The notes under the pieces: model-generated | Seen by the model: only the letters and a program-made list of their open reading frames with translations | Told to the model about the DNA's origin: nothing | Databases searched by the model: none | Shown here: in pieces, positions 1-41,323 of the stretch | How positions within the stretch are numbered: position 1 is the first letter of the stretch | How the letters are laid out: each line of letters opens with the position of its first letter | Position numbers and translations under genes: made by a program | Origin: Myxococcales bacterium | GTDB lineage: Bacteria > Myxococcota_A > Polyangia > Haliangiales > Haliangiaceae | Assembly: GCA_016794525.1 (NCBI GenBank) | Contig: JAEUJY010000041.1 | Coordinates: 1-41,323, forward strand | Reading direction: 5' to 3' | Length of the DNA: 41,323 nucleotides

Positions 1-1
1 G

Positions 2-1570
2 TGTACTCGGTTCGTGGACGCCAGCGCTCACGGCTCATCGCCCAAGCAGATCACGCCGCCACTCCCGCTGTCGATCCGCCCCGGGGCGCCCCGCACAACC
101 GATCGATATCACCGCCATTTCAAACCGATCGGTGTTCTAGATGGTGGTCCAAATCTAGGCTCGATCGCCCCCAACCATGACAAGATCTACCTGCCTGCCT
201 CGATTCACCCGTCGGCGACCTATCGAATCATCGAGGTAGATGCCGCCGGGAGTCGCGTGCGCACCGAGGGAAGGCCGGCCTTGCCCGCGTCCCCCTCCGC
301 CTCGCCTTGGCGCATCGCCCCGTACCAAGAAGTCAGTCTGCTGGATGTCGGCGGCATGGCCGCGGCTGGGGTGCCCGGTAGTCCCGGAGTCCTTCAACTC
401 GATCTCGATGCCGATCTGGCCCGGGTCTGGCCGAACGAGACTCCGCTCAACGTCGACGAGCCACGCGACACAATCTACCTCGAGCAGGACCAGGGGAGGC
501 ACAGCAAGCTGTACAAGATCGTCGGTGTCGACCACTTGCAGAAGCGGGTCACCGTCGATGCGCCGCCGGTACTCAGCGCGAGCGGGCGCTGGCGAATCAA
601 CCACCGGCCTTACCTGGTGATGATTGACCCCTTCGGCGCGCGGTTGCAGGGCGAAGGCGCCACCACTCAGCCGGCTAACCCAGATCGGGTCCTCCTGCCC
701 GGCGCCAATCTGGCACGGGTCAACGCATATTTCGATACCATCTACCTTGCCTCGGACACGGCGCGACCCGGTCGCACCTATCGCATCTTGGAAGTCAACG
801 ACACGGCCGATTGGGTCCGTATTGCGCACGACCCAGGCAACCCTGTTCCCTCACTCGGGGCGGGCAGTCGCTGGTACCTCCAGGCGGGGGTTGGAGGCGT
901 CCCGGCCCAGGTGAACTACAATCTCAGTTCTGGCCGCGGCTTCGATCACTACGACGGCATGGTGTTCTTGGTGCACAACGGCGTGATCCACGACGTGGCC
1001 GCATGGACCTCGTACACTTCTCGCAACTACTCGAACTACGACGAATTTCGGACCTCGCTGCGCGGAAACAAGGACTACGAGTATTCGTCGTACAAGTCTG
1101 GAAAGTCGTTCATCAACTTCGGCCTAAAGGTGGTCGACTTCGGCGCCGGAAAGCGCCCGGGATCCGCCGAGTTGTTCGACGGTGTTCGGGAGGCCCGCTG
1201 GTACTACGAGCCTACGACGCGTGACGACACCGAAGCGCCGTCGCGTGCCGTGGGTGCGAGCAACCTAGGCAAGACGACGATCAGGTTTCACTACGGCGAC
1301 ACGGGGAAGCCCACTAGCCCTTCAACGGCGTCCGGTTCGGCGGGCTGCATGGTGTCTCCGTCGTATGATGCGATGCGAGGCAGTCTCATCACGATACACA
1401 ACAACGAGCGCCGCGCCTACGACGGGACCTTCGATCAGGGCATCGATCAGTTGGTCGCAATGGGCCACCGTGCAGCCGTGCGGTTCCACCCGAACCTCGG
1501 ATTCGGTGCGTGGACGGACCGGTTGGTTGGGTGGGTCTGGGTCATCAGGCCAGGAGAGCGATCGCTATGA
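2..1570 (+). CDS. Triple-repeat protein with C-terminal L,D-transpeptidase-like motif (5' end may be cut)
   Basis: The frame is open to the left window edge; the first in-frame start is GTG at 14, so the true start may lie outside. Numbering from that GTG, three divergent repeats fill about residues 40-290. Each has a D-x-IYL strand (DKIYL, DTIYL, DTIYL), a YRI/YKI-x-x-V strand and a closing aromatic segment (PWRI, RWRI, RWYL). The C-terminal part (about 300-518) has an F-H-Y-G motif followed by S-A-G-C-M-V with Cys445. This is reminiscent of the H...S-x-G-C core of YkuD-type L,D-transpeptidases, but the usual Arg after Cys is absent, so catalysis is uncertain. Its stop overlaps the next ATG (ATGA), implying coupling. 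The region is less GC-rich than genes further right, suggesting acquisition. I cannot assign a function. Confidence 0.7.
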   Translation, partial: CTRFVDASAHGSSPKQITPPLPLSIRPGAPRTTDRYHRHFKPIGVLDGGPNLGSIAPNHDKIYLPASIHPSATYRIIEVDAAGSRVRTEGRPALPASPSASPWRIAPYQEVSLLDVGGMAAAGVPGSPGVLQLDLDADLARVWPNETPLNVDEPRDTIYLEQDQGRHSKLYKIVGVDHLQKRVTVDAPPVLSASGRWRINHRPYLVMIDPFGARLQGEGATTQPANPDRVLLPGANLARVNAYFDTIYLASDTARPGRTYRILEVNDTADWVRIAHDPGNPVPSLGAGSRWYLQAGVGGVPAQVNYNLSSGRGFDHYDGMVFLVHNGVIHDVAAWTSYTSRNYSNYDEFRTSLRGNKDYEYSSYKSGKSFINFGLKVVDFGAGKRPGSAELFDGVREARWYYEPTTRDDTEAPSRAVGASNLGKTTIRFHYGDTGKPTSPSTASGSAGCMVSPSYDAMRGSLITIHNNERRAYDGTFDQGIDQLVAMGHRAAVRFHPNLGFGAWTDRLVGWVWVIRPGERSL

Positions 1571-2814
1571 CGACTCGTCGGTGCACACTCTTCCTCTTGG
1601 TGGGGGCAATCCTCGCCGGGTGCCCCTCGGCACGATCGGTTGAGATCGCGGAGCCGCGGGCGGCGCCGCCGCCCTCATCCGTCCAGGAATGCGGCCCCTC
1701 CGAAGGTCCGGTACTGCCCGCCGGGCGGACGATCACTGCAGCCGTTGCACTTGACAACGGAGCTGTCCTACTCGCTGGGGTCGACGGCGGGGCGGGGCCT
1801 GGTCACACCCCAGAAGGGTGGAGCGCGATATTCGATCCGCGTTTGGGGAGCCTGCTCGAAACCCCCGTGCCGCCTGAGCTAGTCGTGACTCAGGCGGCAT
1901 GGACAGGCCGAGGCGTTATCGCCATCGGGACATCCTTGCTAGACGCGGTCGCGAACACCGACGCTGTGACGATGGCCGCGCGGTTCGATGTGAACACTCG
2001 CACGTGGATCGCGATGCCGAGGGTTCCTTCATGTGTGGGAGACGGCTCGTTTTCGAACCCGCCGACCGTTGAGATGATCGCGCTCGCAGATGGGGCGGCC
2101 CTTGTCGTTGGCGCCCTGTGCACGGCACAGGTCACGGCGGACGGCCGGTGGACTCAGTATGCGGCGCCCCCGCCGGCGCGCCTGTTCACATTGACGCGCC
2201 TCAACGGAGGAGACGTCTTGCGCATTGGCGGCGTGAGACTAAGCGATGGCGAACTCATGCGCGACGCGTTCCGCTTCAGGGCGGATCGCCAGCAGTGGGT
2301 CGAGGTCGCGCCCTCTCCATACTTTCGCTACAATCATACTTCCTCGCGCTTGGAGGATGGTCGAGTCTTGGTCGTCGGAGGATGTGAGGTCACTGAGGGG
2401 GCGTGTGGGTCTGAAGGCGTGCTGCGGGGGCCGCCTCCAGTGCTCTACGACCCTCGCGCCGACCGCTGGGAGGTTCTCGGCCAGGCGGAGGTGAACAATC
2501 GCGAACGTGCGAGTGCAACCGTGCTTGCCGACGGCCGAGTTGTGTTGTTGGGAGGCTTTGGTAGTGGGGAGGAATGGGGGGAGCTGCCTGGTGCGGCGTA
2601 CCAGAACGGCGGATGGGTGGAGCTCCCTGGGCTTGGTCGGGGCGGTGGGCAGCATCTCGCTGTCGCGGCGGGCGATCACCACGTCTTGGTTGCTGGCGGA
2701 ATGTGGAAAGAGAACGAACCTCAGCTCCTTTGGTACGGCGCCGCCCCGTCCTGTCCGTCGACGCCAGTCAAACTCGCGCCGCCCGCGCCACCTCTAGAAG
2801 AGTCGACGCCATGA
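1567..2814 (+). CDS. Kelch-repeat-like lipoprotein
   Basis: The 415-residue product starts at ATG 1567, inside an ATGA overlap with the upstream gene. Residues 1-19 form a lipoprotein signal (two Arg, hydrophobic stretch, lipobox L-A-G-C with Cys19), so the mature protein should be membrane-anchored. The body shows repeated beta-propeller blades of the Kelch/galactose-oxidase type: several copies of a hydrophobic-hydrophobic-GG motif (VLVVGGC, VVLLGGF, VLVAGGM) each preceded by a D-G-R or similar turn, with Trp-containing strands between. Kelch propellers bind proteins or glycans; no catalytic residues are evident. It ends in an ATGA overlap with the giant gene. An in-frame GTG upstream at 1510 is possible but would disrupt the signal peptide. 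Confidence 0.8.
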   Translation: MTTRRCTLFLLVGAILAGCPSARSVEIAEPRAAPPPSSVQECGPSEGPVLPAGRTITAAVALDNGAVLLAGVDGGAGPGHTPEGWSAIFDPRLGSLLETPVPPELVVTQAAWTGRGVIAIGTSLLDAVANTDAVTMAARFDVNTRTWIAMPRVPSCVGDGSFSNPPTVEMIALADGAALVVGALCTAQVTADGRWTQYAAPPPARLFTLTRLNGGDVLRIGGVRLSDGELMRDAFRFRADRQQWVEVAPSPYFRYNHTSSRLEDGRVLVVGGCEVTEGACGSEGVLRGPPPVLYDPRADRWEVLGQAEVNNRERASATVLADGRVVLLGGFGSGEEWGELPGAAYQNGGWVELPGLGRGGGQHLAVAAGDHHVLVAGGMWKENEPQLLWYGAAPSCPSTPVKLAPPAPPLEESTP

Positions 2815-5800
2815 CCCAGATCGCTACGCAGGGCACACTGCGCTCTCACCTGGCGGATGCACCCTGGCCGGTCGACTTCTTCGCCCCTGCCGACCTGCCG
2901 GGATTCCTCGATCGGATCTACGTGGTCGAGTCCCTGGTGCGATGGCGCGGCGACGAACACAACCTGCGCTTGCAGCTCGCGTTCGAGGGCGAGGTGGCGG
3001 TCCGCCTGCCCGGCCTCGACGGCGTGTCGCTGGTGTTCGGTGGCGATCCCCTTATTGAGGGTGTCACACTGATCGGAGTCCAGGTGAAGATGGGCAGACG
3101 CCCTGAGGTCGTTTTCGACCAGTTGTCGTTCGCACTGCGGTTCGATCGCGAGCTCCTGACCCCCGCCCCCGACGAGACCGGCCAGGTCGCCGAGCACGCC
3201 CAGATCTACGTCACCGGCTCGATCGCGATCGATGACAACTTCGATGTCCAGGTGCGGGGCTTCGACGCGATCGAGCTCACCCCGGTCATGCTCGGGTCGT
3301 CGGGAATCGTGCTGTCGGCGTCGGGGGTCAAGCTGGACCTGTCGCGGACCACCGCGCTGCCCGAGGTGCTGGCGGCTGGGTTCGGCGAGGACTTCCTGGG
3401 CGTGTTCGTGGGCGAGGCCAAGGTCCGGTTCCCGGACAACTTCCCCAGCTTGGCGCCCGAGGACCTGGTGCTGCGCGACGCCGCCATCGGCTCGGGCGGT
3501 GTCTCGGGGACCTTGGTGGCGTCGTACACCCCGATGTTCGACGACCAGACCCAGCGCTTCACCGGCCCGGGCGCCGGCGAGCTGGGCGGCGTGCCGTTCG
3601 GCCTGCGTGAAGCCGACATCGCCGTGCGTCGCAACGGCTTCGAGCGTGCCCGCCTGGCCGGCGACCTGCTCTTGCCGTTCTTCGACCTGCCGGTCGAGGT
3701 CGAGGTCGGGCTGACCCTGGACGGCGGGCTGACGGTGGCGCTCAGCCGTGACGAAGACCTGATCACGCTGCGCCGGGAGGGCGTGGTCGAGGTGGTTGTC
3801 GACAGCCTCGGGTTCGTGGTCGATGGCGACGGCCTGACCACCCGCCTGAGCGGCACCGTGCGGCCGCTGATCGGCGGGCTGGCATGGCCCGGCTTTGAGG
3901 TGCGCGAGCTGGAGATCGACTCCCGCGGCAACGTCCGGTGCGACGGCGGGTGGATCGATCTGCCTACCCAGTACGCGTTGGACTTCCACGGCTTCGCGAC
4001 CGAGCTGACCAAGCTGGGGTTTGGGCGCGACGACGACGGCGGCCGGTGGATCGCGGTCTCGGGCAGCCTGCAACTCGGCGCCGAGCTGCGGGCCGGGGCC
4101 TCGCTCGACGGCTTGCGGGTCACCTGGTACGGCGACGGCCGCCCGCCACGCCTGGGGCTCGATGGCATCGACGTCGAGCTGGACCTGCCCGAGGTGCTGC
4201 GGTTCCGCGGCCGGGTCGGCTACCGCGAGCTGCCGGGACCGGTCCACCGCTTCGACGGCGGCATCGCCCTCGAGTTGCTCGCCCTCGACCTGCGCCTCGA
4301 CGCCCAGCTGGTGATCGGCACCGGCCCGAATGGGTCGCCGTTTCTCGGCATCCACCTCGCCGGTGATCTGCCGGGTGGCATCCCTCTGTGGGCCACCGGG
4401 CTGTCGTTGTATGGCCTCTCGGGGCTGTTCGCGCTCAACCTCACGCCCGATCGTGCCGCCGACGAGCCGTGGTACGACGGCTGGTACAAGCGGGCGCCGC
4501 TGGGCGCGACCGAGCTGACCAAGTGGGCGTGGCAGGATGGCGCCCGCGGCTTCGGCGCCGGCCTCACGGTCGGCACCACCGTCGACAACGGCTTCACCCT
4601 GGCGGCCCGGACCTCGGTCATCCTGCTGTTCCCGGGCCCGATCGTGCTGATCGAGGGGCGGGCCAACCTGTTCCACGAGCGGGCCCGCCTGTCGGACGAG
4701 CCGGCGTTCACCGCGCTGGCGGTCCTCGACAAGCAGTCCGACACCTTCCTGGTGGGCCTCACCGCGCGCTACCAGCAGGGGGCCGATGGTCGGCTGATCG
4801 ACATCGGCGGTCGCGCCGAGGGCTTCTTCCGCCTCTCGAGCGGCGACGACTGGCACCTGTACCTGGGCGAGCGCACGCCGCCGGACCGCCGCATCAAGGC
4901 CAAGGCGCTGTCGCTGTTCGAGGCCGACGCCTACCTGATGATCGACCCCGACGGGCTGGCGCTGGGGGCGAGCGCGGGCTGGGACAAGCAGTGGAAGTTC
5001 GGGCCGCTACGGGTGTCGCTGTCGGCGTCGATCGCCGCGGACGCCGCGGTGAGCTGGCGCCCGCTGCACTTCCATGGCGAGGTCGGTGTTCACGGTGCCG
5101 TCGGTCTACGGCTACGGCCTGACGGTGTCGGTCGACGCCCGGCTCGCCGCCGACGTCTTCGATCCGTACCACCTGCTCGGTCAGTTCCACGTTGGCATCG
5201 GCCTGCCCTGGCCGCTGCCCGACTTCAGCGTCGACGTCTCGATGGAGTGGGGCCCGGAGCCGATCTTCCCGGCGCTGCCGGCGCCGGTGAAGGAGGTAAC
5301 GGTCGAGCACTTCAAGGTCACGTCGACCTGGCCGCTGCCGGTGGGTGGGCTGCTGGTGCCGCGCGTCGATCGCGGCGACGGACTCCTGCTGGAGCCGGTG
5401 CCGGGGCCGCCGCTGGCCGCGCCGCCACCGGCGACCGCGCCGGTAGTGCCGCTCGATGCCCGGCCCCGCATCACCTTCGCGCGGCCAGTCCACGACGACG
5501 CCCGCGCCGGGGTCAACGGCCGCGAGACGGTGCCGGCGCGCGAGCGCCTCGGCGATCCTCAGGCCGACGAGGGGCCGGTGCTGGTCCGCTACGGGCTGCG
5601 CGAGGTCGCGCTCGATGCGTGGCGCGGCGCCACCTGGATGCCGATCGCGCGGTCGGTGGGGCCCGGCCAGCCGCCCAACCCGCCGGGGCTACCGCGTCTG
5701 TGGGGCTCGTGGGCCCCCCTACCGGCGCTTCCCGACTTGGGCGGCACAGCTGTGGCCCAGGTGAAGTTGCTCCTGTGGTCGCGGACCCCGTTCGATCACA

Positions 5801-5996
5801 CCACTCACACTGGTGGCGCGTGGGACGAGTGGATCACCGACCACGCGACCGACCTGCCGTGCCTGCCGATCCCGGAGCCGGTCTGGACCTGCCACGGCCT
5901 GACCGGGCTCACCGAAGGCGACCTGGTGGAGCCACCGTGGACCTCACCCGACGTGCCGGGCTTCATTGTGACGTGGAATCCGCCGGTGATGCGTGA
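2811..5996 (+). CDS. Giant multidomain protein, 5' part (frame disrupted near 5.1 kb)
   Basis: Translation starts at ATG 2811 (ATGA overlap with the Kelch gene). No signal peptide is seen. Residues 1 to about 760 are a coherent, beta-rich, repeat-like sequence of strands with G-x-x turns, containing an aromatic segment around residues 530-600 (LYGLSGLFALNL, then PWYDGWYKR). From about 5080-5110 onward this frame becomes an Arg/Pro/Ala-rich out-of-register translation up to the stop at 5996. The natural continuation of the protein (YGYGLTVSVDA and onward) is in the +1 frame, which is open from 5074 to 11388. The true protein was therefore probably about 2,860 residues, interrupted by one indel. 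I do not recognise a named family with certainty; large beta-rich proteins of this style occur in myxobacteria and actinobacteria. Confidence 0.65.
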   Translation: MTQIATQGTLRSHLADAPWPVDFFAPADLPGFLDRIYVVESLVRWRGDEHNLRLQLAFEGEVAVRLPGLDGVSLVFGGDPLIEGVTLIGVQVKMGRRPEVVFDQLSFALRFDRELLTPAPDETGQVAEHAQIYVTGSIAIDDNFDVQVRGFDAIELTPVMLGSSGIVLSASGVKLDLSRTTALPEVLAAGFGEDFLGVFVGEAKVRFPDNFPSLAPEDLVLRDAAIGSGGVSGTLVASYTPMFDDQTQRFTGPGAGELGGVPFGLREADIAVRRNGFERARLAGDLLLPFFDLPVEVEVGLTLDGGLTVALSRDEDLITLRREGVVEVVVDSLGFVVDGDGLTTRLSGTVRPLIGGLAWPGFEVRELEIDSRGNVRCDGGWIDLPTQYALDFHGFATELTKLGFGRDDDGGRWIAVSGSLQLGAELRAGASLDGLRVTWYGDGRPPRLGLDGIDVELDLPEVLRFRGRVGYRELPGPVHRFDGGIALELLALDLRLDAQLVIGTGPNGSPFLGIHLAGDLPGGIPLWATGLSLYGLSGLFALNLTPDRAADEPWYDGWYKRAPLGATELTKWAWQDGARGFGAGLTVGTTVDNGFTLAARTSVILLFPGPIVLIEGRANLFHERARLSDEPAFTALAVLDKQSDTFLVGLTARYQQGADGRLIDIGGRAEGFFRLSSGDDWHLYLGERTPPDRRIKAKALSLFEADAYLMIDPDGLALGASAGWDKQWKFGPLRVSLSASIAADAAVSWRPLHFHGEVGVHGAVGLRLRPDGVGRRPARRRRLRSVPPARSVPRWHRPALAAARLQRRRLDGVGPGADLPGAAGAGEGGNGRALQGHVDLAAAGGWAAGAARRSRRRTPAGAGAGAAAGRAATGDRAGSAARCPAPHHLRAASPRRRPRRGQRPRDGAGARAPRRSSGRRGAGAGPLRAARGRARCVARRHLDADRAVGGARPAAQPAGATASVGLVGPPTGASRLGRHSCGPGEVAPVVADPVRSHHSHWWRVGRVDHRPRDRPAVPADPGAGLDLPRPDRAHRRRPGGATVDLTRRAGLHCDVESAGDA

Positions 5997-8900
5997 GGTG
6001 CATCCGGTGGGCGACGGACTACCCGGGGCATCCGCGCTGTGCGTGCCGCCTCGGCTGACGATCAACGCTCTCCCCGTCGATTGCGTGATGACGGTGTCGG
6101 TACCTGCTCCCAGCCGCGCCGTCCGGCTGGGCGTGGTCGATCCGACCGGCGTGACCGTCATGGCACGACACGCTGATGGGACGGTCACCGGCCCCTACCC
6201 GGGCGGCACCTCAGCTGACCCGTGGGTGACGGTGCCGGCGGCGGACGTCGTCGAGCTCACCGTCACGCCCGGCAAGCTCGCCTGTGTGTACCAGCTGTGC
6301 CTCGAGCACGGGCTGTCCGACGAGGAGCTCGCCGATCGGCAGGATCTGCAGACCCACGTCCAGGGCGAGGTGGTCCGCTGGTCGCAAGACGGGCACGTGC
6401 TTGAGCCCGACACCGCGTATCGCCTGCGGATCGTCAGCACCGTGAACGCCACCGGCGAGGGCGAGCTGGCCGGCCAGACGCGCGACCACGCGACCGAGCA
6501 GCTCGCGTACTTCCGGACCGGCGGTCCGCCCGGCCTGGGGACGCTGTCGACCCCCGAGGGCTACCCGGGCGCCGAGCCGTTCCGCAGCGGGCTCGACGAC
6601 CTGACCCGCTACGTGCGGCAGACCGTGCCGCCCACGGTGCCGGCGCCGGGCCAGCCGCTGGTGCAGGTGCGCCCGGTGTTCCGGGCCTACGATCTCGGGG
6701 TCGAGTTCAACGAGGACTACGTCGAGCTGATGTACCGCCTGGGCGGGCGCGATCTGGGGATGTACCTGTTCGACGGCAACAGCGCGCCGCTGCGCGATCC
6801 GGGCGGACGGCTGATGCAGCCGCGCTACCGGTGGGCGCGGTCGAGCCACCCCGCGCTGAGCGAGGCCGAGCAGTGGTGGCTGCAGGTGGTCGGCGGCAGC
6901 CCGTGCCTGGCCATCGACCCGACCGTCATCCCTTACCCGGCGGCGATGGTCAGCGCCGGGGCGGTGCTGCCGCCCGACGCCGCCATCGAGGCCCGGCTGG
7001 TGCCGCTGGTGTTCCGCGACGGGTTCGCGGAGCTGCCGGTGGGCACCAGCGCGATCGGCGACGGGGCGACCCTGGGGCGGTGGCGCGTCGACGACGTGGC
7101 GGCGGTGGGCGGCCCCGGGCGGTGGGTGATCGAGGACGGCGGCAGCGGCACCCGGGCCCTGGCCCAGCTCGCGGCGATCGGCGCGGTGCCGGCCGATCCC
7201 GGCGACGCCCGCCGGCCCGGCACCCTGCTGCGGTGCGAGGTCACCGCCACCGACTACCGGGTCACAGGCCAGGTCCGCTCGTCCAGCGGAGGCGCGGTCG
7301 GGATCGCGGTCCGGGTGACCGCCAGCGAGGCCGGCTACCTCTTCGTGATGGACCGCAATGCCGGGAATCGCCGGCTGGTGCGGATGCAGCCCGGCGAGTG
7401 GGCGGTGCTGGCCGAGGACCAGCGCCGCTACCCGATCGGCCGCGACCAGGCGATGTCGCTCGAGGTGGTGGGGAGCTCGCTGCGGGCCTACCTCGACGGG
7501 GTGCTGGTGTTCCACGTCGTGGACGCCGCCTACCCCGCCGGTGGGGTCGCCCTCCACACCCAGAGCTGCGCGGACGCCCGCTGGCGGGAGCTCCGCGTCG
7601 ACGACCTAGGCGCCGGCGCGCCGGTCGTGTACAGGTTCGGGTTCACCACCTCCCGGTTCGCCAGCTTCTACCACCTTGGTCACGGCGGCGAGCAGCGGCG
7701 GTCGACCGTGGCGCCCCCCGCCGGCCTGACGGCGATGATCGGCGCGGCGGTGAGCCCGGCGACCGCGCCCACCGACGACGAGCATCGCGCCTACGACGCG
7801 GCCGCCGCCCTGGTGCTGGGCCCGGCCATGCACCGGCGGCCCGCCGCGCTCGAGCTCACCCGGCTGGCCGACGCCGCCGGGCTGGTCGGGTTCCTGCTCG
7901 TCAGCCCCGAGCCGATCGCTTGGCCTCGCGTGACCCTGGCGCTCCACGCGGGGCCGAGCCAACCGGCGCGCGCGTCCGGCCCGGGGCCGGCCCGGCTGGC
8001 CGAGGCGACCGTCGGGCAGGTCGACTCGACCGCCGAGTCGGTCACGGTGCTCGTCGAGGATCCCGTCGATCCCAGCGCGATCGCGGTCGAGTACCTGGCG
8101 CTGCCCGGGGCGGTCGACCTGACCGCGGGCGCGGTGGTGTTCGACGAGCGCTTCCCGGGGCCGGCGGGCGCGCTGCACCTCGAGCGGTTCGGCCCCGGCG
8201 CCAGCGAGCGGTTCACGATCCTCGATCAGGGCGATCAGGAGGGGCCGTCGCGGTGGCGCTCTGAGGATGGGCGGATGAAGCAGCTGAGCCCGATCTACGG
8301 CGGGGACCTCGGTGGCGGCGAGGCGCTGCGCCCCGGGACCATGGCGCTGCTCGGTGATGCGAGCTGGCGCGACCTCACCATCGACACCGTGGTGCGGGCC
8401 GGCGCCCCCGGCGCCATCGGCCTGGTGTTCCGTCACGGCCCCACCGGGGATCACTACCGGTTCGCCATGGATCAGGCGCTGACCCAGCGCCGCCTGGTGC
8501 GGGTGACCGCCGGGGCGGCGACGGTGCTATGGGAGCAAGCCCAGGGCTTCGAGCTGGACCGCGACTACCGGCTGCGGGTGCAGGTGCTCGGCGACACCCT
8601 GGTCGGCTGGCTGGACGACGGCCTGCTGTTCCACGTGGTCGACCCGGGCCCGCGCCTGGGCGGCGGCCAGCTCGGCTGGTACTGCTGGCACAACCCGCTC
8701 GCCGAGTTCGCGGCCCTGGAGGTGTCGACGCTCGAGGTCGAGCCGATCCGCTGGACCGGCGACCTGGGCGAGCCCGCGTCGTGGGAGGTGCGCGACGACG
8801 TCGGCGCGATCGGCGGTCCCTCGCAGTGGGTGGCCGACGATGGCCTGCGGCAGCTCACGGCGATCGGCGGCGCCGACGGCGCCGGCTTCGCGCTGGGGAC

Positions 8901-11388
8901 GGTGGCGGTCGCCGAGGGGGCGGGCTGGGACGACGTCGGGTTCGACGTGGTGGCGATGGCCGACGGGGTCGGCACCCTGGGCGTGCAGTTCCACGATCGG
9001 GGCCCCGCCGATCACTACCGCTTCACCCTCGATGCCGCCGCCCAGACCGCGCGGTTGACCCGGCGCCGGGACGGCGTGGCGGTCGAGCTGTGGTCGGGCC
9101 CGGGTGGCTACCAGCCCGGCGTCGAGGTCCACCTGACCATCACCACGGTGGGCGATCAGCTCGCGGTCGTGGTCGACGGCGTCGAGCGGGTGCGCCTGGC
9201 GGACGGGACGCTGCGGCTGGGCGGCCTCGGGCTGTTCACCAGCGGCGACGTCCGGGCCAGGTTCCGCCGCGCGGTGGTGGCCGAGCGTCGGCGGGTGGTG
9301 GGCGGATGGCGGGTGATCGACGAGGGCCACGACCACGGCCCGTCGCGCTGGCGGGCCGCCGGCGAGCTGACCGAGGACCGCGGCGTCGACGGCGATGGCC
9401 CGGTGACGGCGGCTCGCCCGGGGACCTACGCCCTCGCCCTGGCCGCGGTGCCGGACGCGATCCGGGTCGAGGCCACGCTGCGGGCCGAGGCGGACGGCGC
9501 GGTGGGGGTGGTGGTGCGCTGGGTCGACACCGACAACTACTACCGGGTCTCGCTCGATCGCACCGCCGGGGTTCACCGCCTGGTCCGCAAGGCGGCGGGG
9601 GTGACGACGGTGCTGTGGGAGGCGCCCGGCGGTTACACCCCGGGCCACCCGCTCCGGGTCGTGATCGACGTGGTGGGAGCTCGGCTGCGCGGCACCCTCG
9701 ACGGCGCGCCGTGGTTCGACCTGGTCGACTCGACCCACCCGGCCGGGGCCGTCGGCTTCTACGCCTGGCGCAACCCCGGCGCGACCGCGCTGCGGATGGT
9801 GGCTCGCCGACCGCCGCTCGAGGCCCACGAGCTGTACCGCGACCGGTTCGCCGCCGCCGACCTGTCGGGGTGGCAGGTCATCGACGAGGGCACTGGGGCG
9901 GCCCCGTCGCAGTGGCGGCTCCAGGGCGGCGAGCTGCATCAGCAGAGCCTGATCTTCGGGCCCGTGTTGCAGCCGATGAGCCCGGTCAAGTCCGGGACCA
10001 TGGCGGTGGTGGGCGATCCGACCTGGACCGATCAGATCCTCTCGGTGCGCCTGGCCTCCGGGCACGGCGGCGCGATCGGCGTGGTGTTCCGGTACCATGC
10101 GGCGACCGACCACTACCGGTTCTCGATGGATCGCAACGCGCGCTACCGCCGGCTGGTCAAGCGGGCCGGCGGCGCCCACGTCGTGCTGTGGGAGGACCGC
10201 GTCCAGTACGAGCTCGACCGCCCCTACGAGCTGACCGTGGTCGCGATCGGTGACCGCCTGCGCGGCTACCTCGATGGCGTGCCGCTGTTCGACGTCGCCG
10301 ACGCCGGGCTGGCCGCGGGCCGGGTCGGCCTGTACACCTGGCACAACAGCGACGGCCGCTTCTCGCAGCTGCGGGTGTACCGGCCGGACGCCGGGTTTGC
10401 CGCGTGGGACCTGAGCGATGGCTTCGCGAGCCTCAGCCGACTGCTCTGGCAGCCGGTCGACGACGCGCTGTACGCGACTCCCTCGCGCTGGGCCGCCGAC
10501 GGCTACCTGCGGCAGCCGGTGCCGGTGCCGGGCACCAGCCTGGTCGGCGGCGACCGCGGGTGGGCCGACATCCGCGTGACCGCCACGGTGATCGCTGCGA
10601 CTGCGGGCGCGGTGGGAGTCGTTGCGCGCTACCGCGGGCCTGGCGATCACTACGCCCTCACGGTCACGAGCGACCCGATCGGTCTGGGGCGCGCCCAGCT
10701 TGTGGCGACGGCGGGCGGCGTCGCCACCGAGCTCTGGGAGGGCGCGGTGGCTGTCAAGCCTGGGGGCCAGCACCTGATCACGCTCGACGTCGTGGGTGAC
10801 CGCCTCACTGCATGGGTCGACGGAAACCGCCTGGCCTCGGTCGTCGACCAGACCCACGCCGCGGGCCGGGTAGGGGTGCGCACCGAGCAGGCCGCAGACG
10901 CGCGCGTGACCTCGATCCGGGTCGCGCAGGCGCGCTGGGCCCACTACGGGGATCTAGCGGCGGAGCCTGGCGAGGCGCCGCTTGCGCCAGGCATGCGAGT
11001 CCGGGTCTCGGCGCTGGAAGTGCGACCACCGACGGGCGAGGCCAACCTGCGGGTGGCCGCTACTGCGGAGACCGGTGGCCCCGGCCGCGCCGTGCTCGGG
11101 CCGGGGATTGATCCGGTGTGGCTGCGCCTGCGGCAGCGGCGAACCGGTCAGCCCGACATGGTGCACGACACGTTGGGAGTGAGACGGGCCACCGATGACG
11201 TCCAGAGCGGCGCGCGCGTGTTGCGGCGCAGGGATGGCACCGGGGTCCTTGTGTTCCCGGACACCGCCAATCTCGACTCCGGCTATCGCCTGTCGTTGAC
11301 CTTCGCTCGCGCTGGCATCGCAGGGCTGCCAGATCTGGCGGAGGCCGGGTTGAACGACCCCGAGCGGGTGACCATCGAGCTGCCGTGA
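5074..11388 (+). CDS. Giant multidomain protein, 3' part with six tandem LamG/ConA-like domains
   Basis: This 2,104-codon frame continues the protein begun at 2811. The ATG at 5074 has no Shine-Dalgarno sequence and lies inside the upstream coding region, so it is probably not a natural start. About residues 1-640 are beta-rich and include a Pro-rich linker and a segment ending YFRTGGPPGLG. Then come six related domains of about 175-200 residues: roughly 650-846, 1023-1223, 1225-1407, 1407-1581, 1582-1773 and 1775-1955. Each has a strand-turn core D-H-Y-R-F-x-x-D followed by R-R-L-V-x-x-x-x-G and V-L-W-E, then V-x-G-D-x-L-x-x-x-x-D-G and a W-H-N-like end. This pattern fits concanavalin/LamG-like sandwich folds, often carbohydrate-binding. 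The last about 150 residues are distinct. The stop is inside a GTGA overlap with the next frame. Confidence 0.75.
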   Translation: MARSVFTVPSVYGYGLTVSVDARLAADVFDPYHLLGQFHVGIGLPWPLPDFSVDVSMEWGPEPIFPALPAPVKEVTVEHFKVTSTWPLPVGGLLVPRVDRGDGLLLEPVPGPPLAAPPPATAPVVPLDARPRITFARPVHDDARAGVNGRETVPARERLGDPQADEGPVLVRYGLREVALDAWRGATWMPIARSVGPGQPPNPPGLPRLWGSWAPLPALPDLGGTAVAQVKLLLWSRTPFDHTTHTGGAWDEWITDHATDLPCLPIPEPVWTCHGLTGLTEGDLVEPPWTSPDVPGFIVTWNPPVMREVHPVGDGLPGASALCVPPRLTINALPVDCVMTVSVPAPSRAVRLGVVDPTGVTVMARHADGTVTGPYPGGTSADPWVTVPAADVVELTVTPGKLACVYQLCLEHGLSDEELADRQDLQTHVQGEVVRWSQDGHVLEPDTAYRLRIVSTVNATGEGELAGQTRDHATEQLAYFRTGGPPGLGTLSTPEGYPGAEPFRSGLDDLTRYVRQTVPPTVPAPGQPLVQVRPVFRAYDLGVEFNEDYVELMYRLGGRDLGMYLFDGNSAPLRDPGGRLMQPRYRWARSSHPALSEAEQWWLQVVGGSPCLAIDPTVIPYPAAMVSAGAVLPPDAAIEARLVPLVFRDGFAELPVGTSAIGDGATLGRWRVDDVAAVGGPGRWVIEDGGSGTRALAQLAAIGAVPADPGDARRPGTLLRCEVTATDYRVTGQVRSSSGGAVGIAVRVTASEAGYLFVMDRNAGNRRLVRMQPGEWAVLAEDQRRYPIGRDQAMSLEVVGSSLRAYLDGVLVFHVVDAAYPAGGVALHTQSCADARWRELRVDDLGAGAPVVYRFGFTTSRFASFYHLGHGGEQRRSTVAPPAGLTAMIGAAVSPATAPTDDEHRAYDAAAALVLGPAMHRRPAALELTRLADAAGLVGFLLVSPEPIAWPRVTLALHAGPSQPARASGPGPARLAEATVGQVDSTAESVTVLVEDPVDPSAIAVEYLALPGAVDLTAGAVVFDERFPGPAGALHLERFGPGASERFTILDQGDQEGPSRWRSEDGRMKQLSPIYGGDLGGGEALRPGTMALLGDASWRDLTIDTVVRAGAPGAIGLVFRHGPTGDHYRFAMDQALTQRRLVRVTAGAATVLWEQAQGFELDRDYRLRVQVLGDTLVGWLDDGLLFHVVDPGPRLGGGQLGWYCWHNPLAEFAALEVSTLEVEPIRWTGDLGEPASWEVRDDVGAIGGPSQWVADDGLRQLTAIGGADGAGFALGTVAVAEGAGWDDVGFDVVAMADGVGTLGVQFHDRGPADHYRFTLDAAAQTARLTRRRDGVAVELWSGPGGYQPGVEVHLTITTVGDQLAVVVDGVERVRLADGTLRLGGLGLFTSGDVRARFRRAVVAERRRVVGGWRVIDEGHDHGPSRWRAAGELTEDRGVDGDGPVTAARPGTYALALAAVPDAIRVEATLRAEADGAVGVVVRWVDTDNYYRVSLDRTAGVHRLVRKAAGVTTVLWEAPGGYTPGHPLRVVIDVVGARLRGTLDGAPWFDLVDSTHPAGAVGFYAWRNPGATALRMVARRPPLEAHELYRDRFAAADLSGWQVIDEGTGAAPSQWRLQGGELHQQSLIFGPVLQPMSPVKSGTMAVVGDPTWTDQILSVRLASGHGGAIGVVFRYHAATDHYRFSMDRNARYRRLVKRAGGAHVVLWEDRVQYELDRPYELTVVAIGDRLRGYLDGVPLFDVADAGLAAGRVGLYTWHNSDGRFSQLRVYRPDAGFAAWDLSDGFASLSRLLWQPVDDALYATPSRWAADGYLRQPVPVPGTSLVGGDRGWADIRVTATVIAATAGAVGVVARYRGPGDHYALTVTSDPIGLGRAQLVATAGGVATELWEGAVAVKPGGQHLITLDVVGDRLTAWVDGNRLASVVDQTHAAGRVGVRTEQAADARVTSIRVAQARWAHYGDLAAEPGEAPLAPGMRVRVSALEVRPPTGEANLRVAATAETGGPGRAVLGPGIDPVWLRLRQRRTGQPDMVHDTLGVRRATDDVQSGARVLRRRDGTGVLVFPDTANLDSGYRLSLTFARAGIAGLPDLAEAGLNDPERVTIELP

Positions 11389-11553
11389 GCACCGTAGCTT
11401 TGATGACACCGTGCGATGCGAACGAGCAGCGGCTGGAGCGAGCGCAGAAGCTCATGGCTGTGCTTGCCAAGAACGGCGCGAGTGGACAGGCCCGCGACTT
11501 CGCGAACTTCGTCGATGTGTACCGGGCCGCCATCGGCAAGTCGCCCGCCGCCC

Positions 11554-11571
11554 GTGGCAAAACCTTGCCAC
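11554..11571 (+). repeat. Perfect 7-bp hairpin
   Basis: GTGGCAA and TTGCCAC flank a 4-base AACC loop. It lies where the truncated reading frame stops looking like protein. It has no T-run after it, so it is not a clear terminator. It may be a protein-binding inverted repeat of an attachment region. Confidence 0.4.
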
Positions 11572-11618
11572 GCCACCCCAGATCCCTGCCGATCACCCCG
11601 GACCACCCCGGACAAGCA

Positions 11619-11698
11619 GGGCCTCGAACCCAGCGGAATCGCTGCAAGGCTGCGCGGTCGTTGTTGATTCCGCGCGGTCCCGGCAGGGTTCGAGTCCC
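11619..11698. repeat. Nested inverted repeats around an inverted T-loop-like sequence
   Basis: An outer pair, GGGCCTCGAACCC (11619-11631) and GGGTTCGAGTCCC (11686-11698), is complementary at 12 of 13 positions. Inside it, GCGGAATC (11633-11640) and GATTCCGC (11666-11673) are perfectly complementary. The whole segment could fold into one long hairpin on either strand. The right outer arm is the T-loop of the tRNA-like fragment, so the left arm is a second, inverted T-loop copy. This arrangement suggests a recombination or attachment site. The gene-free stretch from about 11555 to 11815 holds this structure, the tRNA-like end and a terminator, and nothing else I can identify. Confidence 0.55.
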
Positions 11699-11711
11699 CC
11701 CTTTCGCACGA
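11686..11711 (+). other. tRNA 3'-end-like fragment (candidate attachment site)
   Basis: The sequence has GGG-TTCGAGT-CCC, a canonical T-stem core and T-loop, followed by an acceptor-like strand CTTTCGC, a discriminator A and CGA in place of CCA. No matching 5' acceptor strand (GCGAAAG), D-arm or anticodon arm lies upstream, so it is not an intact tRNA. The outer two T-stem pairs also do not form. A 5' GCGAAAG acceptor is seen in some tRNA-Leu genes; that identity is a guess. A tRNA 3' end directly followed by an intrinsic terminator, at the right edge of a compositionally different operon, is what integration by a tyrosine integrase leaves at one end of an island. Confidence 0.5.
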
Positions 11712-11712
11712 G

Positions 11713-11742
11713 AGGCCGCCGCAAGGTGGCCTTTCTCCTTTT
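11713..11742 (+). terminator. Intrinsic terminator after the tRNA-like end
   Basis: An 8-bp stem, AGGCCGCC with GGTGGCCT (one G-T pair), closes on a GCAA tetraloop and is followed by the T-rich tract TTCTCCTTTT. Such a terminator directly after a tRNA 3' end is typical of real tRNA transcription units. Confidence 0.8.
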
Positions 11743-11815
11743 CGGCGCCCGGCGCCCCCCACGCCGACCTCACGCCGGCGGCCGCGCGCCCCGTTGCCCG
11801 TGTACCGTGGTGCCC

Positions 11816-12325
11816 ATGCCGGGTTCGCCTGTGGCGGGCGCGCCAGCCACGCCCCCGTCGTTCGTGGCCCTGATCGTCAGGCCGACGCCGCTCGGATTCG
11901 AGATCGCGCCGCGCGGCCCGGGCGCCGACCTCTGGATCGAGGCGATCGTCTGGCTCGTCGGGGCGCTCGGGATGGCGTCGGCCCTGGTGCTCGGCGGCCC
12001 CGCGCTGCGCGTCGTCGGGGCGATCGGGCTGGTCGCGATCGGGCTCCGCGCGCTGGTCCGGGTGGCGCGCGCGCTGCTGGGGCGGACCACGCGGACGGTG
12101 CGGCTGCTGCTGCGCGTGCCGCGACCCGCGCTGGCGGGCATGCTCGAGAGCGTCCCGCTGGATCAGGTGACGCAGCTCGCGGTGGGCCGGCGCGCCAACC
12201 TGACGGGCTTGATCGCGACCACGCCGACCGGGAAGGAGCACTGGCTCGTCGATCTGGATCCCGCGAACACGGCCGAGTACCAGCAGCTCGCGGCGTGGCT
12301 CGCGACGTTCGTCCCTCGCCGGTGA
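11816..12325 (+). CDS. Small membrane protein of unknown function
   Basis: The 169-residue product is read from ATG 11816. After a short Pro/Ala-rich N-terminus and about 30 soluble residues (FVALIVRPTPLGFEIAPRG), one long hydrophobic region at about residues 42-78 could form two closely spaced membrane helices. A basic segment (RALLGRTTRTVRLLLRVPR) and a soluble C-terminal domain with alternating strands follow. There is no signal peptide or recognised motif. The topology resembles small bacterial membrane proteins with a PH-like cytoplasmic tail, but I cannot claim homology. It starts the host-type high-GC sequence right of the terminator and converges on the histidine kinase gene, with 16 bases between their stops. 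Confidence 0.7.
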   Translation: MPGSPVAGAPATPPSFVALIVRPTPLGFEIAPRGPGADLWIEAIVWLVGALGMASALVLGGPALRVVGAIGLVAIGLRALVRVARALLGRTTRTVRLLLRVPRPALAGMLESVPLDQVTQLAVGRRANLTGLIATTPTGKEHWLVDLDPANTAEYQQLAAWLATFVPRR

Positions 12326-12341
12326 GGCCGCGGCCCGGCGC

Positions 12342-13631
12342 CTACGCCGTGGTCGGCAGGGCGGGGAGGCGGACGATGAAGCGGGTGCCAGTGCCGGGAC
12401 CGGGCTCGCACTGGAGCTGGCCGCCGAGGCCGTGGATGATCTCGCGTGAGATCGCGAGCCCGAGCCCGGTGCCCTTGCCGGGGGCCTTGGTGGTGAAGAA
12501 CGCGTCGAAGATGAACGGCAGGTCGGCGGGGGCGATGCCGCGGCCGGTGTCGGTCACCTCGACGTACACCGCGGCGTCGGCGCTGTGGATGCGCAGGTGG
12601 ATGGTGTTGTGGTCGACGTCGCCCTCGTCGATCGCGTGGGCGGCGTTGACGATCAGGTTCAGGAACACCTGGGCCAGCTCGCCGTCGGACGCGGCGACCT
12701 GGGGCGCCGCGGCGTAGTCGCGGACGACCGTCGCCCGGTACTTGATCTCGTGCGCCGCGAGCATGAGCGCCGCCTCGAGCGGCGCGCGCACGTCGGTCGC
12801 GGCCGCGCGATCGCGCTCGATGCGCGCGAACCTGCCGAGGCCCCGCGCGACCTCGCGGATCCGGAGCGCGCTGGCGAGCGCCTCGCGGCCGCGATCGGCG
12901 AGCTCGCCAAACGTCGACGGCGTGTCCGCGGCCGCGTCGGCCGGGCGCGGCGCGTCGGGCGCGGCGCGCTGCGCCAGCTCCTCGACGAGGCCTTCGAGCG
13001 TCGCCAGCACGAAGCACAGCGGGTTGTTGATCTCGTGCGCGATGCCGGCGGCGAGCATGCCCAGGTTGGCGAGCCGATCGGCGTGGGCGAGGCTGCGGTG
13101 CAGCCGCTGGCGATCCTGCTGCGCCTTGACGAAGTCGGTGATGTCGCGGGACAGCGACAGCACGCTGGTGATGACGCCGGCCGCGTCGCGCACCGGCGCC
13201 AGCGTCGTCAGGTAGGTGCGACGGCCGCCGGGCGCGGGCAGCTCGTCCTCGAACTGCGTCCGCTCGCCGGTCGCGAAGACGTGGCGGAGCCGCGCCTCCC
13301 AGACCGTCGCGATCGCTGGCGCGATCCCGGTCTCGGCCAGCGTTCGCCCGACGTACGCGGCGGCGGCCGCGGGGCCGACGGCGGCCGCGGCCTGGTTGAC
13401 GTAGCGGTGGCGCAGATCTCGATCGAAGCTGGCGAGCAGATCGGGCAAGTTGTCGGCCAGCGCCTGGTGATCGGCGAGCGCGCTCACCACCTCGGCGTGG
13501 GCCGCGCGGAGCTCGAGGTTCTGCGCCTCGAGCTCGACCTGGTGGACCTCGAGCTCGTGGGTCAGCCGAGCGAGCGCCAGGCCCGCCGCCGCTCCCTGTT
13601 CCGCCGGTGGCGCCTTGCCTCGTTCCATCAT
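12342..13631 (-). CDS. Soluble PAS-domain sensor histidine kinase
   Basis: The 429-residue protein has an N-terminal coiled-coil-like region (about 20-55, Leu/Glu-rich), a PAS domain (about 55-180, ending in the PAC-like VRDAAGVITSVLSLSRDIT), and a HisKA region with the H-box G-I-A-H-E-I-N-N-P-L (phospho-accepting His199). The C-terminal HATPase domain has an N-box (N-L-I-V-N-A-A-H-A-I), G1 (D-T-G-R-G-I), an F-box (F-D-A-F-F-T-T-K) and G2 (G-T-G-L-G-L-A-I). There is no membrane helix, so it senses a cytoplasmic signal. All kinase motifs are intact. No response regulator is adjacent, so it is an orphan kinase with unknown partner. The H-box and ATPase style match the NtrB/PAS family common in myxobacteria. 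Confidence 0.95.
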   Translation of the reverse strand: MMERGKAPPAEQGAAAGLALARLTHELEVHQVELEAQNLELRAAHAEVVSALADHQALADNLPDLLASFDRDLRHRYVNQAAAAVGPAAAAAYVGRTLAETGIAPAIATVWEARLRHVFATGERTQFEDELPAPGGRRTYLTTLAPVRDAAGVITSVLSLSRDITDFVKAQQDRQRLHRSLAHADRLANLGMLAAGIAHEINNPLCFVLATLEGLVEELAQRAAPDAPRPADAAADTPSTFGELADRGREALASALRIREVARGLGRFARIERDRAAATDVRAPLEAALMLAAHEIKYRATVVRDYAAAPQVAASDGELAQVFLNLIVNAAHAIDEGDVDHNTIHLRIHSADAAVYVEVTDTGRGIAPADLPFIFDAFFTTKAPGKGTGLGLAISREIIHGLGGQLQCEPGPGTGTRFIVRLPALPTTA

Positions 13632-13702
13632 CCCAGCTCGTCCCGCTCACGACTGTCCCGCCTCCCCCCGCGCGTGTCAACCAGCCCCTGCCGCGGTCCT
13701 CG

Positions 13703-14530
13703 CTACGGGCAGGTCGTCGATGGCGCGGCGCCGCGGTTGCCGATCGCGACGGTGCCGCTGCCGGTGACGGTCTCGGCGCCGCACAGCGCGTTGGCCAGGA
13801 GCATGCCGTCGCTGCCCTCCGAGGTCAGCGCGCCGTCGACCCGCGAGAAGGCGAGGCCGACGCCGCTGCCCGGCATCGTGACGGCGCCGGTGACGTGGGT
13901 GCCGCGGATGCGGCTGTCGCTGCCGGTGACGTGGAGGTCGCCGTCGATCACGACCTGGCCGCCGAGCGCGCCCTCGCCGAACAGCGTGACGCGGCTGCCG
14001 GCGAAGGTCAGGTCGCCGACGTAGTCGCCGCCGCGGAAGAAGACGACCCGGTCGCTGACGGCGAGCACCTCGTTGACCTGCGCGTTGGTCATCGCCGGTG
14101 ACACCTCGAACGCCTGGTCGGCCTTGTAGTCGACGGTCACCATCACGTCGGCGCGGCCGGCGTCGGCGGCGATCGCGACCTCGCGCAGCGCCTTGTCGGC
14201 CGCCATGACGCTGAACGTGCCGCCGCTGATCGCGCCGCCCACGGTGATGGTGCGCGCGCCGGCCGTGACCGGCGCCAGCACCGCGACGCCGTCGGCGCCG
14301 GTGGTGGCGGAGACGCCATCGTCGGTGGTGAGCGTGACGCCGGCGACCGTGGCGCCCGGCGTGGGCAGCGTCGGATCGCGGTTGGCGTCGTTGATGATCG
14401 GGTTGACGACCACGACGATCGCGGTGGTGCCGAACGGGACATCGGTGGGATCGACGGTCGTGCCGTCGTCGCCTCCGCAGGCGGCGAGGAGCACGGCGGC
14501 GAAGGTGGGCGCGGCGAGCGTTTGGCGCAT
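13703..14530 (-). CDS. Secreted lipoprotein with beta-helix-like repeats
   Basis: The start at 14530 gives a clean lipoprotein signal (MRQTLAA..., lipobox L-A-A-C, Cys18, followed by GGDDG), so I prefer it to longer in-frame extensions. The mature protein begins with an Asp/Thr-rich segment and an Ig-like or carboxypeptidase-regulatory-like region (TVAGVTLTTDDGVSATTGAD, about 65-120). The second half has repeating short strands with G/D turns (VVIDGDLHV, SRIRGTHVTG) like a right-handed beta-helix. The motif VVFFRGGDYVGDLTF precedes it. It is probably anchored in the outer membrane. No enzyme active site is recognisable. The gene stands alone, with a 71-base gap to the kinase gene on the same strand. 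Confidence 0.8.
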   Translation of the reverse strand: MRQTLAAPTFAAVLLAACGGDDGTTVDPTDVPFGTTAIVVVVNPIINDANRDPTLPTPGATVAGVTLTTDDGVSATTGADGVAVLAPVTAGARTITVGGAISGGTFSVMAADKALREVAIAADAGRADVMVTVDYKADQAFEVSPAMTNAQVNEVLAVSDRVVFFRGGDYVGDLTFAGSRVTLFGEGALGGQVVIDGDLHVTGSDSRIRGTHVTGAVTMPGSGVGLAFSRVDGALTSEGSDGMLLANALCGAETVTGSGTVAIGNRGAAPSTTCP

Positions 14531-14706
14531 CGCCGGGGTGAATTGCAACCGGCGGACCGCGACCGAGGCCAGCCGGTTCGCGCAGTTGCGACTGCGGTTG
14601 GACTGTGGTGTCCGGTAGGTCCGGGCCTCGCGTGACCACAAATGTCAGGGGCGGCGCGGCGGCGCGCTGTAACCGTCGCGGCCCGGCGCGCGTCGAAGCG
14701 CGGCAG

Positions 14707-14919
14707 ATGGCGAGCCCGCCCCCCTGGCAGCGTCCGCGACCTCCCGGCCCGCGCGCGGCGCTCACGCCGGCGCAGCGCGCGTGGGCCGAAGCGACCGCGC
14801 AGCGCAACGGTCGGCGCTACCCCAACCTCGTCGACAACATGGCGGCGCGGCGCCAGCCCGCCGACGTGGACATCGACGCGCCGCCGGCGCCGGCCGGGCC
14901 GCCGCGGCGTCGGCGCTGA
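14707..14919 (+). CDS. Small conserved-looking hypothetical protein
   Basis: The 70-residue frame begins at ATG 14707. It has a Pro-rich N-terminus, a central helix-like block (LTPAQRAWAEATAQRNG) and the segment RRYPNLVDNMAARR before an acidic/Pro tail. The central block looks like selected protein rather than a GC-frame artefact: it uses Tyr, Asn, Asp and Met in a region where random frames give almost only R, P, A and G. It has no signal peptide or cysteine. The function is unknown, and the gene is called on composition only. Confidence 0.5.
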   Translation: MASPPPWQRPRPPGPRAALTPAQRAWAEATAQRNGRRYPNLVDNMAARRQPADVDIDAPPAPAGPPRRRR

Positions 14920-14984
14920 GGTGGCCGAGCGTCCGCGCGGCGACGCTCCGGGCCGGCGCGATACGAGCCGCGACCGCGCCGCGG

Positions 14985-15626
14985 TCAGGGCGTCGCGGCG
15001 GCGATCGCGTAGCACCGCTCGCGGCCGGTGGCGCCGGCGGCGGCGAGCCGCGGCTGCACCAGCGGCTCGTCGGCGAGCTCGGTGATCGTGCGGCCGGCCC
15101 ACAGCGCGCGGACCTCGGCGTCGTCGACCGAGAACGGCGGCCCGTCCATCACCGCCTGCGGGTACGCGATCGTGACCAGGAGCGCCGGGGCGCGCGGCGC
15201 CAGCCCGCGCAGGTGCGCGACGTAGCGGCGGCGCGCCTCGGGCGGCAGCGCGATCAGCGCGGCGCGATCGTAGATCGCGTCGACGTCGCCGAGCAGCGCG
15301 GCGGTGGTGGCGAACCAGTCGCCGGCCAGCACGGTGATCTCGCCGGCCTGGTACGCGACGTGATCGCCGCGGGGTGTCCGCGTCGGCGCGAGGTCGTGCT
15401 CGGCGAAGAACGCCGCGACCGCGGCCTCGACCAGCTCGACGCCGATCACCGTGTGGCCGCGGCTCGCGAGGTAGGCCAGGTCGTTGGCCTTGCCGCACAG
15501 CGGCACCAGCACCCGCGCGCCCACCGGCAGCCGATCGGCGAAGCGCTCGAGGTACGTGTTGGGGCGGCCTTCGTGAAAGCCGATCTGGTTGGCCTGCCAG
15601 CGCGCGTGCCAGAAGCTCGGGTCCAT
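14985..15626 (-). CDS. tpm: Thiopurine S-methyltransferase family protein
   Basis: At 213 residues this matches the usual bacterial TPMT length. It starts M-D-P-S-F-W-H-A-R-W-Q-A-N-Q-I-G-F-H, the family's N-terminal active-site region. The SAM-binding core follows: V-L-V-P-L-C-G-K-A-N-D-L-A-Y-L-A (about residues 39-54), then H-T-V-I-G-V-E-L. A conserved D-A-I-Y-D-R-A-A-L-I-A-L-P-P block (about 115-128) is also present. TPMT-type enzymes transfer methyl from S-adenosylmethionine to sulfur, selenium or tellurium compounds in the cytoplasm; bacterial members are linked to selenite and tellurite methylation. The substrate here is unknown. The gene is a single unit after the outer-membrane protein gene on the same strand. 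Confidence 0.93.
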   Translation of the reverse strand: MDPSFWHARWQANQIGFHEGRPNTYLERFADRLPVGARVLVPLCGKANDLAYLASRGHTVIGVELVEAAVAAFFAEHDLAPTRTPRGDHVAYQAGEITVLAGDWFATTAALLGDVDAIYDRAALIALPPEARRRYVAHLRGLAPRAPALLVTIAYPQAVMDGPPFSVDDAEVRALWAGRTITELADEPLVQPRLAAAGATGRERCYAIAAATP

Positions 15627-15651
15627 GCGCTAGCAGTAGCGCGTCGCGCGC

Positions 15652-16323
15652 CTAGAAGTAATAGCTGGCGCCGATCGTCAGCGCGCCGCCGCTGCGCTGC
15701 GCGTCGTCGGTCGTGGCGCCGGTGCCGTCGGTCATGCGCGCCGCCGCGCCATCGTCGGCGGGCTCGCGGGCCAGGAGCCGCAGCTCGGCGGCCACGCCGA
15801 TCCGGCCGAAGCGGCGCTCGACGCCGGCGCCGAGCTGTACGTCGCCGACCTGGCTGGCCTCACGCTGCGCGTCGGTGAGGTCGGGATCGCCGTCGCTGGT
15901 CGCGCCCAGGCCGGCGAGCAGGTACAGATCCCAGCGGGCGTAGGGCCGCGGGTGGAACAGGATCGCCAGCGCGGCGGCGTCGACGTGGCGCGCGACCGCC
16001 TCGTCGACGTCTTGCTCCTGCACGTGGGCGGCGGTCAGCTCGAGCTGCCAGCGCGGCCGCAGGCGGTAGCGCAGCTGGAGCCCGGCGCCGGCGTACGGCG
16101 TGCCGCGATCGTCCATCGCGCCCGGCTCGGCCAGCGACACCGACGCCAGGTGCGCGCCGACGCCCCAGCGCGGCAGGCTCGGTCGCGGCGCGGCCGACGG
16201 CGCGTCGGGCGTCGGTGTGACCCCGCATTCACAGGCGCCGGGTGGACCGTCGGCGTGCGCGACGGTGGCGACGAGCGTGGTGGCGAGAAACGCGGCAGCG
16301 ATCGCGGGACGTGTGGCGAACAT
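15652..16323 (-). CDS. Outer-membrane beta-barrel protein
   Basis: The 223-residue product has a Sec signal peptide (MFATRPAIAAAFLATTLVATVAHA, cleavage after about 24). A short Cys-containing, Pro-rich linker (C-E-C) follows, then a series of amphipathic strands with tight turns, and it ends in Y-Y-F, the aromatic C-terminal signature recognised by the BAM machinery. The strands GVGAHLASVSLAE, LQLRYRLRPRWQLELTAA and WDLYLLAGLGA are typical of small OmpA/OmpW-type barrels. Start ATG 16323 is preceded by AAGGAG in the transcript. The role is unknown. The Cys pair after the signal could anchor or cross-link the N-terminus. Confidence 0.85.
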   Translation of the reverse strand: MFATRPAIAAAFLATTLVATVAHADGPPGACECGVTPTPDAPSAAPRPSLPRWGVGAHLASVSLAEPGAMDDRGTPYAGAGLQLRYRLRPRWQLELTAAHVQEQDVDEAVARHVDAAALAILFHPRPYARWDLYLLAGLGATSDGDPDLTDAQREASQVGDVQLGAGVERRFGRIGVAAELRLLAREPADDGAAARMTDGTGATTDDAQRSGGALTIGASYYF

Positions 16324-16400
16324 CGACAGGCTCCTTGGCGGGCGGGGGATGCCGCGAGAGCTATCCACGCCGCGTGCCAGGTCCGCCGCCGTCACGCCGC

Positions 16401-16916
16401 CTACAGGTCTTTGAACACCAGGCCGGCGAGGTAGTCCATCTTGCCGAGGTCGACGCCGTTGTGGCGCAGGATCGCGTAGGCGTGGGCGAGGTGGAAGTGG
16501 AAGTTCGGCACCGCGAAGTTGACGACGTAGTTCGCCGGCTCGAGGTACTTGCCGGGCATCCAGCCGAAGGTGATCTTGGCCTCGGCGGCGCGGGCGTAGT
16601 CGGCGGGCGTCAGGCCGCGCAGGTACGCGACGGTGTCGGCGATGCGCGCCTGGCAGTCGGCGACCGACTTCTGATCGTCGGCGTGGCCCGGCGCGGCCTT
16701 GCCGGTCAGGCGGGCGGCGGCGAGCTTGGCGGTGTCGCACGCCGAGCCGAGCTGGCGGACCAGCGCGAACTGATCGGGCGCGAGCCGCGCCGTCAGCAGC
16801 GTGTCGGCGTCGAACTTCTTGGCGGTGGCGTGGGCGCGGGCCTTGTCGAGCCAGCCCGCCATGCGCTCGAGCTGATCGGCCATGTGGGCGATGGTGGTGG
16901 CGACGTCGATCTGCAT
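16401..16916 (-). CDS. DUF1993 family protein
   Basis: The 171-residue cytoplasmic helical protein shows the DUF1993 pattern: L-A-P-D-Q-F-A-L-V-R-Q-L-G-S-A-C-D near residues 42-58, a middle segment DCQARIADTVAYLRGLTPAD, and a C-terminal F-A-V-P-N-F-H-F-H-L-A-H-A-Y-A-I-L-R-H-N-G-V block. The family is a DinB-like four-helix bundle of unknown function; the two His in F-H-F-H-L may bind metal. An alternative GTG-type or ATG start four codons upstream (16928) is possible. It follows the dehydrogenase gene by 32 bases on the same strand, so the two are probably cotranscribed. Confidence 0.92.
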   Translation of the reverse strand: MQIDVATTIAHMADQLERMAGWLDKARAHATAKKFDADTLLTARLAPDQFALVRQLGSACDTAKLAAARLTGKAAPGHADDQKSVADCQARIADTVAYLRGLTPADYARAAEAKITFGWMPGKYLEPANYVVNFAVPNFHFHLAHAYAILRHNGVDLGKMDYLAGLVFKDL

Positions 16917-16948
16917 GGCCGCGACCATAGCGCCGGGCCCGACGGCCG

Positions 16949-17794
16949 TCACGCCGGCGGCGCCAGCCCGAGCACGCCCATGTCGTCGGCGCCGTGGCCG
17001 GCGGCGATCAGCTGGTCGGCGCGCGCGGCGATCGCGGCGATCGCCGCCAGCGGCGCCCCGCCGACCGCGTCGATCATCAGGCCGAGATCCTTGCGCGCCA
17101 TCGCCAGCTCGAAGCTGGCGGCGAAGTCGCCGGCGGCCATCTTCTTGCCGCGGACCTCGATCGCGCCGCCCGGCTTGAGCCGGGCCATGACGTCGAGCAC
17201 CTCGCCGCCGGCCAGCCCGCCGGCGCGGCCGATCGCCAGCGCGTCGGCCATGCCGGCGGTGATCGCGATCAGCATCGCGTTGCCGCACAGCTTCATCGCC
17301 GCGGCGCGGCCGTGATCCTCGCCGACGTGCCACAGGTCGCCGGTCATCGCGGCCAGCGCGGCGTCGACCTTGGCGTAGGCGTCGGCGGGGCCGGCGCACA
17401 GCATGATGCCCTTGGCGCGCTCGGCCGCGGCCGGCGACATGAACACCGGCGCGTGCAGGAAGCCGACGCCGGCGGCGGCCAGCCGCGCGGCGCGCGCCCG
17501 CGACCCGACGATCGACGTCGTCGTGTGATCGATGACGACCGCGCCCGGCGGCAAGGCGGGCACCGCCTCGGCGAGGATCGCGTCGACGGCGGCGTCGTCC
17601 TTGACGCACAGGTGGATCCGGTCGGCGCCGGCGGCCGCCTCGGCGACGGTGGCGGCGATGCGCGCGCCGGCCTCGGCCAGCGGCGCGGCCTTGGCCGCGG
17701 TGCGGTTCCACACCGTGACGGTGCCGGTGGTGGCGAGCAGGTGACGGACGAAGCCGGTGCCGAGCAGGCCGGTGCCGAAGAACGCGATGCGCAT
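16949..17794 (-). CDS. NAD(P)-dependent 3-hydroxyisobutyrate dehydrogenase-like oxidoreductase
   Basis: The 281-residue enzyme starts M-R-I-A-F-F-G-T-G-L-L-G-T-G-F, the Rossmann NAD(P)-binding loop of the beta-hydroxyacid dehydrogenase family. The N-R-T segment after the second strand favours NADP. The substrate-binding D-A-P-V-type motif appears as H-A-P-V-F-M-S (about 116-122). The catalytic Lys lies in A-M-K-L-C-G-N (Lys168). The C-terminal helical domain with MARKDLGLMIDAV completes the fold. Family members oxidise 3-hydroxy acids or reduce small aldehydes and imines; the replacement of the usual D-A-P-V-S-G by H-A-P-V-F-M suggests a divergent substrate. It precedes the DUF1993 gene in a likely two-gene unit. 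Confidence 0.93.
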   Translation of the reverse strand: MRIAFFGTGLLGTGFVRHLLATTGTVTVWNRTAAKAAPLAEAGARIAATVAEAAAGADRIHLCVKDDAAVDAILAEAVPALPPGAVVIDHTTTSIVGSRARAARLAAAGVGFLHAPVFMSPAAAERAKGIMLCAGPADAYAKVDAALAAMTGDLWHVGEDHGRAAAMKLCGNAMLIAITAGMADALAIGRAGGLAGGEVLDVMARLKPGGAIEVRGKKMAAGDFAASFELAMARKDLGLMIDAVGGAPLAAIAAIAARADQLIAAGHGADDMGVLGLAPPA

Positions 17795-17837
17795 GCGGCG
17801 ACGGTACCGGATCGCGCCGGCGCCGCGCGCGTGGTCG

Positions 17838-20294
17838 CTAGCGGATCGCGATCGTCCCGGCGCCGACGATCCGCACCTGCAGCCGCCCCGCCTCGGCCCG
17901 CCAGCACCCCGGCGTGCAGGTCTGCAGCGCGGCGTCGCTGACGGCGAACCCCAGCGCGCTGCCGTCGCGCGTGACCGCGGTCGGCGCGGCGACGTGGGCG
18001 GCCAGCGCGGCCCGGGTGTCGAGGTCGAAGGTGGCGGCGACGTACTGGCTGCCGGGCGTGAACGTGAGCTGGTAGGCGTCGGCGGTGGCCTGGCCGGCGG
18101 CGTAGGCGTCGTCGTGCAGGCGGGTCCAGGTCGCGCCGCCGTCGGGCGTGATCAGCAGGCGCAGCTCGCCGCCGAACGCGGGATCGGCGTACGACGTGAC
18201 GCCGGGCGCGGTGGCCGGCTCGAGCGTGTCGGCGGCGCGCGCGAACATCGGCACGAAGCGATCGGCGGCCCGCCACAGCGGCAGGCGATCGAGCGGCGCG
18301 GCGGCGGTGGTCGCGGTGGCGCCGTCGCCGGTCGTCGCGGCCCCGGTCCACCAGTCGATCCACCGGCCGGGCGGCAGCACCGCGACCCGCGTCGTGGCGC
18401 CGGCCTCGATCACCGGCGCGACCAGCAGGTCGTCGCCGAGCAAGAACATCGCGTCGTCGCAGCCGGCGGTCGGGTAGACGAAGCCGCACGGCCGGGTGAC
18501 CGGCGTGCCGTCGGCGCCGGCGGCCTGGGCCAGCGTCCACAGGAGCGGGTTGAGGTCGAGGTGCAGCCGCGCGTAGGTCCGGTAGATGTCGAGCGCCGGC
18601 GCCGGGTACAGCGCGGTGTCCCACGGGTTGTGCGACGGGCCGCCGCCGCCGAGCTGCATGATCGTGCCGAGCGCCGCGTACTGCGCCCACCGGCTCAGCA
18701 CCTCGGTGGTCGGGGTGCCCTCGCGGTAGCCGCCGATGTCCGAGCCGAAGAACGGGTAGCCCGACACCGACAGCGACAGCCCGCCGGCGATCGCCGCGGG
18801 CAGGCCGCCGACGTTGCGCTCGCCGCGGCCGTTGTCGACGCCGTGGCGCGAGAAGTCGCTGTCGAGGTCGCCGGGCCAGATGCAGGTGTTGCGATCCTGA
18901 TCGCCCCACGCGCCGGCGCGGGTGATGAGGAAGCCGTCGCCCGGCGGCAGCGCTCCGAGGTACGCGTCGTGGTAGTAGCGGTTGAAGATGCCGTGCAGGT
19001 CCTGGTTGTCGCCGGCGGCCAGCCGCATCGTCAGCTGGATGCCGTACAGCGCCGGCACGACGTCCTCGCCGTAGTCGAGCTTGAAGCCGCTGACGCCGCG
19101 GGCCACCGCGCGGGCGATGCGCTCGCGCCAGAACGTCACCGCCGCCGGGTTGGTGAAGTCGATCAGCCCGACCGGGCCCTGGTTCCACGGAAACGGCAGC
19201 GTCCGGCCGCCGTCGTCCATGACGAACAGGTGGGCGGCGTCGGCGGCGCGGTAGTCGTCGGCGGTGGTGCCCGACGACAGGAGGTACGGCGTCGACCACA
19301 CCACGACCCGGTAGCCGAGCCCGCGCAGCTCGGCGAGCAGCGCGTCGATCCCGACGAAGCGCTGCTCGTCGAACGTGAACGTGTTGTAGCCGGTCTGCCA
19401 CGGGTTATCGATCCACATCGTCGAGCCGGGGATGCCGAGCGCGCGCATCTGCTGGGCGTCGTCGCGGACCTCGGCGCTGGAGCGGTGCTCGTTGCGCCAC
19501 TGCTGCGGCGCGAACGCCCAGCGCGGCGGCACCGCCGGCCGCGCGGTGGCGGCGACGTAGTGGCGCACCAGATCGAGCGGGGCGTCGGCGACGAACAGCT
19601 CGAACGCCAGCGGGCCGCGGGTCGGCAGGTTGAAGGTGGCGGTGGCGGCGTCGGGCGTGGTCGCGCCCAGGTCGAACGCGCCGGCGCGGCGATCGCGGAC
19701 GAACAGGCCCAGGCCGCGCCGCGGCCACAGCGCCAGCGGCACCGGCACGTGGGCCTCGTTGAGCCCCGACTCGAAGGCGTCGTCGGGGCGGAACTGCGCC
19801 TCGCGCACCTGGCCGGTGGCGTTGGCGCCGCCGAAGCTCTCGCCGAAGCCGTACAGCGGCTCGCCGGGCGCCATCGGCACCGCCAGCCGGGTCAGCACCG
19901 CGCCGCCGACCGCGCTGGCATCGATCGCCAGCGTCGCGTCGCGGTCGTGATCGCCCGGCGTGAGCCGCAGCCGGGCGCCGCCCTCGAGCACCAGCCACCC
20001 GTCGGCGTCGAGCGCGGTGGCGCGGGCCGGGCGGCTCCAGGTGAGCGGGTCGTCGCCGGTGACCCGCGGGTCGTAGTAGTGGCCGGGATCGGGCTCGGCG
20101 ACGGTGGCGATCTCGACGAAGGCGGCGCGCACCATCGGGCCGCCGGCCGGCGGGGTGATGGTCAGGGTCAGCGGATCGGTGGTGATCGTGACGGCGCCGA
20201 CGGTGACGCTGGCGGGGGGCGGGGTTGGCGCGCCGTCGTCGCCGCACCCGAGGGCGATCGACGCGAGCGCCGCGGACACGAGCAGGCCACGCAT
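17838..20294 (-). CDS. Glycoside hydrolase family 31 lipoprotein
   Basis: The 818-residue protein starts at ATG 20294 with a lipoprotein signal (lipobox A-L-G-C, Cys17). It has an N-terminal beta-sandwich, then a (beta/alpha)8 barrel with GH31 signatures: the W-I-D-N-P-W region, G-F-K-L-D-Y-G-E with nucleophile Asp407, and F-F-G-S-D-I-G-G-Y. A proximal sandwich domain follows (LPPGRWIDWWTG). GH31 enzymes are retaining alpha-glucosidases, alpha-xylosidases or related enzymes; K-L-D-Y-G-E resembles the alpha-xylosidase/sulfoquinovosidase side, but substrate cannot be fixed. The about 100 C-terminal residues end in a Cys pair (QTCTPGC). It should act at the cell surface on alpha-glycosides. It is divergent from the KirBac gene across 74 bases. 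Confidence 0.93.
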   Translation of the reverse strand: MRGLLVSAALASIALGCGDDGAPTPPPASVTVGAVTITTDPLTLTITPPAGGPMVRAAFVEIATVAEPDPGHYYDPRVTGDDPLTWSRPARATALDADGWLVLEGGARLRLTPGDHDRDATLAIDASAVGGAVLTRLAVPMAPGEPLYGFGESFGGANATGQVREAQFRPDDAFESGLNEAHVPVPLALWPRRGLGLFVRDRRAGAFDLGATTPDAATATFNLPTRGPLAFELFVADAPLDLVRHYVAATARPAVPPRWAFAPQQWRNEHRSSAEVRDDAQQMRALGIPGSTMWIDNPWQTGYNTFTFDEQRFVGIDALLAELRGLGYRVVVWSTPYLLSSGTTADDYRAADAAHLFVMDDGGRTLPFPWNQGPVGLIDFTNPAAVTFWRERIARAVARGVSGFKLDYGEDVVPALYGIQLTMRLAAGDNQDLHGIFNRYYHDAYLGALPPGDGFLITRAGAWGDQDRNTCIWPGDLDSDFSRHGVDNGRGERNVGGLPAAIAGGLSLSVSGYPFFGSDIGGYREGTPTTEVLSRWAQYAALGTIMQLGGGGPSHNPWDTALYPAPALDIYRTYARLHLDLNPLLWTLAQAAGADGTPVTRPCGFVYPTAGCDDAMFLLGDDLLVAPVIEAGATTRVAVLPPGRWIDWWTGAATTGDGATATTAAAPLDRLPLWRAADRFVPMFARAADTLEPATAPGVTSYADPAFGGELRLLITPDGGATWTRLHDDAYAAGQATADAYQLTFTPGSQYVAATFDLDTRAALAAHVAAPTAVTRDGSALGFAVSDAALQTCTPGCWRAEAGRLQVRIVGAGTIAIR

Positions 20295-20368
20295 CGCGCG
20301 AGCATCGCAGAGGTCGGCGGCCGCGGGGCAAAACTTGCGCACCGACGGGCGCCGCCGAAGATCGGCCG

Positions 20369-21211
20369 ATGGCCTCTCCTCCGACCCCGCCCCGGCTGGT
20401 GCTGCTGGGCGACCGCCGCCGACCGCTGGCGGACCTGTACCACGCGCTGCTGGTGCGGCCGTGGTGGTTCGCGCTCGGCCTCCTTGCCGGCGGCTTCGTC
20501 GCGATCAACCTGACGTTCGCGCTGGCGTTCTGGGCGACCGGCGGCGTCGCCAACGCCCACGGGTTCGCCGATCACGTCTACTTCAGCGTCCAGACCGCCG
20601 GCACGATCGGCTACGGCGGCATGACCCCGACCACGACCGCGGCCAACCTGCTGGTCACCGCCGAGTCGATCGTCAGCCTGCTGACCACCGCGCTGGCCAC
20701 CGGCATCGTCTTCGCCAAGTACTCGCGCTCGACGGCGCGGATCCGGTTCGCGCGGCAACCGACGGTGGCCCCGTTCGACGGCCGGCCGACGCTGCGCCTG
20801 CGCATCGGCAACCAGCGCGGCAACTCGATCGTCGAGGCGCAGATCCGCGTCGTCTTCAGCCGGACCCACGTGACCCGCGAGGGCGAGACGTTCTACCCGC
20901 AGGTCGACCTGGCGCTGGTGCGCGATCGCGCCCCGGCGCTGTCGCGGGCGTGGACGGTGATGCACGTGATCGACGACGCCAGCCCGCTGGCCGGCCACGA
21001 CGCCGCCAGCCTGGCGGCGATCGAGGCCGAGTTGTTCGTGTCGGTGACCGGGGTCGACGAGACGACGATGCAGACGGTCCACGCCCGGACCTCGTACGAC
21101 GCCGGGGCGATCGCGTGGGGGATGCGGCCGGCCGACGTGGTCGGGGCGCGCCCGGACGGCACGATGGTGGTCGATCTCGGCCAGTTCGACGAGCTGGCCG
21201 CGGTCGCGTGA
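20369..21211 (+). CDS. KirBac-type inward-rectifier potassium channel
   Basis: The 280-residue protein has the Kir layout. A cytoplasmic N-terminus and slide helix (about 20-30, ADLYHALLVRPWW) lead to TM1 (about 32-56), a pore helix and the selectivity filter T-I-G-Y-G (79-83) followed by G-M-T-P. TM2 (about 92-116) follows, then an immunoglobulin-like cytoplasmic domain (about 130-270) beginning R-F-A-R-Q-P-T-V-A-P-F-D-G-R-P-T-L-R-L-R-I-G-N-Q-R. That last stretch is a hallmark of bacterial Kir channels. It should form a tetrameric K+ channel in the inner membrane. The length is slightly short of typical KirBac proteins (about 300). The start is the first ATG after the divergent promoter region. 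Confidence 0.96.
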   Translation: MASPPTPPRLVLLGDRRRPLADLYHALLVRPWWFALGLLAGGFVAINLTFALAFWATGGVANAHGFADHVYFSVQTAGTIGYGGMTPTTTAANLLVTAESIVSLLTTALATGIVFAKYSRSTARIRFARQPTVAPFDGRPTLRLRIGNQRGNSIVEAQIRVVFSRTHVTREGETFYPQVDLALVRDRAPALSRAWTVMHVIDDASPLAGHDAASLAAIEAELFVSVTGVDETTMQTVHARTSYDAGAIAWGMRPADVVGARPDGTMVVDLGQFDELAAVA

Positions 21212-21271
21212 CGCGCCGCGGCGGCACGTCGTGGTCGCGACGGCGGCGGCTTTGCGATACACCACGCCCCG

Positions 21272-23026
21272 ATGCCGACCGCCTCCGACCGCCTGATCGA
21301 GACCATCCGCAGCGCGATCATCGGCGATGACTCCGCCCTCGACGGGCCCTACGGCCCGCGCCGCGTGACCTACGCCGACTACACCGCGTCGGGGCGCTCG
21401 CTGGGGTTCATCGAGGACTTCATCCGCACCCAGGTGATGCCGCTCTACGCCAACACCCACACCGAGACCTCGGGCACCGGGCTGCAGACCACGCGGTTCC
21501 GCGAGGAGGCCCGGGCGATCATCAAGGCCGCGGTGGGCGGCGGCCCCGACGACGTCGTGATCTTCTGCGGCTCGGGCGCGACCGGCGCGATCAACAAGCT
21601 GATCGACATCCTCAACCTGCGGCTGCCGGCCGATCTCGACGCCCGCCACGGCCTGGCCGACCACATCCCGGCGGCGGCGCGGCCGGTGGTGTTCATCGGC
21701 CCCTACGAGCACCACTCCAACGAGCTGCCGTGGCGCGAGTCGATCGCCGACGTGATCACGATCGGCGAGGACGCCGACGGCCACATCGATCTGACCGAGC
21801 TCGAGGACGAGCTCCGACGCTACGCCGACCGGCCGCTCAAGATCGGCAGCTTCTCGGCGGCGTCCAACGTCACCGGCATCGGCACCGACACCCGCGCGAT
21901 CGGCGCGCTGTTGCACCGCTACGGCGCGTACGCGTTCTGGGACTTCGCCGCCGCCGCGCCCTACGTCCGCATCGAGATGAACATGCGCGACGACCGGCCC
22001 GGCGGTGACCTGATCTACAAGGACGCGGTGTTCCTGTCGCCGCACAAGTTCATCGGCGGCCCGGGCACGCCGGGCGTGCTGATCGCCAAGCGCCACCTGT
22101 TCCACAACACCGTGCCGGCGACGCCGGGCGGCGGCACCGTGCAGTACGTCAACCCGGAGGAGCACCGCTACCTCGCCGACCCCGAGCACCGCGAGGAGGG
22201 CGGCACCCCGGCGATCATCGAGTCGATCCGCGCCGGGCTGGTGTTCCAGCTCAAGGAGGCGGTGGGCTGGGAGACGATCCGCGCCCGCGAGCACGACTTC
22301 ATCACCCGGGCGATCGCGTCGTGGGCGCAGCACCCGAACCTGCTGATCCTCGGCAACAAGGACGCCTGGCGGCTGTCGATCGTGTCGTTCGTGGTGCGCC
22401 ACCAGGACGCCTACCTGCACCACAACTTCGTCGTCGCGCTGCTCAACGATCTGTTCGGCATCCAGGCCCGCGGCGGCTGCTCCTGCGCCGGTCCGTACGG
22501 CCACCGCCTGCTCGGCATCGACCTGGCGACGTCGAAGGAGTTCGAGCGCGAGATCGTGCGCGGCTGCGAGGGCATCAAGCCGGGCTGGGTGCGGGTCAAC
22601 TTCAACTACTTCCTGTCGGAGACGCAGTTCCAGTTCTTGCTCGACGCGATCCACCTGATCGCGACCGACGGCTGGAAGTTCCTGCCCGACTACACCTTCT
22701 GCCCCGAGACCGGGCTGTGGCGGCACCGCCGCGGCCGGCCCGACGCGACGATGCGCCTGGCCGACGTCACCTACCGCACCGGGCGGATGGAGTTCCGCTC
22801 GCGCCACGCCACCGAGCCCGAGAGCGCGCTGGCCGGCTACCTCGAGGACGCCCGCCGGCTGGTCGCGGCGGTCGGCGCGGGCGCCGCGGCGACGCGCGAG
22901 TGCACCGACGTCGATCGCACCGCCGACTTCGAGGCGCTGCGCTGGTTCCCGCTGCCGACCGAGGTCGCCGCCGAGCTGGCGGGGACGCCGGCGCCGTCGC
23001 GGCCGCGGCCGTCGTTCAAGCGGTGA
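21272..23026 (+). CDS. Class-V aminotransferase-fold PLP enzyme (cysteine desulfurase-like)
   Basis: At 584 residues this is longer than standard cysteine desulfurases (about 400). The PLP core has Y-A-D-Y-T-A-S-G near the N-terminus, N-T-H-T-E-T-S-G, G-S-G-A-T-G-A-I-N-K and Y-E-H-H-S-N-E-L-P-W. These are followed by D-F-A-A-A-A-P-Y and the Schiff-base lysine in S-P-H-K-F-I-G-G-P-G-T-P-G (Lys259). A Cys-containing loop (GGCSCAGPYG, about residues 404-413) recalls the SufS/CsdA catalytic Cys region, but sulfur chemistry is not proven. The C-terminal about 110 residues after the aminotransferase fold are an extension. Related enzymes remove a group from the alpha or beta position of amino acids. 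It follows the KirBac gene by 60 bases, possibly cotranscribed. Confidence 0.92.
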   Translation: MPTASDRLIETIRSAIIGDDSALDGPYGPRRVTYADYTASGRSLGFIEDFIRTQVMPLYANTHTETSGTGLQTTRFREEARAIIKAAVGGGPDDVVIFCGSGATGAINKLIDILNLRLPADLDARHGLADHIPAAARPVVFIGPYEHHSNELPWRESIADVITIGEDADGHIDLTELEDELRRYADRPLKIGSFSAASNVTGIGTDTRAIGALLHRYGAYAFWDFAAAAPYVRIEMNMRDDRPGGDLIYKDAVFLSPHKFIGGPGTPGVLIAKRHLFHNTVPATPGGGTVQYVNPEEHRYLADPEHREEGGTPAIIESIRAGLVFQLKEAVGWETIRAREHDFITRAIASWAQHPNLLILGNKDAWRLSIVSFVVRHQDAYLHHNFVVALLNDLFGIQARGGCSCAGPYGHRLLGIDLATSKEFEREIVRGCEGIKPGWVRVNFNYFLSETQFQFLLDAIHLIATDGWKFLPDYTFCPETGLWRHRRGRPDATMRLADVTYRTGRMEFRSRHATEPESALAGYLEDARRLVAAVGAGAAATRECTDVDRTADFEALRWFPLPTEVAAELAGTPAPSRPRPSFKR

Positions 23027-23040
23027 TCCGGTCGGCCCGG

Positions 23041-23059
23041 CCTGGCAAAGGCCGGCGGG
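23041..23059 (+). terminator. Possible hairpin downstream of the aminotransferase-like gene
   Basis: A self-complementary stretch (CCGGCCT and AGGCCGG around a short loop, centred near 23046) lies about 15 bases after the stop. No T-run follows, so it may be only a transcript-stabilising hairpin. Confidence 0.25.
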
Positions 23060-23150
23060 GAGCGGCAGGGGGCCGTCGCGCGCGCCGAAATCGACCGCGG
23101 GCGCGATGGAATCGGAGGGCTGTGACGACCACAGGGCGAGAGGAGATTCG

Positions 23151-24068
23151 ATGACGAAGCAAGCCTGTGGGATCGCGTGCCTGGTGGCCGCGGTCGGTTC
23201 GTGGTCCGCGGCCCGCGCCGAGGACGCCGTCGCCGCCGAGGCGCCGTGCGCGATCGAGATCGCGCGCGCCCCCGACGACGCGCGCGCGGCGATCGCGCGC
23301 TGGGTGGCCGAGGAGCCGCGCTGCGGCGCGCCGCTGACCGTGCGGGTGGTGCCGACCGCCGACGGCCTGTACGTGCTGGCCGAGGCCGCCGACGGGCGGA
23401 CGTTCGAGCGGGTCGTGCCCGACGCCGAGGCCGCCGGGGTGCTGGTGGCGAGCTGGGCGGCGCGGGTCGACGAGCGCCCGGCCGCCGGCGCGCCGGTCGC
23501 GGCGCCCGCGGTCGCGCCGTTCGCGGCGCCGTCGGCCGCCGGCGAGCCGGTCGATGGTGGCCCGGTCGAGGCGGTGCCGACCGACGCCTGGCGGGGTCGC
23601 TGGATCGAGGTCGCGGCCAGCGTGGCCGAGTACGACACCGTCGGCGTGATGGCGAGCGGGCGGCTGGCGCTGGCCGGCAGCGGCCGGTGGAGCGTCGGGC
23701 TCGCCGCGGATCTGCGCGTGGCGTCGGTGCCGGCGATCACCGACACGGCGATGCCGGATCGCCGGGCGATGGTCGAGGCCACCGCGGCGATCCAGGGCGC
23801 GTGGACGCTGCACGCGGCGGCGTGGCGGGTGCGGGCCGAGCTCGACCTCGGCTTCGGCGGCCAGCGCGTCTACCGCTGGGACGCGGTGAACCAGGTGCGC
23901 GCCGGGCTCGAGGTGGGGCGCCACCTCGGCGGGCGCTGGGGGGCGTTCGTGCGCGGCGAGTCGACCACCAGCCGCGAGTCGCTGGGCGACGTCCTGCACG
24001 ACGCGACCAACTTCACCGAGGACACCCACTGGCTGGGCCTCGCGGCCGGGCTCGCGACGCCGCTGTGA
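23151..24068 (+). CDS. Secreted protein coupled to ECF sigma factor gene
   Basis: The start at ATG 23151 has a good AGGAG seven bases upstream. The 305-residue product carries a Sec signal (MTKQACGIACLVAAVGSWSAARA, cleavage after about 23). A globular domain with a Cys pair follows (APCAIEIARAPDDARAAIARW...EEPRCGAPLTV, about 30-65), then an Ala/Pro-rich linker (about 105-150). A C-terminal set of amphipathic beta strands ending G-L-A-A-G-L-A-T-P-L suggests a periplasmic or outer-membrane beta structure. It overlaps the sigma factor gene by GTGA, so the three genes 23151-25581 form one translation-coupled operon. It could be the envelope sensor or output of that sigma circuit; that is inference. 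I do not recognise a family. Confidence 0.8.
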   Translation: MTKQACGIACLVAAVGSWSAARAEDAVAAEAPCAIEIARAPDDARAAIARWVAEEPRCGAPLTVRVVPTADGLYVLAEAADGRTFERVVPDAEAAGVLVASWAARVDERPAAGAPVAAPAVAPFAAPSAAGEPVDGGPVEAVPTDAWRGRWIEVAASVAEYDTVGVMASGRLALAGSGRWSVGLAADLRVASVPAITDTAMPDRRAMVEATAAIQGAWTLHAAAWRVRAELDLGFGGQRVYRWDAVNQVRAGLEVGRHLGGRWGAFVRGESTTSRESLGDVLHDATNFTEDTHWLGLAAGLATPL

Positions 24069-24640
24069 GCGAGCGCCGCGGCCAGCTGGTCACGCTGCGC
24101 GCCCCGGCCGACGAGCCGCTGGGCGACGCGGGGCTGGTCGCGGCGTGCGCCGCGGGGGATCGCGCGGCCCGCGGGCTCCTGTTCGAGCGCTACGTCGACG
24201 TCGTGCATCGGTTCGTCGCGCACCTGCGCGCCAGCGACGCGGCCGACGTCGACGACGTGGTCCAGGCGACGTTCGTCGCGGCGTTCGCGGCGGCGGCGCG
24301 GTTCCGCGGTGCCCACGCGCGGCCGTGGCTCCTGGGCATCGCGGCGCACCTGGCGTTCGACCGCGCGCGGCGCGAGGTGCGGCGCAAGCGCGCGCTGGCC
24401 GCGGTGGCCGAACGGGCGAGCGGCGCGACGACCAGCGGCGACGCGGTGCTGCGGCGGGCGCTGCCGGTGGCGCTGGCCGCGCTGCCCGAGCCGCTGCGCG
24501 CCGCGGTGGTGATGATCGACGTGCTCGAGGAGACCGGCGCCGACGCCGCGCGAGCGCTGGGCATCCCCGAGGGCACGCTGTGGCGGCGCGTCCACGAGGC
24601 GCGGCAGGCGCTGCGGCGCGCGCTGGACGGTGAACCGTGA
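24065..24640 (+). CDS. ECF-type RNA polymerase sigma factor
   Basis: The 191-residue protein from GTG 24065 has sigma region 2: RYVDVVHRFVAHLRA, then a D-V-D-D-V-V-Q-A-T-F-V-A-A-F motif, then RPWLLGIAAHLAFDRAR (about residues 40-110). After a linker comes sigma region 4 with L-P-E-P-L-R-A-A-V-V-M and a helix-turn-helix ARALGIPEGTLWRRVHEARQALRRAL (about 135-185). It has no region 1 or 3. It is coupled by GTGA overlaps to the secreted protein before it and the zinc-finger membrane protein after it, the usual ECF/anti-sigma order. Its promoter targets are not visible in the window. Confidence 0.95.
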   Translation: MSERRGQLVTLRAPADEPLGDAGLVAACAAGDRAARGLLFERYVDVVHRFVAHLRASDAADVDDVVQATFVAAFAAAARFRGAHARPWLLGIAAHLAFDRARREVRRKRALAAVAERASGATTSGDAVLRRALPVALAALPEPLRAAVVMIDVLEETGADAARALGIPEGTLWRRVHEARQALRRALDGEP

Positions 24641-25581
24641 GCTGCCCGAGCGAGGCCCGGCTGGCGGCGGCGGTCGCGGGCGAGGACCCGGCGGCGGCGG
24701 CCCACGCCGCTGGCTGCCCGCGGTGCGCGCCGATCGTCGCGGACGGTCGCGCGATCCGCGCGGCGCTGGCCGCCTTGCCGTCGCCGTCGCCGCGGCGGCG
24801 CGCCGAGGTGCTGGCCGAGGTGCTGGCCGAGGTCGAGCGCGACGCGGCGGGGACGCGGACCGCGACGCCGCGCGGCCGGTGGCGGGTCGCGCTGGCGGCG
24901 ATCGTGGTGGCCGCGATGGTCACCGGCGCCGCGGCGGGCGTGGGGGCGGTGCGCCAGCGGGTGAGCGCGCGCCGCTCGATGGCGGCCGAGGTGCTGACGC
25001 CGGCGACGACCGCGTCGCGGCCGGCGCGGCGGGTCGGGGTGGCGCCGCGCGCGACGGCGATCGCGACGGCCGCGCCCGCGGTGATCGCGCCGCCGGCGAT
25101 GGAGGCCGCGCCGATCGCGCCATCGCCGATCGCGCCGCCGGTGATGGAGGCCGCGCCGATCGCGCCATCGCCGATCGCGCCGCCGGCGATCGCGCCGCCG
25201 GCGGGCGGGGCCGCGATCGACGGGCGTCGACGGATCGCGTCGTCGACGGCGAGCCCGCTGCGGGAGCCGGCGCCGCGCGCCGTGGAGACGGTCGACGAGC
25301 CCGCCGCGCCGCCGGCCCCGCCGCCGATCGGCGTGGCGGCGTTCCGCGCCGGCTGGGAGGCGCTGCGCGCCGGGCAGCCGCTGGTCGCGCGCGCGCACTT
25401 CGATCGCGCCGGCGATCCGGCGGTCGCCGAGGACGCCGCGTACTGGGCGGCGGTGGCGAGCGAGCGCGCGGGCGATCGGCTCGAGGCGGCGCGCCGGTTC
25501 CGGCAGTTCGCCCAGGCGTTCCCGGCGTCGCCGCGAGCGGCCGACGCGCGCGCGGCGGCCGCGCGGCTCTACGATCAGTAG
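24637..25581 (+). CDS. Membrane-anchored zinc-finger anti-sigma factor with TPR-like C-terminus
   Basis: The GTG at 24637 overlaps the sigma factor stop (GTGA). The 314-residue protein has an N-terminal ZAS-type motif H-A-A-G-C-P-R-C (H-x3-C-x2-C, about residues 22-29). One membrane helix follows (WRVALAAIVVAAMVTGAAAGVGAV, about 88-111), then a long Ala/Pro-rich periplasmic stalk containing a duplicated 15-residue unit, and a C-terminal TPR-like helical pair (FRAGWEALRAGQPLVARAHFDRAG..., about 230-310). The arrangement predicts that it holds the ECF sigma at the membrane and senses an envelope signal through its C-terminal domain. The fusion of a ZAS domain to a TPR-like tail is typical of myxobacterial ECF operons. 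Confidence 0.88.
   Translation: MSCPSEARLAAAVAGEDPAAAAHAAGCPRCAPIVADGRAIRAALAALPSPSPRRRAEVLAEVLAEVERDAAGTRTATPRGRWRVALAAIVVAAMVTGAAAGVGAVRQRVSARRSMAAEVLTPATTASRPARRVGVAPRATAIATAAPAVIAPPAMEAAPIAPSPIAPPVMEAAPIAPSPIAPPAIAPPAGGAAIDGRRRIASSTASPLREPAPRAVETVDEPAAPPAPPPIGVAAFRAGWEALRAGQPLVARAHFDRAGDPAVAEDAAYWAAVASERAGDRLEAARRFRQFAQAFPASPRAADARAAAARLYDQ
25098..25187 (+). repeat. 45-bp tandem duplication in the anti-sigma stalk
   Basis: Two near-identical 45-bp units start at 25098 and 25143 and encode two 15-residue Pro/Ala units (MEAAPIAPSPIAPPV) in the extracytoplasmic stalk. The length is a multiple of three, so copy-number change would alter stalk length without breaking the frame. Confidence 0.85.
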
Positions 25582-25596
25582 CGGCTCGGCAGCCGC
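25581..25596 (+). terminator. Hairpin at the end of the sigma/anti-sigma operon
   Basis: GCGGCT-CGGC-AGCCGC is a perfect 6-bp hairpin beginning at the last base of the anti-sigma stop codon. No T-run follows. It lies between convergent transcription units. The rest of the gap (25597-25755) holds nothing I recognise. Confidence 0.35.
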
Positions 25597-25755
25597 GATG
25601 AGTCCTCGACCGCGCCGCGGCCCGGGGGTGAGGCCGCGACGCGGTGACGGCGCGCGCCGAGGGGAAGGCGGCGCCGGGGGGGTGGGGAGGGCGTGGGGCG
25701 GCGTGCGGGTGGCGCGCCGCGGCGAGAACTCATCGCGACCGCCGAGCGCGCGCGA

Positions 25756-26034
25756 TCAGCAGCGGCGCCGGCGCACGTAGATCACCTGCGGCGGCTGGGG
25801 CTGGGCCGGCTGGTTCATCATCGACAGCGCGACCAGCGGCATCAGCTGGCTCATCGCGCCGCCGCTGGGGTTGGCGTTCTTGCCGACGTCCTTGACGGCG
25901 CTCTCGATGCTGTCGAGGCGATCCATCAAGCGGTCGTCGAGATCGGCGCGGCTCGACGACGAGCGGCGACCGCCGGCGACCGCCGCGAGCGCGGCCGGGG
26001 CGATGGTGGAGAAGGTGGGGGCGGGCTTGGACAT
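25756..26034 (-). CDS. Double-glycine-leader small secreted protein, paralogue A
   Basis: The 92-residue product starts at ATG 26034 with GAGAGG upstream. Residues 1-22 form a double-glycine leader: MSKPAPTFSTIAPAALAAVAGG, with Phe8 (-15), Ile11 (-12), Leu16 (-7), Val19 (-4) and Gly21-Gly22. That is the pattern cut by C39 peptidase domains of ABC exporters. The predicted mature part is about 70 residues: Ser/Arg-rich, then a helical block (DDRLMDRLDSIESAVKDVG), the motif M-S-Q-L-M-P-L-V-A-L-S-M-M, a Gln/Pro stretch and a basic R-R-R-R-C end. It is clearly paralogous to the gene at 26152. Possible roles are bacteriocin, signal or surface peptide. No immunity gene is recognisable. Confidence 0.85.
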   Translation of the reverse strand: MSKPAPTFSTIAPAALAAVAGGRRSSSSRADLDDRLMDRLDSIESAVKDVGKNANPSGGAMSQLMPLVALSMMNQPAQPQPPQVIYVRRRRC

Positions 26035-26112
26035 GGGGGCCTCTCGCAGAAGGGTGGGGGGGGAGGGCGGGCATCGACTCGCGGATCGGGCGTGACCCCG
26101 CGGGGGGAAGGC

Positions 26113-26122
26113 TCGTCGACGA
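26113..26122. repeat. Palindrome between the two peptide genes
   Basis: TCGTCGACGA is a perfect 10-base palindrome with further imperfect complementarity outside it (GGGAAGG against CCCTCCC). It sits in the 117-base gap between the two peptide genes and could form a transcript hairpin that sets their relative expression. No other feature is seen in the gap. Confidence 0.35.
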
Positions 26123-26151
26123 ACCCTCCCTGGCGACGGCGCGCCGAGCGA

Positions 26152-26373
26152 TCAGGTCTTGCGCATCATCTTCATCGCCATGATCGGCATGATCTGGCTC
26201 ATCGGATCGTTGGCCTTGGCCGCGCTCTGCTGCGTCGCGGCGTCCTGGATGGCGACGGTGATGCGCTGCATCTTGTCGAGCAGGCGCTCGTCGGTGGCGG
26301 CCCGGCTCGAGGCGCCGCCGGTGACGGCGTCGAGGTCGGAGGTGGTGATCGCGGTGAACGTGGGGCGGGACAT
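26152..26373 (-). CDS. Double-glycine-leader small secreted protein, paralogue B
   Basis: The 73-residue product starts at ATG 26373 with a strong AAGGAG nine bases upstream. Its leader is MSRPTFTAITTSDLDAVTGG: Phe6 (-15), Ile9 (-12), Leu14 (-7), Val17 (-4) and Gly19-Gly20, a textbook double-glycine leader. The predicted mature part (about 53 residues) has A-S-S-R-A, a helical block (DERLLDKMQRITVAIQDAA) and a Met-rich end M-S-Q-I-M-P-I-M-A-M-K-M-M. Leader, S-S-R-A, D-(D/E)-R-L-x-D and M-S-Q-x-M-P are shared with paralogue A. The gene lies 41 bases after the barrel protein gene on the same strand, so it is probably cotranscribed from the upstream sigma-54 promoter. It is the likely substrate of the C39 exporter at 33061. 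Confidence 0.88.
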   Translation of the reverse strand: MSRPTFTAITTSDLDAVTGGASSRAATDERLLDKMQRITVAIQDAATQQSAAKANDPMSQIMPIMAMKMMRKT

Positions 26374-26414
26374 GGGAGCTCCTTGGGGTGGGGTGCGGGC
26401 GAGGTGCGGTGCAA

Positions 26415-28088
<1,674 letters not shown>

Positions 28089-28118
28089 GGCGGATCTCCT
28101 CGGTGGCGGACGGCGCGA

Positions 28119-29219
28119 TCAGCCGTGCGGTTCGACGGTCGGGGTGGACGCGGTGCCGTTGCCGGTGATGGTCCGGGTCGGGAACGCGGCCTGGTGGGTG
28201 GCGTTGAGATCGATGTGCTCGACCCGCGGCCGCGACAGCGCCGGGTTGCCGGTGATGACCAGGCTGGTGGCGCGCGCGCCCAGGTACAGCGCGTAGATCG
28301 ACGCCAGCCGGCCGTTGTTGGTGATGCGCAGGCTGCCGTCGACGACCAGCCCGGTCGACAGGCCGTCGATGCCGGTCAACGACGGGTTGGCGCTGACGAT
28401 GAAGTTGCCGCCGACCTCGCCGAGGTTGGCCAGCGAGCCGAGCCCGATCAGGCCGTTGTTCTCGAGATCGAGATCGCCGGTGACGCGCGTGAGCTGCAGG
28501 CCGGTCAGCGAGGCGAGGGCGGCGTTGCCGGTGATCAGCACGCGGCCGGTGGTGGTCAACGACGACAACCCGGCCACCGACTGCAGGCGCGGGTTGCGCT
28601 CGAGCGTCACGCTGCCGACCGCCGACAGCCGGCCCAGGCCGCTGAGGCTGCCGAGCTGATCGTTGACCTCGACCACCAGGTCGCCGCGGATCGTCGCGAG
28701 CTTGTCGAGGCCCGCGACCGACGCCAGCGCGGCGTTGTTCGACACCAGCACGTCGCCGCCGACCTCGCTCAGGTTGCGCAGCCCCGACAGGTCGCGCAGC
28801 GCGGGGTTCGAGCGCAGCGTCAGCGCGGTGAGCTCGTCGGTGCCGTCGAGCCCGGCCAGGTCGGCCAGCCGCGGGTTGCCCTCGACGATCAGCTCGCCGG
28901 AGACCCGCACGTCGGCCAGCCCGGCCAGCGTCGTCAGCGCGCCGTTGTCCTCGATCCGCAGCGCGCCGCGGACGTCGCGCAGCTCCTTGAGCGCGTCGAG
29001 GTTGGCCAGCGTCGAGCGCTCGATCACCAGATCGCCTTCGAGCGAGAAGCAGCCGCGCGGGATGTCGCGCAGGTCGGCCTCGGTGGTCAAGGTCAGCGAG
29101 TACGGCTCGAGCGCGCAGTCGCCGGGGTCGCGATCGCGGCGGTCGCCGGCGGGGCCGACCTGCGCGACGCACGCGGAGGCGAGGACGGCGGCGAGCGGGG
29201 CGAGGCGGGTGGGGCGCAT
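28119..29219 (-). CDS. Leucine-rich/receptor-L-domain-like repeat surface protein
   Basis: The start ATG 29219 has AAGGAG nine bases upstream. The 366-residue product has a signal peptide (MRPTRLAPLAAVLASAC...). A lipobox-like Cys17 is present, but Ala rather than Leu occupies -3, so lipidation is uncertain. From about residue 60 to 340 there are some twelve repeats of 22-24 residues of the form G-x-L-x-(I/V)-x-x-N-x-x-L-x-x-L-x-G-L, as in leucine-rich and receptor-L-domain solenoids. The stack gives a curved surface for binding proteins. It opens the minus-strand unit that also carries the barrel protein and the two peptide genes, and a sigma-54-like promoter lies 42 bases upstream of its start. 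Confidence 0.85.
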   Translation of the reverse strand: MRPTRLAPLAAVLASACVAQVGPAGDRRDRDPGDCALEPYSLTLTTEADLRDIPRGCFSLEGDLVIERSTLANLDALKELRDVRGALRIEDNGALTTLAGLADVRVSGELIVEGNPRLADLAGLDGTDELTALTLRSNPALRDLSGLRNLSEVGGDVLVSNNAALASVAGLDKLATIRGDLVVEVNDQLGSLSGLGRLSAVGSVTLERNPRLQSVAGLSSLTTTGRVLITGNAALASLTGLQLTRVTGDLDLENNGLIGLGSLANLGEVGGNFIVSANPSLTGIDGLSTGLVVDGSLRITNNGRLASIYALYLGARATSLVITGNPALSRPRVEHIDLNATHQAAFPTRTITGNGTASTPTVEPHG

Positions 29220-29271
29220 GGGCGGGACTCCTTCGGCAGGCGACGCGGACGACGCGGACGAGTGGTCCTAG

Positions 29272-29287
29272 AGCAGGTGGCGTGCCA
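29272..29287 (-). promoter_or_regulatory. Sigma-54 -24/-12 promoter of the surface protein/peptide operon
   Basis: On the minus strand the sequence is TGGCACG-CCAC-CTGCT, against the consensus TGGCACG-N4-TTGCW. The -24 block matches at all seven positions and the invariant GC is correctly spaced. The predicted transcript start is near 29261, giving a 42-base leader with AAGGAG before ATG 29219. Confidence 0.75.
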
Positions 29288-29386
29288 GCGCCTCGATCGC
29301 CGTGGTCCGCGCGGTTGGCGGCGTCGGCGTGGGTGCGGGCGCGCCGGCGTGTCGACCTCGGTTCGCACCGCCGGCCGACGCGCCGC

Positions 29387-30916
29387 TCACCGCCGCGGCG
29401 CGCGCACGGTGACGCCGTAGCGGGTCAGGAGGGTGCCGGTGAGGAACTCGAGGCGCGCGACCGCGATGTGGTGATCGGCGATCGAGCGCGCCTTGCGCAG
29501 CTCGGCGTCGACCAGCTCGTCCTGCCGCTGCAGCACCTCGAAGTTGGTGCTGCGCCCGGCCTTGAAGTTGGCGATCTCGGCCTGCACGGTGGCGACCGCG
29601 ACGTCGATGGCCTTGTCGCCGAGCTCGGCGCGCCGCTGGGCCGCGGTGACCGCGTGGACCGCCTGCACCACCTCGACCTCGATCATCCGCCGCAGATCCT
29701 GGGCGTCGATCACCACCTTGGCCCGCCGCTGGGTGGCGGCCGTGGTAGCGCCGGCGCGCCCGGCGCCGAGCTCGAACTGGAACGACAGCGTCGCCGACAC
29801 CTGGTAGCCGCCGCCGGCGCCGAGCGCGCCCACCGCCTCGCCGCTCGACGCGCCGTCGCCGAACAGCGTCGCCGCGAGCCCGACGTCGATCTGCGGGCGG
29901 GCGGCGTCCTCGGCCAGCGCGACGTCGACGTCGGCGGCGCGCTTGTCGGCCAAGAGCGCCTGCAGCCGCGGGTTGTCGGTCAGCGCCAGGTCGAGCGCGT
30001 CGTCGATGCGGACGTCGGCGGCCTCGAGCTCGAAGCGATCGCCCGGCACCAGGACGATCTCGCGGCGGGTGATCTCGAGGCCGGTGAGCCGGCGCAGGTC
30101 GAGCGATCGGGCCTCGACCTCGACCTGCGCGCGCAAGAGCGCCTCCTCGCGCACCGCCTGCTGGTACTCGACCGCGCGGATCGCGCTCTCGGCGACGGTG
30201 CCCGCGCGGCGGGCGTCGCGGGTGGTGGCGAACTGCGCGGCCGCGAGGTCGAGGCTCTTCTTGCGCACCTGCAGCTCCTGGGCGGCGTAGGCCAGCTCCC
30301 AGTAGCTGACGATCAGATCGCGGATCATCTCCTCGGCGGCCAGCTGCGCCTTGACGTTGGCGCCCTCGGCGGCGGCCTCGGCCCGGCGGCGCGGCGCGCT
30401 GGCGGCGTCACCGAACCCGCGTACCAGCGGCTGGCTCAGCCGCAGCTGGGCCGACGCCTGGCTGTTGTCGACCGCCTGCTGGGTCTCGGTGGCGTCCAGG
30501 CCGAAGCGCGGATCCAGATCGTATTGCTGGGTGCTCTGGGCCAGGCCGACCTGGGCCGACAGCGTGCCGCCGGTGGGGATGCGCTTGGCGACGCCGACCG
30601 TGCCCGTCACCTTGGCGTCCTCGGTCAGCTGCACCGGCTGGTAGGCGACGTCCTCGCCGACCACGGTCTTGTTCCAGCCGACCTCGGCGGTGGTGATCCA
30701 GTCGTCGCCGACGCCGGCCGCCGCGGCCTCGGCGTGGGCGATCGTGCGGTCGGCGCGGGTCCGCGCCAGGCCGGCGCTCTCGCGCACCGCGATCGCGATC
30801 AGATCGTCGAGCCGCACCGCCTCGCCCGACGGGCCGGCGCTGGCGAGGCGCGGGGCGGTGAGCGCGGTCGCGCACAAGGTGACGGCGAGGAGGGAGGGCA
30901 TCGACGGCAGCGCCAT
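29387..30916 (-). CDS. TolC-family outer-membrane efflux protein
   Basis: The 509-residue protein has a signal peptide (MALPSMPSLLAVTLCATALTAPRLASA, cleavage after about 27). Two OEP repeats follow: periplasmic coiled-coil helices (EEMIRDLIVSYWELAYAAQELQVRKKSLDLAAAQF and DAQDLRRMIEVEVVQAVHAVTAAQRRAEL) and strand segments for the barrel (GWNKTV...TGTVGVAKRIPTGG and QVSATLSFQFELG). The ending NFKAGRSTNFEVLQRQDELVDAE is typical of TolC. TolC trimers are the outer-membrane exit duct of type I exporters. It is divergent from the adaptor/C39-ABC operon and lies upstream of the surface-protein/peptide unit, fitting a tripartite peptide exporter. The start is only about 2 bases from a predicted sigma-54 transcript start and has no clear Shine-Dalgarno. 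Confidence 0.93.
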   Translation of the reverse strand: MALPSMPSLLAVTLCATALTAPRLASAGPSGEAVRLDDLIAIAVRESAGLARTRADRTIAHAEAAAAGVGDDWITTAEVGWNKTVVGEDVAYQPVQLTEDAKVTGTVGVAKRIPTGGTLSAQVGLAQSTQQYDLDPRFGLDATETQQAVDNSQASAQLRLSQPLVRGFGDAASAPRRRAEAAAEGANVKAQLAAEEMIRDLIVSYWELAYAAQELQVRKKSLDLAAAQFATTRDARRAGTVAESAIRAVEYQQAVREEALLRAQVEVEARSLDLRRLTGLEITRREIVLVPGDRFELEAADVRIDDALDLALTDNPRLQALLADKRAADVDVALAEDAARPQIDVGLAATLFGDGASSGEAVGALGAGGGYQVSATLSFQFELGAGRAGATTAATQRRAKVVIDAQDLRRMIEVEVVQAVHAVTAAQRRAELGDKAIDVAVATVQAEIANFKAGRSTNFEVLQRQDELVDAELRKARSIADHHIAVARLEFLTGTLLTRYGVTVRAPRR

Positions 30917-30928
30917 GGCGGTGGCCAC

Positions 30929-30944
30929 AGCACCCGCTGTGCCA
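30929..30944 (-). promoter_or_regulatory. Sigma-54 -24/-12 promoter of the tolC gene
   Basis: The minus-strand sequence TGGCACA-GCGG-GTGCT matches the TGGCACG-N4-TTGCW consensus at the GG, GCAC and GC positions with correct spacing. The -12 C is 14 bases from the A of ATG 30916, so transcription would begin about 2 bases before the start codon. The opposing promoter at 31097 has exactly the same geometry. Confidence 0.65.
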
Positions 30945-31096
30945 CGCCGGGTGGGGCGCAACTGCGCGGTCCGCGGTGGGGGCCCCGGGGCTGGCCCCCG
31001 GCGCGCGTAGACCTCGGTCGGCAACGCGCGCCCGCGTCCCCCAGCCGCGGCCGGCGAACCCATCGAACCGACAGGCGATCGCGCCGCCGCGCGGGT

Positions 31097-31112
31097 TGGC
31101 GAGGCGGTTGCA
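31097..31112 (+). promoter_or_regulatory. Sigma-54 -24/-12 promoter of the adaptor/C39 exporter operon
   Basis: TGGCGAG-GCGG-TTGCA matches the consensus at TGGC, G and the full TTGCA, with correct spacing. The -12 C (31111) is 14 bases from the A of ATG 31125, predicting a near-leaderless transcript. The operon's last gene encodes a sigma-54 activator. The remainder of the 208-base divergent gap (30945-31096) is GC-rich and includes GGGGGCCCCGGGGCTGGCCCC, a possible hairpin; no activator site can be named. Confidence 0.7.
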
Positions 31113-31124
31113 CTAGGCCTCGCC

Positions 31125-32912
31125 ATGAGCCTCCCGCAGCGCCACGTGATCCGCCGCGCCGCGGCCGCGCCGGCGGTCGCCTCGCGCGCGGTCGCGCCGC
31201 CGCGTGCCCGCCCGACCACCGAGGTCCTCGACGAGCCCGCCACCGATCCCGGCTTCGAGCCGGCGACCCGGCCGGCGCGCCTGCCGACGCCGTCGCCGTG
31301 GGACGAGGCGCCGACCCGGGCTGCCTCGCGGTCGCGCGGCACGCCGGCCCCCGAGGTGTCGCGCGCGCGGCCGCTGCCGGCGCCGCCCGAGGTGTCGCGT
31401 GCGCGGCCGCTGCCGGTCACCGAGGTGTCGCGCGCGCGGCCGCTGCCGACCCCCGAGGAGTCGCGCGCGCGGCCGCTGCCGACCGCCCGGGTGGTGTCGC
31501 CGCCGCCCGCCGCGCCGGCGTCGCCGCCGCCCGCACCCACCGCGCCGGCGATCGAGCTGCCCGCCGAGCTGGCGACGCCGGTCTACGGCCTGGTCCGCCG
31601 GCTGGCGCTGCAGACCGAGCTGCTCGCCGCCGATCGCGTGCTGCGGGTCGGGCTGGCCGAGCTCACCGACGCGACGGTGGCGATGTCGCGCTTCGTCGGC
31701 GACGACGGCCAGCCGTGGACGCTGACCGACCAGGGCGACGGCGGCCCCGGCGACGCGATCCTCGCGCAGATCGCCGCGGCCGGCTGCCAGGTGGCCAACG
31801 GCCACGTGCTGGTGCAGCCGATCGTCGCCGCCGGTCGCACGGTCGCGCTGATCATCCTCACCCGCCACGAGCGCCTGGCGGCGTTCGGCGCCGTCGAGCG
31901 CGCGGTCGCGATGCTGGTCGCGCGCGAGTGCGCGGGCCTGGTGCACCAGCTGCTCGGCGCCCACGCGGTCAAGAGCCGCGAGGCCGCCGCCGACGCGAAG
32001 TCGCTGTTTCGTCCCGAGGCGCTCGAGAGCCACCGCAGCCGCGGCAGCGAGGGCGCGCTGATCAACCTGTCGCCGCGCTGGGTGCGCCGCGCCTACCCGG
32101 TGGCGTGCGCGCTGGTAGTGGTAGCGCTGGGCTTCGCGGTGTGGGCCAAGGTGCCGACCTACTCGACGGGGCCGGTGGTGATCACCGTCGACGGCCACGA
32201 CGTCACCGCGCCGGCCCAGGGGACCGTCGAGCACATCGCGGTCAACCCCGGCGATCGGGTCGCGGCCGGCCAGGAGCTGGCCCACCTGTACTCGGTGCAG
32301 GAGCAGGCCGAGCTGGGCCAGACCGAGCAGGAGTACCAGAACGCGCTCACCACGTTCCTGCTCGACAGCGACGACGGCGCCAAGCAGGCGCTGGCCGCCG
32401 CCAGCGCCAAGCGCGATCGCGCGCGGGCGGTGGTCGAGGCGCGCACGGTGCGCGCGCCCGAGGGCGGCGTGGTGTCCGACGTGCGCGTGCGCACCGGCCA
32501 GAACCTGATGCCGGGCGATCGCTTGCTGACGATCGTGCCCGAGGGCGCCGACCCGGTGGTCGTGGCGCTGCTGCCGGGCCAGGACCGGCCGCGGCTGCGG
32601 GTCGGCATGACCCTGCAGGTCGAGCTGCGCGGGTTCATCAAGCCGCGCGAGCGCGTGATCATCACCGAGGTCGGGTCCGAGGTGCTCGGGCCCGACGACG
32701 CCCGCCGCACGCTGGGCACGCAGTTCGCCGATCTGGTCGGCGGCAACGGCGCCTGGGTGCTGGTCAAGGCGCGCCTGCCGCGCCGCACCTTCGAGGCCCA
32801 GCACCACACCTACCACTTCCACAACGGCCTGCGCGGCACCGGCGAGGTGAAGGTCGAGAGCAAGCCGTTCCTGGTCACGCTGATCCCCGCCCTCGAGAAG
32901 GCGATCTACTGA
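31125..32912 (+). CDS. HlyD-like membrane fusion protein with cytoplasmic GAF-like domain
   Basis: The 595-residue protein starts with an unusual cytoplasmic part: a Pro/Arg-rich region (1-142) containing four copies of E-(V/E)-S-R-A-R-P-L-P, then a GAF-like alpha/beta domain (about 143-285, with VLVQPIVAAGRTVALIILTR). A membrane helix (about 323-344) leads to the HlyD core: lipoyl-like half-motif (VTAPAQGTVEHIAVNPGDRVAAGQELAHLY, about 357-386), a short coiled-coil hairpin (about 390-440), the second half-motif (VRAPEGGVVSDVRVRTGQNL) and a beta-barrel domain to the end. Such adaptors bridge an inner-membrane ABC exporter to TolC. The extra sensor domain could let cytoplasmic ligand state gate export; that is inference. 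It heads the plus-strand operon. Confidence 0.9.
   Translation: MSLPQRHVIRRAAAAPAVASRAVAPPRARPTTEVLDEPATDPGFEPATRPARLPTPSPWDEAPTRAASRSRGTPAPEVSRARPLPAPPEVSRARPLPVTEVSRARPLPTPEESRARPLPTARVVSPPPAAPASPPPAPTAPAIELPAELATPVYGLVRRLALQTELLAADRVLRVGLAELTDATVAMSRFVGDDGQPWTLTDQGDGGPGDAILAQIAAAGCQVANGHVLVQPIVAAGRTVALIILTRHERLAAFGAVERAVAMLVARECAGLVHQLLGAHAVKSREAAADAKSLFRPEALESHRSRGSEGALINLSPRWVRRAYPVACALVVVALGFAVWAKVPTYSTGPVVITVDGHDVTAPAQGTVEHIAVNPGDRVAAGQELAHLYSVQEQAELGQTEQEYQNALTTFLLDSDDGAKQALAAASAKRDRARAVVEARTVRAPEGGVVSDVRVRTGQNLMPGDRLLTIVPEGADPVVVALLPGQDRPRLRVGMTLQVELRGFIKPRERVIITEVGSEVLGPDDARRTLGTQFADLVGGNGAWVLVKARLPRRTFEAQHHTYHFHNGLRGTGEVKVESKPFLVTLIPALEKAIY
31353..31484 (+). repeat. Four tandem 33-36-bp repeats encoding E-V-S-R-A-R-P-L-P units
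   Basis: Four copies with only small differences begin at 31353 and encode nearly identical nine-residue cores separated by 2-3 variable residues, in the cytoplasmic N-terminus of the adaptor. Repeat number could vary without frameshift. The basic, Pro-rich units may bind a partner protein or nucleic acid. Confidence 0.88.
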
Positions 32913-33060
32913 CGCTGGGAGGGCTTGTCGCCAAGCCCAGGAGGGAGAAGGTGGCTCACCGACCCCTCAGCTACGACGGCCAGATGAAGGTGCCGCCCCG
33001 CAGGGGCCCCCACCCGAGACGCGAGACCCCGTCTGCTCCCCCGCCGAGACCTAGGACCCC

Positions 33061-35307
33061 ATGCCCACCACCACCTCCTCCACCTCATCGTCGTCGCTGG
33101 TCGACCGCTTCCCGGCGCTGGCGCGGCTCGGGCTCAGCGGCGGCCCGCGGACGATCCCGTTCGTGCAGCAGATGCAGTGGACCGACTGCGGCGCGGCGTC
33201 GTTGACGATGGTGATGGCGTTCCACGGCAAGACCGCGCGCCTGGCCGAGGTCCGCGACGCGATGGGCATCGGCCGCGACGGCGTCTCGGCCAAGGCCATC
33301 CTCGAGACCGCCGATCGCTACGGGCTGCAGGGCCGGGCGATCAAGGTCGACCTCGAGCAGCTGCCGATGCTGCCGCGCGGCTGCATCCTGCACTGGGAGT
33401 TCAACCACTTCGTCGTCTTCGATCGCCTGGTCAAGGGCGGCGTCCGCATCGTCGACCCGGCGGTCGGCCCGCGCGACGTCAAGCTCGCCGACTTCGGCAA
33501 GCAGTTCACCGGCGTCGCGCTCGACCTGTCGCCGACCGCGCGCTTCACCAAGGAGCAGCCGGCGAAGGGGCGGCTGGGTCGCTACGTCAAGGAGTTGCTC
33601 AGCGAGCGGACGATCTTCACCCGCGTCATCGTCATGTCGATGGTGCTGCGGCTGGTGGCGCTGGTGCTGCCGCTGCTCACCGGCATGATCATCGACAAGG
33701 TGGTCCCGCGCTCGGACTACTCGCTGCTGTACGTCGTGCTGGCGTCGATCGGCGGGATGGTGGTGTTCAACGCGGTGGTCGGCATCCTGCGCGCCCACCT
33801 GCTCCTGCACCTGCGGATGGCGCTCGACACCCGGATGACGCTGTCGTTCCTCGACCACATGGTCAGCCTGCCGTTCTCGTTCTTCCAGCGGCGCTCGACC
33901 GGCGACCTGATGCAGCGGGTCGACTCCAACGGCACGGTCCGCGAGATCGTGACCTCGAAGAGCATGTCGGCGGTGATCGACGGCGTCTTCGTGCTGACCT
34001 ACGCGGTCATCATCTTCTGGGTCAACGCGACGCTGGGCGTGATCGCGATCGCGCTGTCCTTGACCGAGGCGCTGGTGTTCCTGGCGGCGCGCCCGGCCAA
34101 CCACCGGCTCTTGGCCGCCAGCCTCGACAAGCAGGCCAAGGAGCACGGCTACATGATCCAGATGCTGGGCGGCATGGAGACGCTCAAGTGCGCCGGCGCC
34201 GAGCAGCAGGCGGTCGAGAAGTGGAGCAACCTCTACACCGACCAGCTCAACGTGACGATCCGCCGGGTGCGGATGCAGGCCTACGTCGACGCGGTGCGCG
34301 GCGCGATCGCCTCGCTGGCGCCGCTGCTGATCCTCACCGTCGGCGCGACCGCGGTGATGAAGGGCCAGATGAGCCTGGGCACGATGCTGGCGATGAACTC
34401 GCTGGCGGCCAGCCTGTTCGAGCCGCTCAGCGCGCTGGTGTCGTCGGCGCTGGAGCTGCAGCTGGTGCGCGGCCACATGGAGCGCATCGACGACGTGCTG
34501 CAGACCCAGCTCGAGCAGGCGCGCGACCAGGTCGTGCAGCCGCCGGCGCTGCGCGGCAACCTGCGGGTGCGCGGCGTGTCGTTCCGCTACGGCGAGCAGG
34601 CGCCGCTGGTGGTCGACGGCGTCGACCTCGACATCCCGGCCGGCGCCGCGGTGGCGCTGGTCGGCCCGTCGGGCTCGGGCAAGACGACGCTGCTGTCGCT
34701 GCTGGCCGGGCTGCACCAGCCGACCGCCGGCGAGATCGTCTACGACGACAAGCCGCTGGCGTCGCTGGACCTGCGCGCGGTGCGCCAGCAGATCGGCATC
34801 GTGCCGCAGCACCCGTTCATCTTCGGCGCCAGCGTGCGCGAGAACATCGCGCTGACCGTGCCCGGCGCGCCGATCGAGCGGGTGGCCAGCGCCGCGCGGG
34901 TGGCGTGCCTGCACGACGACGTCGCCGCGATGCCGATGGGCTACGACACGGTCGTGTCCGACGGCGGCGGCTCGCTGTCGGGCGGCCAGCGCCAGCGGGT
35001 GGCGATCGCCCGCGCGGTGCTGCGCAACCCCAGCGTGATGCTGCTCGACGAGGCTACCTCGGCGCTCGACAACCAGATCGAGGCCAACGTCATCGCCAAC
35101 CTCGAGCGGCTGCGCTCGACCCGCGTCACCGTCGCCCACCGGCTGTCGACCGTGCGCAACGCCGATCTGATCGTCGTGATGGACAAGGGCAAGATCGTCG
35201 AGCGCGGCACCCACCACGAGCTGGTCGCCAAGCGCGGCCTGTACCACGCCCTGCTCAAGGCGTCCGAGACGCCCGCGGAGGTCCACCATGTCGCCAAGGC
35301 TTCGTGA
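33061..35307 (+). CDS. C39-peptidase ABC exporter for double-glycine peptides (PCAT)
   Basis: This 748-residue protein is a peptidase-containing ABC transporter. Residues about 30-155 are the C39 domain: Gln37 (oxyanion), T-D-C-G-A-A with catalytic Cys43, F-N-H-F-V-V-F with His116, and D-P-A with Asp132. All are intact, so leader cleavage should work. The membrane domain (about 185-470) has six helices. The ATPase (about 500-735) has Walker A (G-P-S-G-S-G-K-T-T), L-S-G-G-Q, Walker B (V-M-L-L-D-E-A) and a switch His (V-A-H-R-L-S-T). It should remove the leader after Gly-Gly and pump the peptide through HlyD and TolC. Its natural substrates are probably the peptides at 25756 and 26152. The upstream gap of 148 bases holds no gene. 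Confidence 0.96.
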   Translation: MPTTTSSTSSSSLVDRFPALARLGLSGGPRTIPFVQQMQWTDCGAASLTMVMAFHGKTARLAEVRDAMGIGRDGVSAKAILETADRYGLQGRAIKVDLEQLPMLPRGCILHWEFNHFVVFDRLVKGGVRIVDPAVGPRDVKLADFGKQFTGVALDLSPTARFTKEQPAKGRLGRYVKELLSERTIFTRVIVMSMVLRLVALVLPLLTGMIIDKVVPRSDYSLLYVVLASIGGMVVFNAVVGILRAHLLLHLRMALDTRMTLSFLDHMVSLPFSFFQRRSTGDLMQRVDSNGTVREIVTSKSMSAVIDGVFVLTYAVIIFWVNATLGVIAIALSLTEALVFLAARPANHRLLAASLDKQAKEHGYMIQMLGGMETLKCAGAEQQAVEKWSNLYTDQLNVTIRRVRMQAYVDAVRGAIASLAPLLILTVGATAVMKGQMSLGTMLAMNSLAASLFEPLSALVSSALELQLVRGHMERIDDVLQTQLEQARDQVVQPPALRGNLRVRGVSFRYGEQAPLVVDGVDLDIPAGAAVALVGPSGSGKTTLLSLLAGLHQPTAGEIVYDDKPLASLDLRAVRQQIGIVPQHPFIFGASVRENIALTVPGAPIERVASAARVACLHDDVAAMPMGYDTVVSDGGGSLSGGQRQRVAIARAVLRNPSVMLLDEATSALDNQIEANVIANLERLRSTRVTVAHRLSTVRNADLIVVMDKGKIVERGTHHELVAKRGLYHALLKASETPAEVHHVAKAS

Positions 35308-36202
35308 TTCGTTCCTGATCGTCGCGGCGCTGGCCGTCACCGCCTGCGGCGGCGGCGCCCACGATCCGATCGGCGCCGATCCGTTCGCGGCGCAGCGCGA
35401 GGTCCAGCCGGCGGCGCCGCCGGCGCCGGTGGTGCTGGCCGGCGTGATCACCTCGGCCAAGAGCCAGGTGGTCGCGGCCGAGTTCGAGGGCCGGGTCGAG
35501 GACGTGCTGGTCCGCGGCGGCCAGCGGGTCAGCGCCGGCCAGGTGCTGGCGCGCCTCGACGACAGCCAGCTGCGGCAGCGGGTCGAGAGCGCGCGCCAGG
35601 CCGCCAACGCCGCTCGCGCCGAGGCGGCCCGCGCGTCGATCGGCGTGGCCGAGGCCCGGCGCCAGCTCGCCACCGAGGATCGGCTGTACCGCAGCGGCGC
35701 CCAGTCGCGGCAGGCGGTGGCCGCGGCGCGCGCGTCGGTGTCGAGCTCGGGCGCGGCGGCCGGCGCGGCGTTCGCCAGCGCCCGCAGCTCCGAGGCCCAG
35801 GTCCAGGAGCTGACCGAGCAGCTGGCCAAGGCCGAGATCAAGGCGCCGATGGACGGCGTCGTGACGATGATCAAGGTCAAGCCGGGCGAGGTCGCGGCGC
35901 GCGGCACCCGGGTGGCGCGGGTGTTCGATCCCGCGGACCTGCAGGTGCGGTTCGAGGTGCCGCGCGGCCACCGCGCCGAGTTCGCGGTCGGCGCCGAGGT
36001 GGTGGTGACCCTCGACGGCGTCGAGCGGCCGTTGCGGGCGAAGGTGATCGATCTGTCGGCCGACCTCGAGGCGCCGCTGCAGTTCGCGGTGGGCGTCGCC
36101 GACATCGACGACGCCGGGCTGTCGCCCGACGACGGCCGGGTCGGGGCCAGCGCCAGCGTCCGGCTGGCCGCCGCGGCGGCGCGCGCGAGCGCCGGCCGAT
36201 GA
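35288..36202 (+). CDS. Lipoprotein HlyD/RND-type periplasmic adaptor
   Basis: The 304-residue adaptor overlaps the exporter gene by 20 bases and has GGAG before ATG 35288. It has a lipoprotein signal (lipobox V-T-A-C, Cys20), a lipoyl half-motif (VVAAEFEGRVEDVLVRGGQRVSAGQVLARLDD, about 58-91) and a long Ala-rich coiled-coil hairpin (about 92-180). The second half-motif (IKAPMDGVVTMIKVKPGEVAARGTRVARV) and a beta-barrel domain follow. It resembles AcrA/MexA-type adaptors rather than the first adaptor, which is membrane-spanning. Two adaptors with one ABC exporter are unusual: they may form a mixed ring or serve different steps. Its overlap with the exporter gene implies coupled expression. Confidence 0.92.
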   Translation: MSPRLRDSFLIVAALAVTACGGGAHDPIGADPFAAQREVQPAAPPAPVVLAGVITSAKSQVVAAEFEGRVEDVLVRGGQRVSAGQVLARLDDSQLRQRVESARQAANAARAEAARASIGVAEARRQLATEDRLYRSGAQSRQAVAAARASVSSSGAAAGAAFASARSSEAQVQELTEQLAKAEIKAPMDGVVTMIKVKPGEVAARGTRVARVFDPADLQVRFEVPRGHRAEFAVGAEVVVTLDGVERPLRAKVIDLSADLEAPLQFAVGVADIDDAGLSPDDGRVGASASVRLAAAAARASAGR

Positions 36203-36237
36203 TACCGTCGGCGCGATGTACCCCGCCGGAGCCCACC

Positions 36238-37596
<1,359 letters not shown>

Positions 37597-37603
37597 CGCC
37601 CCG

Positions 37604-38704
37604 CTACATCGGGATCGACTGCACGCCGGGCACCTGATCGCTGCCGGCGGCCAGCGCGACCCGCCGGGTCGGGCGGCCCGGCGCGCGGACCTCGACCACC
37701 GTCGGCGCGCCGATCTCGAGCGCGAACAACCCCGCGGCGGTGGTGGCGGTGGCGGCCGACATCGTGACCGCGCCGGCGGCGTAGTCGAAGTAGCGAAAGC
37801 CGAACGTGTTGCTGCCGGCGACCGGCGTGATCGTCGCGCCGGCCAGCGGGCGCCGGGTCGCGCTGTCCCACACCAGCCCGATCGACAGCGCGGCGCCGAC
37901 GGTCTGGGCGGTCGCGAACGACGCGAACATCGCGGGGGTGATCGCGATCAGCTCGACCGCGCCGGCCGGTGCGCACAAGGTCGGCGCGCCGGCGTCGATG
38001 CAGGTCGTCACCGGCAGCGCGCCGGCGGGCGCCACGCCGGCGCCGAGCGTCATGCACGAGGCGTCGACCGCGGCGGTGAAGTGCGGGCCGGTCAGCGTCG
38101 CGGTGCCGGCGGCCGACACCTGCACCCCGCCCAGCGGCCGATCGGCGCTCGGCACCAGATCGCCGCTGAGGTCGTACGGGTACTGGTGCTGCAGGAACAC
38201 CTGGTAGCCGCTGGCGTTGGCCGGCGGCGCGCAGCGATCGGCGGCGCCGGTCTCGAGCTTGGCCAGGTCCAGCAGCTGCGCCGCGGTCGGGCTGGTCGTG
38301 AAGTCGCGGCAGTCGAGCGCGTGGACCAGCGGCACGTCGACGCTCCAGCCGCCGCCGTAGTAGCCCTCGCCGTGGAAGACGGTGTCGGCGGCGCAGCCGT
38401 CGTCGTCCGAGCGCACGCCGCGCACGTCGATCGCGGCGAAGCCGGCGGGGAGATCGAGATCGAGCAGCCCGCCGAGGTGGTGGTCGCGCAGCGTGTCGAT
38501 CCGGCCGGGCGCGATCGGCACGCACTGCACGCGGTCGGGCAGGTTCGAGTACAGGACGACCTCGACCCGGTTGACGCACCCGTAGTCGACCGGGCGCGCT
38601 GACTCGCCGGCCGGCGCGATCAGCCGCACGTCGATGGCGTCGTCGCACGCGACGAGCGTGAGGGCGGTCAGGGCGATGGGGAGGAGGGCGCGCGCCACGA
38701 TCAC
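37604..38704 (-). CDS. Secreted lipoprotein with C-terminal regulatory-like beta domain
   Basis: No ATG gives a proper signal peptide; GTG 38704 (or the GTG two codons later) starts a 366-residue protein with a lipobox L-V-A-C and acidic residues after it. The mature protein has many Cys (about 8) spaced like disulfide pairs (YGCVN, DDGCAAD, DCRDF, DRCAPP, SCMT, TCID, TLCAP), typical of extracytoplasmic proteins. The last about 100 residues look like a carboxypeptidase-regulatory-like sandwich (RPLAGATITPVAGSNTFGF...). It converges on the FHA activator gene with only 7 bases between stops, so it is not part of the exporter operon. It shares a style with the next lipoprotein gene. The function is unknown. 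Confidence 0.82.
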   Translation of the reverse strand: MIVARALLPIALTALTLVACDDAIDVRLIAPAGESARPVDYGCVNRVEVVLYSNLPDRVQCVPIAPGRIDTLRDHHLGGLLDLDLPAGFAAIDVRGVRSDDDGCAADTVFHGEGYYGGGWSVDVPLVHALDCRDFTTSPTAAQLLDLAKLETGAADRCAPPANASGYQVFLQHQYPYDLSGDLVPSADRPLGGVQVSAAGTATLTGPHFTAAVDASCMTLGAGVAPAGALPVTTCIDAGAPTLCAPAGAVELIAITPAMFASFATAQTVGAALSIGLVWDSATRRPLAGATITPVAGSNTFGFRYFDYAAGAVTMSAATATTAAGLFALEIGAPTVVEVRAPGRPTRRVALAAGSDQVPGVQSIPM

Positions 38705-38813
38705 CGCGAGTGTACCCTCGCCGGGGCCGCGGCGCCGCGTGCGCCGCGCCACGACCGGCGGGGCGCGCCGCTCGTACCGCGTCGACCCAGCGGATCGCCT
38801 CGCCGGCGCGCGG

Positions 38814-39881
38814 CTAGAGCACCACGACGGCCGGCACCGGGCGGAAGTCGCCCAGCGTCCCCACCACGACGGTGCGGCTGCGGGTGCCGGCGGTGACGGT
38901 CACGGCGGTGGGCCCGGCGGTGTAGACGATGAAGGTGCCGCTGGCGTCGGTGGTGGTGGCGCCGCTGGCGGTCAGGTTGGCGCCGCTCATGCGCGTGTAG
39001 ACCAGGTCGGCGCGGGCGGCGTCGACGCCGGTGACGGTGGCGTTGGCGACCGGGGTGCGCTGCGCGTCGACCACCAGCACCACGACCGCGCCGCCGCGGT
39101 TGTCGAGCATCGTCGGATCGGTCGAGTCGTCGAGCACCGCCGCCGACGCGAACGGATAGATCACCTCGCCGCCGCCGCACGGGCTGGGCTGGTCCGGGTA
39201 GACGCAGCTGGCCTGGTAGCGGCCGGTGTCGTCGTACGCCTCGACCGCGATGCAGGCGGTGCCGACGGTGCGGCGGTAGAGCGTCGGGATCGCGGCGGTG
39301 CCGGCGGCGGTGAACGGGAACTCGGCGCCGGCGTAGGCCATGCCGAGCGCGTCGCCGAAGTCGGCGAGCACGCCCATCCAGCCGCGCAGCGCCGTGGCGT
39401 CGGAGGGCGGCGCGCAGGTGTGATCGCGCACCAGCGTCATGAAGTCGATCATCTTCACCGGCGGCGGCGCGGTCACGCGGTCGCCGCAGTCGAGCAGGGG
39501 CCGGGCCTTGAGCTGGACGTGGTCGCCGCCCTGGTAGAACGCCATCGCGCCGAACACCGGCCAGCCGCTGCAGTCGCCGGCCGCGCCGTCGATGCCGCCG
39601 GCGTAGAACGAGGCCAGGCGATCGGGGATCGCCAGCGACACGCCGGCCGACACCGGCAGGTCGGCGATCGTGCGGACGCCGGGCGCGGCGATGCCGGCGC
39701 AGTCGGTCGCGAAGTCGGCGTTGCCGGCGAGATCGGGCGCGCCGTAGGCCCACACCGTCACCGAGCGCACGCACGACAGGTCGGCGGTCGAGTCGGCGGT
39801 GAGCGGATCGGCGATCATCGACAGCTCGAGCGTGGGCTCGCAGGCCGCTAGCGCGATCAGGGGCAGCCAGCGCGCGCGCAT
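38814..39881 (-). CDS. Secreted Cys-rich lipoprotein, related in layout to the neighbouring lipoprotein
   Basis: ATG 39881 gives a 355-residue product with a short lipoprotein signal (MRARWLPLIALAAC, Cys14). Like the protein at 37604 it begins with a V-R-S-V-T-V-W strand after a Cys, contains repeated short Cys loops (DCAGI, DCSGW, DCGD, TCAPP, SCVYP, PCGGG) and ends with a carboxypeptidase-regulatory-like sandwich (TPVANATVTGVDAAR...TDASGTFIVYTAG). The two are probably distant paralogues. Its start overlaps the upstream gene's stop by one base (TGATG), so it is cotranscribed with the TPR-like protein. No enzyme motif is seen. Confidence 0.84.
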   Translation of the reverse strand: MRARWLPLIALAACEPTLELSMIADPLTADSTADLSCVRSVTVWAYGAPDLAGNADFATDCAGIAAPGVRTIADLPVSAGVSLAIPDRLASFYAGGIDGAAGDCSGWPVFGAMAFYQGGDHVQLKARPLLDCGDRVTAPPPVKMIDFMTLVRDHTCAPPSDATALRGWMGVLADFGDALGMAYAGAEFPFTAAGTAAIPTLYRRTVGTACIAVEAYDDTGRYQASCVYPDQPSPCGGGEVIYPFASAAVLDDSTDPTMLDNRGGAVVVLVVDAQRTPVANATVTGVDAARADLVYTRMSGANLTASGATTTDASGTFIVYTAGPTAVTVTAGTRSRTVVVGTLGDFRPVPAVVVL

Positions 39882-41014
39882 CAGAACCCCGTGATCCGGG
39901 TGGGCTCGCGCTGCGAGTACGCGTACAGGCCGACCGAGCCGCCGGCGACGACCGCGCCGACCGCGGCCCACACGTACCAGCGCTTGTACCAGGGCGGCGG
40001 ATCGGTGCCGAGCGCGCCGGCGTCGACGCCGAGCAACGCCGCCAGCACGCTGGGCTGGGTCGCCTTCTTGAGCGCCATCGGGGCCGACTCGGTGTCGGCC
40101 ACGGCGTCGTAGACCCGCACCCGCGGATCGGTGTCGCCCTCGATGACCAGGAAGCGCCGGGCGCCGGTCAGCTTGGCCAGCCGGCGGGCGCGCTTGAGCC
40201 GATCCTCGGTGGTGCGCGCGTCGAGCGTCTCGACCCGCAGCCGGCGGGCCCGGCTGACGTCGTCCTCGTCGTCGAGCACGACCTCGAGGCCGTTGTCGCG
40301 CGCGGCGCGGATGTCGACCAGCGCGGCGAACGGCTTCTTCTTGCGGGCGGTGACGACGACGAGGTGGTAGCCGATCGCGAGGTCGACCTCCTCAGCCAGC
40401 GGCTGGGGCGCGCCGCCGTCGATCATCAGGTCGGCGGTGCCGGGCTCGACCGCGGCGGTGTCGATGTACAGCGTGCGGGTCTTGGGGCGACCGGCGCGCG
40501 CCGCGTCGATCAGCCCGCGCACCCGCGGCGAGGTGGTGCCGCGATCGATCTCGAGGTCGGGCGCGATCCGGAACGCGGCGGCGAACCAGGCGACCGCGTC
40601 GTCGCCGCGGTCGGCGTTGTCGGCGACCAGGCCGCGCCAGTACAGCAGCTCGCCGGCGCCGGCGGCCATCTGGTCGGGCGCGCCGTTGGCGAACAGCTCG
40701 CCCAGCGCGACCTCGATCAGCTCGTCGGCGCGATCGAACTCGAAGCTGGCGTAGGCGTCCTTGATCGGCTGCAGGTCGTAGGGCGGCTCGTTCTCGAGGG
40801 CCGCCGACACCGCGGCCGAGGTCGGCTGCAGCACGCCGAGCGCCTCGATCCGCTTGCGCAGCTTGGCGAGCTCGTCGGTGCTGGCGCCGCCGTTGACGAC
40901 GATCACGCCGTCGGAGTCGTCGGCGGGCTGGGCGTGGGCGACCGGCGCGGCGGCGAGCAGGCCGACGATCACGCCGACGATCACGCCGACCCCGCGGGCG
41001 CCGCGCGCGATCAC
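39881..41014 (-). CDS. Secreted TPR/PEGA-like protein with C-terminal membrane anchor
   Basis: GTG 41014 (GTGA overlap with the PEGA gene stop) starts a 377-residue protein with a signal peptide (MIARGARGVGVIVGVIVGLLAAAPVAHA). A Leu-rich alpha-helical region (about 40-150) with TPR-like segments (YASFEFDRADELIEVALGEL, GELLYWRGLVADNADRGDDAVAWFAAAFRIAP) follows. A beta domain (LYIDTAAVEPGTADLMIDGGAPQPLAEEVDLAIGYHLVVVTA) resembles a PEGA fold. A basic domain (about 250-320) comes next, and a single C-terminal helix (WYKRWYVWAAVGAVVAGGSVGLYAY) is followed by a short tail. This layout is common in myxobacteria next to Ser/Thr kinases. The protein lies in the periplasm, anchored at its end. Confidence 0.82.
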   Translation of the reverse strand: MIARGARGVGVIVGVIVGLLAAAPVAHAQPADDSDGVIVVNGGASTDELAKLRKRIEALGVLQPTSAAVSAALENEPPYDLQPIKDAYASFEFDRADELIEVALGELFANGAPDQMAAGAGELLYWRGLVADNADRGDDAVAWFAAAFRIAPDLEIDRGTTSPRVRGLIDAARAGRPKTRTLYIDTAAVEPGTADLMIDGGAPQPLAEEVDLAIGYHLVVVTARKKKPFAALVDIRAARDNGLEVVLDDEDDVSRARRLRVETLDARTTEDRLKRARRLAKLTGARRFLVIEGDTDPRVRVYDAVADTESAPMALKKATQPSVLAALLGVDAGALGTDPPPWYKRWYVWAAVGAVVAGGSVGLYAYSQREPTRITGF

Positions 41015-41323
41015 GGCTGGAACCTCACGCGCACCGGGCGGTTGTCGCCGGCCTTCACGGTGATGAACCGCGTGGTCTTGGCGCCGAGATCGGGGTTCTC
41101 GAAGCTGAGCGTGTACGAGCCGGGCGGCAGCCGCAGCGTCGCCGGCGTGACCTGGCGCTTGCCGTTGACGGTGACGTAGGCCCACGGCACGGCGTTGACG
41201 TTGACCACGCCGACGTCGCCCGCGGGCGCGACGCGCGGCTCGGTGCGCGCCGGGCGGCTGCGGGGCGACGACGGGCGCGCGGGCGGCGGCGCCGGCGCGA
41301 CGTCGGGCGTCGCGTCGGGCGGC
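41011..41323 (-). CDS. PEGA-domain protein, C-terminal end (cut by window edge)
   Basis: Only the last about 104 residues are in the window and the frame is open to the right edge. A Pro/Arg/Ala-rich linker is followed by a PEGA-type domain: V-N-V-N-A-V-P-W-A-Y-V-T-V-N-G, then T-P-A-T-L-R-L-P-P-G-S-Y-T-L-S-F-E-N-P and a final strand V-R-V-R-F-Q-P. PEGA domains at the C-terminus after a Pro-rich linker are common in myxobacterial Ser/Thr kinases and secreted proteins, so the missing N-terminus may be a kinase; that is a guess. If so, it could feed the FHA activator 4 kb away. The stop overlaps the next gene (GTGA). Confidence 0.75.
   Translation of the reverse strand, partial: PPDATPDVAPAPPPARPSSPRSRPARTEPRVAPAGDVGVVNVNAVPWAYVTVNGKRQVTPATLRLPPGSYTLSFENPDLGAKTTRFITVKAGDNRPVRVRFQP

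Follow-up and report, generated by a model that had tools for sequence, protein, structure and literature searches.

The stretch analysed here, referred to as the window, makes up the whole of contig C135, which is 41,323 bp long and belongs to a 9.8 Mb draft genome in 177 contigs; no tRNA is called anywhere within it. At 11,686–11,712 it carries a T-arm and an acceptor strand (GGGTTCGAGTCCCCCCTTTCGCACGAG), followed by a terminator-like hairpin at 11,713–11,732 and then by TTCTCCTTTT. The features, given with the roles that we argue for below, are these:

1–11,553, plus strand: right part of the probable island, coupled reading frames, among them one of 518 aa; C135 begins inside the island
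14–11,388: operon of large proteins in overlapping frames (a Kelch protein, one with a weak DUF6603 match, and a protein of 2104 aa that has a 3-keto-disaccharide hydrolase domain)
11,554–11,571, no strand assigned: arm-site palindrome GTGGCAA-AACC-TTGCCAC, GTGGCAAAACCTTGCCAC (P' arm), conserved; TTGCCAC is also paired at +73/+84 at attL
11,578–11,617, plus strand: four 10-bp phased repeats (starts 11,578, 11,588, 11,598 and 11,608), consensus (C)CGGAYCA; candidate excisionase (RDF) sites by analogy with RdfS (PMC11963761)
11,623–11,631, minus strand: inverted T-arm copy CTCGAACCC, outer arm of the dyad, 54 bases before GGGTTCGAG at 11,686–11,694
11,633–11,640, no strand assigned: 5' arm of a perfect 8-bp inverted repeat, GCGGAATC, whose partner is GATTCCGC at 11,666–11,673
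11,643–11,649, plus strand: TGCAAGG, near-invariant block between the stems, 44 bp before the T-loop
11,652–11,675, no strand assigned: inner hairpin GCGCGG ... CCGCGC, overlapping the 3' arm GATTCCGC of the 8-bp repeat
11,686–11,710, plus strand: attR core, a T-arm with its acceptor strand, identified by match to the intact tRNA as the 3' end of tRNA-Leu(CAG) separated from the remainder of that gene
11,713–11,740, plus strand: displaced terminator of tRNA-Leu, duplicated behind the intact gene on C56 (57-bp repeat, 93% overall)
11,741–41,323, no strand assigned: chromosome right of the insertion, with a histidine kinase (12,342–13,631) and a GH31-like gene (17,838–20,342)

All the elements listed by an earlier sequence-only reading of this DNA were recovered in place: the tRNA-like 3' end without the rest of a tRNA, the terminator after it, the inverted T-loop copy and the inner perfect 8-bp repeat.

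When the region was used to search its own genome, it emerged that window 11,686–11,740 is a second copy of the last 25 nt and the terminator of tRNA-Leu(CAG), matching the 3' end and terminator of the intact gene at 93% over 57 bp; that gene lies at C56:2378–2460. Further matches on C22 and C128 were rejected as chance similarity of GC-rich sequence. Directly behind the intact tRNA, on the minus strand, is a tyrosine integrase of 419 aa (C56:2464–3723, PF00589) in which the catalytic R, HxxR, H and Y are all present (AGLRVGE, HILRHTF, MGHK, LYIHV) and whose stop codon falls 4 bp past the tRNA 3' end, inside the duplicated terminator. It is adjoined by an excisionase-family protein (C56:3681–4109; HTH_17; TIGR01764 above cut-off); farther along C56 from the integrase, on the left end of the island, there is an AbiEii toxin-family gene together with a WYL/WCX regulator-like frame (C56:5459–8180, L006), and left of the tRNA a cyclase gene. 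The sequence-only reading had pointed to an intact tRNA with the same 3' end, which is this tRNA-Leu(CAG), and to an integrase gene left of the window, which indeed exists but stands on another contig, past an assembly break.

The cyclase beside tRNA-Leu(CAG) is kept in 10 relatives at 75–93% identity, and in the same-genus relative G006 the left-flank and right-flank genes surround an uninterrupted tRNA-Leu without the island. There, 5.5 kb past the tRNA on the same contig and in matching orientation, lies a homologue of the GH31-like gene at 17,838–20,342, matching it at 73% over 823 aa, so that the left and right flanks are neighbours where the island is absent; G006 is without the genes that stand between the boundary and the GH31-like gene in the window. 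The island's ends lie on separate contigs of the draft assembly, C56 and C135, which together carry at least about 27 kb of it, and its apparent continuity between them rests on the synteny with G006, which supports it.

From these observations we conclude that 11,554–11,742 is almost certainly the attR, or distal end, of an integrative genomic island inserted in tRNA-Leu(CAG). The island boundary anticipated from the sequence is thus backed by an intact tRNA, a duplicated terminator, an integrase and an empty site in a relative. Since 3' ends are alike among Leu tRNA genes, one could suppose that the 25 matching nucleotides arose by chance or are what is left of a decayed tRNA, with the block no more than an ordinary variable region; this is hardly credible, given that the terminator is duplicated too, that the integrase stands behind the intact tRNA and that the empty site of the relative contradicts it through synteny.

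Nor is the operon found at the same site in all relatives: for the 2104-aa gene the other 29 genomes of the family offer no true homologue, with one weak 57-aa match only. The compositional difference claimed for the operon holds for 1–2600, at 64% G+C, but not for 2600–11,550, where 73% compares with 75% past the boundary; with 1–2600 set against 73–75% for the rest of the window, the island resembles a mosaic. In a separate observation, another island seems to sit in the tRNA-Leu(CAG) of genome G002, having cut the gene farther upstream: C101 (L041/L147) carries a longer tRNA-Leu 3' fragment and, besides it, a gene homologous to another one of the right flank, while the intact tRNA lies on C16 (L063/L146), where the sequence behind it resembles another integrase.

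The sequence immediately left of the core is more than a local peculiarity. Window 11,552–11,703 is similar to sequences in same-genus genomes, each of which ends in a tRNA 3' end, not always that of Leu. A model of the arm of about 150 bp (window 11,554–11,699), built from sequence only, identified about 50 copies in 21 of the 30 genomes of the family, which we take to be Kofleriaceae, and matched in only 2 of about 137 other genomes of the phylum. The tRNA whose 3' end closes a copy varies (Leu, Asn, SeC and others), and the Asn targets rule out class II tRNAs as sole targets; the P' arm is shown by this to be a conserved unit that serves many tRNA targets. From palindrome to T-loop, most copies run in a register almost without gaps: a TTGCCAC palindrome or direct pair at about -133, the four 10-bp repeats, AACC at about -60, TGCARGG at -44 and the T-loop GGTTCGA at 0. 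An exact-pattern match in a Burkholderiales bin (L140) was set aside, having no T-arm in register.

Homologues of the integrase in other genomes likewise sit, for the most part, immediately 3' to a tRNA (Leu, Asn, Gly, Asp, Val, Ala), and several of them carry TTGCCAC twice, +73 and +84 from the T-loop, on the attL side. At the motif level, conserved arm-type sites therefore occur on both sides of the core, as the +73/+84 pair and as the -133 palindrome. At two places in G038 (L203 on C420 and L204 on C692, the complete attP-like junctions) the P' arm, core, second arm pair and integrase end occur in one stretch, as expected of tandem islands. The natural reading of this layout would be a lambda-type attP with integrase arm sites on both sides, a T-arm core and candidate excisionase sites. 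No close relative of the integrase was found in phage and viral-contig collections, and no copy of the attachment element in plasmid and phage collections, which argues that a known phage is not the source.

Two further occurrences of the arm may be mentioned in passing. On C60 of the same genome (19855–20001 and 35351–35448, both minus strand; L007, L074), a second, decayed copy of the arm runs into the 3' end of a tRNA-SeC, and the intact tRNA-SeC stands 15.4 kb upstream of it. G+C is 71% between the two as against 76% outside, and C60 yielded no PF00589 integrase; we read this as an old SeC-tRNA island. In G004 (C497, L072) tRNA-SeC at 11,855–11,954 and the element at 10,156–10,290 are only about 1.6 kb apart, and the interval, without a recognisable integrase, may be a remnant or an integrase-less mini-element.

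Within the arm lies the nested dyad. Nested repeats alone are mildly unusual in this GC-rich window, as 30 of 2037 sampled 189-bp stretches (about 1.5%) also hold an inverted repeat of at least 9 bp with one of at least 8 bp nested inside, and it is therefore by its conservation that the hairpin has to be assessed. As a fold, the 86 nt do stand out significantly (z = -3.4 as DNA, -4.1 as RNA). Between clusters of copies the stems around TGCARGG differ in sequence and stay complementary, for example CGAGACGA/TCGTCTCG in G037, ACGAAGAC/GTCTTCGT in G028 and CTGGAAA/TTTCCAG in G116. As column-by-column covariation on the gap-free alignment is dominated by relatedness, we used an alignment-free arm-swap test instead, in which each 5' arm of 20 representatives of less than 72% identity was paired with its own and with the others' 3' arms. 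Own arms of the outer stem reached -21.3 kcal/mol, as against -14.9 kcal/mol for swapped arms (p = 5e-5), and the inner hairpin likewise covaried (p = 5.5e-4), whereas control region pairs gave no covariation (p = 0.74 and 0.09). By a strand-symmetric score the own partner was the best match for 14 of 19 arms, and G116 and G150, outliers within the phylum, retain the stems at a spacing shifted by 1–3 bases. It is thus complementarity, to judge from these comparisons, and not sequence that is conserved, in a hairpin spanning -67 to +5 relative to the T-loop and reaching into the crossover region, an ancient component of the attachment site. It was the remark of the sequence-only reading on a foldable structure beyond the needs of a standard attachment site that led to this finding. 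As far as we found, a covarying hairpin in the attP of a tRNA island is undescribed, no description having emerged from a literature search with most subscription journals outside its reach.

What the hairpin does can be read in three ways. It may act as a folded strand at the attachment site, a tentative reading to which we give somewhat less than an even chance. The imperfect pairs give a weak hint of folding in the bottom strand: as read on the top strand, A-C pairs exceed G-T pairs by 24 to 11 (p = 0.04; 11 clusters to 2). A second reading, which we hold to be quite possible without calling it probable, takes the nested dyad as a pair of inverted sites at which proteins bind duplex DNA: one more integrase site of the core type, with sites for a partner protein, the two copies co-changing under the same protein. 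The AACCC/GGGTT of the dyad does copy the core, and an almost gap-free, helix-phased register from palindrome to T-loop in most copies is what a protein–DNA complex would lead one to expect. Yet the stems run past the T-loop copy into sequence that has no counterpart in the tRNA gene and is cluster-specific, and there they are still complementary and covary, so that plain duplicated core sites are not the whole explanation; the inner hairpin covaries too, and G116 and G150 keep the stems despite their shifted spacing. In the third reading, which we consider distinctly unlikely, the end of the island encodes a structured RNA, a 3' UTR or small RNA, and the dyad is its trace in the DNA. Covarying stems around an unpaired, conserved TGCARGG look RNA-like, but the dyad always stands at a fixed distance from the crossover and pairs into it, the mismatch bias favours, if weakly, the bottom strand, and no Rfam family matched the hairpin at its gathering score, with chance-level matches only. 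We lean, by a narrow margin, towards the folded strand over paired protein sites or RNA.

In the mechanism that we propose for the site, the integrase would bind the TTGCCAC arm sites on both arms together with the T-arm core, and strand exchange would take place within the T-arm/3'-end identity block; the excisionase would coat the 10-bp repeats, directing excision. The least certain step is that of the hairpin itself, which might be a folded single strand or an extruded cruciform at the attachment site, with the inverted T-loop copy paired to the core. That this extends to the whole family of tRNA-targeting, arm-site tyrosine integrases, the island-side attP arm folding single-stranded (perhaps as the bottom strand) with the T-loop copy pairing with the crossover core, is a conjecture that we regard as rather unlikely.

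The analysis provides a map, drawn from sequence alone, of the full attachment-site layout for an integrase family that has reached many tRNA genes across the Kofleriaceae. The map comprises the arm pairs (+73/+84 and about -133), the four 10-bp repeats and, from -67 to +5, the hairpin with its covariation. The analysis also closes the question of the boundary, which is ordinary, and the covarying hairpin is the new part. The arm module is a ready tool for locating island ends in a poorly studied group, and from the covariation one can derive precise mutants to test. Should the hairpin indeed function as a folded strand, it would link two classes of site-specific recombination usually treated apart, and a folded-arm attP, if true, would be a hybrid of lambda-type and integron/CTX-type attachment sites.

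Integron attC and the attP of CTX phage are folded single-strand attachment sites of tyrosine recombinases. For attC there is a bottom-strand model (PMC9345347), and the parallels to the site described here are inverted core copies about 50–60 nt apart, structure kept over sequence and a weak bottom-strand pairing bias; the resemblance to folded single-strand sites appears to be in one respect only, namely that structure is kept while sequence changes. Unlike attC and CTX attP, the present site has apparent integrase arm sites and a double-stranded 57-bp direct repeat. An integron attC is ruled out by boxes and integrase class: the core GGTTCGAG and the inverted copy CTCGAACC depart from the R'' (RYYYAAC) and R' (GTTRRRY) consensus, and the integrase scores 43 bits against the IntI model TIGR02249, far below its cut-off of 265.

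Taken alone, the boundary is that of an ordinary tRNA island by the Islander definition (PMC4383910). That definition also calls for both ends on one replicon, 2–200 kb apart; here they stand on C56 and C135, and synteny with G006 speaks for a single site. As in Islander tDNA islands, an intact tRNA is regenerated by the island, the displaced 3' fragment has the same orientation, the integrase adjoins the tRNA and the subsite is the T-loop/3' end; the boundary itself is no different, and it is the hairpin module that falls outside the definition. Within the Myxococcota, the Myxococcus phage Mx8 likewise has a tRNA-targeting tyrosine integrase with the gene end at attP (PMC4383910), although the Mx8 integrase gene spans attP, whereas the present one stops 4 bp beyond the 3' end of the tRNA. 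The attP of ICEMlSymR7A is about 250 bp long with several integrase arm sites, and in the parts of that report used here (PMC11963761) no covarying hairpin is described and RdfS has no evident consensus motif; the present repeats, by contrast, share CCGGAYCA. According to the same report, RdfS binds 40 bp of attP as a tetramer, with 10 bp per subunit, which corresponds to the four 10-bp repeats of the P' arm and makes the attP/IntS/RdfS system the closest measured parallel.
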